This document shows, piece after piece, positions 1 to 64,000 of a stretch of DNA of 64,000 nt. Where the stretch lies: the NCBI RefSeq assembly GCF_000283655.1, contig NC_016622.1, positions 1,500,501 to 1,564,500 of the forward strand. The letters run 5' to 3'. The translations under genes and the position numbers were made by a program. Source of the DNA: Azospirillum lipoferum 4B (GTDB taxonomy: Bacteria; Pseudomonadota; Alphaproteobacteria; Azospirillales; Azospirillaceae). The notes below the pieces were generated by a model, which saw nothing but the letters and a program-made list of their open reading frames with translations, had not been told where the DNA came from and ran no database searches. The stretch's first letter is position 1. Every line of letters begins with the position of its first letter.

Positions 1-1
1 G

Positions 2-142
2 CTGAGCGTGGAAGGCGTCGATCTGCAGCCTTGCGGGGGCACCCATGTCGCCCGCACCGGCGAAATCGGCGGAATCGAGGTGACGAAGATCGAAAACAAG
101 GGCAAGCAGAACCGGCGCATCGTCATCGCGCTGAAGGACTGA
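2..142 (+). CDS. Alanyl-tRNA editing protein (AlaX type), 3' end only
   Basis: The reading frame is open from the left edge of the window and stops at 140-142, so only the last 46 residues are present. They contain the metal-binding CGGTHV motif of the AlaRS second additional domain, which hydrolyses Ser-tRNA(Ala) or Gly-tRNA(Ala). After the motif the protein runs only about 30 more residues, ending IENKGKQNRRIVIAL. Full-length AlaRS would continue into a long C-Ala domain, so a free-standing AlaX editing factor fits better than alaS. The 5' part lies outside the window. It is followed after 52 bp by sseA on the same strand. Confidence 0.8.
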   Translation: MSVEGVDLQPCGGTHVARTGEIGGIEVTKIENKGKQNRRIVIALKD

Positions 143-194
143 CTGCTTATCCGACGATTCTCTGCCCGAACGATCCAATTCAAGGACGCGCAGC

Positions 195-1097
195 ATGAGC
201 GACAGCACCGTTGACCCGCTGACCGGCCCCGTCGTCTCCACCGACTGGCTCGCCCGCAACCTCGGCCGGCCGGGGCTCAAGCTGCTCGACGGGTCCTGGC
301 ACATGCCGGCCCTGAAGCGCGACATCCGGGCGGAGTTCGCCGCCAGCCATATCCCCGGTGCTCGACTGTGCGACGTGGACGAGGTGGCGGCGCCGGACAC
401 CCACCCGCTGCCCCACATGGCCCCGGACGAGCCGACTTTCGCCGCGAAGATCGGCGCGCTGGGCATCGGCGACGGCGACACGGTGGTGGTCTATGACACC
501 GCCGGCATGGCGACCGCGGCGGCGCGCGTCTGGTGGCTGTTCCGCCTGTTCGGCTTCGACCGGGTGGCGGTTCTGGACGGTGGCCTGCCGAAATGGCTGG
601 CGGAAGGACGCCCGACCGAATCGGGCGAACCCGCTCCTGCCCAACCGGCGAGCTTCACCGCGCGCAGGCGGCCGGACCTGATCCGCAGCGCCGATCAGGT
701 GCTCGCCAACATCGATGCGAAGGCCGACCAAGTCACCGACGCCCGCGCCCAGCCGCGATTCGAAGGCGCGGTGACGGAGCCCTGGCCGGGCCGGCGCAGC
801 GGGCGGATTCCCGGCAGCTTCAACCTGCCCCACACCGACCTGATCGACCCGGAAGCCAAGATCCTGCTGCCGCCGGACACCATCGCCGCCAAGGCGCGGG
901 CCGCCGGGCTGAACCTCGACCGGCCGGTGGTCGCCTCCTGCGGCAGCGGCATCACTGCCTGCGTCATCGCGCTGGGTCTTGCCACCGCCGGCAAGCAGGA
1001 TGTGGCGATCTATGACGGCTCCTGGGCCGAATGGGGCCTGCGCGAGGATCTTCCGCTGGAAACCGGGCCTTCGGAAGCCGTGGCGCGGCAGCCGTGA
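195..1097 (+). CDS. sseA: 3-mercaptopyruvate / thiosulfate sulfurtransferase
   Basis: A 300-residue protein with two tandem rhodanese domains, the usual size of the family. The C-terminal domain carries the active-site loop CGSGITA with the catalytic cysteine at residue 249. CGSG(V/I)TA is characteristic of mercaptopyruvate sulfurtransferases, which move sulfur from 3-mercaptopyruvate to cyanide or thiol acceptors; true thiosulfate rhodaneses usually have a different loop. The N-terminal domain (about 15-140) is the inactive copy. The start is the ATG at 195. The stop overlaps the GTG start of the next gene (GTGA), so the two are probably co-transcribed. Confidence 0.9.
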   Translation: MSDSTVDPLTGPVVSTDWLARNLGRPGLKLLDGSWHMPALKRDIRAEFAASHIPGARLCDVDEVAAPDTHPLPHMAPDEPTFAAKIGALGIGDGDTVVVYDTAGMATAAARVWWLFRLFGFDRVAVLDGGLPKWLAEGRPTESGEPAPAQPASFTARRRPDLIRSADQVLANIDAKADQVTDARAQPRFEGAVTEPWPGRRSGRIPGSFNLPHTDLIDPEAKILLPPDTIAAKARAAGLNLDRPVVASCGSGITACVIALGLATAGKQDVAIYDGSWAEWGLREDLPLETGPSEAVARQP

Positions 1098-1528
1098 CCG
1101 ATCCCGTCACCGTCCGGCCATGCAGAGCGGAAGACCGCGACGCTGTCGTAGCGCTGTGGACGGCCTGCGGGCTGGTGGTGCCATGGAACGATCCGGCGGC
1201 TGATTTCGCGCTGGCTCTGTCGAAGGAGAATTCCACCGTCCTTGCCCTCTGTCTCGGCAACCGCATCGTCGCCACCGCCATGGTTGGCCAGGATGGACAC
1301 CGCGGGTGGATCTATTACCTCGCGGTCGACCCCGCCCATCGGGGCAACGGCCTGGGCCGCCGCATGGTCGTCGAGGCAGAAAACTGGCTGGCGGCCACCG
1401 GAATGCCGAAGGTTCAGCTTCTGGTCAGAAGCACCAATGAACGGGTGCTGGCTTTCTACGAACACCTCGGCTACGTCAAACCACCCTCGACGTTGATGCA
1501 GAAATGGCTGACCAACCCTTCTCCCTGA
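1094..1528 (+). CDS. GNAT acetyltransferase, YpeA-like
   Basis: A 144-residue single-domain GNAT N-acetyltransferase. The PWNDP segment near residue 31, the GQDGHRGWIYYLAV strand and the acetyl-CoA loop RGNGLGRRM match the YpeA family of enterobacteria closely. The substrate of that family is not established. I chose the GTG at 1094 because it overlaps the sseA stop by four bases (translational coupling) and because the upstream in-frame extension only shadows sseA. The 3' end overlaps the next acetyltransferase gene by 25 bp. Confidence 0.82.
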   Translation: MTDPVTVRPCRAEDRDAVVALWTACGLVVPWNDPAADFALALSKENSTVLALCLGNRIVATAMVGQDGHRGWIYYLAVDPAHRGNGLGRRMVVEAENWLAATGMPKVQLLVRSTNERVLAFYEHLGYVKPPSTLMQKWLTNPSP

Positions 1529-2121
1529 CCCGCCCCGACGTCTCCGCCGCCAGCCGGCCGGGCCATCTGCCGGTGATCGTCACCTATCTGCAGATGACCG
1601 CGCCGCCGGCCCACGAGCCGGTGCGCCAACCCAAAGGCAATTTGTCGCTGCAACGGGCGAATCCGCCGACCTGGTCCTTCTACCGCTATCTCTACGACAC
1701 GGTGGGGGAACCCTGGCTGTGGCACGAACGCCGCCGCATGCCGCGCAAGGAGCTGGAGCGCTCGATCCTCGACCCGCTGGTGGAGGTTTGGGTGCTTTAT
1801 GTCGACGGCACGCCCGCCGGCTTCGCGGAGCTGGACCGGCGGACCAGCGAAACCGATCTGTCTTATTTCGGCCTGATCCCCGACTTCATCGGCCACAAGC
1901 TCGGCCCCTGGCTGCTCGACAGCATCATCCGCAAGGCGTGGGAGGGCGGCGCAAAGAAGCTGCTCGTCAACACCTGCAGCTTCGACCATCCGAAGGCCCT
2001 GCCGCTCTACCAGAGCATGGGCTTCGTCCCCATCCGCCACGTCGCCCGCGAGGTGCGCGACCCGCGGCTCGACGGCGTTCTGCCGCGCAGCGCCGGGGAG
2101 CATATTCCGCTGGCGGGGTGA
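1504..2121 (+). CDS. GNAT family N-acetyltransferase
   Basis: A 205-residue protein whose C-terminal two thirds is a GNAT fold: a strand ending in DLSYFGLIPDF, an acetyl-CoA-binding turn (GHKLGPWLLDSII), then LLVNTCSFDHPKALPLYQSMGF, the typical helix and final strand. The N-terminal 50 residues are specific to this subgroup. The substrate is unknown. It overlaps the preceding acetyltransferase gene in another frame, so sseA and the two acetyltransferases form a probable three-gene operon. No ribosome-binding site stands out, consistent with coupling to the upstream gene. Confidence 0.8.
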   Translation: MADQPFSLTRPDVSAASRPGHLPVIVTYLQMTAPPAHEPVRQPKGNLSLQRANPPTWSFYRYLYDTVGEPWLWHERRRMPRKELERSILDPLVEVWVLYVDGTPAGFAELDRRTSETDLSYFGLIPDFIGHKLGPWLLDSIIRKAWEGGAKKLLVNTCSFDHPKALPLYQSMGFVPIRHVAREVRDPRLDGVLPRSAGEHIPLAG

Positions 2122-2176
2122 GGTTGGGGCATCGCCAGCCGACATCCCCCTCCCCCTTGACCACCCCAGCCACCCC

Positions 2177-2271
2177 GCCCCATCTACCGCGGAAGGCCGG
2201 AACCCACGTGTGGGCCGGTGCGTTCCTTTGGGCGAGGCGGAAGCTCCGCCGTGACGAGCGGGAGATGGGGC
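2177..2271. repeat. Structured palindromic element
   Basis: Nine-base perfect outer arms (GCCCCATCT at 2177-2185 and AGATGGGGC at 2263-2271) enclose two internal hairpins: CCCAC-GT-GTGGG near 2203-2214 and GGCGGA-AGC-TCCGCC at 2236-2250. The arrangement resembles REP/BIME-type intergenic elements. It ends one base before the start of the next small gene, so it could also act as that gene's leader structure. Confidence 0.5.
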
Positions 2272-2272
2272 C

Positions 2273-2518
2273 TTGGTGGGCTGGATCATACGGACGCTGG
2301 TGCTGTGCTTCGTCGTCGGCTTCGTGCTGTCGTTTCTGAACATCAACCCGGCCAACATCCTGACCAACAGCTGGCAGACGGTTCAGGATATCGCAGCGCT
2401 GTTGGTCGAAGCCGGCGGCTGGGCCTTGCCCTATATCCTGATCGGTGCGGTGGTGGTGGTGCCGCTCTCGCTGCTCGGGCTGATCCTGCGCTGGAACCGC
2501 TCCCGTCCGCCTTCTTGA
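2273..2518 (+). CDS. Small integral membrane protein (DUF6460-like)
   Basis: An 81-residue protein made almost entirely of two hydrophobic segments (about 5-25 and 50-74) separated by a short polar stretch with the sequence NPANILTNSWQ, and ending in a basic tail. It resembles short conserved alphaproteobacterial membrane proteins that I associate with DUF6460; that assignment is from memory. Function is unknown. The start is either the TTG at 2273 or the adjacent GTG at 2276, downstream of a GGGAGATGGGG purine stretch. The upstream palindromic element abuts the start. Confidence 0.6.
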   Translation: MVGWIIRTLVLCFVVGFVLSFLNINPANILTNSWQTVQDIAALLVEAGGWALPYILIGAVVVVPLSLLGLILRWNRSRPPS

Positions 2519-2537
2519 GAAAATCCTGAGTGCGGAC

Positions 2538-2573
2538 AAAAAAACAGGAGGCACCGGAACCGGAGCCTCCTGT
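2538..2573 (-). terminator. Intrinsic terminator of small RNA copy A
   Basis: Minus-strand hairpin with nine-base arms ACAGGAGGC/GCCTCCTGT and an inner CCGG/CCGG pairing, followed immediately by a run of seven T. Confidence 0.85.
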
Positions 2574-2595
2574 GAAACAGGGAGGGTTAGAGACA
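2538..2595 (-). ncRNA. FNR-box small RNA, copy A (tandem with copy B)
   Basis: Predicted ~58-nt transcript on the minus strand. It begins at the conserved block GTCTCTAACCCTCCCTGT, shared exactly with copies B and C, and ends at an intrinsic terminator: arms ACAGGAGGC and GCCTCCTGT at 2544-2573 followed by seven T on the minus strand (2538-2544). The predicted start (2595) is 41.5 bp from the centre of the FNR-like box at 2630-2643, the class II activation distance. A -10-like TAAACC lies at 2602-2607. The CCCTCCCT core is unpaired in the simple fold and is anti-Shine-Dalgarno in sequence. There is no plausible ORF. Transcript existence and ends are inferred. Confidence 0.62.
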
Positions 2596-2629
2596 GCCAT
2601 AGGTTTACGCCCTCGCCCGGCCGGCCGCG

Positions 2630-2643
2630 TTGATGCATGTCAA
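2630..2643 (-). promoter_or_regulatory. FNR-like box of small RNA copy A
   Basis: TTGACATGCATCAA on the minus strand, one mismatch (C for T at position 5) from the FNR/FixK/Anr consensus TTGAT-N4-ATCAA. Its centre at 2636.5 lies 41.5 bp upstream of the predicted start. Confidence 0.65.
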
Positions 2644-2681
2644 CGGAGCGGCGCTTTTTGGCGGCAGCCCTGGCCGCAAAG

Positions 2682-2715
2682 AAAAACCGGAGACATCCAT
2701 GCGGATGCTCCGGTT
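2682..2715 (-). terminator. Intrinsic terminator of small RNA copy B
   Basis: Minus-strand stem AACCGGAG/CTCCGGTT with an inner CATCC/GGATG helix and a one-base bulge, followed by TTTTT. It probably separates copy B from copy A. Confidence 0.85.
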
Positions 2716-2742
2716 CAGTGATACAGGGAGGGTTAGAGACAA
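2682..2742 (-). ncRNA. FNR-box small RNA, copy B (tandem with copy A)
   Basis: Predicted ~61-nt transcript on the minus strand, starting TTGTCTCTAACCCTCCCTG and ending in a terminator hairpin with arms AACCGGAG and CTCCGGTT and an inner CATCC/GGATG pairing (2685-2715), then five T. The predicted start at 2742 is 41.5 bp from the centre of a perfect FNR box at 2777-2790. A -10-like GATAAG sits at 2750-2755. The 5' segment matches copies A and C base for base over 18 nt, while the terminator stem is unrelated, as expected for sibling regulatory RNAs where only the seed region is conserved. It lies 89 bp downstream of the hisC stop, on the same strand. Confidence 0.68.
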
Positions 2743-2776
2743 GACGGACCTTATCCCGAAACGGATATGCCTTTCG

Positions 2777-2790
2777 TTGATCTGCATCAA
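2777..2790 (-). promoter_or_regulatory. FNR box of small RNA copy B
   Basis: TTGATGCAGATCAA on the minus strand is a perfect TTGAT-N4-ATCAA match, centred at 2783.5, 41.5 bp upstream of the predicted start at 2742. It lies between the hisC stop and the small-RNA start. Confidence 0.75.
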
Positions 2791-2830
2791 AAGCAGCGAA
2801 AATCACCGCAGCCCGATTGCCCCGCATCCC

Positions 2831-3916
2831 TCAACCGAGAATCTCGGCCAGCGCCACGACCAGCGCCTTGTTCTCCTCCTCGCGCCCGACGGTGATGCGC
2901 AGGCAATCGGACAGGCCATAGTCGGTGACCGGCTTCACCAAAATGCCGCGCCGGGCGAGATGGTCGATCACCGCCTGGGTGCCCAGCGACGGGTCGGTCG
3001 GCACGCGGGCCAGCACGAAGTTGCAGACGCTGGGATAGACGCGCAACCCCACCCGCTCCAACTCTCGCGACAGCCAGGGCAGCCACTGCGCATTGTGGGC
3101 GAAGGTCGCCTCCTCATGCTCCGCATCGCTCAGCGCGGCGGCGGCGGTCATTTGGGCGGGCAGCGAGACGTTGAAGGCGCCGCGAATGGCGTTCACCGCC
3201 TCGATCACCGTGGAAGGGCCGTATCCCCAGCCCACCCGCAGGCCGGCCAGTCCATGCATCTTGGAAAAGGTGCGGATCAGCATGACGTTGTCGGAATTTT
3301 CGACGATCTCCGTCCCGTCGCTGTAGTCCGGCATCCGGCAATAATCGGCATAGGCCGAATCCAGCACCAGAAGCGTGTGAGACGGCAGGCCGGCCCGCAG
3401 CCGCTGCACCGCGTCGGCCGGGATATAGGTGCCGGTCGGGTTGTTCGGGTTGGCGAGGAAGCAGATCCGCGTGCGCTCCGTCGCGCGGTCGATCATCGCC
3501 TCCACATCCACGACCATGTCGCGCTCCGCCGCGACGACCGCGGTGGCGCCGGTGGCACGAATCGCCTTGATGAAGCCGCGATAGCCGCGCTCGTGGCACA
3601 GCACCTCGTCACCGGGGCCGGCGAAGGCCTGGGCGACCAGATGGATCAGCTCCTCCGATCCGGCGGTGCAGACGATATGGTCGGCGTCGATGGAATGGCG
3701 ACGCGCAATGGCGTGGCGCAGCGGATCCTGGTCCCAGTCGGGATAGCAGTGGATGCGGGCCGCCGCCTCGCAATAGGCATCGAGGGCAAGCGGGCTGGGT
3801 CCAAGCGGATTGTGGGTCAGGGACAGGTCGATCCACCGGCGGCCGTCGCGGGGCGGGCGAACGGGACGGTACGGCTTGATCTGGCCAACGCTGGGACGGG
3901 GGCTGAGCAGGTCCAT
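2831..3916 (-). CDS. hisC: Histidinol-phosphate aminotransferase
   Basis: A 361-residue class I/II PLP-dependent aminotransferase. It shows the SLTHNPLGPSP substrate loop (about 32-42), the ANPNNPTGTY motif (155-164), D186 and Y189 in LDSAYADY, and the Schiff-base lysine K219 in TFSKMHGLAGLRVGWG. HisC makes L-histidinol phosphate from imidazole-acetol phosphate. Some HisC paralogues in this group act on aromatic amino acids instead, and the motif alone cannot exclude that. The gene stands alone; hisI lies 6 kb away on the other strand, so his genes are scattered. Two small-RNA genes follow on the same strand. Confidence 0.85.
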   Translation of the reverse strand: MDLLSPRPSVGQIKPYRPVRPPRDGRRWIDLSLTHNPLGPSPLALDAYCEAAARIHCYPDWDQDPLRHAIARRHSIDADHIVCTAGSEELIHLVAQAFAGPGDEVLCHERGYRGFIKAIRATGATAVVAAERDMVVDVEAMIDRATERTRICFLANPNNPTGTYIPADAVQRLRAGLPSHTLLVLDSAYADYCRMPDYSDGTEIVENSDNVMLIRTFSKMHGLAGLRVGWGYGPSTVIEAVNAIRGAFNVSLPAQMTAAAALSDAEHEEATFAHNAQWLPWLSRELERVGLRVYPSVCNFVLARVPTDPSLGTQAVIDHLARRGILVKPVTDYGLSDCLRITVGREEENKALVVALAEILG

Positions 3917-4043
3917 AACCTCGGTCTCCGTGAGCGATTCGGTCGAACAGCACGTCAGGCGACCGATTGAACCGCAAACCGGTGCGCGGCGCCACAGGAC
4001 ATTGCGCCGCGCACCATGAGTCGAGGTGCTTTGTTTCCCAAAG

Positions 4044-4070
4044 GCGGACCGACGGGAATTGCCGGTCCGC
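4044..4070 (-). terminator. Probable terminator of the aap operon
   Basis: Eight-base perfect stem GCGGACCG/CGGTCCGC just after the aapP stop on the minus strand. Only a weak T stretch follows, so confidence is moderate. Confidence 0.5.
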
Positions 4071-4078
4071 AGCCGGGA

Positions 4079-4867
4079 TCAGTGGTTCAGGATTTGGCTG
4101 AGGAACAGGCGCGTGCGGTCCGATTTCGGATTCGAGAAGAAATTGTCCGGAGTGTCCTGCTCGACGATCTCACCGCGGTCCATGAAGATCACGCGGTCGG
4201 CGACCGACTTGGCGAAGCCCATCTCGTGCGTGACGCACAGCATGGTCATGCCGTCCTCGGCCAAACCGATCATGACGTCCAGCACTTCCTTGACCATTTC
4301 GGGGTCGAGCGCCGATGTCGGTTCGTCGAACAGCATCACCTTCGGGCTCATGCACAGCGACCGCGCGATGGCGACGCGCTGCTGCTGGCCGCCCGAAAGC
4401 TGGCCAGGATACTTATGGGCCTGCTCGGCGATGCGCACACGCTTCAGATAGCTCATCGCGATCTCCTCCGCTTCCGCCTTCGGCTTCTTGCGGACCCAGA
4501 TCGGGGCGAGCGTGCAGTTCTCCAGCACGGTCAGGTGCGGGAACAGGTTGAAGTGCTGGAACACCATGCCGACTTCGCGCCGGACCAGTTCGATGTTCTT
4601 CAGATTGTTGGTCAGCTCGATCCCATCGATGACGATGGTGCCCTTCTGATGCTCCTCGAGCCGGTTCAGGCAGCGGATCATCGTCGATTTGCCAGAGCCC
4701 GACGGGCCGCAGACAACGATGCGCTCACCCTTCTGGACGCTGAGGTCGATGTTCTTCAGGACGTGGAATTCGCCATACCATTTGTTGACGCCGGTGCAGC
4801 GGATGATTTCCTCGCCGCTGAGGACGTGCTTGGCCTTGGCGGTGCCCTGGGACATGGCCTGGGACAT
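4079..4867 (-). CDS. aapP: General L-amino acid ABC transporter, ATPase subunit
   Basis: A 262-residue ABC ATPase with Walker A GPSGSGKS (54-61), Q-loop region [18 protein letters not shown], signature LSGGQQQR, Walker [13 protein letters not shown] and the switch histidine in VTHEMGFA, all in order and intact. This is the polar amino acid transporter type. Its place as the last gene after two membrane subunits and a binding protein identifies it as AapP, which drives uptake of many L-amino acids across the inner membrane. The start is the first of two closely spaced ATGs and has the ribosome-binding site AAGGGAGA. A longer in-frame extension over aapM is a shadow. Confidence 0.93.
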
Positions 4868-4896
4868 GTGACGTGGTCTCCCTTGACGGCGTGGAT

Positions 4897-6003
4897 CTAG
4901 CGACGGTGGCCGCGATTGAGATCGCGTTCCAGCTTCTGGCTGTACTTGGACATGCTGTAGCAGAAGACCCAATAGATCACGCCGATGAACAGATAGGCCT
5001 CGCGGTAGAAACCGCGCCAGGACGGATCGGACAGCGCGGCCTTCGCGGTGCCGAGCAGGTCGTACAGGCCGATGATGATGACCAGCGAGGTGTCCTTGAA
5101 GAAGCTGATGAAGGTGTTCACCAGCGGCGGAATGGCGATGGCCAGCGCCTGCGGCAGGATGATCTTGCGCATCTTCTGCCAATAGGACAGCCCCAGCCCG
5201 TCCGCGGCCTCGTATTGGCCCTTGGGGATCGCCTGCAGGCCGCCGCGGATGGCTTCGGCCATATAGGCGGCGGCGAACATGATGAAGGCGATCTGCGCGC
5301 GCAGCAGCTTGTCGATCGACACGCCGTTGGGCAGGAACAGCGGCAGCATCACCGACGCCATGAACAGCAGGCTGATCAGCGGTACGCCGCGGATCAGCTC
5401 GATGTAGGTGACGCACAGCACCTTCACCGCCGGCATGTTCGACCGGCGGCCCAGAGCCAGCAGGATCGCCACCGGGAAGGCCACGGCCAGACCGATCACC
5501 GACAGGATGAGGGTCAGCGGCAGGCCACCCCACAGCGTGTTCTCGACATAGGTCAGACCGAGAACGCCGCCCCACATCAGCACGGCGACCAGCGCCAGCC
5601 CGGCGGCCCAGACAAGCCCGAGCCAGGGCTTCCAGAACCGGCGGTCGCAGCTGACGACCAGCAGCGCGATGATGACGCAGATCGTCACCAGCGGGCGCCA
5701 CTGCTCATCCCACGGGAACATCCCGAACATGATGAAGCGCAGCTTCTCGCTGATGAAACCCCAGCAGGCGCCGCCGGCATCCTGCCGGCAAACGGTGGAG
5801 GCGGCATCGAACCCGTGGGCGCGGATCAGCAGCCAGTTGACGAAAGGCGGGACCGCCGACGCCAGAAGGGCAAGCACCAACAGCGTCAGGACGGCGTTGT
5901 ACCAGGAGTTGAAAAGGTTGTTCCGCAGCCACGCGAGGGGGCCGACGGTGTTGGCCGGCGGACGCTCGTCCGGCAGGCCGACGCTTTGCACGTTGTCGGT
6001 CAT
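4897..6003 (-). CDS. aapM: General L-amino acid ABC transporter, permease
   Basis: A 368-residue integral membrane permease of the HisMQ family. Several N-terminal transmembrane segments are followed by the conserved permease core, with the cytoplasmic EAA-type loop [22 protein letters not shown] that contacts the ATPase. The long N-terminal half, including a periplasmic stretch with two cysteines ([11 protein letters not shown]), is typical of AapM and not of short histidine permeases. I chose the ATG at 6001-6003 (MTDNVQSVG), a few bases after the aapQ stop; the upstream extension would overlap aapQ. Confidence 0.92.
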
Positions 6004-6008
6004 GGCCG

Positions 6009-7208
6009 TTACCGCTCCACCAGCGCGATGCGCTTGTTGTACCAATTCATGAAGATCGAGATGCTGAGGCTGATGACCAGATAGGTGCCCATGATCATCG
6101 TCACGCCTTCGATCGCCTGACCGGTCTGGTTCAGCGTCGTATTGGCGATCGACACCAGATCCGGATAGCCGATGGCGAGCGCCAGCGAACTGTTCTTGGT
6201 CAGGTTCAGGTACTGGCTGGTCAGCGGCGGCACGATCACCCGCAGCGCCTGCGGCAGGATGACGAGGCGCAGAGTCGGGCCGCCGGGCAGGCCGAGCGCA
6301 CGCGCCGCCTCAGTCTGGCCCCAGTTGACCGCCGTGATGCCGCTACGCACCACCTCGGCGATGAAGGCGGAGGTGTAGATGGTCAGGCCGGTCAGGATGG
6401 CGAAGAACTCGGGCGAGATTGCGACGCCGCCTGTGAAATTGAAGCCCGCCAGCTTCGGCATATCCAGCGCCATCGGCGCGCCGCCGGCGAGCCAGGTTAG
6501 CAGAGGCAGGCCGACGATCAGCCCGAGCCCGGCCCAGCCGGCCGGAAAGATCTGCCCGGTCCGCGCCTGCCGCGCCTTTGCCCAGCGCGATACCCCCCAG
6601 GCAGCAATGACGGCGACCAGCAGGGCGATACCCATGTTGACCCAGACGGGGTCGGGGGCCGGAACCGGTACGCGCAGGCCGCGCTGGGACAGGAAGACGC
6701 CCGGAACCGGATTCAATGCCTGACGCACCGGCGGCAGGCTTTCCGATACCAGGGCGTACCAGAAGAACAGCTGCAGCAGCGGTGGGATGTTGCGCACGAC
6801 CTCGACGAAGGTCGAGGCGAGCTTGGCGATCAGCCAGTTGCTGGACAGGCGGGCGACGCCGATGATCGTGCCGATGATCGTCGCCAGGATGACGCCGATG
6901 ATCGACACCTTCAGCGTGTTCAGCACGCCGACCAGGAAGGCTCTGCCATAGCTGTCCTTCGGCGAATAGTCGATCAGCGATTCGCCGATGCCGAAGGCCG
7001 CTTCACGCTCCAGGAAATCGTAACCGGTCGCGATCGAGCGCCGCGCGAGGTTGTCGAGCGTGTTGGAAATCAGGAACCAGCCGACCAGGACGACCGCGCC
7101 GACCACCAGGATCTGGTAGACGATGGCACGGAACGTCGGGTCGCTGAGGGAAAACGATACGCCACCCGGCGGCGGAGCGCCTTGGGTGGTCCGGGTCTCG
7201 GTCGCCAC
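6009..7208 (-). CDS. aapQ: General L-amino acid ABC transporter, permease
   Basis: A 399-residue membrane permease, partner of AapM. The region from about 80 to 400 is the HisMQ permease domain, with the loop EVVRSGITAVNWGQTEAARALG and a long periplasmic insertion in the middle, which makes AapQ larger than ordinary polar amino acid permeases. The start is a GTG with the strong ribosome-binding site GGGGGAGAG seven bases upstream. The stop is six bases from the aapM start, so Q, M and P are tightly linked. Confidence 0.92.
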   Translation of the reverse strand: MATETRTTQGAPPPGGVSFSLSDPTFRAIVYQILVVGAVVLVGWFLISNTLDNLARRSIATGYDFLEREAAFGIGESLIDYSPKDSYGRAFLVGVLNTLKVSIIGVILATIIGTIIGVARLSSNWLIAKLASTFVEVVRNIPPLLQLFFWYALVSESLPPVRQALNPVPGVFLSQRGLRVPVPAPDPVWVNMGIALLVAVIAAWGVSRWAKARQARTGQIFPAGWAGLGLIVGLPLLTWLAGGAPMALDMPKLAGFNFTGGVAISPEFFAILTGLTIYTSAFIAEVVRSGITAVNWGQTEAARALGLPGGPTLRLVILPQALRVIVPPLTSQYLNLTKNSSLALAIGYPDLVSIANTTLNQTGQAIEGVTMIMGTYLVISLSISIFMNWYNKRIALVER

Positions 7209-7374
7209 GGACTACTCTCCCCCAACCATCGCGCCCCATACGGTGCCCACGCGGTCCCGGACGTTCTTCCGGGCATTTCCCACACCGTAGGGGATGCGAC
7301 ATGTCTCCCAATGCGGTCCCCTGCGCGGGCGCTTCACCGGCACCCTTCGCGACCGCTCCTCAAAGAACCGGAAG

Positions 7375-7404
7375 GCCGCCCCCGGCAACGGGCCTGCGGG
7401 CGGC
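7375..7404 (-). promoter_or_regulatory. Stem-loop between aapJ and aapQ
   Basis: The 216-bp gap between the binding-protein gene and the first permease gene contains GCCGCCC...GGGCGGC on the minus strand, with no T-tract. Such hairpins after a binding-protein gene commonly stabilise its mRNA or partly terminate transcription, so the binding protein is made in excess. That role is inferred here. Confidence 0.5.
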
Positions 7405-7424
7405 GCTTCAAACGGTGCCGTGCC

Positions 7425-8444
7425 TTACCGGAACGGCTGGGCGTACATCAGGCCGCCCTTGGTCCACAGCGCGTTCAGGCCACGCTCCAGCTTCAGCGGG
7501 GTGCCCGGACCGACGTTGCGGTCGAAGATCTCGCCGTAGTTGCCGACCTTCTTGACGACGTTGTAGGCCCACTTCTCGTCCAGGCCCAGAGCCTTGCCCA
7601 TGCCCGGCGTGGTGCCGAGATAGCGCTGGATGTCCGGGTTCTTGGAGTTGGTGAACTCGTCGATGTTCTTGGAGGTGATGCCGAACTCCTCGGCCTGGAT
7701 GGTCGCGAAGACCGTCCACTTCACGATGTCGAACCACTGGTCGTCGCCATGGCGCACGGCCGGGGCCAGCGGCTCCTTGGAGATGACTTCCGGCAGGATG
7801 ACATGGTCGTCCGGAACCGGGGCGACGCCGGCGCGGGTGCCGGCCAGACCGGACACGTCGGTGGTCAGCACGTCGCAGCGGCCGGCGAAGTAGGCGGCGT
7901 TGACCTCGTCGTTCGATTCGATGACGACCGGGTTGTAGCTCATGCCGTTGGCGCGGAAATAGTCCGCAAGGTTCAGTTCGGTCGTGGTGCCGGACTGGAC
8001 GCAGACGGTGGCGCCGTTCAGCTCCTTGGCGCTCTTCACGCCCAGCTTCTTCGGAACCATGAAGCCCTGGCCGTCATAATAGGTGACGGGGGCGAAGTTC
8101 AGGCCGACGGAGGTGTCGCGGGTCAGCGTGGCAGTCGTGTTGCGCGACAGCAGGTCGACTTCGCCCGACTGGATGGCCGGGAAGCGCTGCTGGGCCGACA
8201 GCGGGGTGAACTTGACCTTGTTCGGGTCGTTGAAGATGGCGACGGCGACGGCACGGCAATAGTCGACGTCCAGGCCGGTCCAGTTGCCGGCGCTGTCGGG
8301 GTTGCCGAAGCCCGGCAGACCGGCATTCACGCCGCACTGAACGAAGCCGCGCTGCTTGACGGTGTCGAGCGTCGCAGCACCGGCTGCGACACTGGCGGAA
8401 ACGACCACGGCCGCTGCGGCGGCGGCCAGGAACCCTGACTTCAT
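7425..8444 (-). CDS. aapJ: General L-amino acid ABC transporter, periplasmic binding protein
   Basis: A 339-residue protein starting with a clear Sec signal peptide (MKSGFLAAAAAAVVVSASVA, cleavage probably after AGAA around residue 24). The mature part is a family 3 solute-binding protein with the early motif KQRGFVQCGVNAGLPGFG and the segment PLSAQQRFPAIQSGEVDLLSRN, a hallmark of AapJ/BztA-type amino acid receptors. The ATG at 8442-8444 has the ribosome-binding site GGTGGAG; the longer frame upstream lacks a signal peptide at its start. It heads aapJQMP and is divergent from metC. Confidence 0.93.
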   Translation of the reverse strand: MKSGFLAAAAAAVVVSASVAAGAATLDTVKQRGFVQCGVNAGLPGFGNPDSAGNWTGLDVDYCRAVAVAIFNDPNKVKFTPLSAQQRFPAIQSGEVDLLSRNTTATLTRDTSVGLNFAPVTYYDGQGFMVPKKLGVKSAKELNGATVCVQSGTTTELNLADYFRANGMSYNPVVIESNDEVNAAYFAGRCDVLTTDVSGLAGTRAGVAPVPDDHVILPEVISKEPLAPAVRHGDDQWFDIVKWTVFATIQAEEFGITSKNIDEFTNSKNPDIQRYLGTTPGMGKALGLDEKWAYNVVKKVGNYGEIFDRNVGPGTPLKLERGLNALWTKGGLMYAQPFR

Positions 8445-8808
8445 ATTATGAACTCCACCCTGTTCTTGCGTTCTTCGCATTTGAGCGGTCTGACGACGCG
8501 CCTGACAACGCCGGCCGATTGCTCCCGACGGGCCGGCACCTGGGCCAACCCTGTGGGGATCGCGACGCAGCCATGCGCGTGGGACAAGAGTGCATCAAGT
8601 TGATCCGACTTGTCGAATCCTCTGTGCATCGGTGGTGTTACCAGAAGATCGCGACAGCGGGCGGCCCCCCCGACACAATCGGCGATGGCCGCAGGGCTCT
8701 CGGGATGACACAATGTTCGGCCGTGCCGCCATCGCCCCCGGGGAGGCAACCTCACCGATGGGCGACTCAATGCGGGCCGGATTACCGCTCCAGCCAAACG
8801 GACAGTCG
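8445..8808. other. Divergent intergenic region aapJ / metC
   Basis: A 364-bp gap that must hold promoters for both directions. I see no convincing FNR, CtrA, EcfG or sigma-54 site, no riboswitch-like fold and no credible small gene. The metC reading frame stays open through the right part as far as 8590 but lacks a ribosome-binding site there. Confidence 0.5.
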
Positions 8809-9987
8809 ATGAAGGACGTCACGCAGGACACGATTCTCGTTCATGCCGGCCGCGATCCGCGGAACAACCACGGCATCATCAATCCTCCAGTCTATCACTG
8901 TTCGACGGTGCTGTTCCCGACCCTCGACGCGCTGGAGGAAGGCGACCGTAACATGCTGTCAAGCGTGCATTACGGCCGCATGGGCACACCCACGACCTTC
9001 GCCTTCGAAGAGGCGGCGGCAGAGCTGGAAGGCGGCTACAAGTCGGTGAACACCGGGTCCGGCCTCACCGCCATCGCCATCGCGCTGTCGGCCTTCACCA
9101 AGGCGGGTGACCATGTGCTGATCACCGACAGCGTCTACAGCCCCACCCGCCGGTTCGCCAGGGAAACGCTGGCCCCCTACGGAGTGGAGGTCGAATACTA
9201 TGATCCCTGCATCGGCGCCGGCATCTCGGCCCTGCTGCGGCCAAACACCAGCGTGGTCTTCCTCGAATCGCCGGGATCGCTGACCTTCGAGGTGCAGGAC
9301 GTGCCGGCCATCGCCGCGGCGGCGAAGAAGGCCGGCGCCACGGTCATGATCGACAACACCTGGGCCACCCCGCTGTTCTTCCGCCCCTTCGACCATGGCG
9401 TCGACGTGTCGATCCATGCCGCGACCAAATACATGGTGGGCCATGCCGATGCGATGCTGGGCGTCGTCACCTGCCGCGACGAGGCGACCTGGACCGCGGT
9501 GAAGAAGGCGGCGACCCGTTTCGGCATCTGCGGCGGGCCGGACGACCTCTATCTCGGCCTGCGCGGCCTGCGGACGCTGGCGGTGCGCATGCGCCAGCAT
9601 CAGGAAAGCGCGCTGGCACTCGCCGACTGGCTGGCGACCCGGCCGGAGGTGACGCGCGTGCTGCACCCCGCCCGTCCCGACTTCCCCGGCCATGCCCTGT
9701 GGAAGCGCGACTTCACCGGGTCGAGTGGCCTTTTCTCCATCGTCATCGACCAGGTGCCGCGCAAGGCGCTGGCGGCGATGCTGGACGGGATGGAGCTGTT
9801 CGGCATGGGCTACAGCTGGGGCGGCTTCGAAAGCCTGATCCTGCCGACGCGGCCGGCCGCCGTGCGCTCCGCCACCCGCTGGACCGATCCGGGGCAGGTT
9901 CTGCGCCTGCACGCCGGGCTGGAAAGTGCCGACGACCTGATCCGCGACCTGGACGCCGGCTTCCGCCGGATGGCCGCCGCCCTGTAA
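8809..9987 (+). CDS. metC: Cystathionine beta-lyase
   Basis: A 392-residue PLP enzyme of the Cys/Met metabolism family. The protein begins KDVTQDTILVHAGRDPRNNHG, has the IDNTWATPLFFRP strand and the PLP lysine K207 in SIHAATKYMVGHADAMLG. The W in IDNTWATP together with the YMVGHAD segment is typical of MetC-type lyases, which split cystathionine into homocysteine, pyruvate and ammonia. I chose ATG 8809 because homology-like sequence begins there; an in-frame ATG at 8758 is possible and no strong ribosome-binding site decides. hisI follows 28 bp downstream. Confidence 0.87.
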   Translation: MKDVTQDTILVHAGRDPRNNHGIINPPVYHCSTVLFPTLDALEEGDRNMLSSVHYGRMGTPTTFAFEEAAAELEGGYKSVNTGSGLTAIAIALSAFTKAGDHVLITDSVYSPTRRFARETLAPYGVEVEYYDPCIGAGISALLRPNTSVVFLESPGSLTFEVQDVPAIAAAAKKAGATVMIDNTWATPLFFRPFDHGVDVSIHAATKYMVGHADAMLGVVTCRDEATWTAVKKAATRFGICGGPDDLYLGLRGLRTLAVRMRQHQESALALADWLATRPEVTRVLHPARPDFPGHALWKRDFTGSSGLFSIVIDQVPRKALAAMLDGMELFGMGYSWGGFESLILPTRPAAVRSATRWTDPGQVLRLHAGLESADDLIRDLDAGFRRMAAAL

Positions 9988-10015
9988 GCTGCGGACCTGT
10001 GAGGAGTGATTTGCC

Positions 10016-10450
10016 ATGACGGACACACCGTCTCTTGAATCGGCGCCGTTCGAAGAGGTTCTGGCCGCCATCCGCTTCACCGCTGACGGGCTGGTGCCCG
10101 CCATCGCCCAGGCGGACGGCACCGGCGAGATCCTGATGATGGCCTGGATGAACCGCGATGCGGTGGTCGAGACGCTGTCGACCGGCCGCGTCTGCTACTG
10201 GTCGCGGTCGCGCGGCGGGCTGTGGCGCAAGGGGGAGACCTCGGGTCAGGTGCAGCGGCTGATCGATTTCAGGGTCGACTGCGACGGCGACACCCTGCTG
10301 CTGATCGTGGAGCAGGACGGTGTCGCCTGCCACACCGGACGGCGCAGCTGCTTCTATCGCGCCTGGCGCGACGGGCGGCTGGAGACCATCCAGGAGGTCG
10401 AGACCGATCCGGCCATCCTCTATGGCGGGCATTCGCACAGCCACGGCTGA
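10016..10450 (+). CDS. hisI: Phosphoribosyl-AMP cyclohydrolase
   Basis: A 144-residue monofunctional HisI. It has GEILMMAWMNRDAV (about 38-51), the substrate and zinc region TGRVCYWSRSRGGLWRKGETSG, the metal-binding DCDGD, and the ACHTGRRSCFYR motif with the conserved cysteines. The enzyme opens the purine ring of phosphoribosyl-AMP in step three of histidine synthesis. There is no fused HisE domain. Ribosome-binding site GAGGAG lies ten bases upstream. It is probably co-transcribed with metC. Small-RNA copy C follows directly. Confidence 0.93.
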   Translation: MTDTPSLESAPFEEVLAAIRFTADGLVPAIAQADGTGEILMMAWMNRDAVVETLSTGRVCYWSRSRGGLWRKGETSGQVQRLIDFRVDCDGDTLLLIVEQDGVACHTGRRSCFYRAWRDGRLETIQEVETDPAILYGGHSHSHG

Positions 10451-10504
10451 GGAGGCGGACGGGGACGAGTCGCCACCGACGCGATGACGGTTCGTGAAAG
10501 ATCG

Positions 10505-10518
10505 TTGATCCACATCAA
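10505..10518 (+). promoter_or_regulatory. FNR box of small RNA copy C
   Basis: TTGATCCACATCAA, a perfect TTGAT-N4-ATCAA site, centred at 10511.5 and exactly 41.5 bp upstream of the predicted start at 10553. A good -10 (TATAGA, 10540-10545) lies between them and there is no recognisable -35, the layout of a class II activated promoter. Confidence 0.78.
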
Positions 10519-10552
10519 CGCCGCACCCCCGCCGAAGGGTATAGAAACCCTC

Positions 10553-10616
10553 TTGTCTCTAACCCTCCCTGTATATGACTGCACCGGGCGTTCCGATGAA
10601 CGCCCGGTTATTTTTT
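10553..10616 (+). ncRNA. FNR-box small RNA, copy C
   Basis: Predicted ~64-nt transcript that starts TTGTCTCTAACCCTCCCTG, identical to copy B through the 5' segment, and ends in a perfect ten-base terminator stem ACCGGGCGTT/AACGCCCGGT (10583-10608) with loop CCGATG, then TTTTTT. The distance from FNR box to start, the -10 position and the distance from the seed to the hairpin match copies A and B 7.8 kb away, although the intervening bases differ. That pattern of conservation argues for a selected regulatory RNA and not for a recent duplication. Confidence 0.72.
10583..10616 (+). terminator. Intrinsic terminator of small RNA copy C
   Basis: Ten-base perfect stem ACCGGGCGTT/AACGCCCGGT with a six-base loop followed by TA and six T. 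Confidence 0.88.
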
Positions 10617-10619
10617 GCC

Positions 10620-11019
10620 CGGCCGCCGGCTTCGCAGTCTCGGTCAACGGATGGCGCGTTTGCGCCGCCGAACCTCTTTCGGACGATCCGCTCCGTCACT
10701 GTCTTCCGACCGGGGCCTAGCGCCTTCCTTTGCGCAACATGCCCTTCGGCCCGACAAACGGTGTCCTTTTGCAAGCCGAAGCCTGTCCATATGGGGGAGA
10801 AAACCCGCTTTCCGTCTCAACAGCGACCCACAGCAAGTCACAGATGCATCAAAACAAGAAACATAATGGACAGGTTCTTTAATCAATCTATGAACATCTG
10901 TGTCATTTCATCAAATCCCCTTTGTATTGCCCCTTTATCGCTTTTCGACAACCCCGGACCCATGGTTAACATCTTGTTAATCGTTAACAAAACGTTAACG
11001 GCACTGATGGAGAGACGCC
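10620..11019. other. Intergenic region upstream of the RTX gene
   Basis: About 400 bp without a supported gene. The left half has ordinary high GC; the right half (about 10840-11000) is strikingly AT-rich for this genome and holds two CtrA-type boxes. No coding signal was seen. Confidence 0.6.
10966..10998 (+). promoter_or_regulatory. Two tandem CtrA-type boxes
   Basis: Two perfect TTAA-N7-TTAA sites, at 10966-10980 and 10984-10998, lie 18 bp apart and 21 bp before the RTX start codon. TTAA-N7-TTAA is the consensus of the alphaproteobacterial cell-cycle and motility regulator CtrA. Confidence 0.6.
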
Positions 11020-11703
11020 ATGCGCCAGTTCTGGGGGACTTCGAACAACGACACCATGACCGGCACCGCCTCTGACGACCGTCTCGACGGTCTGGACGGG
11101 GACGACCGTATCAACGGCGCCGGCGGGAACGATCTGCTGTATGGCGAGCGCGGAAACGACTCGCTGATCGGCGGGCTGGGCAACGACAGATTCCACGGCG
11201 GCGACGGCAACGATTGGCTCGGCGATCCCTATGGCGGGAACGAGGCCGGGAATGACTCGATGTGGGGCGATGCCGGCAACGACCAGCTGTTCGGCGGCGA
11301 GGGCAACGACTGGCTGAACGGCGGCACCGGCGACGACATCGTCAAGGGCATGCGGGGCGACGACACCATGATCGGCGGCAGCGGCAACGACATGCTGTAT
11401 GACAGCTACCGTGACGGCGGCGCCGACCTGTTCCAGCCGGGCACCGGCAACGACACCATGGTCAGCTTTGCCGACGGACTGGTGGACCGCTTCCTGATCG
11501 AACAGGCGACCGGCGGCTTCGGCACCGACACCATCAACTACTTCGAGAAGGGCGTCGACCAGATCGAGTTCCATGGCTATGCCGCTTGGGAGATGGCGAT
11601 GACCAGCAACGGCTCGGCGACCACCTTCGCCTTCACCGACGGCTCGTCGCTGACGGTCGACCAGATCGGGCTCAGCTCCGGCCACGACTTCATCTTCACC
11701 TGA
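11020..11703 (+). CDS. RTX / hemolysin-type calcium-binding repeat protein
   Basis: A 227-residue acidic, glycine- and aspartate-rich protein. Residues about 5-130 are a run of RTX nonapeptides (GGxGxDxLx variants such as GGLGNDRFHGGDGNDWLG), which fold into a calcium-bound parallel beta-roll. The C-terminal third, with FEKGVDQIEFHGY and SLTVDQIGLSS, resembles the terminal domain that flanks RTX rolls and serves type I secretion. There is no enzymatic domain and no N-terminal signal peptide, as expected for type I substrates. No type I exporter genes are nearby. Start ATG 11020 has GGAGAG before it. Two CtrA boxes precede it. Confidence 0.85.
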   Translation: MRQFWGTSNNDTMTGTASDDRLDGLDGDDRINGAGGNDLLYGERGNDSLIGGLGNDRFHGGDGNDWLGDPYGGNEAGNDSMWGDAGNDQLFGGEGNDWLNGGTGDDIVKGMRGDDTMIGGSGNDMLYDSYRDGGADLFQPGTGNDTMVSFADGLVDRFLIEQATGGFGTDTINYFEKGVDQIEFHGYAAWEMAMTSNGSATTFAFTDGSSLTVDQIGLSSGHDFIFT

Positions 11704-11845
11704 ACCCTGTCCGGACGGAGGGCTTCCGCGGGCGATGGGGTCACCCCGTCGGCGCGCGGGACCTCCGGCACGGCTTGGACTGTTGTACTGGCGGACACAC
11801 CTGCGCCCTTTGAAGGCGCGCCGCCAGAAGAAGGGCTGAGAATCG

Positions 11846-12340
11846 ATGGACCGACGCCGCCATTCCCACCGACCGCGCCGCCTCCTGCTGTCGGTGCCCC
11901 TCCTGTCGGCATTGGCGCTGGGCGCCTGCGCCGCCTCCTCCGACATGGGCGGCGTGCCTTCGGCCGAGGTGGCGACCAGACCGCCGATCGAACTGGTCGG
12001 ACTGACGGTGCAGACGCCGGACGGCCGCCGCATCCTGGGCAACGTCTCCGATCTGGTGATCGGGCCGACCAACCGGGTGGAGCAGGCGATCGTCACCGTC
12101 GGAGCCCCCCGTTACCCGACCGAGCACAAGGTGACGGTCAACAGCGAAAACCTGCGCTATGCCCACAACCGTCAGGCCGTGATCCTCACCGGCATGACGG
12201 TGGAGCAGTTCGCCGCCCTGCCGCCCACGGGCGTCAGCGACCGCATGATGTCGCTTGGGGGCGGCCCTGGGGGCGGGGCTCCCCTCGCTACCGGCGGAAT
12301 GGCGCCGACCGACTGGGCAGGGGCCACCCAGCCCCGCTGA
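11846..12340 (+). CDS. PRC-barrel-like lipoprotein
   Basis: A 164-residue protein with a basic N-terminus, a hydrophobic stretch and the lipobox LGAC, giving a probable lipidated cysteine at residue 28. The segment TPDGRRILGNVSDLVIGPTNRVEQAIVTVG (about 58-87) reads as a PRC-barrel domain, and the C-terminus is a flexible Gly/Pro-rich tail. PRC-barrel proteins often appear in stress or envelope contexts; a specific role cannot be given. It stands alone between the RTX gene and the convergent TRAP permease genes. Confidence 0.65.
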   Translation: MDRRRHSHRPRRLLLSVPLLSALALGACAASSDMGGVPSAEVATRPPIELVGLTVQTPDGRRILGNVSDLVIGPTNRVEQAIVTVGAPRYPTEHKVTVNSENLRYAHNRQAVILTGMTVEQFAALPPTGVSDRMMSLGGGPGGGAPLATGGMAPTDWAGATQPR

Positions 12341-12377
12341 TCTCTTCCGCTGACCCTTTCCCACTGGAAACGCACGC

Positions 12378-12407
12378 AAAAAAAGGGGGCCGGACGAACC
12401 GGCCCCC
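12378..12407 (-). terminator. Terminator of the dctQM operon (possibly bidirectional)
   Basis: Perfect nine-base stem GGGGGCCGG/CCGGCCCCC with a five-base loop. On the minus strand it is followed by seven T (12378-12384), directly after the dctM stop. Confidence 0.88.
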
Positions 12408-12442
12408 ATTCTCGTTCAGGCTTCCGTTCAGGCTACCCGCCG

Positions 12443-13954
12443 TCACTTGCCTTGAAGCTGCTTCATGATGTCGTCGGCCTGATTGTTCTCCGGCTCGGCA
12501 GGAGCGCCGAAGGGCGGAGCCACGTCCTGGTTGTCGAAGGCCGGAATCTCGATCTTCACGTCGTCCAGGTTGATCGCCGGGCCCTTGTCGCGGCCGGCAT
12601 CCACCAACTGCGGGAAGGAGATGACGAGCGCGACCATGATGAGCTGGATGACCACGAAGGGCACCGCACCCCAATAGATCTGGCCGGTGGTGATCTTCGC
12701 CACCTTCTTGCCGGTCACCTTGTCGATGTAATCCGTCTTCGGCGCGACGGATCGCAGGAAGAACAGGGCGAAACCGAAGGGCGGATGCATGAAGCTGGTC
12801 TGCATGTTGACGCCCATCAGCACGCCGAACCAGATCAGGTCGATGCCCAGCTTGTCGGCAACCGGCCCCAGCAACGGAATGATGATGAAGGCCAGCTCGA
12901 AGAAATCGAGGAAGAAGGCCAGCACGAAGACCAGGATGTTGCAGACGATCAGGAAGCCCAGCTGACCGCCCGGCAGGCTGGTCATCAGATGCTCGACCCA
13001 CAGATCGCCGTTGACGGCGCGGAACACCAGACCGAAGACGGTCGAACCGATCAGGATGAACACCACGAAGGACGACAGCTTGGCGGTGGAGTCCATCGCC
13101 TGGCGCATCAGGCCCCAGCCGAGCTTCCGCTTGGCGAGAGCCAGCAGGATGGCGCCGGTCGCCCCCATGGCGCCGCCCTCCGTCGGGGTGGCGATGCCGA
13201 GGAAGATGGTGCCCAGCACCAGGAAGATCAGCACCAGCGGCGGCACCAGCGAGGTGATGACGCGCAGAAGCAGCTGGAAACCACGCAGCGTACGGGCCTC
13301 CGGCGGCAGGGCCGGCACCGCCGACGGGCGGATGATGCTGGTGAGCAGGATGTAGCCGGTGTAGAGGCCGGTCAGCACGAGGCCGGGGACCAGCGCGCCG
13401 GCATACATGTCGCCGACCGAGCGGCCGAGCTGGTCGGCCAGCACGATCAGCACCAGCGACGGCGGGATGATCTGGGCCAGCGTACCCGAGGCAGCGATGA
13501 CGCCGGTGGCGATGCGGCGGTCATAGCCGTAGCGCAGCATGATCGGCAGCGAGATCAGACCCATGGAGATGACCGACGCGGCGACGACGCCGGTGGTCGC
13601 CGCCAGCAGAGCGCCGACGAAGATCACCGCATAGGCCAGGCCGCCGCGGATCGGACCGAACAGCTGCCCGATGGTGTCGAGCAGATCCTCGGCCATGCCG
13701 GAGCGTTCCAGGATCAGGCCCATGAAGGTGAAGAAGGGAATGGCCAGCAGCGTGTCGTTGCGCATGATGCCGAACACGCGTTCCGGCAGCGCCTGCATCA
13801 GCGCCGGGGTCAACAGTCCCAGCTCGATGCCGATCAGGCCGAACACGAGGCCGTTCGCGGCCAGCGCGAAGGCGACCGGGAAACCCATCAACAGGAATAG
13901 CACCAGGGCGCCGAACATCAGCGGCGCCATATTGGCGGTTACGAACTCGACCAT
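12443..13954 (-). CDS. TRAP transporter large permease (DctM family)
   Basis: A 503-residue polytopic membrane protein of the DctM family, with early segments MGFPVAFALAANGLVFGLIG and IPFFTFMGLILERSGMAEDLL and the central SGTLAQIIPPSLVLIVLADQ helix typical of large TRAP subunits. It is about 70 residues longer than the usual DctM. The extra length lies partly in a charged C-terminal tail (about 445-503). It moves organic anions with sodium. Directly preceded by the small subunit. No periplasmic DctP gene is present nearby, so the substrate cannot be named. Confidence 0.87.
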   Translation of the reverse strand: MVEFVTANMAPLMFGALVLFLLMGFPVAFALAANGLVFGLIGIELGLLTPALMQALPERVFGIMRNDTLLAIPFFTFMGLILERSGMAEDLLDTIGQLFGPIRGGLAYAVIFVGALLAATTGVVAASVISMGLISLPIMLRYGYDRRIATGVIAASGTLAQIIPPSLVLIVLADQLGRSVGDMYAGALVPGLVLTGLYTGYILLTSIIRPSAVPALPPEARTLRGFQLLLRVITSLVPPLVLIFLVLGTIFLGIATPTEGGAMGATGAILLALAKRKLGWGLMRQAMDSTAKLSSFVVFILIGSTVFGLVFRAVNGDLWVEHLMTSLPGGQLGFLIVCNILVFVLAFFLDFFELAFIIIPLLGPVADKLGIDLIWFGVLMGVNMQTSFMHPPFGFALFFLRSVAPKTDYIDKVTGKKVAKITTGQIYWGAVPFVVIQLIMVALVISFPQLVDAGRDKGPAINLDDVKIEIPAFDNQDVAPPFGAPAEPENNQADDIMKQLQGK

Positions 13955-13972
13955 CAGGGGCGCTCCCGGTCC

Positions 13973-14512
13973 TTAGGAATGGCTGTGCATCTTCTCGCCC
14001 GGCTCGTCACGATGGCCGGTGAGATAGGCGATGCGCTTGATCAGCTCCGACACACCCTGTGCGGTGAGCAGGAAGAAGCCGACCGGGACCAAGATCTTCG
14101 CGGGCCAGCGGATCAGGCCGCCGGCATCGCTCGACATCTCGTTGGTGAGATAGCTGTCCAGGAACATCGGCCAGGACAACACCATGATCAGGATCGTCAT
14201 CGGGAACATGAAGACCAGGATCCCGAAGATGTCGACCCAGGCCTGTACCCGTTTGGAGAAGCGACCCAGGATGATGTCGATGCGGATATGTTCATTGCGC
14301 AGGAACGTATAGCCCGCGCACAGCAGGAACACTGCCGAGAACAGATACCATTGCAGCTCCAGCCATGCATTGGAGCTGGTGTTCAACCCATAGCGGATGA
14401 ACGCGTTGGCCGAACTGACGATGACGGCGACCAGCACGAGCCAGTATGCCAGCTTGCCGATGCCCTCGTTCACGGCATCGATCAGCCCGCTTAGTTTGAG
14501 CAGACCTCTCAA
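13973..14512 (-). CDS. TRAP transporter small permease (DctQ family)
   Basis: A 179-residue membrane protein with four predicted helices and the DctQ signature ANAFIRYGLNTSSNAWLELQWYLF in helix 2. The start is a TTG with the strong ribosome-binding site GGGAGG eight bases upstream. It lies 18 bp before dctM, so the two are co-transcribed. The ribosome-binding site (minus strand AACAGGGAGG, 14521-14530) is perfectly complementary to the CCTCCCTGT core of the three FNR-box small RNAs, making this operon a candidate target. Confidence 0.85.
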   Translation of the reverse strand: MRGLLKLSGLIDAVNEGIGKLAYWLVLVAVIVSSANAFIRYGLNTSSNAWLELQWYLFSAVFLLCAGYTFLRNEHIRIDIILGRFSKRVQAWVDIFGILVFMFPMTILIMVLSWPMFLDSYLTNEMSSDAGGLIRWPAKILVPVGFFLLTAQGVSELIKRIAYLTGHRDEPGEKMHSHS

Positions 14513-14763
14513 AGGAGAAACCTCCCTGTTGCAGGGGGCGCGGTCTTGGCCGTCCCCTTTTGCTTTTGTTGCAGCCGAATAGACGCGGCAGGTCGCAACC
14601 CTCTCTCGGACGGAGGGTATACCAAAAGATAGGATTGGACGGGACTATTCCTTTCCGGGCATTGACCGGCAAGGGCTACGTTGGAGCTACGTAGAAACAC
14701 GTAGATCGGATTGCGGTGCGGACCGGGTGCTGTGCGAACCGGGTCCCCGGCACCGGACCCGCG

Positions 14764-15516
14764 TCACTCGTCCGCCGGAATGTCCGCGGTGCGCCAGCCG
14801 TCCTCGCCCAGGCATTGCAGCGGGTGGAACTTCGCCTTGTAGGCCATCTTGCGGCTGTGGGCGATCCAATAGCCGAGATAGACATAGGGCATGCCGGCCA
14901 GCCGCGCCCGTTCGATCAGGCCCAGGATCATGAAGGTGCCGAGGCTGCGGCGATCCTGCGCCGCATCGTAGAAGCTGTAGACCGCCGAATAGCCATCCGA
15001 CAGCCGGTCGGTCAGCATGCAGCCCACCAGCTGGCCGCGGTCGTCACGGGCCTCCAAGAGGCTGGTGTCCGCCCTGCCCTCGTCCACCATGGCGGCGAAA
15101 TCGCCCATCGCCATCCGGGCCATGTCGGAATCGCCGTGGCGGGAGTTCTGGTAGAGCGAGAAAAGCCGGTATTGCTCGGACGTGGCGTAGGCCGGCCGCT
15201 CGGTCAGCGTTACCCCGCCATTCAGCTTCAGCACCCGCCGCTGCGACCGCGACGGCACGAACTCCGCAACCGGGACGCGCACCGGCACGCAGGCCTGGCA
15301 GTTGGGACAGACCGGGCGATAGACGATGTCATGGCTGCGGCGGAAACCGGCCCGCGACAGGGTGGAGTTCACCTCGGTCGCGTAGGGACCGATCAGGCGG
15401 GTGAACAGCTTGCGTTCCACACGCCCCGGCAGGTAGGGACAGGGCATGGGCCCCGACCGGAAGAATTGCTGCAGGGGACGCTGCGGCGGCTGGATGACCG
15501 ACATTCTGACCGACAA
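14764..15516 (-). CDS. bpt: Aspartate/glutamate leucyltransferase (Bpt)
   Basis: A 250-residue aminoacyl-tRNA-protein transferase of the Bpt/ATE1 type. It has the N-terminal CPYLPGR, the cysteine motif CPNCQACVPVRVPVAEF (about 70-86), RSQRRVLKLN, the SFYDAAQDRRSLGTFMILGLIE core and the late YLGYWIAHSRKMAYKAKFHP. Bpt adds leucine to proteins with N-terminal Asp or Glu, feeding the ClpS/ClpAP N-end rule pathway. Length and motif order are normal. It starts 60 bp from the next gene, with which it is not functionally linked. Confidence 0.92.
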   Translation of the reverse strand: MSVRMSVIQPPQRPLQQFFRSGPMPCPYLPGRVERKLFTRLIGPYATEVNSTLSRAGFRRSHDIVYRPVCPNCQACVPVRVPVAEFVPSRSQRRVLKLNGGVTLTERPAYATSEQYRLFSLYQNSRHGDSDMARMAMGDFAAMVDEGRADTSLLEARDDRGQLVGCMLTDRLSDGYSAVYSFYDAAQDRRSLGTFMILGLIERARLAGMPYVYLGYWIAHSRKMAYKAKFHPLQCLGEDGWRTADIPADE

Positions 15517-15576
15517 CCACCACGACAGTGAGGACGATACGGAGGAGCGTCGCCGCCCCTCCGCCGAACCCGCAGC

Positions 15577-16554
15577 TTACTGCGACTGGCTCTGAACCGC
15601 CAGAGGCGGCTGAACGCCGAAGAAGGCCTGGGCGATCTCCGTGGTGATGACGCTCAATTGCAGCTGGATCCAGTCGAGATACTCGTGCAGGCCGTCGCGC
15701 AGCACCGCGTCGATCGGACGGGACAGCAGGGCGGCAAGCAGTTCGTCCACCCGCTCCATCGCCGCCGACCCGCCGCGCAGGTCATAGCGGGAGCGCATCC
15801 GAGTCAGCACCCCGTCGATCTGCCGCACGCACATCACGACCGACCGCGGGAACCCTTCGTTGAACAGCATGAAGCCGGCGACCGTGGTCGGCGACATGCC
15901 GCGGGGATAGACGCGGCGGAAGGCATGATAGCCGGCGGTGCAGCGCAGCACCGTCGTCCATTGGCTGACGTCCAGCGTGGAGCCGACCTCGACCGGAGAC
16001 GGCAGCAGCGTGTGGTATTTGATGTCGAGCAGGCGCGTCGTCTGGTCCGCCCGCTCGATATACTTGCCCATCTGGTAAAAGTACCAGCCCTGGTCGCGGT
16101 AGAAGGTGCCCTCGGTGATGCCGGTGTGGGTCTGGCATTCCTCCTTGATCCAGGTGCAGACCTTGGACAGGTTCTGCGTCGCCACGTCCTTGACCGACAT
16201 CTCCAACAGCTTGTTGTGGAACACGTTGATCTGCGTCCACATCTCCGTCGAGATCCAGGGGCGCAGGGTCCGCGCGTTCTCCCGCGCCATCCGCAGCATC
16301 GACAGCAGCGAATTCTGGTTCTGCGCGTCGAACATGTAATAGTGGATCACCGCCTCTGCCGTCGGGCGGTCGTGACGGCTGAAGAAATCCTTCTCGTCGG
16401 CGTTCAGCTGGACGATGGAGAACCAGTTGGTGGCTCCGCGGGTGTCGCGCGCGAAGGTCTCGTGCACGTCCAGGATGCGGGCCAGATTCTCGGCCCGCTC
16501 CATGTAGCGGGCCATCCAGAAAATGCACTCGGCGTAACGGGACAGCAGGTTCAT
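15577..16554 (-). CDS. Alpha-E domain protein (DUF403)
   Basis: A 325-residue, largely helical protein beginning LLSRYAECIFWMARYMERAENLAR, the hallmark of the alpha-E (DUF403) family. It is always linked to the circularly permuted ATP-grasp protein found here directly upstream. The pair is predicted from comparative genomics to make or ligate a peptide-like product; no product has been shown. Start ATG 16552-16554 overlaps the ATP-grasp stop (ATGA), so translation is coupled. The glutamine/serine-rich tail is unremarkable. Confidence 0.87.
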   Translation of the reverse strand: MNLLSRYAECIFWMARYMERAENLARILDVHETFARDTRGATNWFSIVQLNADEKDFFSRHDRPTAEAVIHYYMFDAQNQNSLLSMLRMARENARTLRPWISTEMWTQINVFHNKLLEMSVKDVATQNLSKVCTWIKEECQTHTGITEGTFYRDQGWYFYQMGKYIERADQTTRLLDIKYHTLLPSPVEVGSTLDVSQWTTVLRCTAGYHAFRRVYPRGMSPTTVAGFMLFNEGFPRSVVMCVRQIDGVLTRMRSRYDLRGGSAAMERVDELLAALLSRPIDAVLRDGLHEYLDWIQLQLSVITTEIAQAFFGVQPPLAVQSQSQ

Positions 16555-18014
16555 GCCGCACCACCTTCCAGAACCCAGGTGTCCTTGGAGCCGCCGCCCT
16601 GGGACGAGTTGACGATCAGCGTGCCCTTCTTCAGCGCCACGCGCGACAGGCCGCCGGGCAGGACCCAGGTGCTCTTGCCGGTGATGGCGAAGGGGCGCAG
16701 ATCGACGTGGCGCGGCTCGATGGCGTCGTCGCAGACGGTCGGGCAGACCGACAGGTCGACGACCGGCTGGCTGATGTAGTTGGACGGATCGGCCAGCAGC
16801 TTGGTCCGGCAATCCTCCAGCTCCGCCTTGCTGGCGCGCGGGCCGATGGTGATGCCGTAGCCGCCGGCCTCGCCCACCGGCTTCACCACCAGATCGGCCA
16901 GATTGTCCAGCGTGTATTGCAGGGCGTCCGGCTCGCGGCAGATGCGGGTGTCGACGTTGGGGATGATCGGGTCCTGGTCCAGGTAGTATTTGATCATCCG
17001 CGGGACATAGCAGTAGACCGCCTTGTCGTCGGCCACGCCGGTGCCGATGGCGTTCGCCAGCGCGACATTGCCCTTGCGGTAGGCCTCCAGGATGCCGGGC
17101 ACGCCCAGCAGGCTATCGGGGTTGAAGGCCTTCGGATCGAGAAAGGCGTCGTCCAGCCGGCGGTAGATCGAGTGGACCGGGGCCAGACCGTTGGTCGTCT
17201 TCATGAAGACGCGGTCGTTGTCGACCACCAGATCGCGCCCCTCGACCAGCGGCACGCCCATCTCGCGCGCCAGGAAGATGTGCTCGAAATAGGCGGAGTT
17301 GTAGGTGCCCGGCGACAGCAGCACCACCTGCGGGTCGTCGACCGGCGCGATCTCCACCATGGCGTCGAGCAGCTTGTGGCCGTAATTGTCCACCGGGCGG
17401 ATGCCGATGTCCTGCATCAGGTCGGGGAAGACCCGCTGCATCATGTGGCGGTTTTCGACGACGTAGGAGACGCCCGACGGCACGCGTCCATTGTCCTCCA
17501 GCACCCGGAAGGTGCCATGGCGGTCGCGCACCAGATCGGTGCCCATGATGTGGATGTAGGTGTTGAAGGGAACGTCCAGCCCGATCATCTGCGGCCGGAA
17601 GTTATGGTTCCCTTCGACCAGATCCCGCGGGATCACCCCGTCCTTCAGGATCTTCTGGTCGTGATAGATGTCGTGCAGGAACAGGTTCAGCGCGGCGACC
17701 CGCTGGGTGACGCCCGACTCCAGATGCTTCCATTCCGGTGCGGAGATCACCCGCGGGATCACGTCGAACGGCAGGATGCGGTCGACGGCGTCCTTGTCGG
17801 AATAGACGATGAAGGTGATGCCGAGATTGTAAAGCTCGCGCTCCGCATCCTGCGCACGTCGGCGCAATTCATCGAAATCGAGTGCGGCCAGCCTCTGGCG
17901 GATCAGCGCCGTATGTTCGGCCGGTAAATCCATGGCTCCGAACAATTCGTCGAAGTACAGGCCAGGATTGTAGGATGACAAAAGGTCGGACGGTTTGCCC
18001 TCGGGTACGCTCAC
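16551..18014 (-). CDS. Circularly permuted ATP-grasp protein (DUF404/DUF407)
   Basis: A 487-residue protein of the circularly permuted ATP-grasp type 2 family. Recognisable blocks are YNPGLYFDELF, LNLFLHDIYHDQKILKDG, MGTDLVRDRHGTFRVLEDNGRVPSG and VVKPVGEAGGYGITIGP (ATP-binding), in that order. Such enzymes form carboxyl-amine bonds. The partner alpha-E gene follows with a four-base overlap. A transglutaminase-like gene that often completes this cluster elsewhere is absent. Confidence 0.88.
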   Translation of the reverse strand: MSVPEGKPSDLLSSYNPGLYFDELFGAMDLPAEHTALIRQRLAALDFDELRRRAQDAERELYNLGITFIVYSDKDAVDRILPFDVIPRVISAPEWKHLESGVTQRVAALNLFLHDIYHDQKILKDGVIPRDLVEGNHNFRPQMIGLDVPFNTYIHIMGTDLVRDRHGTFRVLEDNGRVPSGVSYVVENRHMMQRVFPDLMQDIGIRPVDNYGHKLLDAMVEIAPVDDPQVVLLSPGTYNSAYFEHIFLAREMGVPLVEGRDLVVDNDRVFMKTTNGLAPVHSIYRRLDDAFLDPKAFNPDSLLGVPGILEAYRKGNVALANAIGTGVADDKAVYCYVPRMIKYYLDQDPIIPNVDTRICREPDALQYTLDNLADLVVKPVGEAGGYGITIGPRASKAELEDCRTKLLADPSNYISQPVVDLSVCPTVCDDAIEPRHVDLRPFAITGKSTWVLPGGLSRVALKKGTLIVNSSQGGGSKDTWVLEGGAA

Positions 18015-18221
18015 AGACTCCCCCGCGCTTGTATCTGACCGATCATCGCGGGCCGGGCGGCATCGCCCCGGCCATGTCGCATTGTGCAGGAAGTATGACC
18101 CATCGCCGCGCGCTTTGAACAGGGCAAACGCGTGCGCCGTTGTGCGACGCGATCACAAAGCAAGAAATCGGACGCGGACGATTCCGGAAATTAGCGCCAA
18201 AGTACCGGTGGCGCGAACCCC

Positions 18222-19391
18222 CTATCGTGCTTTGGTGGCACCCGCGGCGGCATTGGGAGCGGCGGTATTGCCGGACTGGCCCCCGGCAGCGGGAGCCGCC
18301 TGGGTTTCGCGCAGCAGGACCATGGTGATGCGCCGGTTGCGCGGGCTGTTGGGCTGATCGGCGACCAGCGGGTCGCGGTCGGCCTTGCCGACGACATCCT
18401 GGATTCGCACCGGATCGATGCCGCCGGCCAGCAGGGCGCGGCGGGTGGCATTCGCCCGCTCCGTCGACAGGTCCCAGTTGTCGCGGCCCGACCCGGCCGG
18501 GAAGGGGGTGGAGTCGGTGTGGCCGCTGATCGACAGCTTGTTGGGCAGCTTGGACAGGGCCTTGGCCACCTGCTGCACCAGTTGGCGGGTCTGCGGATAC
18601 ATCTGGCCGGAACCACCGGGGAACATCGACACGCGGTCCTGGTCGACGATCTGGATGCGCAGGCCTTCCGGCGTCTGGTCGATCATCAGGTTCTGGGCCA
18701 GCGGCTCCAGTTCCGGCACCGACTGGATGGCCTGACGGATCTCGGTCGCGGCCTGCTGGAACTGACGGGCCTCCTTGGCCGCACCCTGCAGGCTCTCCAT
18801 CGCCTCCTTCACCCGCTCACCGAAATCGGACAGCTTCTCGCCGGGCTTCTGGCCGGGAATGCCCAGCTGCTTGGCAAGTTCCTCCATCCGCTTCTGGAAT
18901 TCGGCGCGGGTCTCATTCGGCTTCTGGTCGGCGACATCGGCATCCGCCGCGGCGCCGTTGGCCGCGGCCTCCGTGCCGGACTGGCCGGGACCGGTGCCCT
19001 GGCCGGGGCCGGCGGTGGATTCGGTCGGGTCGTCGGCGTCGTCGGTCTGCTGCGAGGAATAGCCGGGCGGTCCCGAAACCGGCACGTCGGCGGACATGGG
19101 CGAGCTGGGGGAGATCTGTGCGCCCGGCACCGTGATGGTCTTGCCGCCCAGCATGCCGCCGGAGCCCGACTGTTCCCGGCTGACCGAAACGGGCGAGAAA
19201 TAGTCGGCGATGCCCTTGCGCTGGTCCGACGTGGTGACGTTCAGCAGCCACAGCAGCAGGAAGAAGGCCATCATCGCGGTCACGAAGTCGGCATAGGCGA
19301 CCTTCCACGCGCCGCCATGATGGCCGCCGTGCCCGCCCTTCTTCTTCTTGATGATGATCGGCCGCTCGTTGCCGCCGGAATTCCCGCTCAT
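18222..19391 (-). CDS. motB: Flagellar motor stator protein MotB
   Basis: A 389-residue protein. The basic N-terminus (IIIKKKKGGHGGHHGGAWKV) leads into a single membrane helix YADFVTAMMAFFLLLWLLN with the conserved proton-carrying aspartate D35. A long acidic, low-complexity linker (about 95-190) follows, then a C-terminal OmpA-like peptidoglycan-binding domain with LSISGHTDSTPF and RDNWDLSTERANATRRALLAGGI. This is the normal MotB order, although the linker is longer than in enterics. No motA is adjacent. A perfect CtrA-type site lies about 120 bp upstream. Confidence 0.9.
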   Translation of the reverse strand: MSGNSGGNERPIIIKKKKGGHGGHHGGAWKVAYADFVTAMMAFFLLLWLLNVTTSDQRKGIADYFSPVSVSREQSGSGGMLGGKTITVPGAQISPSSPMSADVPVSGPPGYSSQQTDDADDPTESTAGPGQGTGPGQSGTEAAANGAAADADVADQKPNETRAEFQKRMEELAKQLGIPGQKPGEKLSDFGERVKEAMESLQGAAKEARQFQQAATEIRQAIQSVPELEPLAQNLMIDQTPEGLRIQIVDQDRVSMFPGGSGQMYPQTRQLVQQVAKALSKLPNKLSISGHTDSTPFPAGSGRDNWDLSTERANATRRALLAGGIDPVRIQDVVGKADRDPLVADQPNSPRNRRITMVLLRETQAAPAAGGQSGNTAAPNAAAGATKAR

Positions 19392-19693
19392 GCCCTGGCC
19401 GTGGCGAATGGTTCGCAGCCCGAAGGCCGATTTTCGCGCGCGGCGCCCCGACGGAAGCCGCAGTGGAAGCAGCGGCCGTCCGCCGCGGCAAAACCCTGAC
19501 CGGGTTTCATTAAGATCCGTTTAACGACGTTGCCGGGGGCGACGGAGAGGCGGAGATGCGGCTTGCGCGGGGTGGCGTGCTGGATTAATTCCGGCTATTT
19601 CCTACTTTGAGTGTCACCTTCGCCGGCTCCAAGGCCGCCGGCAGTTGCCCTGCCCTGTCATCCCCTCCACTTTGGCCCGCATCACAGGACGTC
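19392..19693. other. Divergent intergenic region motB / flavin reductase
   Basis: About 300 bp between divergent starts. The only clear feature is the CtrA-type box at 19510-19524. No small ORF with a ribosome-binding site was seen. Confidence 0.55.
19510..19524 (-). promoter_or_regulatory. CtrA-type box upstream of motB
   Basis: TTAAGATCCGTTTAA is a perfect TTAA-N7-TTAA site, 119 bp upstream of the motB start codon, in an otherwise GC-rich region. CtrA control of flagellar genes is established in several alphaproteobacteria, so the placement is sensible. Confidence 0.6.
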
Positions 19694-20185
19694 ATGACCA
19701 CCGAACAGCCGATCGATCCGCTTGCGTTCCGTTCCGCCCTCGGCTGCTTCGCCACCGGGATCGCCGTCATCACCACCATCGCCCCCGACGGGCTGCCGCT
19801 GGGGGTCACGGTGAATTCCTTCTCGTCGGTGTCGCTCGATCCGCCGCTGGTGCAGTTCTGCCTGGGCCGGGCGGCGATGTCCTTCGAAGCCTTCAACGTC
19901 GCGCCGCATTTCGCCGTCAACATCCTGGCTGCCGACCAGGAGGATCTGTCCAACCGCTTCTCCCGCCGCGACCTGCAGGAGCGTTGGGCCGGCCTGGAAA
20001 CCACCACCGGCCGCGGCGGCGTGCGCCTGCTGGCCGGCTGCCTCGCGACCCTGGAATGCGACCGCGAGCATCTGCTGGACGGCGGCGACCACGTCATCGT
20101 GCTGGGCCGCGTGCGCAAGCTGACCTCGCGCGAGGACGGCGACCCGCTGCTGTATTTCCGCGGCCGCTACGCCCGTCTGGGCTGA
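19694..20185 (+). CDS. Flavin reductase domain protein
   Basis: A 163-residue protein of the flavin reductase-like (FMN-binding split barrel) family. It opens with FRSALGCFATGIAVITTIAPDG, continues GVTVNSFSSVSLDPPLVQFCLGR, and ends with DHVIVLGRV and LLYFRGRYARL. These proteins supply reduced FMN or FAD to monooxygenases. No partner oxygenase is adjacent. The ATG at 19694, just after an AGGA, is preferred over an upstream frame extension that lacks homology. Confidence 0.85.
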   Translation: MTTEQPIDPLAFRSALGCFATGIAVITTIAPDGLPLGVTVNSFSSVSLDPPLVQFCLGRAAMSFEAFNVAPHFAVNILAADQEDLSNRFSRRDLQERWAGLETTTGRGGVRLLAGCLATLECDREHLLDGGDHVIVLGRVRKLTSREDGDPLLYFRGRYARLG

Positions 20186-20197
20186 TTTGGTGAGTTC

Positions 20198-20482
20198 CTA
20201 CCCGGCCGCGCGGTGAAGGTCGCGGCCGGTCAGGTGGATGTTGGCGTCGGGGTCAAGGGCGCGCGCCAGGATGCGCTGCTCGGTCGCCCGTTCGAACAGG
20301 GTGCGGTTCATGCAGACCTGCTGAACCGCCTCGTCCGGCTTCGGCGTATGGCCGACGATGCCCTGCAGGGTGCGGCGGGTGACGAAGACCCGGCCCAGAT
20401 ATTCCCCGACCTGCACCGGAAACTCCACGGCATCGGCCTCCTCGTTCCAGAAGGGCTCGTCGGGAAACAGGAAAATGGGCAT
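20198..20482 (-). CDS. Small conserved hypothetical protein (DUF1488-like)
   Basis: A 94-residue soluble protein. The segment EADAVEFPVQVGEYLGRVFVTRRTL and the helical, charged C-terminus recall DUF1488 proteins, which are small and of unknown function; the match is weak. It is convergent with the flavin reductase gene (12-bp gap) and 21 bp after the next gene on its own strand, suggesting co-transcription with that exported protein. Confidence 0.5.
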   Translation of the reverse strand: MPIFLFPDEPFWNEEADAVEFPVQVGEYLGRVFVTRRTLQGIVGHTPKPDEAVQQVCMNRTLFERATEQRILARALDPDANIHLTGRDLHRAAG

Positions 20483-20503
20483 CGGGTCCTCGGCAGGCAG
20501 AAA

Positions 20504-21172
20504 TCACTTCAGAACATAGGTGATATCATAGCCGCTGCGTTTGAAGCGCGTCTTCAGCAGCGTCCCGTCCGCCGCGAACCACAGGTCGCGTTCGACATCG
20601 CCTTCGATGCGGTGATGGGCGGCCTCCTGCGCCTTGCCACCGGCCTCCACGCTCTCCGCCCCGACCTTGCGCGCCGCGACCTTGTAGGGGGCGCCGTCGA
20701 TGACCGACAGAAGCTGCGTGTGTTTCAGCACCTGCGGCGTCCACAGGGTCAGTGGCAGGGTGCCGGCGGGCGCCTGCTGGGTCTTGCCGTCCACCGTCAG
20801 GCGATAGCCGCCGGCCTCGCGCGCCATCTCGATCCTGTGCGGCGTGCCGTCGTCGTCGGTGGTGGCGGTCATCGATTCGAGAATGCCGCCCTTCCACAGC
20901 TCCTCCCGCTTGTGGTCGTAGCGGAAGTTGATGAACAGCACCTTCACCCGCGTGGTTGCGGTGACGGTGACCTTGGTGCGGTCGCCCTGAGGGTCGATCT
21001 TCACCTGTTCGCTGCCGATGGGATCCTCGCCCATCAGGATCTGGTAGGTCAGCGTCCGTGCTGTTCCCTGGGCCGTCCCCTGGGCCGAGGCCGAGCCCGG
21101 CAGACTTATCAGCAGCGAGGCCGCCAGCAGGGCAGCGGACAGGGTGGCGCATTTGGTGCGCATCGTCGTCAT
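20504..21172 (-). CDS. Exported protein, DUF6134/DUF3108-like
   Basis: A 222-residue protein with a Sec signal peptide (hydrophobic residues about 10-25, cleavage near SASA-QG). The mature region is beta-rich: TYQILMGEDPIGSEQVKI, TTRVKVLFINFRYDHKREELWKGG and LWFAADGTLLKTRFKRSGYDITYVL. This pattern fits the DUF3108/DUF6134 group of periplasmic beta-barrel-like proteins. Function is unknown. It is preceded by the SCP2 gene on the same strand. Confidence 0.65.
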   Translation of the reverse strand: MTTMRTKCATLSAALLAASLLISLPGSASAQGTAQGTARTLTYQILMGEDPIGSEQVKIDPQGDRTKVTVTATTRVKVLFINFRYDHKREELWKGGILESMTATTDDDGTPHRIEMAREAGGYRLTVDGKTQQAPAGTLPLTLWTPQVLKHTQLLSVIDGAPYKVAARKVGAESVEAGGKAQEAAHHRIEGDVERDLWFAADGTLLKTRFKRSGYDITYVLK

Positions 21173-21218
21173 GTGTGTTTCCTCCCGGTTTGGTGCGGTC
21201 AGCGGCTCTTGCGGCCGC

Positions 21219-21521
21219 TCAGTCGTCCAGCAGCTGCGCCAGCTTCATGGCGACGCCCATCGATCCCTCGACCTTCAGCTTGCCCATGGTGAAGGCCAGC
21301 ATCGGGTTCAGCTTGCCGTTGATCAGCTTCTGCAGGTTTTCCGGCGAGATGCGGATGGTGCAGTCGGCCTCGGCATCCTCGCGGCTGATGCTGATCGGAT
21401 TGGCGCGGCCATCGACCCGGATCACCTCGCCCTCCTTGCCCAGCAGGAAACGGACTGAGGCGTTGAGCGAGCGCAGATCGCCGCTGCGGCTGCGCAGTTC
21501 CTGCAGAATGTCGTCGACCAT
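21219..21521 (-). CDS. SCP2 sterol-binding domain protein
   Basis: A 100-residue single SCP2 domain. The segments FLLGKEGEVIRVDG, DCTIRISPENLQKLINGKLNPMLAF and GKLKVEGSMGVAMKLAQLL are diagnostic. SCP2 domains bind lipids, including fatty acyl-CoA. It is divergent from fadD, and a LiuR-like operator lies between the two starts (about 55 bp upstream of this one), which supports a role in lipid or acyl-CoA metabolism. Confidence 0.87.
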   Translation of the reverse strand: MVDDILQELRSRSGDLRSLNASVRFLLGKEGEVIRVDGRANPISISREDAEADCTIRISPENLQKLINGKLNPMLAFTMGKLKVEGSMGVAMKLAQLLDD

Positions 21522-21557
21522 GAAAGCATGCCCTCAGGATTGTTCGTAGGACTGGCC

Positions 21558-21592
21558 TTGACAGTAGGCGCGCATTACGTTTACGTCAACGT
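21558..21592 (+). promoter_or_regulatory. LiuR-like operator in the fadD / SCP2 divergent promoter
   Basis: ACGTTTACGTCAACGT at 21577-21592 is a 14/16 palindrome that resembles the LiuR/MerR box of acyl-CoA catabolism genes (TTTACGTWNACGTAAA-like). A TTGACA -35 element sits at 21558-21563, so the operator would lie across the fadD promoter spacer and -10, as MerR-family sites do. A LiuR-like regulator is encoded downstream of fadD. Confidence 0.55.
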
Positions 21593-21679
21593 CATAACGA
21601 AAGCGTTTCAGACGCCCGCCGCCCCTCGACTTCGGCTGCCAGGCGATCCGGAACGCGCCACCGCCGAGGGGAGCGAAAC

Positions 21680-23413
21680 ATGCCCGAGCCGCTTGCGCAG
21701 AGTGCCCACCCGACCACCGACGCCGCTACCGACTCCGCCCGGCCCTGGCTGGCGCATTATCCCAAGGGGATCGCCTGGGATCAGGACTTCGCGCCGATGC
21801 CGCTGCATAAGCTGTTCGAGGAAGCGGCCGGGCGTTATGCCGACCGCCCCTGCCTCGACTTCCTGGGCCGCCGCTACAGCTATGCCGAGGTTCTCAATCT
21901 GGTGAACCGAGCCGCCCGCGGCTTCCAGGATCTGGGCGTCGGGCCGGGGGTGAGGGTGGGCTTGTGCCTGCCCAACTGCCCGACCTACGTCATCTCCTAT
22001 TTCGCGGTGCTGAAGGCCGGCGGGACCGTCGTCAACTACAACCCGCTCTATGTCGAACGGGAGCTGGAGCACCAGATCACCGACTCGCAGACCGAGATCA
22101 TGGTGACGCTGGACCTCAAGCAGATCTACCCGCGCGTCGCGGCGATGCTGGACCGCACGCCGTTGAAGCGGATCGTCGTCTGCCGGATGGCGAGCATCCT
22201 GCCGGCGGTCAAGAAGGCGCTGTTCAGCGTGCTGAAACGCGGCGAACTGGCCGCGGTGCCGCGCGACGGCCGCCATCTCGATTTCGACAGTCTGCTGGTC
22301 AACGACGGCACGCTGCGCCCGGTACGGATCGACGGACTGCGCGACATAGCCGTGCTGCAATACACCGGCGGCACCACCGGCGTGCCGAAGGGCGCGATGC
22401 TGACCCACCACAATCTGCTGTCAAACGCCCGGCAGGTGCAGGCCTGGTTCCCCAATGTGGCGTTGGGCCAGGAGCGCATGCTGGCGGTGCTGCCCTTCTT
22501 CCATGTCTTCGCCATGACCGTGGTGCTGAACATGGGGCTGGCCTGCGGGGCCGAGTTGATCATGCTGCCGCGCTTCGAGACGGAGCAGGTGCTGAAGACC
22601 ATCGCCAAGCGCAAGCCGACTCTCGTGCCCGGCGTGCCCACAATGTACAAGGCGCTGCTGGGCCACCCGCAGGTCGCCCGCTATCCGATGACCTCGATCC
22701 GCTACTGCATCTCCGGCGGCGCGCCGCTGCCGATGGAGTTGAAGCGGCAGTTCGAAACGGCGACCGGCTGTGTCCTGATCGAAGGCTACGGCCTGTCGGA
22801 AGCCTCCCCGGTCTGCGCCGCCAATCCGCTGAACGGTATCAACAAAGAGGGCTCCATCGGGTTGCCGCTGCCCGGCATCGCCATCGAGATCCGCGACCTG
22901 GAGGATCCCACCCGCAAGCTCGGCATCGGCGAGAAGGGGCAGGTGGCGATTTCCGGCCCAAACGTCATGGCCGGCTATTGGGGCCGGGCGGAGGAGAGCG
23001 ACCGCACCGTGGTAGACGGCTTCCTGCTGACCGGCGATGTCGGCACGATGGACGAGGACGGCTACGTCTTCCTGCTCGACCGGCTGAAGGACCTCATCAT
23101 CTGCAGCGGCTACAACGTCTATCCGCGCATGATCGAGGAGGCGATCTACCAGCATCCCGACGTGGTCGCCGTCTGCGTCATCGGGCTGCCCGACGATTAC
23201 CGCGGCCAGACGCCGAAGGCCTTCGTGCAGTTGAAGCCGGGCGCCACCCTGACCACCGAGGCGCTGCGCGACTTCCTGCGCGACAAGATCTCCCGCATCG
23301 AAATGCCGACCGCTTTCGAGTTCCGCGAGGAACTGCCGAAGACCGCCGTCGGCAAGCTGTCGAAGAAGGAGCTGATCGCCGAGGCGCAGCAGGCTCTGTC
23401 GAACGGCGGATGA
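21680..23413 (+). CDS. fadD: Long-chain fatty acid--CoA ligase
   Basis: A 577-residue AMP-forming acyl-CoA synthetase. It has the ATP loop YTGGTTGVPKGAMLTH (about 230), FFHVFAMTV, the linker-domain VEGYGLSEASPV-type motif (EGYGLSEASPV), the FACS-like GWLLTGDVG equivalent (DGFLLTGDVGTMDEDGY), RLKDLIICSGYNVYP and a C-terminal catalytic lysine in TAVGKLSKKEL. It activates long-chain fatty acids. The start has GAGGGGAGCG upstream. With the MerR regulator, thioesterase and ETF genes that follow it forms an acyl-CoA catabolism block. Confidence 0.9.
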   Translation: MPEPLAQSAHPTTDAATDSARPWLAHYPKGIAWDQDFAPMPLHKLFEEAAGRYADRPCLDFLGRRYSYAEVLNLVNRAARGFQDLGVGPGVRVGLCLPNCPTYVISYFAVLKAGGTVVNYNPLYVERELEHQITDSQTEIMVTLDLKQIYPRVAAMLDRTPLKRIVVCRMASILPAVKKALFSVLKRGELAAVPRDGRHLDFDSLLVNDGTLRPVRIDGLRDIAVLQYTGGTTGVPKGAMLTHHNLLSNARQVQAWFPNVALGQERMLAVLPFFHVFAMTVVLNMGLACGAELIMLPRFETEQVLKTIAKRKPTLVPGVPTMYKALLGHPQVARYPMTSIRYCISGGAPLPMELKRQFETATGCVLIEGYGLSEASPVCAANPLNGINKEGSIGLPLPGIAIEIRDLEDPTRKLGIGEKGQVAISGPNVMAGYWGRAEESDRTVVDGFLLTGDVGTMDEDGYVFLLDRLKDLIICSGYNVYPRMIEEAIYQHPDVVAVCVIGLPDDYRGQTPKAFVQLKPGATLTTEALRDFLRDKISRIEMPTAFEFREELPKTAVGKLSKKELIAEAQQALSNGG

Positions 23414-23527
23414 CCCAAAGTCACCATCCTGACCCGGACGTAAAGGGAAGCCTTATCACGCGACGGCAGCTGTGCTACCAAACGGCAGGCGCATTGTGCC
23501 GGAAACGAACAAAAGGTCTTCCCAGGG

Positions 23528-23920
23528 ATGGAACAGCTCTACACGGTCAACCAGCTTGCGGAAGAGCTGGGCATCACGCCGCGGGCTCTGCGCTTCTACG
23601 AGGTCAAGGGATTGCTGGCGCCCAACCGTGTCGGCAACAACCGGGTCTATACGAAGCGCGACCGCGCCCGGCTGAAGCTGATTCTGCGCGGCAAGCGCCT
23701 GGGTTTCTCGCTGGCGGAGATCCGCGAGTATCTGGACCTCTACAACGTCAATGGCGGGGTGGAGCAGCAGAAGAACCTGTTGAAGCGCGTGCAGAAGCGG
23801 CTGAAGGACCTCGCCCAGCAGCGCGAGGACCTGGAGGCCACCGTCCAGGAACTGCACGACATCGAGGTGCAGGTCGCCAATACCCTGGCGGAGCTGAAGG
23901 CCGCCACGAAGGACAGCTGA
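23528..23920 (+). CDS. MerR-family regulator, LiuR-like
   Basis: A 130-residue MerR regulator. The N-terminal winged helix reads YTVNQLAEELGITPRALRFYEVKGLLAP and RVYTKRDRARLKLILRGKRLGFSLAEIREYLDLY; the last stretch is almost identical to the consensus of LiuR, the regulator of branched-chain amino acid and acyl-CoA degradation in proteobacteria. A C-terminal coiled coil (about 78-125) mediates dimerisation. It lacks the cysteines of metal sensors. A LiuR-like box before fadD supports the assignment. No liu genes are in this window. Confidence 0.82.
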   Translation: MEQLYTVNQLAEELGITPRALRFYEVKGLLAPNRVGNNRVYTKRDRARLKLILRGKRLGFSLAEIREYLDLYNVNGGVEQQKNLLKRVQKRLKDLAQQREDLEATVQELHDIEVQVANTLAELKAATKDS

Positions 23921-24035
23921 CCGGTCGGGCGCCCGACGCGCTCCGGTCGGCCCTGACAAGGGATCGGAGCATGAAGGGACAGTCTCGACCTCAGACGGCA
24001 GCCGACCGCCTTCAGGGTGATGCGGGAGAGCGGTC

Positions 24036-24563
24036 ATGAACCTGATCTTCCGGCTGCTGGCGGTTGCTGTCGCCGCCATCGTCGCGGTATTGCGCGGCCG
24101 CCGCGCCGGGTTGCTGGAGCCGTCGACGCTGCGGTTCCGGGTCTGGCCGACCGACCTGGACATCAACCTGCACATGACCAACGCGCGCTATTTCAGCGTG
24201 ATGGATCTGGGGCGGGCCGATCTGACGATCCGCGTCGGGCTGGGGCCGGCGATCCTGCGCAACCGCTGGCAGCCGGTGCTGGGCGGGGCCACCATCCGCT
24301 ACCGCCGCTCGCTGCGGCCGTTCCAGCGCTTCACCCTGGTCAGCCGGGTGCTGTGCTGGGACGACAAATACATCTTCATCGAACACCGCATGGAAACGCG
24401 GGGCGGGCTGGCTGCGCTGGCCGTCGTCCAGGGCGCCTTCGTCGGTGCCGGGAGTGTCATTCCGCCGGTCGAGGTGCTGGCGGAACTGGGCACCACCGCC
24501 GCCTCCCCACCGATTCCCGATGCGGTCGCCGCCTTGCGCGGACAAAGCCTGTCCGCCGCCTGA
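24036..24563 (+). CDS. Acyl-CoA thioesterase-like protein (4HBT/THEM6 type)
   Basis: A 175-residue protein. An N-terminal hydrophobic helix (about 3-20) anchors it in the membrane; then comes a hotdog fold with FRVWPTDLDINLHMTNARYFSVMDLGRADL, where DLDINLHMTNARY is the 4HBT active-site loop with a catalytic aspartate or asparagine. It probably hydrolyses acyl-CoA. It sits between a LiuR-like regulator and etfB, which is consistent. Start ATG 24036 is preceded by GGGAGAG. Confidence 0.75.
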   Translation: MNLIFRLLAVAVAAIVAVLRGRRAGLLEPSTLRFRVWPTDLDINLHMTNARYFSVMDLGRADLTIRVGLGPAILRNRWQPVLGGATIRYRRSLRPFQRFTLVSRVLCWDDKYIFIEHRMETRGGLAALAVVQGAFVGAGSVIPPVEVLAELGTTAASPPIPDAVAALRGQSLSAA

Positions 24564-24602
24564 GTCGAAACAAGAACACCATCCGAGAGGAGACACGCCA
24601 TC

Positions 24603-25352
24603 ATGAAGGTGCTGGTGCCCGTGAAGCGGGTCGTCGACTACAACGTGAAGGTCCGCGTCAAGGCGGACGGCAGCGGAGTCGAGACCGCCAACGTCAAGAT
24701 GAGCATGAACCCCTTCGACGAGATCGCCGTCGAAGAGGCCGTCCGCCTGAAGGAGGCCGGCAAGGCGACCGAGATCGTCGTCGTGTCCGTCGGCCCGACC
24801 CAGGCCCAGGAAACGCTGCGCACCGCCCTCGCCATGGGTGCCGACCGCGCCATCCTGGTGCAGACCGACGTGGAGACACAGCCGTTGGCCGTTGCCAAGG
24901 TTCTCAAGGCGCTGGTCGGGAAGGAGGCGCCGGGGATGGTGATCCTCGGCAAGCAGGCCATCGACGACGACTGCAACCAGACCGGCCAGATGCTGGCGGC
25001 TCTGCTCGGCTGGGGCCAGGGCACCTTCGCCTCCAAGGTCGTCGCCGGCGACGGCACGGTCGCAGTGACGCGCGAGATCGACGGCGGGCTGGAGACGGTG
25101 GAGCTGAAGCTGCCGGCGGTGGTCACCGCCGACCTGCGCCTCAACGAGCCGCGCTATGCCTCGCTGCCCAACATCATGAAGGCGAAGAAGAAGCCGCTGG
25201 AGACGGTCACGCCGGATGCGTTGGGTGTCGATGTGACGCCGCGGCTGAAGACGGTGAAGGTCGCCGAGCCGGCCAAGCGTCAGGCCGGCATCAAGGTGCC
25301 GGATATCGCCACCCTGGTCGACAAGCTGAAGAACGAGGCGCGGGTGATCTGA
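24603..25352 (+). CDS. etfB: Electron transfer flavoprotein beta subunit
   Basis: A 249-residue EtfB with [19 protein letters not shown] at the start, the [18 protein letters not shown] block, and the family signature [27 protein letters not shown] (about 178-204). EtfB carries AMP and docks with acyl-CoA dehydrogenases. With EtfA it passes electrons to ETF-quinone oxidoreductase in beta-oxidation; a separate FixB/FixA type would serve nitrogen fixation, but the sequence looks like the housekeeping form. A strong purine-rich ribosome-binding site (GAGAGGAGA) precedes ATG 24603. Confidence 0.93.
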
Positions 25353-25370
25353 GCGGGCGCCGGCTTCGGT

Positions 25371-25501
25371 GCCCCCACCCTAACCCTCCCCCGCTACGCA
25401 GGGGAGGGAACTCGGCCGCTCTCCCGCATCAGCATTTACCCCCTCCCCCGCATCGGACGGACCTTCGGTCCGCCGAGAGCGGGGGAGGGTGGGGTGGGGG
25501 C
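25371..25501. repeat. Long GC-rich inverted repeat between etfB and etfA
   Basis: Arms at 25371-25395 and 25478-25501 are complementary over about 24 bases with a single mismatch (they read GCCCCCACCCTAACCCTCCC... and its reverse complement). Between them is an internal hairpin CGGACGGACC-TT-CGGTCCG. It has the look of a mobile GC-rich palindromic unit inserted between two genes that are normally adjacent. Confidence 0.7.
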
Positions 25502-25544
25502 AAGTGACTGCACTCCCACACCCCGCCCGACAGAGGAATCCGCC

Positions 25545-26471
25545 ATGCCCATCCTGATCCTCGCCGACCACGACAACGCCAGCCTCAAGCCCGCCACCGC
25601 CCACGCGGTCACCGCCGCTGCCAAGCTCGGCGCCGACATCCACGTCCTGGTCGCCGGCCGCAACGCCGCCCCGGCCGCGGAACAGGCCGCCAAGCTGGCC
25701 GGCGTCGCCAAGGTGCTGCTCGCCGACGATGCCGCCTACGAACATGCCCTGGCCGAGCCGGTGGCAGCATTGCTGGTCTCGCTCGCTTCCGGCTACAGCC
25801 ATCTCCTCGCCGCCGCCACCTCGGTGGGCAAGAATGTGCTGCCGCGCGTCGCCGCCTTGCTCGACGTGGCGATGATCTCCGAGATCACCGCCGTGGTCTC
25901 CGCCGATACCTTCGAGCGGCCGATCTATGCCGGCAACGCCATCGCCACCGTGCAGTCGGCCGACGCGGTGAAGGTCGTCACCGTCCGTACCACCGCCTTC
26001 GAGGCCGCCGCCGCCGCCAACGCCGCCCCGGTGGAAAGCGTCGCCGCCGTGGCCGACCCCGCCCTGTCCTGCTTCGTCTCGGCCGAGCTGTCGAAGTCGG
26101 AGCGTCCGGAGCTGACCTCGGCGCGCATCGTGATTTCCGGCGGGCGCGGCATGCAGTCGGGCGACAACTTCCACCTGCTGGAGGCCATCGCCGACAAGCT
26201 GGGCGCTGCGGTGGGTGCCAGCCGCGCCGCCGTCGATGCCGGCTTCGTGCCCAACGACTATCAGGTCGGCCAGACCGGCAAGATCGTCGCACCCGACCTG
26301 TATGTCGCCGTCGGCATCTCGGGCGCCATCCAGCATCTGGCCGGCATGAAGGACAGCAAGGTGATCGTCGCCATCAACAAGGACGAGGAGGCACCGATCT
26401 TCCAGGTCGCCGACTACGGCCTCGTCGCCGACCTGTTCAAGGCCCTGCCGGAGCTGCAGCAGGCGCTATGA
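25545..26471 (+). CDS. etfA: Electron transfer flavoprotein alpha subunit
   Basis: A 308-residue EtfA. The N-terminal Rossmann-like domain starts [20 protein letters not shown]; the FAD-binding C-terminal domain has [51 protein letters not shown] and [35 protein letters not shown], both family signatures. The ATG at 25545 with AGAGGA upstream is the real start; a short extension would run into the repeat element. It pairs with etfB in spite of the 131-bp palindromic insert. Confidence 0.94.
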
Positions 26472-26478
26472 CCTGCGA

Positions 26479-26507
26479 GGCCGGGCCTCCCGCGCCGAGG
26501 CCCGGCC
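26479..26507 (+). terminator. Probable terminator after etfA
   Basis: Perfect eleven-base stem GGCCGGGCCTC/GAGGCCCGGCC with a seven-base loop, eight bases after the etfA stop. There is no T-tract, so it may only stabilise the 3' end. Confidence 0.5.
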
Positions 26508-26579
26508 GCTTCGCCCTTGCCGAGGCCGGCCGGCTGTTCTATCGCTGACGGCACAGCAACCCGACAGCGGCAGGACGCC

Positions 26580-27467
26580 ATGAGCATCGACGGCATCACC
26601 GGACTGGACCATCTGGTCATCGCGACCCGCGACCTGGACGCGGCGCGCGATGCCTACAGCCGGCTCGGCTTCACGGTGACGTCGCGCGGACACCACACGC
26701 AGCTGAAGTCCGCCAACCACACCATCCTGTTCCCGACCGGCACCTATCTGGAACTGCTGGGGATCGAGGAACAGCGTCCCGCCAACGCCCATTACGCCGC
26801 CTTCCTGCGCCAGCGCGAGGGCATCGCCGCCATCGCGTTGAAGACGCCGGATGCCCGCGCCGCCGCCGGGCCGCTGGCTGCTGCGGGCTTCCCGGCCGCG
26901 GAGTCCGTCGATTTCGGCCGACCCGTGGAGCTGCCGGAGGGGACGCGCGACGCCAGATTCACCATCACCCAGATCGATCCCGCCGCCACGCCTGCCGGCC
27001 GCGTCTTACTGTGCCAGCATCACACGCCGGAGCTCGTCTGGCGCCCCGACCAGTTGGAGCACGCAAACAGTGCCATCGGGCTGGAAGCGCTGGTGATCGC
27101 CGCCGCCGATCCCGACGCGGTGGCCGCGACCTATGCCCGGCTGCTGGGCGGCACCGTCACCGACCGCGGGGCCGCCCGTGTGGTGCAGCCGGGCCAGCCG
27201 GGCGACGGGCAGGTCCCGGTGATGGTCGCAACGCCGGACCGGCTGCATTGGGCCTGGACCGCCGATCCGGCCTTCGCCACCCCCCTGCCCTTCTTCGCCG
27301 GCTTCGTCTTGCGCGTTGCCGACCCGGTCAAGGCCCAGCAGGCCCTGCAGAAGAGCAAGGTGCCGACCGTGGTCGGCAACGGCGTGATGCGGGTGAACTC
27401 GCCCGGCGCCTGCGGTGCGATGATCGCGTTCGCGCAGGATTTCGACCTCGACTCCCTGATTCCGTGA
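26580..27467 (+). CDS. VOC-family glyoxalase-like protein
   Basis: A 295-residue protein. The first half (GLDHLVIATRDLDAARDAYSRLGFTVT, then HTQLKSANHTILFPTGTYLELLGI) is a vicinal-oxygen-chelate module with a histidine metal ligand; the second half is a degenerate VOC repeat. The match is to the glyoxalase-like group (PF13468-type). Such proteins are lyases or dioxygenases of unknown substrate. ATG 26580 has CAGGA before it. It is probably a separate unit from etfBA given the hairpin in between. Confidence 0.75.
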   Translation: MSIDGITGLDHLVIATRDLDAARDAYSRLGFTVTSRGHHTQLKSANHTILFPTGTYLELLGIEEQRPANAHYAAFLRQREGIAAIALKTPDARAAAGPLAAAGFPAAESVDFGRPVELPEGTRDARFTITQIDPAATPAGRVLLCQHHTPELVWRPDQLEHANSAIGLEALVIAAADPDAVAATYARLLGGTVTDRGAARVVQPGQPGDGQVPVMVATPDRLHWAWTADPAFATPLPFFAGFVLRVADPVKAQQALQKSKVPTVVGNGVMRVNSPGACGAMIAFAQDFDLDSLIP

Positions 27468-27617
27468 GGTCGCGAGCCATCGGCAACCGCATCCGGTTCA
27501 CATCGATATGAAATAGAGACAATTCGCGTCGAATTGGGCATAGGACGGGCAATATTGCTTGTGTAGTGTTCGGCGACGGTGGCACCCGCGGATGGGGTGC
27601 CGGCTGTGGAGATACAC

Positions 27618-29537
27618 ATGATGGCAGCGGGCGGGACCAGGGGTGCGGCGGGGGCTCCGGGGGCGGAGAACCACCCGATGCCGGATCCTCTGTTCGACGC
27701 CCTGCCCGTTCCGGCTCTGGTGCGCGGCGGCGATGGACGGCTGTGCGGCAACCGCTGTTTCCTTGCCCGGTTCGGCAGTGCGGACGCCATACCGGCCGAT
27801 CTGGCAGAGGCGCCCCCCGGCACGGTGCGGGAGGTTGCCACCGGCTCCGGCGCGGGCGAACCGCGCGACCTGCTGGTCCGCGTCGGCGGCCCGCCATGGG
27901 TCGCGACGGTGGAGGACGTGACCGACCAGCGCCGCACCGCCCGCAGCCTCGATCTGGCGACCGAGAAGCTGGAGGAGGCGTATCACACCGCCAAGCTCGG
28001 TTACTGGGAATACGGCATCCGGTCGGGCGAGCTGGTGCTGACCGACTCCGCGCTCGCCGTGCTGGGCCATGGCCGCGACCGCTTCGCCTCCGGATTCGAC
28101 GCTCTGCTGACCATCCTGCATCCGGACGACCGACCGCGCTTCGGCAACATGCTGGAAAGCGTGGTCGACAATCCCAAGCGGGTCTATGTCGAGTATCGCG
28201 TCCATGACGGGGATGGCCGGGTCCGCTATGTCTCCTCCTCCTGCGCACCGCGGCTGGATGCGGATGGACGGCTGACCCACGTCTTCGGCGTCATGATGGA
28301 CAGCACCGAGCGGGCCGAGGCGGCGGCGCAGCTGGAGGCCGCCAAACAGCGGCTGGAGGAGGCCTACCGAACCGGCCATCTCGGCTATTGGGAATACGGC
28401 ATCCACAGCGGCACGCTGGTCTGGAACCGCGAGGCCTTCGGCATCTACGGCCAGGATCCGGAACGGTTCGAGCCGACCTTCGACCGCCTGCTGGATATTC
28501 TCCACCCCGATGACCGCCTGTCCTTCGGCAACATGCTGGAGAGCGTGATCGGCAACTCCAAGCGGGTCTATGTCGAGTATCGGGTGCTCGATCCGGCGGG
28601 GGATGTCCGCTACGTGTCCTCCTCCTGCGCGCCGCGCTTCGACCTCGACGGGCGGCTGACCCACCTGTTCGGGGTGATGCTGGACACCACCGAGCGGGCA
28701 CGCGCCGCAGAGGCCCTGCGTGCCGCCAAGGAACGGGTGGAACAGGCTTATCGCGACCTGCAGGACGCCCAGGACAGCCTGGTCCAGACCGAGAAGATGG
28801 CCTCGCTCGGCCAGCTCGTCGCCGGGGTGGCGCATGAGGTGAACGGCCCGGTCGGCGTGGCGCTGACCACCGCCTCGCACCTGCTGAGCCGGGCCGAGGA
28901 CGTGAAACGCCAGTTCGCCGCCAACGCCCTGACCCGCTCCGCCCTTGCCGGATTCCTGGAGGTGGCGCAGGAGGCCGGGCAGCTTCTGGTCGGCAACACC
29001 GAACGGATCGCGTCGCTGGTCCACATGTTCAAGCAGGTGGCCGCCGACCAGACCGGCGACGAGCGCCGCACCTTCTACGTGCGCGAATACACCGAGGATG
29101 TGCTGCTGAGCCTGCACACGCAGATCGGATCGTCCGGCCACCGGGTGGAGCTGGTCTGCCCCGAAGCGCTGCAGTTGGAGAGCTTCCCCGGCGCCTTCGC
29201 CCGCGTGCTGACCCATCTGGTGCGCAACTCGCTGATGCACGCCTTCCGTCCGGAACAGAGCGGGCGGATCGTCATCGACATCCATGCCGACGGCGACGAC
29301 TGGATCGAGGTGGTGCACGGCGACGACGGACAGGGCATCCTGGAGACCGATCTGCCGCGGATCTTCGATCCCTTCTTCACCACCGCGCGCCATGCCGGCT
29401 GCGTCGGCCTGGGCCTGCACATCGCCTATAATCTGGCGACGCAGACGCTGGGCGGCCAGCTGAGCGCCGGCAATGCCCCAGGCGGGGGCGCCGTCTTCAC
29501 CCTGCGGGTGCCGCGGCAGGCACCGGATCTCGCCTGA
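27618..29537 (+). CDS. Cytosolic PAS-PAS sensor histidine kinase
   Basis: A 639-residue kinase without membrane helices. After a divergent N-terminal PAS-like region (about 20-110) come two near-identical PAS/PAC modules, each followed by a short coiled coil and each with the core HPDDR-FGNMLESV-N-KRVYVEYRV and the PAC tail VRYVSSSCAPR. The HisKA region has the phosphoacceptor H406 in AGVAHEVNGPVG. The ATPase domain has LVRNSLMHAF (N box), DDGQGI and GLGLHI. No response regulator is adjacent. The start ATG 27618 follows GTGGAG. It converges on a hybrid kinase. Confidence 0.85.
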   Translation: MMAAGGTRGAAGAPGAENHPMPDPLFDALPVPALVRGGDGRLCGNRCFLARFGSADAIPADLAEAPPGTVREVATGSGAGEPRDLLVRVGGPPWVATVEDVTDQRRTARSLDLATEKLEEAYHTAKLGYWEYGIRSGELVLTDSALAVLGHGRDRFASGFDALLTILHPDDRPRFGNMLESVVDNPKRVYVEYRVHDGDGRVRYVSSSCAPRLDADGRLTHVFGVMMDSTERAEAAAQLEAAKQRLEEAYRTGHLGYWEYGIHSGTLVWNREAFGIYGQDPERFEPTFDRLLDILHPDDRLSFGNMLESVIGNSKRVYVEYRVLDPAGDVRYVSSSCAPRFDLDGRLTHLFGVMLDTTERARAAEALRAAKERVEQAYRDLQDAQDSLVQTEKMASLGQLVAGVAHEVNGPVGVALTTASHLLSRAEDVKRQFAANALTRSALAGFLEVAQEAGQLLVGNTERIASLVHMFKQVAADQTGDERRTFYVREYTEDVLLSLHTQIGSSGHRVELVCPEALQLESFPGAFARVLTHLVRNSLMHAFRPEQSGRIVIDIHADGDDWIEVVHGDDGQGILETDLPRIFDPFFTTARHAGCVGLGLHIAYNLATQTLGGQLSAGNAPGGGAVFTLRVPRQAPDLA

Positions 29538-29550
29538 CGGGTTGGGCTTC

Positions 29551-29598
29551 GCCTACAGTCTGTCCGGTGCTTATTGAAGCACAGGACAGACTGTAGGC
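29551..29598. terminator. Long perfect hairpin between convergent kinases
   Basis: A 15-base perfect stem (GCCTACAGTCTGTCC and its complement), one mismatch, then GTGCTT/AAGCAC around the loop ATTG. Placement between two converging genes suggests a bidirectional terminator, although T-tracts are poor on both sides. Confidence 0.55.
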
Positions 29599-29610
29599 TT
29601 ATGGTTTTCC

Positions 29611-29653
29611 GTGTGATTCACGCTTCAAGCGATTCCGCTTGAACCGATCACAC
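29611..29653. terminator. Second nested hairpin between convergent kinases
   Basis: Outer arms GTGTGAT/ATCACAC (29611-29617, 29647-29653) surround an inner stem TTCAAGCG/CGCTTGAA with loop ATTC (29624-29643). It ends two bases before the stop of the hybrid kinase gene. Confidence 0.5.
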
Positions 29654-29654
29654 T

Positions 29655-32171
29655 CTAAGCGACCGTCTGGCGTTCGCGCAGCAGCGGCTCCAGCGCCTCG
29701 GCGACAGCGCGCCGCAGGTCGGCGGCGATCACCGGCTTGTGCATGACACGGAAATTGCCGGCCTCCGCCTCCTGGGCACGGGCGGGGGCGGTGTCGCCGG
29801 TGACCAGGATGCCCGGCAGGATGCGGCCAAGGGCCAGACGCACCTCGCGGATCGCCTCCGTCCCGGTGCGGCCGTCGCGCAGGCGGTAATCGGCGACGAT
29901 CAGGTCGGGCGGCGGCCCGCAATTGGCGAGATCCAGCGCCTCGGCGCAGGATTCGGCTGCCAGCACCGTGTAGCCCCATTCGGCCAGCATGGCGCGAAGC
30001 CCCTCGCGAACGATCCCATCATCCTCGATCACCAGCACCGTGGTCGCGAATGCCGGACGCGGCACCAAAGCCGGGTTGAGCGCCTTGGCGGGCGGCGACG
30101 GCGCCAGCGGCACCTCGACCGAAAAGACGGAGCCCTGGCCAGGCATGGAGCGCACCATCACCGAATGGCCGAGCATGACCGACAGCCGCCGCACCACCGC
30201 CAGCCCGAGGCCCAGCCCCTGGTCGCGGTTGCGGCTGGCATTGCCGACCTGCACGAACTCCTGAAAGATGTCGTCCTGCCGGTCGGCCGGGATGCCGATG
30301 CCGGTGTCCCACACCTCGATCCGCAGGTTCCCGCCGCGGCGGCGGCAACCGATCAGGATGCGCCCCCTGTCGGTGTAGCGCAGCGCATTTTCCACAAAAT
30401 TCTGCAGGATGCGTCCCAGCAACATCGGGTCGCTGCGCACATGGGCGCGGCTGGGCACGATGTGCAGGATCAGCCCCTTCTGTACGGCGACGGATCGGCT
30501 GTTGGCGGCCACGCGGTCCATCACCTCGGACAGGGCGAACACCTCCACCTCCGGCACCACGACGCCGGCCTCCAGCCGGGATACATCGAGCAGACCGTCC
30601 AGCAGCATCTTCAGTGCGCCGAGCGCCCGTTCCATCGTGCCCAGAACGTTGCGCGTCATCCCGTCCGTGACCCGGCCGGACAGCACCTCCATCAGCAGCA
30701 TCAGCGACTGAACGGGCTGGCGCAGGTCGTGGCTGGCGGCGGCCAGGAATTTCGATTTGGCGACATTGGCAAGGTCGGCCTCCCGTCGGGCATCGGTCAG
30801 CGCCGCCTGGGCGCGCTTGTGCTCGGAGATGTCGCGGACGGTCGCGATCAGGCTGACCAGCCGGTTGTCGTGGTCGCGCACCGGTGAAGCGCTCAGTTCC
30901 AGACAGCGGAGATCCTCCGGACCGTCGCCAGCCCGCGCCAGTTCCACCCGCGCGTCGCGGCCGACGACGATGGCGTCGCGCAGCGGCTGCAGCGCCGCCC
31001 GGTCGTTCGTGGCCCGTTCCAGCGCCGTCAGGGCGCCGCTGCCCATCAGGCCCGACATCGGCGTGCCCAGCAGCTTTTCCAGCGCCGGGTTGACATAAAC
31101 GATGGGCATGCCGGGCTGGGTTGCGTCGGCGATCATGATGCCGTCGTTGCTCCAGGCCAACGCGCGGTTCCGGACGCGCAGGGCGCGGTCGGTGTGGCGG
31201 CGCCATTGCAGTTCGACGATGAAGGCGACGATGAACAGCAGGATCACCACCGTGGTGGCGACCGCCCAGCCGATGTAAAGGCGGGCATTGTCACGCCAGG
31301 GTCCGAAAACCGTTTCCACCGATTCGCCGACGATGGCGATCACCGGATAGTCCGGGGCCGACCGGAAGGCCAGGATCCGCTCCACCCCGTCGACCGGGCT
31401 GACCATGCGAAGATGGCCGATGGGGTTCTGCTTCACCGCCTGCCACAGTTCGGAGTTGGCGGTGCCACGGCCGGACAGGTTGTTGGAGCCGACATTGCGG
31501 GCGATGATGACGCCATCCGCGCGCAGCAGCGCCGCCGCCCCATCCGGGGGAAGCCCCAGCACGCGATAATAGCGGACGAAGGATTCGACCGGAATGTCGG
31601 CCACGGCGATGCCCGCGAAGGTGCCGTCGCCCTTCTCCAGCCGGCGCGAAACGGGGATCAGGATATCCTGCGTCTCCGACGACGCATAGGGCATGCCGAT
31701 CACCAGCCCGCGCGGCGCGCTGTCGCGGGCGATGCGGAACTCGTCACGCTCGGTGACGCTGCCCTGGAAGGTCGCGCGTCCGCCGCCCATGGTCAGCAAC
31801 CCGGCCGCATCATAAACGCGCACCCCCACCACCAGCCCCTCCTCGAAGGCGCGGCGGGCGTCCAGGCGCATGGCCCGGTTGCGTTCCGTATTGGCGATCA
31901 GATCCAGCAGAAGGTCGTCCACCCGGCGGAAGGTGGAGATCGCATGCTCCTCGACCAAGCGGGCGACGACGGCGGTCTTTTCATGGACCGTGAGGTCCAG
32001 CAGCCGCTCTTCCCGCTCCAGCCGGTCGAGCAGAATCCACCACAGGGCGGCAATCGCGAGCACGACCGCCAGGGCGGGCAGGACCAGACGTCCGCCGAAA
32101 CCGGAGAAAAGCCAGAGCGCCCGCTTCACGTATACCCCGAACGCAGTGGATCGTCCGCCGGCCGCGTCCAT
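29655..32171 (-). CDS. Membrane-bound hybrid sensor histidine kinase / response regulator
   Basis: An 838-residue protein. Transmembrane helices near 25-45 and 305-330 flank a periplasmic dCache-type sensor domain (with ISTFRRVDDLLLDLI and VIGMPYASSETQDILIPVSRRL). Next come a PAS domain (about 350-470), a HisKA domain with ASHDLRQPVQSLMLLMEVLSG (phosphoacceptor H), an ATPase domain with NFVENALRYT and GLGLAVVRRL, and a C-terminal receiver domain with VIEDDGIVREGL and the phosphoacceptor D in VADYRLRDGRTG. The ATG at 32171 is preferred to a TTG twelve codons earlier; neither has a strong ribosome-binding site. Confidence 0.87.
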   Translation of the reverse strand: MDAAGGRSTAFGVYVKRALWLFSGFGGRLVLPALAVVLAIAALWWILLDRLEREERLLDLTVHEKTAVVARLVEEHAISTFRRVDDLLLDLIANTERNRAMRLDARRAFEEGLVVGVRVYDAAGLLTMGGGRATFQGSVTERDEFRIARDSAPRGLVIGMPYASSETQDILIPVSRRLEKGDGTFAGIAVADIPVESFVRYYRVLGLPPDGAAALLRADGVIIARNVGSNNLSGRGTANSELWQAVKQNPIGHLRMVSPVDGVERILAFRSAPDYPVIAIVGESVETVFGPWRDNARLYIGWAVATTVVILLFIVAFIVELQWRRHTDRALRVRNRALAWSNDGIMIADATQPGMPIVYVNPALEKLLGTPMSGLMGSGALTALERATNDRAALQPLRDAIVVGRDARVELARAGDGPEDLRCLELSASPVRDHDNRLVSLIATVRDISEHKRAQAALTDARREADLANVAKSKFLAAASHDLRQPVQSLMLLMEVLSGRVTDGMTRNVLGTMERALGALKMLLDGLLDVSRLEAGVVVPEVEVFALSEVMDRVAANSRSVAVQKGLILHIVPSRAHVRSDPMLLGRILQNFVENALRYTDRGRILIGCRRRGGNLRIEVWDTGIGIPADRQDDIFQEFVQVGNASRNRDQGLGLGLAVVRRLSVMLGHSVMVRSMPGQGSVFSVEVPLAPSPPAKALNPALVPRPAFATTVLVIEDDGIVREGLRAMLAEWGYTVLAAESCAEALDLANCGPPPDLIVADYRLRDGRTGTEAIREVRLALGRILPGILVTGDTAPARAQEAEAGNFRVMHKPVIAADLRRAVAEALEPLLRERQTVA

Positions 32172-32429
32172 CGGCGAAAGGCGGACGGCGGCGGCAGGCG
32201 GACGCAAGCATGCCGCAACGCAGATACGGACGCAACGGCGTTACCGGCAAGGTGGCAGCACAACCAAGTTGCTCCACCGATGCGAACCGGAGGTGGCGAC
32301 GGCACACCCCGGACGCTCCGGCCATGTGCTCCGGCCATACGCTCCGGCCCACCGGCCAGCCGGCTGGGCAGGGCCGACCCGCCGAATTGCCGGCTTTGCG
32401 GAGTTCCGGCCGACCGCTATACCGCGGGA

Positions 32430-34001
32430 ATGAGCTTTGCCCGCGCCATCGCCACCGTCGGCGGACTGACCCTGCTGAGCCGGCTAGCTGGCTTCGCACG
32501 CGACATTTTGACCGCCGCTGTGCTGGGGGCCGGTCCGGTGGCCGACGCCTTCTTCGTCGCGCTGAAGCTGCCCAACCTGTTCCGCCGCCTGTTCGCCGAA
32601 GGCGCCTTCGGCGTCGCCTTCGTCCCCCTGTTCGCCGCGGAACTCCAGACCCGCGGCCGGGCCGCGGCCGTCCGCTTCGCGGAAGAGTCGCTGGCGATGC
32701 TGCTGGCGATGCTGCTGCCCTTCACGCTGGCGGCCGTCGTCGTCATGCCATGGCTGATGCACGGCCTCGCCCCCGGCTTCTCCGACGAGCCTGCCAAGTT
32801 CGCCCTGGCCGTGGACATGGCCCGGCTGACCTTTCCCTATCTGGCGCTGATCTCTCTGGTGGCGTTGCTGGGCGGGGTGCTGAATGCGCTGGACCGCTTC
32901 GGTCCCTTCGCCGCCGCTCCCATCGCCTTCAACCTGACCCTGGTCGCCGCCCTGCTGGTCGCGCCACGGCTGGGGCTGGAACCGGGCATCGCCATGGCGG
33001 CGGCGGTCACCCTGTCCGGAGCGGTGCAGGTCGGATGGATGGCCTGGGCCTGCCGCAATGCCGGCGTGACCCTGCGCCTGCGCCGGCCCCGGATGACGGA
33101 GGGCATGCGGCGGCTGTTCCGGCTGATCGGGCCGGGGGCCATCGGGGCCGGCGTCATGCAGATCAACCTGTTCCTGAACATCGTGCTCGCCTCGCTGCTG
33201 CCGTCGGGCGCCGTCTCGTTCCTTTATTATGCCGACCGGCTGAACCAGATGCCGCTGGGCGTGATCGGCATCGCCATCGGAACCGCCCTGCTGCCGGTGC
33301 TGGCCCGCCACGCCGCCGCCGGTGACGAGGGCATGGTGCGCCATTACCTGAGCCGCGCTCTGGAATTCAGCCTGCTGCTCGGCCTGCCCGCTGCGGTCGC
33401 ACTGGGCGTGGCGGGGGAGCCGATGGTGTCCGTCCTGTTCCAGCGCGGTGCCTTCGGCGCTCACGAGGCGCACGCCACCGCCATGGCGCTCGCCGCCTAT
33501 GCCGTCGGCATCCCGGCCTATGTGATCGTGAAGTCGCTGAACGCCGCCTTCTTCGCCCGCCACGACACGGTGACGCCGGTGCGCGTCGCGGTCATCGTGA
33601 CCGTCGCGACCGCCGCGCTGGCGCTGGTGCTGATGCCGTGGCTGGAGCATGTCGGCATCGCGCTCGCCACCGGGCTGACGGCATGGCTGGATGTCGGGCT
33701 GCTGGTGGCGGCGATGCGCAAGGGCGGCCTGTTCGACCTGGACGACCGGCTGAAACGCCGCGCCCCGCGCATCGCCGTGGCGGCGGTGGGCATGGGGGCG
33801 GTGCTGGCGCTGGGCGGCGGAGCGCTGGCGCCATGGCTGGAGGCTCCGTCCACGACAGCGCGCTTCGCCGCCCTGGCTCTTCTGGTCGCCGGCGGTGCCG
33901 CGGCCTTCGGAGCGCTGGCGGTGGCTCTGGGCGGGGCAAGCCTGGCGGACGTGAAGGGCATGCTGTCGAAATCCCCTGTTCCTGCAGAGGAGAGGGGATG
34001 A
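32430..34001 (+). CDS. murJ: Lipid II flippase MurJ
   Basis: A 523-residue polytopic protein of the MurJ/MviN family with about 14 helices. It starts SFARAIATVGGLTLLSRLAGFARDILTA and has the signatures DAFFVALKLPNLFRRLFAEGAF (about 41-62) and FLYYADRLNQMPLGVIGIAIGTALLP (about 264-289). MurJ flips lipid-linked peptidoglycan precursor across the inner membrane and is normally essential. ATG 32430 follows GCGGGA. An enormous upstream frame extension is a shadow of the divergent kinase gene. A SAM-II riboswitch for the next gene starts about 55 bp after the stop. Confidence 0.93.
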   Translation: MSFARAIATVGGLTLLSRLAGFARDILTAAVLGAGPVADAFFVALKLPNLFRRLFAEGAFGVAFVPLFAAELQTRGRAAAVRFAEESLAMLLAMLLPFTLAAVVVMPWLMHGLAPGFSDEPAKFALAVDMARLTFPYLALISLVALLGGVLNALDRFGPFAAAPIAFNLTLVAALLVAPRLGLEPGIAMAAAVTLSGAVQVGWMAWACRNAGVTLRLRRPRMTEGMRRLFRLIGPGAIGAGVMQINLFLNIVLASLLPSGAVSFLYYADRLNQMPLGVIGIAIGTALLPVLARHAAAGDEGMVRHYLSRALEFSLLLGLPAAVALGVAGEPMVSVLFQRGAFGAHEAHATAMALAAYAVGIPAYVIVKSLNAAFFARHDTVTPVRVAVIVTVATAALALVLMPWLEHVGIALATGLTAWLDVGLLVAAMRKGGLFDLDDRLKRRAPRIAVAAVGMGAVLALGGGALAPWLEAPSTTARFAALALLVAGGAAAFGALAVALGGASLADVKGMLSKSPVPAEERG

Positions 34002-34051
34002 CGATGCGGGGCTACCCCACTTGACGGCGGTCATAGGCAGTCGTACAAGCG

Positions 34052-34115
34052 AGCCCACGTGGTGATTTGGTCGACCGGCTTGCGGGCCACGTAAAACAAC
34101 CCGCTAAAAAGGTCC
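34052..34115 (+). promoter_or_regulatory. SAM-II riboswitch upstream of metZ
   Basis: The sequence reads as the SAM-II (metA) aptamer: P1 arms ACGTGG (34057-34062) and CCACGT (34087-34092), the conserved TGATTTGG and CCGGCTTGC segments in loop 1, and a pseudoknot between GCGGG (34082-34086) and CCCGC (34100-34104), followed by TAAAAAGG. SAM-II is an alphaproteobacterial class that turns off methionine genes when S-adenosylmethionine is plentiful, which fits the downstream gene. Confidence 0.9.
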
Positions 34116-34129
34116 GAGCCGCGTCCGCG

Positions 34130-34158
34130 CCTCGACCCGATCGGTCGGGGCTTTTTTT
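34130..34158 (+). terminator. Intrinsic terminator between SAM-II aptamer and metZ
   Basis: Eight-base stem CCTCGACC/GGTCGGGG (one G-T pair) with loop CGATC, followed by C and seven T. Lying between the aptamer and the start codon, it suggests control by transcription termination. Confidence 0.85.
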
Positions 34159-34208
34159 GTTTTCGGCCGGCCCTGCCCCACCGGCGATCTTCAGGGGAGA
34201 GTGGCGGA

Positions 34209-35417
34209 ATGTCGCGCACCGATCATCGCAATCCGAACGTCTCGGGCCTGCGCCCGCGGTCCAAGCTGGTTCATGGCGGCATCCGCCGCTCGCAGTTCGA
34301 CGAGACCTGCGAGGCGCTGTACCAGACCTCCGGCTTCGTCTACGGCTCGGCCGAGGAGGCGGAGAACGCCTTCGCCAACGACGGCTCGCGCCATGTCTAT
34401 TCCCGGTTCCGCAACCCGACATCGGCGATGTTCGAGGATCGGCTGGCCGAATATGAAGGGGCGGAGTGGGCCTATGCCACCTCCAGCGGCATGGCTGCGG
34501 TGCATGGCGCGCTGATGAGCGGGCTGCGGACCGGCGACCGGGTGGTGGCGCCGCGTTCGCTCTTCATCTCCTGCTACTGGATCGTCAAGGAGCTGTGCAG
34601 CCGCTTCGGCATCGAATCGGTGTTCGTCGACGGCACCGATCTGGCGGAGTGGGAAGAGGCGCTGTCCAAGCCGACCAAGGCGGTCTTCCTGGAAACCCCG
34701 TCGAACCCCGGCCTGGAGGTCGTCGACCTGGAAGCCGTCTGCAAGCTGGCCCACGCAGCGGGTGCGGTGGTCGTCGCCGACAACGCCTTCGCGACGCCGG
34801 TGCTGCAGCGCCCGTTCGAGTTCGGCGCCGACGTCGTCATCTATTCGGCAACCAAGCACATCGACGGCCAGGGCCGCTGCCTGGGCGGCGTCATCCTGGC
34901 CAAGGACAGGAAGTACGGGTCGGACGTCATCCATCCCTTCCTGCGCCACACCGGCCCGACCATTTCCCCCTTCAATTCCTGGCTGCTGCTGAAGGGCATG
35001 GAGACGCTGGAGCTGCGCGTGCACGCCCAGTCGGCGGCGGCGCTGCAGGTGGCGGAGTTCCTGGAAAGCCATCCCAAGGTCGCCCAGGTGCTCTATCCGC
35101 TGCTGCCCAGCCACCCGCAATACGATCTGGTGCGCAAGCAGATGACCGGCGGCGGCAACATGCTGTCGGTCTTCCTGAAGGGCGGCAAGACCGAGGCGTT
35201 CAATGCCCTGAACGGCCTGCGGATGGTGATGATCTCCAACAATCTCGGCGATTCGAAGAGCCTGATCACCCACCCCGCCACCACCACCCATTCCAAGCTG
35301 ACCGACGAGGAAAAGGTCGCCGCCCGGATCGAACCCGGCCTGCTGCGCCTGTCCGTTGGTCTCGAGGACCCGCAGGACATCATCGAAGATCTCGACCGCG
35401 CGCTCGCCGAGGCGTAA
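34209..35417 (+). CDS. metZ: O-succinylhomoserine sulfhydrylase
   Basis: A 402-residue PLP enzyme of the Cys/Met family. It begins with NPNVSGLRPRSKLVHGGIRRSQFDETCEAL, has YSRFRNPTSAMFEDRLAEYEGAEWAYATSSGMAAV and binds PLP through K216 in IYSATKHIDGQGRCLGG. The GQGR motif after the lysine and the N-terminal region mark the MetZ branch, which makes homocysteine directly from O-succinylhomoserine and sulfide. The upstream SAM-II riboswitch supports a methionine role. With metC 25 kb away the organism has parts of both direct sulfhydrylation and transsulfuration. Confidence 0.92.
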   Translation: MSRTDHRNPNVSGLRPRSKLVHGGIRRSQFDETCEALYQTSGFVYGSAEEAENAFANDGSRHVYSRFRNPTSAMFEDRLAEYEGAEWAYATSSGMAAVHGALMSGLRTGDRVVAPRSLFISCYWIVKELCSRFGIESVFVDGTDLAEWEEALSKPTKAVFLETPSNPGLEVVDLEAVCKLAHAAGAVVVADNAFATPVLQRPFEFGADVVIYSATKHIDGQGRCLGGVILAKDRKYGSDVIHPFLRHTGPTISPFNSWLLLKGMETLELRVHAQSAAALQVAEFLESHPKVAQVLYPLLPSHPQYDLVRKQMTGGGNMLSVFLKGGKTEAFNALNGLRMVMISNNLGDSKSLITHPATTTHSKLTDEEKVAARIEPGLLRLSVGLEDPQDIIEDLDRALAEA

Positions 35418-35427
35418 AGATCGTGCC

Positions 35428-35452
35428 GGAACTTATGCTGCAGTGCAGCGTT
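35428..35452 (+). promoter_or_regulatory. EcfG-type general stress promoter before the phasin gene
   Basis: GGAAC at 35428-35432, a 16-base spacer, and CGTT at 35449-35452 match the EcfG (sigma-EcfG/PhyR regulon) consensus GGAAC-N16/17-CGTT exactly. The start codon is 48 bp further on. Confidence 0.65.
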
Positions 35453-35499
35453 GACGCTGAAGCTCCGGTTCCGGCAACGATTTGAGAGAGGCGACGCCC

Positions 35500-36015
35500 A
35501 TGTCACGACAGAACGCCGGCAACGGCCATCCCACCGACAGGCTTCTCGCGGTGGCGGGCCAGCTCACCAAGACCGGCCTTCGCAGCAGCGAAATGGGCGT
35601 CGCGGCAGCTCAGACCATCGGCTACCGCACGGCAATGATGGCGGCGGCGATGTCGAACCCCATCGACTTCGCCAACCCGGAATTCATCCGCATGGGGGCC
35701 GAAAAGGTCGAAGCGGCGGTGGAGGCTTTCCATGCCGTCGCCACCGGCATCAGCGAATTCGGGCAGGCCTGGTTCACCATGGTGACGAAGCAGACCCAGG
35801 CGGCTGCCGTCACCATCGGCGGCCTTGCCGCGTGCAAGAATCCGGTGGAGATCGCCGACGTTCAACAGCGCCTGCTGGCCGACGCGGTCGATGCCGGCAT
35901 CCATGCCAACCTGCGCCTGATCGAGGCGACGGCGGCGCTGGCCGCCGCCGGCATGACCCCCGCCTACCGCAAGGTGCGGGCAAACGCCCGCCGCCTAGCC
36001 CGCGAACAGGCCTGA
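35500..36015 (+). CDS. Phasin-family protein
   Basis: A 171-residue alanine-rich, amphipathic helical protein without cysteine-rich or catalytic motifs. It contains the phasin-like blocks VAAAQTIGYRTAMMAAAMSNPIDFANPEF and GAEKVEAAVEAFHAVATGISEFGQAWFTMVTKQTQ. Phasins coat polyhydroxyalkanoate granules, which Azospirillum accumulates heavily. The ATG at 35500 has GAGAGAGG upstream. It has its own EcfG-type promoter, in line with phasins being general-stress genes in related bacteria. Confidence 0.8.
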   Translation: MSRQNAGNGHPTDRLLAVAGQLTKTGLRSSEMGVAAAQTIGYRTAMMAAAMSNPIDFANPEFIRMGAEKVEAAVEAFHAVATGISEFGQAWFTMVTKQTQAAAVTIGGLAACKNPVEIADVQQRLLADAVDAGIHANLRLIEATAALAAAGMTPAYRKVRANARRLAREQA

Positions 36016-36019
36016 TCGC

Positions 36020-36976
36020 TCACACCACGTCCGCCGGAGCCAGACGGCAGCAGCTGCCGTCATGCTCCACCTGGATGGTGGCGTGGCCGATGCCGAAGCG
36101 ATCCTTCAGCACCGACGAGATTTCCAGCAGCAGCGCGTCGTCCTGGTTCATGCCGGGACGGACCAGATGGGCGGTCAGCGCGGTTTCCGTCGTGCTGATC
36201 GGCCAGATGTGCAGGTCATGCACCGCGGCGACGCCCGGCAGTCCGGCCAGATAGCGCTCCACCCCCGCCCGGTCGATGCCGTCGGGCACCGCATTCATCG
36301 CCAGCCGCACCGAATCGCGCAGCAATCCCCAGGTGCCGGCGACGATCACCAGCGCGATCACGATGCTGGTCACCGGGTCCAGCCAGAACCAGCCGGTGAA
36401 GCGGATGGCCAGCGCCGCCGCCACCACGCCGACGGACACCGCCGCGTCCGCCACCATGTGCAGATAGGCGCCGCGCAGGTTGATGTCCTGCTTCTGCCCG
36501 CCGATGAACAGCCAGGCGGTCCAGCTGTTGATGACGATGCCGATCGCCGCCACCACCATGACCGTGGTCTCCGCCACCGGTTCGGGTTCCACCAGCCGGG
36601 TCGCCGCCTCCAGCAGGATGGCGCCGACGGCGATCAGCAGGATCATCGCGTTCAGCAGCGACGCCAGGATCGAGGCGTTCCCGAAGCCGTAGGTGTAGCG
36701 CCCTTCCGGCAGACGTCGCCCCAGCCACGCCGCCCCCCAGGCCAGCAGCAGCCCCATCACGTCGCTGAGGTTGTGCCCGGCGTCCGCCAGCAGCGCGGTC
36801 GAGTTGGCAAGCAGCCCATAGACCGCCTCCACCACCACGAAGCCGATGTTCAGCAGCGCGCCCAGAGCGAAGGAACGGTCGTAGCCGGCGGGGGCGTGAT
36901 GATGGCCGCCATGGGTATGGGGGCCGTGGGTGTGACCGCCATGGGAATGGCCGCCGTGGGTGTGTCCATGCGGCAT
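36020..36976 (-). CDS. Cation diffusion facilitator family metal exporter
   Basis: A 318-residue CDF transporter. The N-terminus is a histidine- and glycine-rich metal-binding tail (HGHTHGGHSHGGHTHGPHTH). Six helices follow, with the metal-site motifs HNLSD in TM2 (LLADAGHNLSD) and HMVAD in TM5. The cytoplasmic C-terminal domain contains VAAVHDLHIWPISTTETALTAHL. Zn, Co or Ni are possible substrates; the paired H/D site favours zinc and similar ions (ZitB/DmeF type). ATG 36976 is chosen because the His-rich tail starts there. It converges with the phasin gene with a 4-bp gap. Confidence 0.9.
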   Translation of the reverse strand: MPHGHTHGGHSHGGHTHGPHTHGGHHHAPAGYDRSFALGALLNIGFVVVEAVYGLLANSTALLADAGHNLSDVMGLLLAWGAAWLGRRLPEGRYTYGFGNASILASLLNAMILLIAVGAILLEAATRLVEPEPVAETTVMVVAAIGIVINSWTAWLFIGGQKQDINLRGAYLHMVADAAVSVGVVAAALAIRFTGWFWLDPVTSIVIALVIVAGTWGLLRDSVRLAMNAVPDGIDRAGVERYLAGLPGVAAVHDLHIWPISTTETALTAHLVRPGMNQDDALLLEISSVLKDRFGIGHATIQVEHDGSCCRLAPADVV

Positions 36977-37143
36977 GATGGAAAGCCTCGTCGGAAGGTG
37001 CATTGCAGCACACGCAACCATGGGCCCGCCGTCGCAGGAGGGCAAGAGCCGCGCAACGGTGGTCCGCCCCCTCTTGCGCCGATCCGCTGCGGCGCCTAGC
37101 TTCGCGCGGTCACTCACACCAACCGTGAACGAAGGAATTGGTC

Positions 37144-37563
37144 ATGAAGGCGCGCGTCACCTGGGTGGACGGCAAGATGTTCGTCGGCGAATCCGGCAGC
37201 GGCCATGCCGTGGTGATGGATGGCGCGCCCGAATCCGGCGGTCGCAACGCCGGCATCCGTCCGATGGAAATGCTGCTGATCGGGATGGGCGGCTGCACCT
37301 GTTTCGATATCGTGATGATCCTGGAGAAGGGCCGCCAGCAGATCACCGACTGCGTCGCCGCCATCGAGGCCGAGCGGGCGGAGACCGACCCGAAGGTCTT
37401 CACCAAGATCCACGTCCACTTCACGGTGACAGGCCGCAAGCTGGATCCGGCCAAGGTGGAGCGCGCCATTGCGCTGTCGGCGGAAAAATACTGCTCCGCC
37501 TCCATCATGCTGGGCCAGACCGCGACCATCACCCACGACTTCGAGGTGGTCGAGGCGCCGTAA
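37144..37563 (+). CDS. OsmC/Ohr-family protein (YhfA type)
   Basis: A 139-residue OsmC-fold protein with the redox cysteines C51/C53 in GMGGCTCFDIVMILEKGRQ and C117 in EKYCSASIMLG. The pattern matches the YhfA subgroup, which reduces peroxides or binds small hydrophobic molecules; the true substrate is not known. ATG 37144 has AAGGA eight bases upstream. The gene is divergent from the CDF exporter. Confidence 0.87.
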   Translation: MKARVTWVDGKMFVGESGSGHAVVMDGAPESGGRNAGIRPMEMLLIGMGGCTCFDIVMILEKGRQQITDCVAAIEAERAETDPKVFTKIHVHFTVTGRKLDPAKVERAIALSAEKYCSASIMLGQTATITHDFEVVEAP

Positions 37564-37660
37564 GGGCACCCTCCGCGGTTGCCGCCACCTTTTTCAGTTG
37601 CATCCATACGCATGAAAAGCGAAGGATCGGGCGAACCTTCCGCTCCTTCGCGATCATCGC

Positions 37661-39754
37661 GTGCGCATTCTCGCTCTGCTCATCCTTGTTGCTGCCTTCC
37701 CCGCCCTTGCCGACGACGAGCGATCCAGCCTGTCCGGATCAAGCCTGTCCGATTGGGGCGGGGTCGGGCTTTTGCAGATGCCGACTGCGCGGATGGCTCC
37801 CGACGGATCGATGAGCGGCGGGTTGACGGCGCTCGGCGACCTGCACCGTCACTATGCCATCTCCGCGCAGCCGCTGCCCTGGCTTGAGGTCACGGCGCGC
37901 AACAGCGCCTATCCCGGCTATTACGGCCTCAGCGAACCCGGCCTGGACCTCAAGCTTCGCCTGCGGCGGGAGGACGAACATGGTCCGGCACTGGTCATCG
38001 GCGGACGTGACGTGACCGGCTCCGGGCTCGACCTGCCGGGCAAGGGGCGCTTCGCCGGTGAGTACATTGCCCTGTCGCGCCGCTGGTGGGACCTGGACCT
38101 CACGGTCGGCATGGGATGGGGGACGCTCGGCGAGGCCGGGCAATTGCGCAATCCGCTGCGCTTCCTGGGCGGCCGGTTCCGCCGCGACCGCGACCCATCG
38201 GCATGGCCGACCAGCCGCGGACCAGGGGCATGGTTCAGCGGCGAGCGGGTGGCCCTGTTCGGCGGGGCGGAATGGCACATGCCGGCCATGGGACCGCTGG
38301 AAGGGCTGAGCCTGAAGCTGGAGTCATCCGGCGACCGTTTCCGGGCGCAGCGGCAGGACGAGCCGGGCTTCGATCCCGGCAGCCGCTACAGCCTCGGCCT
38401 GTCCTGGCGCCCGGTCTCCTGGGCCGATCTGGGCGCCGCCTATGAACAGGGGCGGCGGATGATGCTGCGCCTGTCGGTCCGTTTCGATCCAGCTGTGGAT
38501 GCCGACCGCTTCCAACGCCCTCCCCCTGCGGTCGGGCCGCGGCCGTCGGAGGGGGCTGCGCTGTCGGCGGAGGCCATCGCGCTGGTCGCCCGCAGCCGCG
38601 GCCTGCCCGCGCGGTCCGCCCGCATCGACGGCGACGTGGCGACCCTCTGGCTCGACCCGGCCGGCGGCGGGCGTCTGCCGCTGGCACGCGAAGTCGGCGA
38701 CGCGGCACGGCTGCTTGCCGATCTCGCCCCGCCGCAGGTGGAGAGGCTGCGCGTGGTCACCGGTGCGGCGGGAATCGCGTCCGCCGCCACCACCCTGCTG
38801 CGCCGCGATCTGGAGCGGGCCGCCGGTCACCGCGGCAGTTCCGAAGAGATCTGGCGCACGACCGTCATAGAGCCGTCCGCCGGCCCGGTGCCGGACTGGC
38901 GTCCGCGGCTCGACCTGTCGACCCGGCTGGTCGCGACCTTCGATCTGGCGGAACTTGGAACCCCGCTCACCCAACGCACCCACACCGATGTGATGCTGCG
39001 CGGCGAGCCTGTTCGCGGGCTGGTGCTCGGCGGCGGCCTGCGCATGAACGCCGCAAGCGACATCGACCTGCTCGATACCAACGCCCTGCCGGCCGCCCAT
39101 CCGGTGCGTAGCGACCTGCCGCGCTATGTGGACCGCCCGCTGTCGCTCGACCATGCCTATGCGGCGTGGTTCGCCAACCCGGTGGACGGGCTGACCACGC
39201 GGCTGTCGCTGGGCCAGTTGGAAGAGATGTATGGCGGCATCGGCGCGGAGGCTCTGTACCAGCCGCTGGCCGCCCGCTGGGCTCTCGGCCTCGACCTCAA
39301 TCAGGTCTGGAAGCGGCGGCCGGACAACCTGTTCGGCATCGACCAAGACGATGCGCGCGGCACCGGCCATGCCAGCCTCTATTGGGAGGCGCCGGGGGCG
39401 GGCACCACCACGGCGTTGCGGCTTGGGCGCTATCTCGGCGGCGACTGGGGCGGAACGGTGGAGGTGATGCGGCGCTTCGACGGCGGCATCGGCCTGACCG
39501 CCCACGCCACCTGGACCGAGGGGCCGGACGGCGCCCAAAGCCGCTTCGGCGGGCGGATGGATTGGGGGCTGGCGCTGGTGGTGCCGATCGGGGCATCGGG
39601 CTCGATGCCGGTCGGCGGCACCGTCGAGACGGCGGTGCGCACGCTGGGGCGCGATGCCGGGCAGCGCCTGCAGCAGCCGCTGCCGCTCTACGACCTGCGG
39701 GTGCCGGGAGGCTACGGCCGCCTCGCCGGCACATGGTCCCGCCTCTTGAACTGA
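37661..39754 (+). CDS. YjbH-family outer-membrane protein
   Basis: A 697-residue exported protein. GTG start, Sec signal peptide RILALLILVAAFPALA, then SSLSDWGGVGLLQMPTARMAPDGSMSGGLT, the opening of the YjbH/GfcD family. The rest alternates amphipathic strands as expected for a large outer-membrane beta barrel, with a periplasmic insert about 280-370. YjbH proteins are tied to exopolysaccharide export, and in E. coli the partner genes are yjbEFG, which are absent here, so it stands alone. No obvious defect. Confidence 0.8.
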   Translation: MRILALLILVAAFPALADDERSSLSGSSLSDWGGVGLLQMPTARMAPDGSMSGGLTALGDLHRHYAISAQPLPWLEVTARNSAYPGYYGLSEPGLDLKLRLRREDEHGPALVIGGRDVTGSGLDLPGKGRFAGEYIALSRRWWDLDLTVGMGWGTLGEAGQLRNPLRFLGGRFRRDRDPSAWPTSRGPGAWFSGERVALFGGAEWHMPAMGPLEGLSLKLESSGDRFRAQRQDEPGFDPGSRYSLGLSWRPVSWADLGAAYEQGRRMMLRLSVRFDPAVDADRFQRPPPAVGPRPSEGAALSAEAIALVARSRGLPARSARIDGDVATLWLDPAGGGRLPLAREVGDAARLLADLAPPQVERLRVVTGAAGIASAATTLLRRDLERAAGHRGSSEEIWRTTVIEPSAGPVPDWRPRLDLSTRLVATFDLAELGTPLTQRTHTDVMLRGEPVRGLVLGGGLRMNAASDIDLLDTNALPAAHPVRSDLPRYVDRPLSLDHAYAAWFANPVDGLTTRLSLGQLEEMYGGIGAEALYQPLAARWALGLDLNQVWKRRPDNLFGIDQDDARGTGHASLYWEAPGAGTTTALRLGRYLGGDWGGTVEVMRRFDGGIGLTAHATWTEGPDGAQSRFGGRMDWGLALVVPIGASGSMPVGGTVETAVRTLGRDAGQRLQQPLPLYDLRVPGGYGRLAGTWSRLLN

Positions 39755-39756
39755 GG

Positions 39757-40134
39757 TCAGCGGGCCGGCGCAGCGGTGGGGGTCGTGGCGGCGGTATGCG
39801 GGTCGAGGACCACGGTCGTCCATTGGCCCTGCCGGTCCATGGCGCTGGCGACGTACCGGTCGCCATCCTTGCGGAAATCACGCACCGACACAAAGCCGGC
39901 GGCGCTGAGCTGATTCAGCAGCGTGGTCTGCTGCAATTCGACCGGCTTCTGACCGGGAACGCGGCGGGCGCGCATATCGGACGAGGCTCCGCCGGAGCGT
40001 CCCATGCCGGTCGACATTGATCCGTCGGTGCCTGTGCTGCCGGAATAGGTGCTTGAATAGGTATGTTGCGCCATCACGGCGGGAGCCGCCGCGAGCGTGA
40101 TGGCGAAAGCCGCCAACCAGAGCCTGCTCTTCAT
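39757..40134 (-). CDS. Small exported hypothetical protein
   Basis: A 125-residue protein with a Sec signal peptide ([21 protein letters not shown], cleavage before QHTYSS). A serine/glycine-rich low-complexity stretch is followed by a short folded region with [39 protein letters not shown], reminiscent of PepSY-like periplasmic modules. Function unknown. I chose the ATG at 40134 because it has a GGAGAGGAAAAG ribosome-binding site and starts the signal peptide; a longer frame extension does not. It overlaps no gene and converges with yjbH. Confidence 0.65.
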
Positions 40135-40497
40135 CTTTTCCTCTCCTGCGGATGGTCGCCGCGACCGGAGCGCGGCGTCGCCGGAGGTCGAACCGCCGGC
40201 CGTCAGGGGAAGGAAACGCCCAAGAGCGCCGATTGTTGCATAAATGCCAGAGCACCAAGGTCGGAGCATGCACGGCTATTCCGGACAATACAGGAATCGG
40301 GAACATCGTGCCCGCGGCATTGTTCTGTACTTCGAATGCCGCCGCACCGGTTGTGCTTACCGTCACCTTGGCCCGTCTTTCCGGAGTGGAAGACACCGGG
40401 GTGCGGAAATGACGGGACGGCGGATGCGTCCAAGACTTGTCTCATGCGCGACGCCAGAAGTTCTTTGCATATCTTCGGCCGAGCGAGGGAGGGTATG
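40135..40497. other. Intergenic region upstream of the DUF1328 gene
   Basis: About 360 bp with no supported gene on either strand. It holds an EcfG-like promoter at 40300-40324 and, at its right end, the unusually strong ribosome-binding site of the small membrane protein. Confidence 0.55.
40300..40324 (+). promoter_or_regulatory. EcfG-like promoter before the DUF1328 gene
   Basis: GGAAC at 40300-40304, a 17-base spacer and GTT at 40322-40324. The base before GTT is T instead of the preferred C, so the match is a little weaker than at the phasin gene. It would give a leader of about 165 nt. Confidence 0.45.
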
Positions 40498-40662
40498 ATG
40501 CTCTATTGGGCTCTTGTTTTCTTCGTCATCGCGCTCATCGCCGGCGCGCTCGGGTTCGGTGGGATCGCCTCGGCCAGTTCCGGCGTCGCACAGATCCTGT
40601 TCTTCCTGTTCCTGGTGCTGTTCGCCATCAGCCTGATCATGGGTCTGGTCCGGCGACGGTAG
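40498..40662 (+). CDS. DUF1328 small membrane protein
   Basis: A 54-residue protein with two hydrophobic helices ([20 protein letters not shown] and the second from about 28-50) and a basic end VRRR, the exact form of the DUF1328 (YtjA) family, which is small, membrane-bound and often stress induced. The ribosome-binding site GAGGGAGGG sits four bases before ATG 40498 (an ATG at 40495 is also in frame). AGGGAGGGT (40486-40494) is perfectly complementary to nine bases of the FNR-box small RNAs. The EcfG-like promoter upstream suggests general stress control. Confidence 0.87.
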
Positions 40663-40970
40663 CGCCGGGGCAGCCACCGGGCGATCCGGCGATGGCTTAC
40701 CCGTTTTGGGATGGAACCATCGGCGGATCGTCCGGTTGATTGCGGCATCTCCTGAGGCTGCTAGACTCTCTCCCCCAGAGGCCACGTCAGGGCCGGCAAG
40801 CCAGGACGGTGCTTCGATTGTCCCCGCCTTCGGCGGCGTCTCCCCCGGACGCCGCCGTTCCTTTTTCGCACCGCCAGAGACGCAGCCAGAGACGCAGACG
40901 GTGTGCGGACATGAGAACGGGGCGCCCGGCGACCGGACACCCCGTGTTCAACAAGGCTCGATACTGCGGT

Positions 40971-41825
40971 TCAGGCGTCCGCATCCTCCCCCGGATCGCG
41001 GCCTTCCATCAGCAGGCGGAGCGCGCGACGGCCGCGCGACAGGCGCGATTTCACCGTCCCGATCGAAATGGCGAGAATATCGGCCGCTTCGTTGTAGGAA
41101 ATCCCCTCCAGGCCGATCAGCAGCACGACCTCCCGCTGTTCGTTCGGCAGCAGGGCGAGCGCGCGACGCAGGTCGCGAAGTTCCATCCGCACGAATTGCG
41201 ACCCCGGTGCCGCGCCGATGGCAGCCTGCGCCTCAGCGTCGATGTCGACCACCGGCTGGCGGCGGCGAACGCCGTTGATGTGCAGGTTGCGCAGGATGGT
41301 GAACAGCCAGGCGCGCAGGTTGGTGCCGGGCCGCCACAGATGCAGGCGGGACAGCGCGCGTTCAAGGCATTCCTGGACCAGATCGTCGGCCAGCGTGGCA
41401 TCGCGCACCATGGCGCGGGCGAAACGGCGCAGGCGCGGGATTTCCTCTTCGATCTGCCGGATCACCGCCGGATCAGGCGGGGCATTGGGATCTGGACGGA
41501 ATTCGTCGGCGGCGGGCGTAGCGGCGGCTGGGTCGATGTGGGCCGCGTCCATCTCGGTTGCGTCATTCTTAGCCGCATCGCTTCCGGCTTCGGCCTCGAT
41601 GGCCTCGGCATGAACGTTCAAATGGGTCTCCGTCTGAGCCGCGGCATTCTGCGCGCCGTTGGTGGCGGCGCGGCCGTTGCGGGCATCGGTGGGGTCCTGG
41701 TCAGTGTACGTCGGCGCGCAGTCCGAACGGGTCCGGCCGACGGCCTCGGCGCCGAAGGCTACAGGCTCGACCGGGGCCGGGCCGCGCATTCGGTGGCTCA
41801 AGGTGGTCGCGACGTGGTTCGCCAT
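40971..41825 (-). CDS. ECF-type RNA polymerase sigma factor with long N-terminal extension
   Basis: A 284-residue sigma-70-family protein. The C-terminal 165 residues are a standard ECF sigma factor: region 2 (IPRLRRFARAMVRDATLADDLVQECLERAL, then LRAWLFTILRNLHINGVRRR) and region 4 (LALLPNEQREVVLLIGLEGISYNEAADILAISIGTVKSRLSRGRRAL). The first ~120 residues are acidic, alanine-rich and without recognisable fold, which is unusual. The region 2 sequence resembles EcfG-like factors, but no nepR or phyR is adjacent, so I do not call it EcfG. ATG 41825 follows AAGGAGG at thirteen bases; a GTG at 41861 is an alternative. Confidence 0.82.
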   Translation of the reverse strand: MANHVATTLSHRMRGPAPVEPVAFGAEAVGRTRSDCAPTYTDQDPTDARNGRAATNGAQNAAAQTETHLNVHAEAIEAEAGSDAAKNDATEMDAAHIDPAAATPAADEFRPDPNAPPDPAVIRQIEEEIPRLRRFARAMVRDATLADDLVQECLERALSRLHLWRPGTNLRAWLFTILRNLHINGVRRRQPVVDIDAEAQAAIGAAPGSQFVRMELRDLRRALALLPNEQREVVLLIGLEGISYNEAADILAISIGTVKSRLSRGRRALRLLMEGRDPGEDADA

Positions 41826-41911
41826 CGGTGAAACGATGCCTCCTTCAATGCCGTTCGCCACGGCCGTACCGACCGCTTTCGCGGTTCTCCGGCACTGCCG
41901 GGGCCTCCGGC

Positions 41912-41955
41912 GCGACGGCCCCGGACGAGGAGTGCTTCCTTCATCCGGGGCCGTC
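41912..41955 (-). promoter_or_regulatory. Leader hairpin or terminator before the sigma factor gene
   Basis: Arms CGACGGCCCCGGA (41912-41924) and TCCGGGGCCGTCG (41943-41955) are perfectly complementary with an 18-base loop. It lies 87-130 bp upstream of the sigma factor start and reads into that gene on the minus strand. Confidence 0.5.
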
Positions 41956-42174
41956 GAATTTGCAGCCGATTATCTGGCCCGATCCCTACGTAATGAGCGT
42001 ACAAAGGGGCTGCCAGTTGGGAAAAAGGCTAGTGGGTCATACAATCGGGACAGATTACCCATAGAGTACCCCGTGTATCCCAGGGCAATCACCGTTCGGG
42101 CATTGGCTTAAAAATTGGTCCTTCGTTATCTCTCCAACACGATTGGAGGACGCATGACCAACTTTAAAATAAAA

Positions 42175-42213
42175 AGACCGACCAAGACACGCCGGTCGGT
42201 CTATGAATTTTTT
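42175..42213 (+). terminator. Terminator-like hairpin in the lytic transglycosylase leader
   Basis: Perfect nine-base stem AGACCGACC/GGTCGGTCT with a ten-base loop, preceded by an A-rich run and followed by ATGAATTTTTT. It could end transcription in either direction or act as an attenuator. Confidence 0.6.
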
Positions 42214-42396
42214 ATTGGTGGCGCCACATCAAGCAGTTTTGGCGACGTAGTGACAGGCAGCCTGCCTTCCGTTTTGCATTATGCCGTCAAATCTGCCGTT
42301 TGGTGCAGCAGACGCAGCGGCGTCCTCCCTGTGAGTTCTGACCTCGACCTTTCGATGGTCTCGAACGGTTTCAACAAAATCATACAGGGGGGTCCG

Positions 42397-43419
42397 GTGG
42401 AACACCACACGAACCTTTGCGGTACGCCGTCCGCGTCGCACGCGTCTGCAATCCAGCGGCGCAGAGGCCGAAAGGTCTCCAGCGGAGCGTGCATCGGTGC
42501 GCTGACCGCCGCCCTGATGCTGTCGGGCATGCTGGCCGCCGTTCCCGCCAAGGCCGGCGTGGCGGAAAAGACCGTCGCAGCGCTGGAGGCCCTCGCCAAC
42601 AAGGGCAGCGTCCGAGCTCAATATGAACTGGCACAGCATTACGAACGGGCCGACGGGGTGAAGGCCGACCCGCGGCTGGCCTTATCGCTTTACTGCCGTG
42701 CGGCCCGTCAGGACTATGCCGACGCGGCATTGATGGCCGGGCGCATGCACATGGCGGGCGCCGGCGGCGTCAGCAAGGATGCGGAGCTTGGCCGTGCCTG
42801 GCTGCGGAAGGCCGCCGCGCTGGGCAGCGAACAGGCGGAGCGGCTGGTCGGCAGCGTAAGCGGCAACGTCAAGACCCCGGACCGCTGCGAACCGCCCAAT
42901 CTGCGCTGGGGCGTCATCCGCAAGCCGCCCGCCGAAATCCGCGCCATGGTGCAGAAGATGGCGCCGACCTACGGCCTCGACCCCGATCTCGTCCTGGCGG
43001 TCATCGCGGTGGAGTCCGGCTATCGCGTCGACGTGGTGTCGAACAAGAACGCCCAGGGCCTGATGCAGCTGATCCCGGAGACGGCGGAGCGCTTCGGCGT
43101 CACCAATCCGTTCGACGCGGAACAGAACCTGCGCGGCGGCATGAAGTACCTGCGCTGGCTGCTGGCCTATTTCGACGGAAACGTCCCTCATGCGCTGGCC
43201 GGCTACAATGCCGGCGAGGGGGCGGTCCTGCAGTACAAGGGCATTCCGCCCTACCGCGAGACCCAGGATTACGTCGTCAAGATCCGCAGCATCTACGCGC
43301 AGACCCATCACCCCTTCAACCGCGGAATCGTGCAGTCCGCCGGCCTGATCAGCACCGCGCGAGAAGAGGTTGCCGAGCTGTCGCTTTCGACCAAGGCGCG
43401 CATCAGCGGAAAGCGCTGA
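42397..43419 (+). CDS. Lytic transglycosylase with Sel1-like repeats
   Basis: A 340-residue envelope enzyme. After a basic N-terminus and a signal peptide (about 31-53, ending PAKA), residues about 60-145 hold Sel1/TPR-like helical repeats (VRAQYELAQHYERADGVKADPRLALSLYCRAA and the next). The C-terminal SLT domain has catalytic E206 in AVESGYRVDVVSNKNAQGLMQL and AGYNAGEGAV. It cleaves peptidoglycan between MurNAc and GlcNAc. I chose GTG 42397, which has AGGGGGGT upstream. An in-frame ATG at 42154 with GGAGG would add 81 AT-rich codons before the signal peptide, which is hard to reconcile with export. Confidence 0.8.
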   Translation: MEHHTNLCGTPSASHASAIQRRRGRKVSSGACIGALTAALMLSGMLAAVPAKAGVAEKTVAALEALANKGSVRAQYELAQHYERADGVKADPRLALSLYCRAARQDYADAALMAGRMHMAGAGGVSKDAELGRAWLRKAAALGSEQAERLVGSVSGNVKTPDRCEPPNLRWGVIRKPPAEIRAMVQKMAPTYGLDPDLVLAVIAVESGYRVDVVSNKNAQGLMQLIPETAERFGVTNPFDAEQNLRGGMKYLRWLLAYFDGNVPHALAGYNAGEGAVLQYKGIPPYRETQDYVVKIRSIYAQTHHPFNRGIVQSAGLISTAREEVAELSLSTKARISGKR

Positions 43420-43623
43420 GAACGACAGATTGCGACTCGGAAAAATGCGACTCGGGCGACTCGGGGCGTGGTTGGTTAACACTTTGGTTATAAAGAGACG
43501 ATTACCCTCTGGGAGCGACGGATTTCGCAGGCGCTGGCGTCTTGGACAAGGACGCCTTCCCGCGTCACCCGCCAGCGTCTAACCCGCAACGTTTCATCCG
43601 AACGTTTCCCGAGGACCTGCCCG

Positions 43624-43959
43624 ATGCCCATGGCCGCCGACGTCGACACCATCGAACGCACCTCCATCGTCGCCTACACGCTGTTGAACGAACTTCATGA
43701 AGTCCTGGCCCTGCCCAAGGCTCCGGATGACGTCACGCTCGGGATTCTGATGGGCATGGCCATGTTCCTCGACGACAAGGTCGGCCCGATGCGCGCCAAG
43801 CGCCTGATGAGCGAGGCGCCGTCCATCGTGCTGAAGACGGACGCCCATGTCACGGCCGACCAGACCCAGCGCATCATGCCGGTCCTGCGCGCCTTCGGCG
43901 ACCACCTGAAGGAACTGCGCATGAAGGCCGAACGCCCGGTGAGCGGCACCGTCGGCTGA
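43624..43959 (+). CDS. Conserved hypothetical protein
   Basis: A 111-residue, soluble, mainly helical protein: ERTSIVAYTLLNELHEVLALPKAPDDVTLGILMGMAMFLDDKVG, then a second helical half. No enzymatic motif, no membrane segment, no cysteines. I do not recognise the family. The start ATG 43624 has GAGGA upstream. It is followed by a strong terminator and seems monocistronic. Confidence 0.65.
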   Translation: MPMAADVDTIERTSIVAYTLLNELHEVLALPKAPDDVTLGILMGMAMFLDDKVGPMRAKRLMSEAPSIVLKTDAHVTADQTQRIMPVLRAFGDHLKELRMKAERPVSGTVG

Positions 43960-44011
43960 CCGCCCGCCTTTCTCCAGACGGACCTTCGACCAGCCCCTTC
44001 AATCGGACGGA

Positions 44012-44046
44012 CCCGGCGCCTGAAACAGCGCCGGGTTTTCGGTTTT
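44012..44046 (+). terminator. Intrinsic terminator after the 111-residue protein gene
   Basis: Stem CCCGGCGC/GCGCCGGG (44012-44019, 44028-44035) followed by TTTTCGGTTTTT. Confidence 0.85.
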
Positions 44047-44112
44047 TGCGCGATGGTCACGGATTGTCAGGCAGCTTGACCAATTGGTGAAATGGGCGGA
44101 AGCTTTCCGCCC

Positions 44113-44424
44113 ATGGACTGGTTCACCGGGATCAGCATCGTCGCCATTGCGGCCGGCGTGACCATCAGCCTTGTCGTGCTGGTGGCCGTCGGATCGATCC
44201 GCCGCAGCCTGAACGAGGCGTCGGCGCGCCAGTCCCAGCAAATCCGCAAGCTGACGGAGACGGTGGCGACCCTGTCTGCGCAGCATCAGGCGGCGCAGAC
44301 CCGCATCCAGCAACTGACCGACGCCAACCGCAAGATGTCCGACGAGCTGACGGCTCTCGGCGAGCGGCTGAGCGACGCCGACACGGTCCAGCGCGTGGCC
44401 GGCACGGCGAGGCTTCTTCATTGA
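44113..44424 (+). CDS. Small membrane-anchored coiled-coil protein
   Basis: A 103-residue protein with one N-terminal membrane helix (about 6-27, ISIVAIAAGVTISLVVLVAV) and a long coiled coil (about 32-90) rich in Q, L and E. Function is unknown; shape alone resembles small envelope or division accessory proteins. An inverted repeat GGGCGGAAGC-TTTCCGCCC sits just before ATG 44113, and an in-frame ATG at 44092 is the alternative start. The stop overlaps the next gene by four bases. Confidence 0.62.
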   Translation: MDWFTGISIVAIAAGVTISLVVLVAVGSIRRSLNEASARQSQQIRKLTETVATLSAQHQAAQTRIQQLTDANRKMSDELTALGERLSDADTVQRVAGTARLLH

Positions 44425-45266
44425 CCGCGACACTGCTTTCCGACTCCGCCAGTCCAGACGCCGCCCGCGAGCGCGACCGCTGGGCCGCCAGCGCCGATGC
44501 CTGGGACCGCTGGGCCGACCCGATGGCCGATCTGGCCGACAAGCTGAACCGCCCGTTGCTGGATTCCGCCGGACTGGCGGAGGGCGAACGGCTGCTCGAT
44601 CTCGCGTCCGGTGCGGGAGAGCCGGCGCTGAGTGCCGCGCGTCGGGCCGGGCCGGGCGGGCTGGTGGTCGGCAGCGATCTCGTTCCCGGCATGATGGCCG
44701 GCGCGGTGCGCCGTGCCCGCGGCGTCGATGGGGCGGCGCCCGCCTTCACCGCGGCGGACATGACCGCCCTGCCCTTTGCCGATGCCGCCTTCGACCGCGT
44801 GACCTGCCGCTTCGGGATCATGTTCGTGCCGGCGGTGGAAGCCGCGCTGCGTGAAGTCCGTCGCGTGCTGCGCCCCGGCGGCAAGGCCGCCTTCATGGTA
44901 TGGGGGCCGCGCGCCGGCAACGGCCTGTTCGCCGAGATCGGCGACGTCGTGGCCGCCCATCTGGGCGAGGATGGCAGCCTGGACCCGCTGTTCCGCTTTG
45001 CCGAGCCTGGACTGCTCGCCGACGCGATGCGGGCCGCGGGGTTCGGCGAGACCGCGGAGACCGACCTGACCCCGGTCCGCAAGGCCCCGGCCGGCCAGCC
45101 CTTCTGGCGCGCCGCCCTCGACATGAGCTTCGGCCACCGGTTGGGCGGCCTGGACGCGGCACGGCGCGACGCGCTGGAGGCGGACATCGCACGGTGGTTC
45201 GACGCGCAGGCAGTGGATGGCGTCGTGCCGGTGCCATCGCATGCCCGGATCGTGGTGGGTTGGTAA
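44421..45266 (+). CDS. Class I SAM-dependent methyltransferase
   Basis: A 281-residue methyltransferase of the UbiE/Methyltransf_11-25 type. Motif I LLDLASGAGEPALSAARRAGPGG (about 54-76), DLVPGM as the acidic loop, DMTALPFADAAFDRVTCRFGIMFVP for motifs II/III and LREVRRVLRPGGKAAFMVWGP. Small-molecule or quinone-like substrates are typical. The start is a TTG overlapping the upstream stop (TTGA), which implies coupling to the coiled-coil protein gene. Confidence 0.82.
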   Translation: MTATLLSDSASPDAARERDRWAASADAWDRWADPMADLADKLNRPLLDSAGLAEGERLLDLASGAGEPALSAARRAGPGGLVVGSDLVPGMMAGAVRRARGVDGAAPAFTAADMTALPFADAAFDRVTCRFGIMFVPAVEAALREVRRVLRPGGKAAFMVWGPRAGNGLFAEIGDVVAAHLGEDGSLDPLFRFAEPGLLADAMRAAGFGETAETDLTPVRKAPAGQPFWRAALDMSFGHRLGGLDAARRDALEADIARWFDAQAVDGVVPVPSHARIVVGW

Positions 45267-45298
45267 GGCCGGCCGCAGCGACCCTCTCCGAAAAGCAG

Positions 45299-45324
45299 AA
45301 AGGCCGGGCAGATGCCCGGCCTTT
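45299..45324. terminator. Bidirectional terminator between convergent genes
   Basis: Perfect eleven-base stem AAAGGCCGGGC/GCCCGGCCTTT with loop AGAT, between the methyltransferase (+) and RAM protein (-) stops. A and T runs on either side allow use in both directions. Confidence 0.85.
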
Positions 45325-45345
45325 CCAATTTCAAACCACTTGTAC

Positions 45346-45588
45346 TCAGGCGAAGGCTTTGTACGCGATCAGGGTGAAGGTATCGCGCACCCCCGGCAGG
45401 GTCTGGACATGCTCGGTCACGAAGCGGCCGATGTCGTCATCCTGCTTCAGATAGCACTTCATCAGCAGATCGTACTGGCCAGAGATGGAATGCACCTCCG
45501 ACACCTGTTCGATTGCCTGCACGGCCTGATCGGCGACCTCATAGGCCTTTCCGAGATCACATTTGACCATGACGAAGATGGTCTGCAC
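45346..45588 (-). CDS. Stand-alone Lrp/AsnC ligand-binding (RAM) domain protein
   Basis: An 80-residue protein equal to just the C-terminal RAM domain of Lrp/AsnC regulators: QTIFVMVKCDLGKAYEVADQAVQAIEQVSEVHSISGQYDLLMKCYL and VQTLPGVRDTFTLIAYKAFA. There is no helix-turn-helix. Such stand-alone domains form oligomers that bind amino acids and may tune full-length Lrp proteins. It begins four bases from the stop of the helicase gene on the same strand, so co-transcription is likely. Confidence 0.85.
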   Translation of the reverse strand: MQTIFVMVKCDLGKAYEVADQAVQAIEQVSEVHSISGQYDLLMKCYLKQDDDIGRFVTEHVQTLPGVRDTFTLIAYKAFA

Positions 45589-45592
45589 GGGC

Positions 45593-47185
<1,593 letters not shown>

Positions 47186-47214
47186 CCAACCTGTTTCTGT
47201 TCTGGAGTGCGCAA

Positions 47215-47235
47215 ATCGAGCGATCATCGCTCGAT
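47215..47235 (-). promoter_or_regulatory. Perfect palindrome in the helicase leader
   Basis: ATCGAGCGAT-C-ATCGCTCGAT, ten-base perfect arms around one base, centred 40 bp upstream of the helicase start codon. It could be an operator for a dimeric regulator or a leader hairpin. Confidence 0.5.
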
Positions 47236-47442
47236 GCCTGGATGAGGCCGAAGAATAGGTAGGCAAAGCGCCATGTCAATAGATCCGATGTTCCGAAGCC
47301 GAAAATAGGCGCGGAAACACGCCGCGTTGGCGAAATCGATACCCTGCGCTAGGCTGTCCGACGGCGTTGCCGCGAGTCGCGGCCATTGCCGGTGCCCTGG
47401 ACAAGGGCGCCAAGCCCCAAATGGAACGGTCGAGTGCATTTG

Positions 47443-47988
47443 ATGATTCTTCGTGCCCAGGAATCGGTGCTGGTGGTGGTCGACGTCCAGGAACGCCTGC
47501 TGCCGGCCATCCACGAATCCGACCGCGTCGTCCGGCATGCCGGGATGCTGTTGAAGGCGGCGGCCGCCCTGTCCGTGCCGGTGCTGGTGACGGAGCAGTA
47601 TCCCCGCGGCCTTGGGCCGACGGTGGAGGCTGTGCGCGCCGACCTGCCGCCCGGCACCCCGGTGATCGAGAAGATCACCTTCGGCTGCACCGGAGAGCCG
47701 GCCTTCAATGCCGCGGTGGAGGAACTGAAGCGTCCGCAGATCGTGCTGTGCGGCACGGAGGCGCATGTCTGCGTGATGCAGACGGCGCTGGGGCTGCGCC
47801 AGCAGGGCCATGCGGTCTATCTGGTCGCCGACGCTGTGTCCTCGCGCACCCCCGCCAACCACGCCGCCGCGCTGGAGCGGATGCGCGCCGCCGGCGTCAC
47901 CATCGTCACCACCGAGATGGTGCTGTTCGAATGGATGGAGCGGGCCGGCACGCCGGTCTTCAAGGTCGTCAGCGCCCTGGTGAAGTGA
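47443..47988 (+). CDS. Isochorismatase-family hydrolase
   Basis: A 181-residue cysteine hydrolase with the catalytic triad D14 (VVVDVQERLLPAI), K77 (IEKITFGC) and C110 (LCGTEAHVCVMQTALGL). The family includes nicotinamidases and isochorismatases; the short length and the TEQYPRGLGPTV segment are closer to the YcaC/hydrolase subgroup of unknown substrate. The ATG at 47443 (ILRAQESVLV) starts the fold. It is followed after 16 bp by an alpha/beta hydrolase, probably in one operon. Confidence 0.85.
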   Translation: MILRAQESVLVVVDVQERLLPAIHESDRVVRHAGMLLKAAAALSVPVLVTEQYPRGLGPTVEAVRADLPPGTPVIEKITFGCTGEPAFNAAVEELKRPQIVLCGTEAHVCVMQTALGLRQQGHAVYLVADAVSSRTPANHAAALERMRAAGVTIVTTEMVLFEWMERAGTPVFKVVSALVK

Positions 47989-48004
47989 GCGCAGGAGAAG
48001 CCCG

Positions 48005-48724
48005 ATGTCGAACAGCCGCCCGTCCGGGCGCCCTGCCCTGATCCTGCTGCCCGGCATGCCGCTGGATGCGGCGCTGTGGGATCATCAGCTCCGCCACCTC
48101 GCCGACGTCGCCGACCCGCTGGTGGTCGAGTTGGCGGAGTGCGAGTCGATCGCCGCCATGGCCGACAAGGTGCTGGCGACGGCGCCCGACCGGTTCGCCG
48201 TCGCCGGCCTGTCGATGGGCGGCTATGTCGCCCTGGAGATCCTGCGCCGCTCGCCGGAGCGGGTAGACAGGTTGGCGCTGCTCGACACCAACGCCCGCGC
48301 CGACACGGCGGAGGCGACCGCCACCCGGCGCGAGGCGGTGGCGCTCGCCCGCCAGGGCCGCTATGGGCAGGTGATCCGTGCCGCCCTGCCCCGCCTGATC
48401 CACCCCGACCGCATGGCCGACGAAGGTTTCGTCCGGTCGGTGCTGGACCAGATGGAGCGGGTGGGGGTCGACGGCTATGCCCGCGAGCAGGAGGCGATCA
48501 TCAACCGTCCCGACAGCCGGCCCGGCCTCGCCGCCATCCGCTGCCCCACGCTGGTGGTCTGCGGACGCCAGGACGTGCTGACCCCGCCCGCCCTGCACGA
48601 GGAAATGGCGGACGCCATCCCCGGCGCAAGGCTGGTGCTGGTCGAGGACTGCGGGCACCTGTCGGCGATGGAACAGCCGCAGGCGGTGACCGCGCTGATG
48701 CGCGACTGGCTGCTGCGCGACTGA
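48005..48724 (+). CDS. Alpha/beta hydrolase
   Basis: A 239-residue alpha/beta-hydrolase with the oxyanion region LLPGMPLDAALWDHQ, nucleophile S70 in VAGLSMGGYVAL, an acid in VCGRQDVLTPP and the final catalytic H in EDCGHLSAMEQPQAV. It has a short cap. The layout is that of small esterases and ring-cleavage hydrolases; the substrate is unknown. Ribosome-binding site AGGAGAAG lies directly upstream. Linked to the isochorismatase-like gene. Confidence 0.83.
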   Translation: MSNSRPSGRPALILLPGMPLDAALWDHQLRHLADVADPLVVELAECESIAAMADKVLATAPDRFAVAGLSMGGYVALEILRRSPERVDRLALLDTNARADTAEATATRREAVALARQGRYGQVIRAALPRLIHPDRMADEGFVRSVLDQMERVGVDGYAREQEAIINRPDSRPGLAAIRCPTLVVCGRQDVLTPPALHEEMADAIPGARLVLVEDCGHLSAMEQPQAVTALMRDWLLRD

Positions 48725-48740
48725 CGGGTCGCGACTGCCG

Positions 48741-49295
48741 TCAGCAGTCGATGGCGCCGCAGAACAGGTCGGCCCGCCGGCTGGGGAACAGGGTGAAGGT
48801 CATGTCGCTGATCAGGCTGCGGAAATCCGGATCGTCCGGCCCCTGCGGCCGGTCGAGCCAGCCCGTGGCCGAGGTCAGCGCCCCGCCGGAGCGGCAGAAC
48901 GCCCCCTGCACGACGATGGGTCCGCCCGGCGGCGAGGTGGGAATCGGCCCGTCGGTGCAGAGCGACGAGTTCAGCATCGTCTCCGCGACGTTGAAGGCCA
49001 GAACCACCTTGTAATCCCGCCGTGCCGTGTCGTTCGGCGTGGTGGTGAGGTTGGTCTTCACCCCGGACACGCGGTTCTGCATGTGGGGCAGGACCTTTTC
49101 CGCGAAGCGCTCCGGCGGCAGGCCGAAGGGGTCGCCATGCAGGACCACCCGCAGGTCTCGGTTCCCCGCCGCATAGGAGACCTCGCTGCGCGTGTAGGCG
49201 GGCGCTGGCTCGCTCGCCACCACCCGCTCGTTGGTGCAGGCGGCGAGGACGGAGGCACCCAGCAGCAGGGCGGCGAGCGGCGGGAGCATACGCAT
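48741..49295 (-). CDS. Hypothetical lipoprotein
   Basis: A 184-residue protein with the lipobox LAAC (lipidated cysteine at residue 20 after MRMLPPLAALLLGASVLAA). The mature part contains RVVLHGDPFGLPPERFAEKVLPHMQNRV and four further cysteines late in the chain (SSLCTDG, GAFCRSG, LFCGAIDC), which may form disulfides. No family recognised. Convergent with the hydrolase gene, next to parE. Confidence 0.7.
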   Translation of the reverse strand: MRMLPPLAALLLGASVLAACTNERVVASEPAPAYTRSEVSYAAGNRDLRVVLHGDPFGLPPERFAEKVLPHMQNRVSGVKTNLTTTPNDTARRDYKVVLAFNVAETMLNSSLCTDGPIPTSPPGGPIVVQGAFCRSGGALTSATGWLDRPQGPDDPDFRSLISDMTFTLFPSRRADLFCGAIDC

Positions 49296-49395
49296 GATCG
49301 GATCGTCCGTTGGGATTTCTGCCCCCGATATGGGAGCCCGCGGCCGGCATGGCGAGTGGCGGCTCCCAATCGCGCTCGCCAGCCGCCCATTGAAC

Positions 49396-51384
49396 CTAGA
49401 CGTCGATATCGTCCGCCTTCACGAACTTCGCGTTGTCCTGGATGAAGCGGAAGCGAAGCTCCGCCTTCTTGCCCATCAGTTCCTCGACCAGGGAGCGGGT
49501 GCGCTCGAACTCCGGCTTTTCCTCCGGATCGGCGGCGTTGGGAACCACCACGCGCAGGAGCGAGCGCTTGGACGGGTCCATCGTCGTGTCGCGCAGCTGG
49601 GCCGGCATCATCTCGCCAAGGCCCTTGAAGCGGCTGATGTCGGGCTTCTTGCCCTTGAACATCTTCGACAGCAGCTCGTCCTTGTGGGCGTCGTCGCGGG
49701 CGTAGACCTGCTTGTTGCCGTGGCTGAGGCGGTAGAGCGGCGGCAGGGCGAGATACAGGTGGCCTTCCTGGATCAGGCCCGGCATCTCGCGGTAGAAGAA
49801 GGTCATCAGCAGCGACGCGATATGGGCGCCGTCGACGTCGGCGTCCGTCATGATGATGACCCGCTCGTAGCGCAGCTTGTCGGTCGAGAAGTCCTTGCCG
49901 ACGCCGCAGCCCAGCGCCTGCACCAGATCGTTCAGCTCCTGGTTGGCCTTCATCTTGTCGACCGAGGCGCTGGCGACGTTCAGGATCTTGCCGCGGAGCG
50001 GCAGGATCGCCTGGGTCTCGCGCTGACGCGCCTGCTTGGCGGAGCCGCCGGCCGAGTCGCCCTCGACCAGGAAAAGCTCGGTGCCCTCGGGGGAGTTGCG
50101 CGAGCAGTCCGCCAGCTTGCCGGGCAGGCGCAGGCGGCGGGTGGCCGACTTGCGCGTCATTTCCTTGGACTGCTTGCGGCGCGCCCGTTCCTCGGCCTTT
50201 TCGATCAGGCGTTCCAGCAGGGCGTTGGCGCTCTGCGGATCGCCGGACAGCCAATGGTCGAAATGGTCCTTCACCGCGGTTTCGACGAGGCGCTGCGCCT
50301 CCGCCGTCACCAGCTTCTCCTTGGTCTGGCCCTGGAAATGCGGTTCGCGGATGAAGACCGACAGCAGGATGCAGGCGTCGCCCATCACGTCGTCGGCGGT
50401 GACCTGCCCGGCGCGCTTGTTGTTCGTCAGCTCGCCATAGGCCTTCAGGCCGCGGGTCAGCGCGGTGCGCAGGCCGGCCTCGTGCGTGCCGCCCTGGGGG
50501 GTCGGGACGGTGTTGCAGTAGGTGTGCGAGAAGCCCTCGTCGTCATCGGGCCATGCCACCGCCCATTCCACCCGGCCCTGGCCGTTGGGAAAGTCGAGAG
50601 CGCCGGCGAAGGGCGACGGCGTCAGCGTCTTGCGGTCCTTCAGCGCGGCGGTCAGGTAATCCAGCAGGCCGCCCGGGAAATGCAGGGTCTCCGACGCCGG
50701 CGTGGTGGCGTCGACCGACAGCAGCGCCGGATCGCAGCTCCACCGGATCTCCACCCCACGGAACAGATAGGCCTTGGAGCGCGCCAGCCGGTACAGCCGG
50801 TGCGGTTCGAAATGAGCGGTCTCGCCGAAGATCTCCGCATCCGCATGGAAGCGGATGGTGGTCCCGCGGCGGTTGACGTTGCCGCGGTGGGCCAGCGGCC
50901 CCTGCGGCAGGCCGCGGCTGTAGTCCTGGACGTAGAGCTGCTTTTCGCGGGCGATCTCGACGGTCAGCCGGTCCGACAGGGCGTTCACCACCGACAGGCC
51001 GACGCCGTGCAGGCCGCCCGAGGTCTGGTAGACCTTGTTGGAGAATTTGCCGCCGGAATGCAGCGTGGTCATGATGACCTCCAACGCCGACTTGCCCGGA
51101 TATTTCGGGTGGTCGTCGATGGGGATGCCGCGCCCGTTGTCGCGGACCATCACCGTGCCGTCGGCGGCCAGCTCCAGGTCGATGCGGCTGGCATGTCCGG
51201 CCACCGCCTCGTCCATGGCGTTGTCCAGGACCTCCGCCACCAGATGGTGCAGCGCACGGTCGTCGGTGCCGCCGATATACATGCCCGGACGGCGCCGGAC
51301 AGGCTCCAGCCCCTCCAGAACCTCGATGTCCTGGGCGGAATAGCTGTCGGCCTTGGGGGCCGTGTTCTCGAAAAGATCGCTCAT
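49396..51384 (-). CDS. parE: DNA topoisomerase IV subunit B
   Basis: A 662-residue type IIA topoisomerase B subunit. The N-terminal GHKL ATPase has LVAEVLDNAMDEAVAG, RDNGRGIPIDDHPKYPGKSALEVIMTTLHSGGKF and GLHGVGLSVVNALSD; the TOPRIM domain has LFLVEGDSAGGSAKQ and DADVDGAHI. The start MSDLFENTAPKADSYSAQDIEVLEGLEPVRRRPGMYIGGTD and the lack of the insertion present in gyrB mark ParE. With ParC it decatenates chromosomes. No parC is nearby, as is common in alphaproteobacteria. Confidence 0.95.
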   Translation of the reverse strand: MSDLFENTAPKADSYSAQDIEVLEGLEPVRRRPGMYIGGTDDRALHHLVAEVLDNAMDEAVAGHASRIDLELAADGTVMVRDNGRGIPIDDHPKYPGKSALEVIMTTLHSGGKFSNKVYQTSGGLHGVGLSVVNALSDRLTVEIAREKQLYVQDYSRGLPQGPLAHRGNVNRRGTTIRFHADAEIFGETAHFEPHRLYRLARSKAYLFRGVEIRWSCDPALLSVDATTPASETLHFPGGLLDYLTAALKDRKTLTPSPFAGALDFPNGQGRVEWAVAWPDDDEGFSHTYCNTVPTPQGGTHEAGLRTALTRGLKAYGELTNNKRAGQVTADDVMGDACILLSVFIREPHFQGQTKEKLVTAEAQRLVETAVKDHFDHWLSGDPQSANALLERLIEKAEERARRKQSKEMTRKSATRRLRLPGKLADCSRNSPEGTELFLVEGDSAGGSAKQARQRETQAILPLRGKILNVASASVDKMKANQELNDLVQALGCGVGKDFSTDKLRYERVIIMTDADVDGAHIASLLMTFFYREMPGLIQEGHLYLALPPLYRLSHGNKQVYARDDAHKDELLSKMFKGKKPDISRFKGLGEMMPAQLRDTTMDPSKRSLLRVVVPNAADPEEKPEFERTRSLVEELMGKKAELRFRFIQDNAKFVKADDIDV

Positions 51385-51492
51385 GGCGGGATGATAGGAA
51401 TTTCGTCAGGGGTGCGCAAGCGCGTCCTGGGCCGTTTATAGTGCGGTGCCACAGGCTTTGGGGCAGGAATTTTTCGTGACGCCGGAGGAAGC

Positions 51493-51888
51493 ATGAGCGC
51501 AGCGGACGCATACGACTTCGACAATGGCCCTGCCCTGCGGGCCATCGCGATGCCGGCGGACACCAATCCGAACGGCGACATCTTCGGCGGCTGGTTGCTG
51601 GCGCAGATGGATCTGGCCGGCGGAACGGTGGCGGTGCGGCGCAGCCATGGCCGCGTCGCCACCGTCGGGATCGAGGCGATGACCTTCCACAAGCCGGTCT
51701 TCGTCGGCGACGAGGTCAGCTGCTTCGCCCGCATCGAGAAGGTCGGCCGCACTTCGTTGCGCGTCCGTATCGAGACCTGGGTGCGGCGCGAACGTTCCGG
51801 CTCCGACCCGATCAAGGTGACGGAGGGCGTGTTCACCTACGTCGCCATCGGCGAGGACCGCAAGCCGCGCGAGGTTCCGCCGGAGTGA
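51493..51888 (+). CDS. Acyl-CoA thioesterase (YciA type)
   Basis: A 131-residue single hotdog-fold thioesterase. ALRAIAMPADTNPNGDIFGGWLLAQMDLAGG is the YciA/BACH signature, with the catalytic aspartate in GGWLLAQMD, and VTEGVFTYVAIGEDRKPREVP follows. It hydrolyses a range of acyl-CoAs. Start ATG 51493 has GGAGGA seven bases upstream. Divergent from parE. Confidence 0.9.
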   Translation: MSAADAYDFDNGPALRAIAMPADTNPNGDIFGGWLLAQMDLAGGTVAVRRSHGRVATVGIEAMTFHKPVFVGDEVSCFARIEKVGRTSLRVRIETWVRRERSGSDPIKVTEGVFTYVAIGEDRKPREVPPE

Positions 51889-51894
51889 GTGCCG

Positions 51895-52329
51895 TCAGGC
51901 CGCCGGTGCCTTGACGAAATGCTGATGCCCGTGGTCGCACTGGCCGCGGGCGTGCTTGTCGTCGCAGCTCTCGCCGGAGGTCAGGCCGATCCAGCCATGC
52001 AGTGTGGCGGGGTCGAAGCCGGCCTCGCGGCGGTCGCCGACCTGGATCAGCGGGCGGCGGATCAGGTCGCGGTCGGCCAGCATCGCGGACAATGCGGCGG
52101 ACTCGTCGAGACCGTCGGGCTTGACGGCGCCCGACTTCACGGCGGCGGCGCGGCGGTTGAACCAGGCGTCGACGTCCTTGTCGCCGAAGAAGGCGCGGAG
52201 ATCGGCAGCGGTCAGTTCGGCGGTGGCAAGGTCGCGTTCGACCAGCGTGTGGCCGGCGGCAGCCAGCTGCTGCTTCTGCTTGGCGTTCGCCGGACAACCG
52301 GCCATTCCGTAGAAAATCACCTCGGCCAT
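51895..52329 (-). CDS. Nitrogenase-associated ArsC-like protein (NifO type)
   Basis: A 144-residue ArsC/Spx-fold protein. It reads FYGMAGCPANAKQKQQLAAAGHTLVERDL, DLRAFFGDKDVDAWFNRRAAAVKSG and LDESAALSAMLADRDLIRRPLI, which match the nitrogenase-associated (NifO, TIGR01616-type) branch and not true arsenate reductases. The CxxxxxK-type site keeps C12 only. The C-terminal tail is rich in Cys and His (CDDKHARGQCDHGHQHF), possibly metal-binding. In diazotrophs NifO affects molybdenum or nitrate handling. No nif gene is adjacent. ATG 52329 (MAEVIFYG) is the homologous start. Confidence 0.82.
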   Translation of the reverse strand: MAEVIFYGMAGCPANAKQKQQLAAAGHTLVERDLATAELTAADLRAFFGDKDVDAWFNRRAAAVKSGAVKPDGLDESAALSAMLADRDLIRRPLIQVGDRREAGFDPATLHGWIGLTSGESCDDKHARGQCDHGHQHFVKAPAA

Positions 52330-52413
52330 GGGGCACTCCGCTGCTGGAGGAAGGGTCCTGATCCGGGGAGCAATCAGGACCGATTTCGTCCAGTCTAACG
52401 GCAGCGCAGCATG

Positions 52414-52441
52414 AAAAAGGGCGCGACGGAATGTCGCGCCC
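52414..52441. terminator. Bidirectional terminator between NifO-like and ABC genes
   Basis: Perfect nine-base stem GGGCGCGAC/GTCGCGCCC with a five-base loop, T-run TTTTT on the minus strand and ACATTTTTT on the plus strand. It ends the ABC transporter operon (minus strand). Confidence 0.88.
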
Positions 52442-52480
52442 ACATTTTTTATATGGGTATTCGGGAACAGAGCGCGAGAC

Positions 52481-53524
52481 TCACTTCTGCAGGCGCTTCA
52501 GGGCATCCTCGACATACTGGTTGGTGTAGGTCTTGGACAAATCGATGCTGGCCGACGCCACCGCCGGGTCGAAGGCCTTCAACACCTTCAGTGCGGCTTC
52601 GGCGCCGACCTGGGTGAAGCGGCCGTCCGGTGAATAGGTCGGCTTGGAATGCTCGAAAGCCTGGGCGTAGAGCGACTTGTTGCCCAGGAAATACTCCTCC
52701 GGCAGCACCTTCAGCACGTCCTCCGTGCTGGCCTTGTTCAGCCACAGCATGGTGCGGACGAAGACGTCGGTCAGCGCCTGGGTGGTCTTCGGGTTCTCCT
52801 TGATGAAGTCGGGCTTCATGTAAAGCACCGCGGCGGGATAGGGACCGCCATAGACGTCCATGGTGCCCTTTTCCGTCCGGGTGTCGGCCAGGATGGTGAT
52901 GTCGCCGTCGGCCTGGGCCTGGCTGATCACCGGGTCCAGATTGACGATGGCGTCGATTTCCCCGCGCTTGATCGCCGCGATGGCGCTGGGACCGCCGCCG
53001 ACGCCGATGACCGAGGCATCCTCCGGCTTCATGCCCATGGAGGTGAGCACATAGTTCAGCATGAAGTTGGTGGAGGAACCGGGGGCGGTCACGCCGATCT
53101 TCTTGCCCTTCAGATCCTTCACCGACTTGACGGTGCCCGCCTTGTTGACGGCGGCCAGCACGATGCCGGGATAGCGGCCGAGCTGAGTCACCGCCACGAT
53201 GGGCTGGCTCTTGGCCTGCATCTGGATGGTGTGGTCGTAGGCGCCGGTCACCACGTCGGCCGAGCCGCCGATCAGTGCCTGCAGGCTCTTGGAGCCGCCG
53301 CCGAAATCGTTGATCTCGACGTTCAGCCCGGCGTCCTTGAAGTACCCCAGCCGCTCGGCGAGCGTCAGCGGCAGGTAATAGAGCAGCGGCTTGCCGCCGA
53401 CGGCGATCTTGATGTCGGTCTTCTCAAGTGCCTGCTGGGCTGCGGCCAGTCCGGCCGTTCCCAGCGCCAAGGTTCCCATGGTCACGGCGACCGCGGCGGC
53501 CGTGATCAGCGATTTGAGCTTCAT
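52481..53524 (-). CDS. ABC transporter substrate-binding protein (NitT/TauT type)
   Basis: A 347-residue periplasmic protein. Sec signal peptide KLKSLITAAAVAVTMGTLAL with cleavage near AAAQ-Q, then KIAVGGKPLLYYLPLTLAERLGYFKDAGLNVEINDFGGGSKSLQALIGGSADVV, the NMT1/SsuA/TauA fold, with VIGVGGGPSAIAAIKRGEIDAIVN in the second lobe. The family takes up nitrate, sulfonates, taurine or thiamine precursors; the sequence does not decide, and no sulfonatase or other catabolic gene is near. It is the last gene transcribed in the ABC operon (ATPase, permease, binding protein). Confidence 0.85.
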   Translation of the reverse strand: MKLKSLITAAAVAVTMGTLALGTAGLAAAQQALEKTDIKIAVGGKPLLYYLPLTLAERLGYFKDAGLNVEINDFGGGSKSLQALIGGSADVVTGAYDHTIQMQAKSQPIVAVTQLGRYPGIVLAAVNKAGTVKSVKDLKGKKIGVTAPGSSTNFMLNYVLTSMGMKPEDASVIGVGGGPSAIAAIKRGEIDAIVNLDPVISQAQADGDITILADTRTEKGTMDVYGGPYPAAVLYMKPDFIKENPKTTQALTDVFVRTMLWLNKASTEDVLKVLPEEYFLGNKSLYAQAFEHSKPTYSPDGRFTQVGAEAALKVLKAFDPAVASASIDLSKTYTNQYVEDALKRLQK

Positions 53525-53548
53525 CGTTTTCCTCCCCCAAATTTGAAA

Positions 53549-54349
53549 TCAGTGCTGGCCGCCGCTGGTATCCTGCGGGCGCCAGTGCAGAAGCCGCTTT
53601 TCGATCATGGTGACGGCGGAATCGATCAGGACAACGAAGATCGTCAGCACCAGCATGCCGGAGAAGACGCCAACCGTGTCGAACACGCCTTCCGCCTGAT
53701 GGATGCGGTAGCCGAGCCCGGCGGCGGAGCCCAGATATTCGCCCACCACCGCACCGACCATGGCGAAGCCGACGGCGGTGTGCAGCGAGGAGAAGACCCA
53801 GGACAGGGCCGAGGGCAGATAGACATGCCGGAACAGGTCGCGGGAGCTGGCCCCCAGCATGCGGGCATTGGCCAGCACCACCGGGCTGACCTCCTTCACG
53901 CCCTGGTAGACGTTGAAGAAGACGATGAAGAAGACCAGCGTCACCCCCAGCGCCACTTTCGACCAGATGCCGAGCCCGAGCCACAGGGCGAAGATCGGCG
54001 CCAGGACCACGCGGGGCAGCGCGTTGACCGCCTTGATGTAGGGGTCGAAGACGAGGGAGACCAACGGCGCGCGGGCGAACCAGAAGCCGAAGGCGATGCC
54101 CGCCACCGTGCCGATGACGAAGGCCAGCGCGGTCTCCAGCAGCGTGATGCCCAGGTGATACCAGATGACGCCCGAGGCGAAATCGGCCCAGGTGCGGGCC
54201 AGCACCGCCCCCGGCGTGCCGAAGAAGAAGGGGCTGAGGATCCCGGTGTCGGTCAGGACGTGCCAGACCAGGAAGAAGGCGATCAGGACGCCCAGCTGAA
54301 GCAGCAGGATGACCGGACGGCCGGGCAGGCGTTTGGCATGGGATCTCAT
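53549..54349 (-). CDS. ABC transporter permease (NitT/TauT type)
   Basis: A 266-residue inner-membrane permease with six helices and the BPD_transp_1 core: LETALAFVIGTVAGIAFGFWFA, PYIKAVNALPRVVLAPIFALWLGLG and the EAA loop NARMLGASSRDLFRHVYLPSALSWVF. Typical of SsuC/TauC/NrtB. It sits between the ATPase and binding-protein genes with gaps of only 7 and 24 bp. Confidence 0.9.
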   Translation of the reverse strand: MRSHAKRLPGRPVILLLQLGVLIAFFLVWHVLTDTGILSPFFFGTPGAVLARTWADFASGVIWYHLGITLLETALAFVIGTVAGIAFGFWFARAPLVSLVFDPYIKAVNALPRVVLAPIFALWLGLGIWSKVALGVTLVFFIVFFNVYQGVKEVSPVVLANARMLGASSRDLFRHVYLPSALSWVFSSLHTAVGFAMVGAVVGEYLGSAAGLGYRIHQAEGVFDTVGVFSGMLVLTIFVVLIDSAVTMIEKRLLHWRPQDTSGGQH

Positions 54350-54356
54350 GATGTCG

Positions 54357-55178
54357 TCACCGCAGCTTGGTCTGGGCGTAGCCCTTCAGAACTTCGTCGC
54401 GCAGCTGGCCCCAGATTTCCTTGTGAAGGTCCAGGAACTGCGGCGTCATGCGGATTTCCGCCACGTCGCGCGGGCGGTCCAGGTCGATCCGGTACTCGCC
54501 GATCAGCCGGGCGCCCGGGCCGGCGGACAGCACCAGCACCCGGTCGGACATGGCGATGGCCTCCTCCAGGTCATGGGTGATGAAGACCACCGACTTGCGG
54601 TCCGCCGCCCACAGCTCGAGCAGCTCGTTCTCCATCATCTGTCGGGTCTGGACGTCGAGCGCCGAGAAGGGCTCGTCCATCAGGATGATCTTGGGATCGA
54701 CGATCAGCGTCTGGGCCAGCGCGACGCGCTTGCGCATGCCGCCGGAGAGCTGGTGCGGGAAACGGTCGCCGAACCCCTCCAGCCCGACGCGCGACAGCCA
54801 GGGTTGTGCGCGCTCCCGCGCTTCCGCCTTGGAAACGCCGCGGAACTCCAGCCCGGCAGCGACATTGTCGAGCGCCGATTTCCAGGGCATCAGCGCCTCG
54901 GCCTGGAACATGTAGCCGGCCTTGGGATTGATGCCGGTCACCGGCTGCCCGAAGGAAAGCGCGCGGCCCTCGCTGGGCTTCAGCAGGCCGGCGGCGACAT
55001 TCAGCATCGTCGACTTGCCGCTGCCGGTCGGGCCGACGATCGACACGAACTCCCCGTCCGCGACGGTGAAGCTGGCTCCCTGTACGGCGGTATAGGAACG
55101 TCCCCGGCCGTCGGGTGAAGGAAAGGTGCAGGTCACGCCGTCCAGTTGGAGGGCGGGCGCCGCGGCGGCCTCGGCCAT
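54357..55178 (-). CDS. ABC transporter ATPase (NitT/TauT type)
   Basis: A 273-residue ABC ATPase with Walker A GPTGSGKST, Q-loop YMFQAEALMPWKSALDNV, signature LSGGMRKR, Walker B IILMDEPFSALD and switch H in FITHDLEEAIAMSD. The MPWKSA and LDVQTRQMM segments are typical of nitrate/sulfonate/taurine importers. The ATG at 55178 (MAEAAAAPALQLDGVTC) is more likely than an upstream extension without homology. First gene of its operon. Confidence 0.9.
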   Translation of the reverse strand: MAEAAAAPALQLDGVTCTFPSPDGRGRSYTAVQGASFTVADGEFVSIVGPTGSGKSTMLNVAAGLLKPSEGRALSFGQPVTGINPKAGYMFQAEALMPWKSALDNVAAGLEFRGVSKAEARERAQPWLSRVGLEGFGDRFPHQLSGGMRKRVALAQTLIVDPKIILMDEPFSALDVQTRQMMENELLELWAADRKSVVFITHDLEEAIAMSDRVLVLSAGPGARLIGEYRIDLDRPRDVAEIRMTPQFLDLHKEIWGQLRDEVLKGYAQTKLR

Positions 55179-55415
55179 ATCGGTGTGGTCCTTATCGTTC
55201 GGGCGGATCACTTTGGTTGGGAGATCATACTGTCCGAAACTCTTCCTATCGGCAACCGCTTGAGATCCCCATGAGATCCGTGACGAGCCATTCCGTAAAC
55301 GCACCGCTTACGGTGTCAAAGAAGGGACCGCGGGCGTTATCGGTTGCAGCCGCGCCGGCCTGTCCCGCATCACTGTCATAGATCGAAAGCCAGCCCTTCA
55401 TATCGCGGAGTCGAG

Positions 55416-57197
55416 ATGCCCACGCTGCCGAAACGCCCGATGATCGCGCTTGCCGTCCTGGCCGCCCTGCTCGCCGCGTGGCTCGGCTTCGCGGCATGGT
55501 ACGATCACAGCCAACGGGCGGACGAACAGCCGGCGACCTACAGCGCGTTGATCGAGCGGGCCGTCCGCGGCGAGATCGAGTCCGTCACCTTCTCCAACGG
55601 CATCGGACATGCGGTGGCCACGGACGGCAGCCGCTATCGCACCGTGATGCCGGTGACCGACGATCTGCTGAAGGAAATGCGCAGCCACAAGGTCGCCATT
55701 GCCTTCGGCGAGGGGCCGGACGGGCTGATGGCGCAGACGGTCCGCGTGCTCGACCGCGTGGCTCCCTTCCTGATGGTGGCCCTGCTGATCGGCGGACTGA
55801 TGCTCAGCGGCGGGCAGTTCTTCGGCATGGGACGCGCAACCCGCGTGCGCCCGGAGGACACCGACACCGTCTTCGCCGACGTGGCGGGCGTGGACGAGGC
55901 CAAGGAGGAACTGCGCGAGACGGTGCAATTCCTGAAGGATCCGCGCCGCTTCGCCATGGCCGGCGCCCGCGTGCCCAAGGGCATCCTGCTGGTCGGCCCG
56001 CCCGGCACCGGCAAGACCATGCTGGCCAAGGCCGCGGCGGGCGAGGCCGGCGTGCCTTTCTTCGCCGCATCGGGTTCCGATTTCGTCGAGATGTTCGTCG
56101 GCCTGGGCGCAGCACGCGTCCGCAGCCTGTTCAAGACCGCCCGCGCGAGCGCGCCCTGCATCCTGTTCATCGACGAGATCGATGCGCTTGCCGGCAAGCG
56201 CGGCGAATCGAACAGCCATTCGGAACGCGAGCAGACGCTCAACCAGTTGCTGGTGGAGATGGACGGCATCGTCGAGGGCGGCGCGGTGGTGGTGATCGCC
56301 GCCACCAACCGGGCGGAAATGCTGGATGCCGCGGTGCTGCGCCCCGGCCGCTTCGACCGCCACATCCATGTCAGCCTGCCCGATGTGGCGGGGCGCGAGG
56401 CCATCCTGGGCGTGCATGCCGGCCGGCTGACGCTGGCCCCCGACGTCTGCGCCCGCACAGTGGCGCGCGGCACCCCCGGCTTCTCCGGGGCGGAGCTGGC
56501 GAACCTGACCAACGAGGCCGCCCTGTCGGCTGCGCGCCAGGGCCGTGTCGTCGTCACCATGGCGGATTACGAAGCCGCCAAGGACCGTGTGCTGATGGGC
56601 ACCGAGCGCCGCAGCCTCGCCCTGTCGGCGCATGAGCGGCGGCTGATCGCGGTCCATGAGGCAGGCCATGCGCTGGTGTCCCTGCGCTGCCCGCAGGCCG
56701 ACCCGATCCACAAGGCCACCATCATCCCGCGCGGCGGCGCGCTGGGCATGGTGGTGCGGCTGCCGGAAGGCGACCGCGTGTCGGTCTCCCGCGCCAAGCT
56801 GATGGCCGACATCGCCGTCGCCATGGCCGGCCGGGCCGCCGAGGAGATCGTTTTCGGCCCCGATCACGTCACCACCGGTGCTGAAGCCGACTTCCGCGCC
56901 GCCACCGACCTTGCCCGCCGCATGGTCACGGCGTGGGGGATGAGCGAGGAGATCGGCTATGTCGCCCATGCCGCCGTCGAGCCGGGTGCGCGATCCGAGC
57001 GCACCGCATGGCGCATCGACGAGGAGGTCCGGCGCATCACCGACGAAGGCATGGAGCATGCCCGCCGCCTGCTGCGCACCGACCGCGCCGCGCTGGACGG
57101 CATCGCCCAGGCGCTGCTGGAGCGCGAGACCCTGACCGGCGGCGAAATCACGGAACTGGCGGACCGACAGGAAGAGCGCGCGACGGAGGCGGCCTGA
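55416..57197 (+). CDS. FtsH-like ATP-dependent zinc metalloprotease
   Basis: A 593-residue membrane AAA+ protease. Transmembrane helices near 10-28 and 116-136 flank a short periplasmic domain. The AAA module has Walker A GPPGTGKT (194-201), Walker [18 protein letters not shown] pore-loop neighbour and RPGRFDR arginine finger. The peptidase has HEAGH with H414 and a downstream acidic ligand in [19 protein letters not shown]. Enzyme motifs are intact. It degrades membrane and soluble proteins. It is shorter than housekeeping FtsH and is not beside tilS or folP, so it is probably a second paralogue. Confidence 0.88.
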
Positions 57198-57337
57198 GAC
57201 CGCGCTGGCAGGAAATTATGGGGTCGACGATCCTGCCCCACTCCTCCACCGACAGGAAATGTCCCGGATTGCGGCATGGATGCATACCGGAGTAGACTAA
57301 TCCGGATGCGAATGGGAGTAATACGAGGGGGAACGCG

Positions 57338-58138
57338 ATGACCGGACCGCTATCCCGCCGCACGGTTCTACGAACCGCGCTGCCCCTCCTGGCCTCCCTG
57401 CCCCTGCTCGCGGTCTGTCCGGTCCCCTCGCACGCGGCGCCAGCCGATGCTTCGGCCGTCGTCAGGGTCGGCGCCTACGAATTTCCCCCTTACGTCGATG
57501 AGACCGGCGGCGGCGTGACCCGCGACCTGCTGGACCTTTTCAACGCCGCCCAATCGGAACGGCGGTTCGAGATGGTTCGCACCGCCCCGCAGCGGCGGTA
57601 CGAGGACCTGGAACAGGGGCGATTCGACATGATCGCCTTCGAATGCCGGAATTGGGGCTGGGAAGGCCGGGCGGTCGATGCCACCCGCCCCTTCCTGCGC
57701 GATGCCGAGGTGTTCATCGCCCGGGCGGCTCCCGGCATCGACCAGCGCTATTTCGACGATCTGTCCGGCAAGTCGATTCTCGGACGGCTCGGCTTCCATT
57801 ACGCGTTCGCCGGGTTCGAGGCCGACCCGAAGATCCTCGAACAGCGGTTCCGCACCCGCGTTACGGTGACGCATGAAGGCAATGTCCGCAGCGTCGTCGC
57901 CGGCCGAGCCGATCTGGCCATCGTCACCCGCTCCTTCCTGACCCGCTTCCTGCAGCGCGAACCCGAACTGGCCCGGCAGTTGGTGGTGTCCGAGCGTTCC
58001 GACCAGATCTACGAGCACACCATCCTGACAAGGCAGGGGGGAAGCGTCGCGACCGCCTGGCTCGATTCGCTGCTCGACCGCCTCGCCGCGGACGGGCGCC
58101 TGGAGTCGCTGTGGCGGCGGAGCGGAATCCTGTCATGA
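57338..58138 (+). CDS. Periplasmic solute-binding protein (family 3), sensor-like
   Basis: A 266-residue protein. The N-terminus has a twin-arginine-like signal (SRRTVLRTALPLLASLPLLAV, cleavage near SHAAP). The mature part is a type II solute-binding domain, VVRVGAYEFPPYVDETGGGVTRDLLDLFNAAQSERRFEMVRTAPQRRYEDLEQGRFDMIAFE. No ABC transporter accompanies it. Its stop overlaps the SiaA-like phosphatase start (ATGA), which suggests that it is the sensory input for that membrane phosphatase and not a transport component. Confidence 0.8.
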   Translation: MTGPLSRRTVLRTALPLLASLPLLAVCPVPSHAAPADASAVVRVGAYEFPPYVDETGGGVTRDLLDLFNAAQSERRFEMVRTAPQRRYEDLEQGRFDMIAFECRNWGWEGRAVDATRPFLRDAEVFIARAAPGIDQRYFDDLSGKSILGRLGFHYAFAGFEADPKILEQRFRTRVTVTHEGNVRSVVAGRADLAIVTRSFLTRFLQREPELARQLVVSERSDQIYEHTILTRQGGSVATAWLDSLLDRLAADGRLESLWRRSGILS

Positions 58139-59706
58139 AACGCCGCTCCTCCCTGCTGGCGCGGGTGGCCGGGGCCATCCTGTTGACGACCGCGACCATC
58201 GGATCGGCGTCCGTGCTGCTGTCGGAGTGGATCGTCGAGGGCCAACGCCACCAGGACCTGCTGCGTCGCGCCGAGTTGGTCGCGGCGACCCAGGCCGACG
58301 CGCTGAGCGGCCCGGTGTGGGAGCTGGACAACCGCAGCGCCCAGCGGATGATCGAGGCACTGACCGCCCGCGATCCCGCCATCCGCTCCATCACGGTCTT
58401 CGAAACCGACCGCAATGTGCCGCTGGCCGAGATCATTGTTGGCGGCGAGAACGACGCCGAACGCGTCACCGTCGAACGCCCCATCGTCCTGCATGGACGC
58501 GAAGGGCGGGTTCAGACGGTGGGAACCCTGCGGATCGCCTTTTCGACGGCGGAGGTCCGGCAGGCGACCCTGGATGCGCTGATACCGGTGGTCGGGCTTC
58601 TGCTGCTGTCGCTGCTGGGAGCGATGGCGGTGCTTGGCCTGACGCTGAACCGCATGGTGCTGCACCCGTTGCGCCGGTTGACCCAACTGGCCAGCGCCAT
58701 GGCGCACGGCGACTATGGCGCCCGCATGGACACCGGCCGTACCGACGAGATCGGCGTGCTGGCCGACGGCTTCAACCGCATGGCGGCAACCGTGCAGGAC
58801 CACACCAGCACGCTCGAAAGCCGGGTCCGCGACCGGACCGAGGCATTGGCCGCCACCAACCGCGCCATCATGGACAGCATCAACTATGCGCAGCTGATCC
58901 AGTCCTCGATTCTGCCATCGGCCGACGTGCTGTCCGCCGGCTTGACCGAGCATTTCGTCCTGTGGCGCCCACGCGACGTGGTCAGCGGCGATTTCTATGT
59001 CTGCCGGGAGGTGCCGGACGGATTCGTCGTCGCGGTCGCCGACTGCACGGGGCATGGCGTGCCCGGCGCCTTCATGACCATGACCGCCAGCGCGATGCTG
59101 AACAACGCACTGGACCTCCTGGGTGCGTCCGACCCGGCGGCGGTGCTTGCCGCCGTCGACCGCAAGGTCCGCGCCGCCCTGCACCAGGAGGGTGAAGCCC
59201 GCAATGGAGCCGAGTGCTTCGACAACGGTCTGGATCTCGCGCTCTGCCACATCCGGCCAGCCGACGGGAGGCTGGTTTACGCCGGCGCGCGCATTCCCCT
59301 GCTGATCGTCAGCGACGACGGCGTGACGGAACTGCGCGCCGACCGGCGCAGCCTGGGTTACCGCCCGGCCGGTCAGCCCGCAGGGCGCTGTGGAGCTGAG
59401 TCGTCCTTCACGAATCACAGCATTCTTCTGCGACCGGGCCAGACCTTCATCCTGGGAACCGATGGGCTGGCCGATCAGAGCGGCGGCGAGCGCGGACGCA
59501 GCTTCGGCAGAGCCCGCCTGCGGGAGATGCTCCGGCAGGGCGGCACCGGTCCGCTGGATCGGCTGAAGTCGGAGCTGGAAAACTCCCTCGACCATTTCCA
59601 GTCGGGCCACGAACAGCGCGACGACATCACGCTGTTCGGATTCCGCGTGCGGCTGACCGACGCAGCGGCGGCTTCCCAGCCGGGATCCGACAAGCGGGCC
59701 GCATAA
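58135..59706 (+). CDS. Membrane PP2C-like (SpoIIE) phosphatase with HAMP domain, SiaA-like
   Basis: A 523-residue protein. Helices at about 12-34 and 155-178 bracket a periplasmic sensor; a HAMP domain follows (about 178-232, NRMVLHPLRRLTQLASAMAHGDYGARM). A linker leads to the PP2C/SpoIIE domain: AIMDSINYAQLIQSSILPS, RPRDVVSGDFY and ADCTGHGVPGAFMTM. The last two blocks carry the metal-binding aspartates and match SiaA. SiaA dephosphorylates the partner SiaC; SiaB and SiaC homologues lie 2-3 kb downstream on the opposite strand. Start ATG overlaps the upstream gene by four bases. Confidence 0.87.
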   Translation: MKRRSSLLARVAGAILLTTATIGSASVLLSEWIVEGQRHQDLLRRAELVAATQADALSGPVWELDNRSAQRMIEALTARDPAIRSITVFETDRNVPLAEIIVGGENDAERVTVERPIVLHGREGRVQTVGTLRIAFSTAEVRQATLDALIPVVGLLLLSLLGAMAVLGLTLNRMVLHPLRRLTQLASAMAHGDYGARMDTGRTDEIGVLADGFNRMAATVQDHTSTLESRVRDRTEALAATNRAIMDSINYAQLIQSSILPSADVLSAGLTEHFVLWRPRDVVSGDFYVCREVPDGFVVAVADCTGHGVPGAFMTMTASAMLNNALDLLGASDPAAVLAAVDRKVRAALHQEGEARNGAECFDNGLDLALCHIRPADGRLVYAGARIPLLIVSDDGVTELRADRRSLGYRPAGQPAGRCGAESSFTNHSILLRPGQTFILGTDGLADQSGGERGRSFGRARLREMLRQGGTGPLDRLKSELENSLDHFQSGHEQRDDITLFGFRVRLTDAAAASQPGSDKRAA

Positions 59707-59732
59707 AAGACCTGGACCGATTGTGCGAATCT

Positions 59733-59768
59733 GTTACAGAGATGTCACCTTTTGTGACAGGTTGTAAC
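59733..59768. promoter_or_regulatory. Nested inverted repeat upstream of the response regulator
   Basis: Outer arms GTTACA/TGTAAC (59733-59738, 59763-59768) surround inner arms TGTCAC/GTGACA (59743-59748, 59754-59759) with loop CTTTT. This two-tier symmetry suggests paired operator half-sites, perhaps for the response regulator encoded downstream. Promoter-like TTGATT-N16-TAGGGT lies 60 bp further on (59827-59854). Confidence 0.5.
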
Positions 59769-59908
59769 GCGCCATCTGCGACAGGCCAGGGACAAATTCA
59801 GAGGAAGTTTCCACGGCTTATCGACTTTGATTTAAAATTTAGACATCCTAGGGTATGTTCCACCCGTCGTAGTGGTGTGCAAAGGCGCGGCATCAGGGAG
59901 AGCACGGC

Positions 59909-60670
59909 ATGGCAGGTCCGACGATCGTCGTGGTCGAAGATGAGAGTTCGCTCCGGTCCGACATGATTGAATACCTGACGGGCTGCGGATTTCATGCGAT
60001 CGGCGCACGCGACGGTGCGGAACTCGACCGTCTGCTCCAGAGCCACAGCGCGTCCATCGTGGTCCTGGACGTGAACCTGCCGGACGAGGACGGGTTCAAG
60101 ATCGCCGCACGTCTGCGCGATAGCCATGGCGCCGGCATCATCATGGTCACCGCCCGCAGTTCCACCGTCGACCGCATTGTCGGGCTGGAGATCGGCGCCG
60201 ACGCCTATCTGGTGAAGCCGGTCGAATTGCGCGAACTTGAAGCGCAGGTGAAGTCGCTGCTGCGCCGGATGAGCGAACGCGCCGCCGAATCGGCGGCCCA
60301 GGCCGCCGGCAGCGCCGCACCGGCCGACCCCGTCCATGACGGCATCGACGAGGCGCGCTGGTCGCTGGACCCCACGGAATGGAGCCTGACCAACCCGGCC
60401 GGCATCCGCATCAGCCTGACCAGCATGGAAATGAAGCTGACCAGCCTGCTGGCTGCCCAGGCGCGCAAACCGGCGACCCGCGACCAGATCTCCCAGGCTC
60501 TGTACAATCGCCGCTGGAACCCGGAAGACCGTTCCATCGACACCGTCGTCGGCCGCCTGCGCCACAAGGTGGAGGGCGCCATCGGCGGCCCGGCTCCGCT
60601 GAAGTCGGTGCATGGCGTCGGCTATGTCTTTTCCGCGCCGATCCGGGTGCTGGGCGCGGCACAAGGTTAA
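59909..60670 (+). CDS. OmpR-family response regulator
   Basis: A 253-residue regulator. The receiver domain (1-120) has the acidic pair E10/D11, phosphoacceptor D54 in IVVLDVNLPDEDGF and K103-type KPVELRELE; an alanine-rich linker (about 128-150) leads to a winged-helix DNA-binding domain, ISLTSMEMKLTSLLAAQARKPATRDQISQALYN and SIDTVVGRLRHKVEG. Intact. It sits between the SiaA-like phosphatase and the divergently oriented histidine kinase, whose stop is one base away. A nested inverted repeat lies 140-175 bp upstream. Confidence 0.88.
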   Translation: MAGPTIVVVEDESSLRSDMIEYLTGCGFHAIGARDGAELDRLLQSHSASIVVLDVNLPDEDGFKIAARLRDSHGAGIIMVTARSSTVDRIVGLEIGADAYLVKPVELRELEAQVKSLLRRMSERAAESAAQAAGSAAPADPVHDGIDEARWSLDPTEWSLTNPAGIRISLTSMEMKLTSLLAAQARKPATRDQISQALYNRRWNPEDRSIDTVVGRLRHKVEGAIGGPAPLKSVHGVGYVFSAPIRVLGAAQG

Positions 60671-60671
60671 G

Positions 60672-61697
60672 TCAGCCCTGCCCCGGCGTCCGGTGCGGGA
60701 ACAGCAGCGTGAAACTGGTCCCACGGTCCAGCACGCTGTCCACCGTGATCGATCCCTTCAGAACGCCGACCACCAGATTGTGGACGATGTGCAGCCCCAG
60801 TCCGCTGCCGCCGCGTCCACGCCGCGTCGTAAAGAATGGCTCGAACACCCGGGCCCGGTCCTCCTCGCTCATGCCGCGGCCATTGTCGGTGAAGCACAGC
60901 CGGACGATATCCCGGGTCGGGAGGTCCACCGCGATCGCCATGTCGCCCGGCCGGCCATCGGCAAAGGCATGGGTCAGGGCGTTCATCACCAGATTCGACA
61001 GGATCTGCGACAGCACGCCCGGATAGCTGTCCAGTTCCAGATCGCCGGGACAGCTCACCGCCACCGCATGTCCCGACGGCCGCAGCTTCGGCTGCAGGCT
61101 GACCAGCGTATCCTGGATATAGGCGGCAAGATTGACGCTGCGCCGCTCCGCGCTGGCCCGGTCGACCGCGACCTGCTTGAAGCCGGCGATCAGCTGCGAC
61201 GCCCGTTCGCAATTGCCCAGGATCAGGTCGGTGGTGTCGATGGCGGTGGCGAGGTAGCGGGCGAACTCCGCCTTGCCAAGTTCCCCCGCCTCCGCCCGGC
61301 GGCGCAGGGCCTGGGTGGCATCGGCGAGATGGGACGCGCAGGAGACGGCGATTCCGACCGGCGTGTTGATCTCGTGCGCGACCCCGGCGACCAGCGCACC
61401 GAGGGACGCCAGCTTTTCCGACTGGACCATCGCCTCCTGCGCCTCGCGCAGGCTTTCCAGCGCGGCTTCTGCCTCGCTACGCCGGCGTTCCAGCTCGTGG
61501 TTGGCGTCGCTCAACTGGGCCTGCAGGCGATCGCTGACCCGCACCAGCCGCTGCTGCTCCCGGGTGCTGAGTTCGAAGGCGGCAACGAATTCGCGGAATT
61601 CGGACAGACACTGCGGCGCCAGCGCCGCCAGCCTCGTCTCCAGCGCGCGGGCCTTGGCGAGGGCCTCCTCCTCCGCAGCGAAGAGGTTGAAGCTCAT
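60672..61697 (-). CDS. Cytosolic sensor histidine kinase
   Basis: A 341-residue soluble kinase. A long N-terminal coiled coil (about 8-95) replaces any recognisable sensor domain. HisKA has phosphoacceptor H108 in ALVAGVAHEINTPVGIA, and the ATPase domain has NLVMNALTHAF, DNGRGMSEED and GLGLHIVHNL. The NTPVG form of the H-box is also seen in the PAS kinase at 27.6 kb. Start ATG overlaps the SiaC-like stop by four bases (ATGA), so translation is coupled to the SiaC-like protein. It probably phosphorylates the adjacent OmpR-family regulator. Confidence 0.87.
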   Translation of the reverse strand: MSFNLFAAEEEALAKARALETRLAALAPQCLSEFREFVAAFELSTREQQRLVRVSDRLQAQLSDANHELERRRSEAEAALESLREAQEAMVQSEKLASLGALVAGVAHEINTPVGIAVSCASHLADATQALRRRAEAGELGKAEFARYLATAIDTTDLILGNCERASQLIAGFKQVAVDRASAERRSVNLAAYIQDTLVSLQPKLRPSGHAVAVSCPGDLELDSYPGVLSQILSNLVMNALTHAFADGRPGDMAIAVDLPTRDIVRLCFTDNGRGMSEEDRARVFEPFFTTRRGRGGSGLGLHIVHNLVVGVLKGSITVDSVLDRGTSFTLLFPHRTPGQG

Positions 61698-62092
61698 GGA
61701 TCGCCGCTGGCGGGAATCTCCCGCATCCGGAAGACGACATGCCGCAGATCCTCGGCGAAATCCTCGCCCAGTTCGCGCATGGCCTCGTCGTTTTCCTCCA
61801 CGCACCAGGTCAGCGTCACCGGCCGGCCGGTCTTGGCTACGGTCTCCAGCATCTGGAAGATGTTCATCAATGCTTTGGCGCTGGAACTGTTGAAATACAG
61901 CAATTCCATGTTGAAATGGATCGGAGCGCCATCGGTGCGGGCCAGATAGCCACGCAGCGCGTCGAACACCGGGCCGAAGAAGCCGGCGACGTCGTCGGGA
62001 TAGGATTCGCCGGTCATGCGTAAATGGCCGCCGGCGAAGTCGAAGGAGACGCCCGGCGTGCGTCCGGTGGCGGGGATGGTCAGGCTGTCCAT
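61694..62092 (-). CDS. SiaC-family regulatory phosphoprotein (DUF1987)
   Basis: A 132-residue protein of the DUF1987/SiaC family. It starts with TIPATGRTPGVSFDFAGGHLRMTGESYPDD and contains MELLYFNSSSAKALMNIF, the block that in Pseudomonas aeruginosa SiaC carries the regulatory Thr phosphorylated by SiaB. Here the equivalent residue is Ser69. SiaC binds and activates a partner only when unphosphorylated. It sits between the SiaB-like gene (24 bp upstream) and the kinase gene (4-bp overlap). Confidence 0.87.
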   Translation of the reverse strand: MDSLTIPATGRTPGVSFDFAGGHLRMTGESYPDDVAGFFGPVFDALRGYLARTDGAPIHFNMELLYFNSSSAKALMNIFQMLETVAKTGRPVTLTWCVEENDEAMRELGEDFAEDLRHVVFRMREIPASGDP

Positions 62093-62115
62093 GGCTCGTC
62101 GCTCGGTTCGGCCGC

Positions 62116-62667
62116 TCAGACGCGGACCTTGAGGCAGAAGAAGCTGCGGTCCGCGTCCATCGCGTCGAAGTCGTAGTCGATGGGATCGCTGGCCCGCCGG
62201 GCGATCTCGATCAGCCCCAGGGTCGCACCGCGACTGCCGTCGTCCGGTTCCTCCCGAAGCTGTTCGCGGTAGTAGTTCTTGATGCCATCGCGGTCGAGGC
62301 TCTTCAGATGGTCCAGCCTCTGCTTCAGGCGTGGAACGTCACCATTGCGCACGGTGTTGCCGCAGACGATGAAGACCTTGCCGTCCTCCACCCCAATGGT
62401 CACCATTCCGGCGCTGAGTTCGACCGCGCGGCCGGCGCTGCCGGACATCTTTTCCGCCGAATAGCGGATGATGTTCTGCATCTGCTCGACAAAAACGGAG
62501 AAGACCCGGCGGATGGTGGGACCGTCGGCCTCTTCCAAAGCCATCTTTTCCCGCAACGCCTCGCCCAAGGAATAAAGTATCCCTTCCGACAAGTATCCGC
62601 TGAAGGAAAACAGAATACCCTTGTCATCCAGATCGCGTTTTATCGCCGCATACTGCTGTGCAAGCAT
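62116..62667 (-). CDS. SiaB-family protein kinase (DUF6272)
   Basis: A 183-residue soluble protein of the SiaB/DUF6272 family, a Bergerat-fold kinase. Blocks: GILFSFSGYLSEGILYSLGEALREKM, IRRVFSVFVEQMQNIIRYSAE (containing the N box), VEDGKVFIVCGN, and RGATLGLIEIARRASDPIDYDFD near the end. SiaB phosphorylates SiaC. It is directly upstream of the SiaC-like gene, completing a kinase-phosphatase-target set with the SiaA-like gene. Confidence 0.85.
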   Translation of the reverse strand: MLAQQYAAIKRDLDDKGILFSFSGYLSEGILYSLGEALREKMALEEADGPTIRRVFSVFVEQMQNIIRYSAEKMSGSAGRAVELSAGMVTIGVEDGKVFIVCGNTVRNGDVPRLKQRLDHLKSLDRDGIKNYYREQLREEPDDGSRGATLGLIEIARRASDPIDYDFDAMDADRSFFCLKVRV

Positions 62668-62769
62668 GGGAGCCGCCGGATTTTCCGTCAGTGCCTGACA
62701 TGTGCCAACTATCTCATTCCCTAGGCCAAAGGGCCATAGCCTTTCGAACAGGCGCGAGATCCGGAGCCA

Positions 62770-64000
62770 TCACACCGGCAACACGACCCGAAAGGTCGAT
62801 CCCTTGCCGAGTTCGCTGTCCACCGCCACGGCACCGCCATGAAGCAGAACAATCTGCTGCACGGTGTGCAGCCCTATACCGGTGCCCGGAATACCCGAGG
62901 CGCCGGAGCCGCGAAAGAAACGGTCGAACAGGCGCGGTATCTCCGATTCCGGAATACCCCGGCCACGGTCGGTCACTTCGATCACCGCCATCGCGCCGTC
63001 GGTATCGCCATGCAGCAGGATCGGCCCGCCCTGTCCGGAATATTTGACCGCGTTGTTGACCAGATTGGTCAGAACCAGTCCGATGAGATGGGCGTCGATT
63101 TCCGCGCGACGTGGCAACCCATCCAACTCCATCCGGAAGTCACGGTCCGGATAGGCGACGCGAAAGGGGCGGACGACACTGCGGATCAGATCGGGAAGAT
63201 CGACCTCCGCGCGTTCGAGCACCAGCGCATTGCTCTGCAGCCGTTCGTCGGTCAGATGGGCGTCGATCAGGCCGGTCAAGCGCTGGACGCTGCCACGGAT
63301 CACCGCCAGCCTTTCCAGCATCTCCGGCTCCACCTGTTCCGCCTTCATGGCGAGCAGCTGGGCGGCGCTGTCGATGATGGCGAGAGGGGTGCGGAACTCG
63401 TGGCTGACCATGCCCAGGAACTGGCGCTGGCGGTCGCGCGCCAGCAATTCGCACTCCAGCGCGCGCTCCACCCGTTCCTTGGCCAGGATCAGCGCCTTCT
63501 GGTTGGCGGCCAATTCGTTGGTGCGCTCCTCCACACGCCGCTCGAGCGAGCGGTTCAGCGCCACCAGCTCCTCATACAGGCAGACATTGTCGAAGCCGAT
63601 CGCGACGCGGTTGCAGAACAGTTCCAGCAGCCGGTGCTCGTCGGGGGTGTAGGGCTCCGCCCGCTCCAGCCGGAAGACGGTCACTCCATGCTCGCGCGTG
63701 CGGAAAACCAGCACGCACCGGTCATCCCGGTACAGGTTGCGCTGGCTCCGCAGCACATCCTCGATCTCCGCCGTCGCGTCGGCCGGAAGAACGTCGGCAA
63801 CGGGCATGCCGATGCTGCAGGCGAACTCCCCAAGTCCGGCCACCAGCGCCACCGACCGGCTGCCGTCACCGCGCTCCAGCGGACGGCAGGCAAGCACGGA
63901 GGGTGTGCCGCCCGGATCGACGAGACGGGCAATCTGCTCCACCAGCTGTTCGACGAAGGCGCGCATCGACCGCATTTCGAACAGGGAGGCCGATGCATGG
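62770..64000 (-). CDS. DUF3369-histidine kinase protein, 5' end outside the window
   Basis: The frame is open to the right edge, so the N-terminus is missing; at least 410 residues remain. The visible N-terminal part, FEMRSMRAFVEQLVEQIARLVDPGGTPSVL to about 165, is a DUF3369 domain with an attached helix ERRVEERTNEL. Histidine kinase domains follow: HisKA with FLGMVSHEFRTPLAIIDSAAQLL and ATPase with NLVNNAVKYS, DRGRGIPESEIPRLFDRFF and TGIGLHTV. In known proteins DUF3369 follows a receiver domain, so the missing part is probably a receiver. It is the first gene of the kinase-Sia group on this strand, 102 bp before the SiaB-like gene. Confidence 0.8.
   Translation of the reverse strand, partial: HASASLFEMRSMRAFVEQLVEQIARLVDPGGTPSVLACRPLERGDGSRSVALVAGLGEFACSIGMPVADVLPADATAEIEDVLRSQRNLYRDDRCVLVFRTREHGVTVFRLERAEPYTPDEHRLLELFCNRVAIGFDNVCLYEELVALNRSLERRVEERTNELAANQKALILAKERVERALECELLARDRQRQFLGMVSHEFRTPLAIIDSAAQLLAMKAEQVEPEMLERLAVIRGSVQRLTGLIDAHLTDERLQSNALVLERAEVDLPDLIRSVVRPFRVAYPDRDFRMELDGLPRRAEIDAHLIGLVLTNLVNNAVKYSGQGGPILLHGDTDGAMAVIEVTDRGRGIPESEIPRLFDRFFRGSGASGIPGTGIGLHTVQQIVLLHGGAVAVDSELGKGSTFRVVLPV

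Follow-up and report, generated by a model that had tools for sequence, protein, structure and literature searches.

Genes repressed by the FnrS RNA of enteric bacteria include those for aerobic respiration and oxidative stress (passage of PMC8139620). In the Alphaproteobacteria, a known group of RNAs is represented in Rfam by SorX (RF02784), SorY (RF02651), suhB/MmgR (RF00519) and BjrC1505 (RF02356). CcsR RNAs have hairpins with CCUCCUCCC loops. Azospirillum fixes nitrogen at low oxygen, and must then replace the respiration and peroxide defence suited to high oxygen by a microaerobic set. Small RNAs of A. brasilense Sp245 under nitrogen limitation have been reported (PMC7685610); in a term search of the main text of that paper, FNR, cytochrome, peroxiredoxin and microaerobic were absent. 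Passages of PMC4842269 and PMC7143759 hold no description of BjrC1505. Among literature strings, CCUCCCUGU was found only in papers off-subject by their titles, and three longer strings were absent. Searches of the open-access literature by title and abstract start, a scope that leaves most subscription papers outside, turned up no account of an RNA family like the one presented here.

Three related units in the window

The window, that is the whole stretch of DNA analysed, comprises 64,000 nucleotides of Azospirillum lipoferum 4B (NC_016622.1). The earlier note on this stretch had described two tandem units between the gene of an 81-residue membrane protein and hisC. Both are present, on the minus strand (units A and B, Table 1), and a third sibling that had been missed, unit C, lies about 7.8 kb from them on the opposite strand, behind hisI. 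Each unit is made of a TTGAY-N4-RTCAA box, a -10 element, an identical 18-nt block and a terminator of its own. The 18-mer (GTCTCTAACCCTCCCTGT) has three exact copies in the window; with up to three mismatches, 0.02 copies are expected in the shuffled window, and none of 100 shuffles held at least three. The only two perfect boxes in the window are those of units A and C, the unit B box having one mismatch, and box-like sites with at most two mismatches number 23, compared with 8.5 expected. It was also observed that unit C is adjoined by a protein (11020-11703, plus strand) with GGxGxD-type nonapeptide repeats, identified by eye.

Table 1. Predicted RNA genes of the window, their promoter elements and neighbouring genes
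Feature	Position	Strand	Remarks
FNR-type box, unit A (TTGATGCAGATCAA)	2790-2777	minus	perfect TTGAT-N4-ATCAA
Putative -10-like element, unit A	2748-2755	minus	TA begins 37 nt past box start
Unit A, predicted sRNA of ~63 nt	2740-2678	minus	5' block GUCUCUAACCCUCCCUGU at 2740-2723; R1 match, fold
Terminator stem, unit A	~2716-2684	minus	U-rich tail after
FNR-type box, unit B (TTGACATGCATCAA)	2643-2630	minus	one mismatch
Putative -10-like element, unit B, TAAACC	2602-2607	minus	36 nt past box start
Unit B, predicted sRNA of ~59 nt	2594-2536	minus	block at 2594-2577; R1 match, fold
Terminator stem, unit B	~2573-2544	minus	T tract after
FNR-type box, unit C (TTGATCCACATCAA)	10505-10518	plus	perfect; absent from earlier note
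Putative -10-like element, unit C, TATAGA	10540-10545	plus	
Unit C, predicted sRNA of ~62 nt	10555-10616	plus	block at 10555-10572; R1 match, fold, sub-threshold SorX
Terminator stem, unit C	~10583-10608	plus	T tract after
81-aa membrane protein gene	2273-2518	plus	convergent with units A/B; DUF6460 match below cut-off
Class I/II aminotransferase gene (hisC in earlier note)	2831-3916	minus	3' end facing unit A
hisI	10016-10450	plus	phosphoribosyl-AMP cyclohydrolase domain PF01502; 5' of unit C

Conservation, RNA structure and promoter geometry

The closest genome compared (G001) has 35% of the 31-mers of the window in common with it. An exact 16-mer of the block was present in 25 of 41 relatives, which are all 25 Azospirillum genomes sampled, and its reversed control in 0/41. 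A box followed 30-45 nt further by TAACCCTCC was found in 51 of 82 genomes of the family, in 7 of 13 genera (reversed control, 0/82); the positive genomes are 41 of the 45 in the genus Azospirillum and 10 of the 37 others. The genus members without this pattern are G047, G049, G059 and G061; G047 and G049 carry variant units, and G059 has neither a block at three mismatches or fewer nor a unit detected by pattern searches. Blocks with up to three mismatches were counted in 44 of the 45 genus genomes, a noisy figure because the reversed control also matches in many, and the exact 16-mer and box-TAACCCTCC counts were relied on. Genomes have one to four units, mostly two or three. The largest array found, four tandem units, is at locus L047 of G050.

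A looser pattern (box and CCTCCCTGT) matched 7 of 385 genomes of the class, and its control none. Three of the seven belong to this family and three, similarly laid out, to family f16; the last (G264) resembles a chance match. The f16 loci, outside the Azospirillaceae, combine an FNR box with blocks such as CTGTCTCCAAACCCTCCCTGT (L524, L525 and L526). In a contig-wide pattern scan (80 listed of 119 stretches), the matches listed also included records of Skermanella and of Azospirillaceae or Rhodospirillales bins, and the listed ones from outside the family look like chance. No plasmid copy was found in PLSDB with positions 2500-2830. Matches to GTCTTGAACCCTCCCTGT with two mismatches were discarded as coincidence, the six inspected sitting within same-strand coding starts.

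When 20 loci were compared with the flanks of the window, the order hisI - unit(s) - DUF6460-like gene was seen in nine of them (seven in Azospirillum, one in G095 of genus g29 and one in G093 of genus g28). Among the other 11, units lie beside the DUF6460-like gene (L009, L025) or beside hisI (L011, L014), as in the window, or have the hisI side only (L007); the remaining six, from the family or from f16, have none of these or other neighbours. Gene order indicates that in the window clade the hisI-DUF6460 interval is split by about 7.8 kb, with unit C retained next to hisI and the 'pair' A/B, two thirds of an older array, next to the DUF6460-like gene. The splitting segment encodes the aminotransferase and, by eye, an amino-acid ABC transporter. 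At one site in G008 (L020), a single unit has an A-type promoter and a B-type RNA; this hybrid looks like the result of recombination of the tandem pair at the 18-nt block.

For the analysis of RNA structure, 38 distinct units were aligned (from 45 representatives, six chance matches were removed, and a true unit, L369, was left out). In this alignment the 5' block is nearly invariant and the hairpin variable, which agrees with the earlier description of differing stems around a constant block, and the stems also covary. The consensus stem of the terminator has 8 pairs, 8/8 with changes on both sides. Stem cells changed on both sides numbered 58, versus 19.3 in shuffles, and 88% of stem cells were paired, versus 71% in shuffles, a level of pairing reached in 0/500 shuffles; registers slid by 1-3 columns gave less pairing and less covariation. 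The covariance model R1, which includes all three units, scored unit C at 76, unit B at 62.7 and unit A at 61.6 bits. On 1.2 Mb of G012 it found three units (77.5, 62.7 and 61.7 bits), and the next match, at 22.0 bits, was the antisense of a peroxiredoxin ribosome binding site (RBS). A 28-bit match in G001 is without the block and was rejected as a member. The block is predicted to be open, with a mean unpaired probability of 0.98 in A, 0.98 in B and 0.79 in C, and the predicted fold has a U-rich tail; Hfq binding is putative.

The box centre and the first G of the block are 43.5 bp apart in units A and C and 42.5 bp apart in unit B. The single box-to-block distance of 41.5 bp claimed earlier is thus inexact, and the near-constant distance is the one from box to -10. 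In 93 distinct spacers, box start and block G were 47 (34 spacers), 48 (34), 49 (23), 46 (1) or 51 nt (1) apart, a few variant blocks having been placed by fuzzy match and possibly off by at least 1. TAN[AG] begins 36-37 nt past the box start in 85 of the 93, and in at most 17 at any other position pair tried. The usual centre of a class II FNR site is about -41.5. If the -12 T is set at the conserved -10 position, the box centre falls at about -41.5 and transcription would start at or next to the G of GUCUCU, that is at 2740 and 2594 (±1) in units A and B, instead of the 2742 and 2595 proposed earlier. The units thus have a TTGAT-N4-ATCAA-type box about 41.5 bp 5' of the predicted start, as in a class II FNR-dependent promoter. 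The box and a G two bases beyond it also fit the FnrN/FixK consensus, TTGANCNNGATCAANG, given in a passage of PMC4999443.

If there were no RNA genes here, the boxes would belong to neighbouring genes and the terminators would simply be repeated. A simple sigma-70 scan of 2000-3000 detected no promoter, which is in line with that reading, such scans missing activator-dependent promoters; however, box and terminator enclose no gene start on their strand, what separates them is a block near-invariant in dozens of genomes, and the stem covaries. An absence of RNA genes is very improbable, and the three units are, on comparative evidence, very probably genes of one sRNA family with a class II FNR-type promoter.

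Of 10 genomes searched, nine, each of them bearing the sRNA, have a full-length FNR relative with a CGACPVRSLTVC-type (CGACPVR-type) cysteine cluster. The best FNR-like match in the tenth, G059, is without the cysteines, and this genome is also without the sRNA pattern, a single case in which an assembly gap is possible. The FnrL model had one to five matches per genome at E <= 1e-20, and none of the matches in the 10 genomes reached the model's own cut-off. Such numbers would accommodate binding of the boxes by another CRP/FNR member (FixK, Dnr/NnrR), with nitric oxide or a FixLJ-type cascade as the signal, and FnrN and FixK sites are very similar (passage of PMC4999443). Against this, it is in the sole genus member without the sRNA pattern, admittedly a single case, that a cysteine-intact FNR was not found, and we consider control by another regulator rather unlikely. 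Taken together, conservation, class II geometry, the covarying terminator and the presence of cysteine-type FNR in 9/10 genomes support the earlier reading of the units as sibling low-oxygen sRNAs, and their control by FNR and low oxygen is quite probable.

Predicted targets

Matches to the block with two mismatches were found to be the antisense of the RBS GGAAGGGTTAGAGAC-(g/c)ATG of a Redoxin-family peroxiredoxin. The block had previously been regarded as an anti-Shine-Dalgarno (anti-SD) seed; CCUCCC is predicted to pair in this way, but the best predicted pairing also takes in GUCUCUAACCC and extends to the AUG.

In an unbiased scan by duplex energy, 998 crude genes from 1.2 Mb of the G012 genome were ranked with one start each; the peroxiredoxin came top, ahead of a false start within a repeat, and ctaD was third. 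Energy alone is a weak guide, as 9 of 200 shuffled-flank decoys reached the real top score and 95 the real third. The pairings of the block itself were at or below -24 in 3 genes versus a decoy mean of 4.1, and at or below -20 in 23 versus 31.4.

Energies of -18 or below were obtained for 35 of 41 ctaD RBSs and 37 of 44 peroxiredoxin RBSs, compared with 32 of the 998 background genes and with 5 of 30 RBSs of ctaB, at the same loci as ctaD. The ctaD RBS was read in 41 of the 45 genus genomes (G014, G045, G046 and G057 were left out), and one peroxiredoxin start (L119, -11.1), misplaced by the start rule and having the RBS GGAAGGGTTAGAGAC, was counted as a miss. For coxB, the same energy was reached in 10/12 cases with the best of several starts taken; because the block contains the anti-SD core, any strong SD, such as that of coxB, scores well. 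The ctaD RBS holds GGGUUAGAGAC-AUG or near forms across clades despite differing upstream leaders, and that of ctaB does not. In the window clade it reads AAAGGGTAGAGAC-ATG or close forms, which pair with a bulge; it is GCGAGGGTTAGAGAC-ATG in most of the second clade (G006, G019), AAAGGGTTAGAGAC-ATG in G049 and G061, and AGAGGGTTAGAGAC-ATG in G004. The six of 41 above -18 are those of G043, G056, G011, G050, G053 and G059, the first five of which carry the sRNA. Strong pairing (runs of at least 11) was seen in 16/44 peroxiredoxin and 12/41 ctaD RBSs, mostly in different clades. For ctaD and peroxiredoxin as candidate targets, RBS conservation is stronger evidence than the energies.

An interspersed repeat, GGAGGGTTAGGG[AT]GGGGGCAATG, is present in many Azospirillum genomes (e.g. 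G020, G044, G045). It holds the reverse complement of TAACCCTCC and thereby confounds target searches; GGAGGGTTA-N-ATG, tried as a target pattern, was swamped by it and was not counted. A branched-chain-type ABC binding protein, a candidate that came from the GGAGGGTTA-N-ATG search, was found in 21 of 45 genomes at E <= 1e-100, with the RBS GGAGGGTTAGAG-ATG, GGAGGGTTGAG-ATG or GGAGGGAGAG-ATG and an energy of -19.8 or below in 21/21 (best start). Two further RBS matches belong, by eye, to amino-acid and polyamine binding proteins. With GGGTTAGAGACATG, at most one mismatch being allowed, six genomes gave 23 matches (control, 1). The sRNAs in the opposite orientation make up 8 of them; the remaining 15 lie in front of ORFs of at least 76 aa, including ctaD (4) and peroxiredoxin (2), a count that is no strict test since an SD-like stretch and an ATG are expected at gene starts. 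Negative feedback on fnr was considered and rejected: among 30 loci (33 matches; L482-L492 left out), the start was read in 19, best by energy, and AGAGGTTAGAGAC-ATG was present in G002 (L343) only and absent from the other 18, G013 and G019 having a partial form of it.

Compensatory change was examined in six RBSs paired with the variant units of their own genomes. One case was favourable (peroxiredoxin of G049) and five were not: ctaD of G093 and G049, peroxiredoxin and ctaD of G047, and peroxiredoxin of G048 paired better with the canonical block than with their own units. For a seventh RBS, that of the peroxiredoxin of G061, pairing was examined with just the canonical block. This outcome speaks against tight coevolution of sRNA and targets.

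The sRNAs could be FNR-controlled and the role of the block be another one, such as broad SD competition, AbcR-style control of transporters, or titration of RNA or Hfq. The CCCUCCC of the block pairs with any strong SD, the RBS pairing in all 21 binding-protein orthologs and the two additional binding-protein-like matches speak for another role, and both the poor separation of targets from decoys by energy and the 5/6 failed compensatory tests point the same way. However, conservation of the 5' half of the block, GUCUCUAA, comes close to that of the CCUCCC core, more than simple competition for SDs would call for, and the RBSs of ctaD and peroxiredoxin match this half up to the AUG. Such another role thus appears unlikely, without being far-fetched, and translational repression of ctaD and peroxiredoxin is, in our opinion, somewhat more probable than its absence.

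Proposed mechanism and relation to known RNA families

In the model that we favour, FNR would bind the box at about -41.5 upon a drop in oxygen and, as a class II activator, cause transcription to start at the G of GUCUCU. The product of each gene would be an RNA of about 60 nt, open at its 5' end and carrying a terminator hairpin. Through its 5' sequence, GUCUCUAACCCUCCCUGU, the RNA would pair with the SD and the spacer, as far as the AUG, of a small number of mRNAs and so block ribosome entry, the best-supported candidates being those for ctaD (subunit I of the aa3 cytochrome c oxidase), the Redoxin-family peroxiredoxin and the branched-chain-type ABC binding protein. At low oxygen the outcome would be less aerobic respiration, less peroxide defence and less of some uptake, and additional copies, separately promoted and terminated, would provide a higher dose. 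As a whole, this scheme, in which RNAs of some 60 nt are activated by FNR and pair by their 5' end with the SD region to the AUG of a few mRNAs, is a likely interpretation of the sequence data.

A fuller proposal, to which we give slightly less than an even chance, is that the Azospirillaceae and family f16 have an FnrS of their own: an alphaproteobacterial 'CCUCCCUGU + terminator' module resembling SorX/MmgR, brought under an FNR promoter and tandemly multiplied, whose 5' end is read by RBSs of the form GGGUUAGAG(AC)-AUG, and which lowers aa3 oxidase, a peroxiredoxin and one transport protein when oxygen declines, the microaerobic nitrogen-fixing state included. If true, these RNAs would be a post-transcriptional arm of the low-oxygen switch of Azospirillum and an FnrS counterpart beyond enteric bacteria, with an aa3-oxidase target, and they would give Rfam a well-supported new family.

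Rfam scans of 2000-3500, 2520-2840 and 10440-10760 gave no family at gathering score, FnrS included. Below that level, unit C was aligned end to end with SorX (22.9 bits, E 0.002; gathering 46.6) and with suhB/MmgR (15.4 bits, E 0.87; gathering 41), and unit A matched BjrC1505 (18.2 bits, E 0.29; gathering 50); units A and B had no SorX or suhB entry in the scan. The family had been called unfamiliar, which is correct in that no Rfam threshold is reached, but its 3' half resembles the SorX/MmgR/BjrC1505 group. Two distinctions drawn earlier are borne out: from enteric FnrS, with which there is no Rfam match and whose sequence differs, and from the CcsR type as its motif is generally defined, the block being CCCUCCC, predicted to be mostly unpaired, and without CCUCCUCCC.

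A class-wide search with R1 gave a match at E <= 0.001 in 45 of 385 genomes; scores above 60 bits were confined to three (G001, G047, G096) of the five genomes sampled in the family. R1 finds RNAs of the SorX/MmgR/BjrC1505 group across the class through the CCTCCCTGT + terminator module. About half of 30 loci read from this search have, by eye, a hairpin, then CCTCCCTGTT, then a terminator. When 15 of the R1 loci were scanned at gathering, one was BjrC1505 (L515); L505 had sub-threshold SorX, suhB and SorY scores. An upstream hairpin, CCTCCCTGTT and a terminator were noted by eye at L505, L507-L509 and L513-L522, mostly below Rfam gathering.

These matches raise the question of origin, and an answer compatible with the mechanism favoured above is that the units are Azospirillaceae members of the SorX/SorY - suhB/MmgR - BjrC1505 group which gained a new 5' end and FNR control. 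The end-to-end alignments of unit C, the unit A match, the class-wide R1 matches and loci L515 and L505 all argue for such descent; the scores of the window units are nevertheless far below gathering, the 5' sequence differs, and a short C-rich stretch followed by a terminator can arise by convergence. We regard descent from this group as possible, at somewhat below an even chance. From sequence, either kinship or convergence probably links the 3' module to the known alphaproteobacterial group, and BjrC1505, suhB, SorX, SorY and the window family may be parts of one larger family. What is new relative to the known group, as predicted here, is the GUCUCUAA 5' end together with the FNR promoter.

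The window units share with SorX, suhB and SorY a C-rich stretch followed by a GC-rich terminator, in unit C over the whole SorX and suhB models, but they have another 5' end, an FNR box, and scores below gathering. The alphaproteobacterial BjrC1505 similarly has CCUCCCUGU and then a GC-rich terminator, but its model is 140 nt long with extra hairpins upstream. As generally described, CcsR of Rhodobacter and AbcR of rhizobia resemble the units in their C-rich anti-SD motifs and repeated copies; in contrast, the window block is without CCUCCUCCC, and each unit has its own promoter and terminator. With FnrS, the units have in common an FNR-type box at an activating position, a short length and a terminator, and they are predicted to repress genes of aerobic respiration and oxidative stress, classes given for FnrS in a passage of PMC8139620. 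They differ from it in having another sequence, one to four copies per genome, and a C-rich seed at the 5' end.
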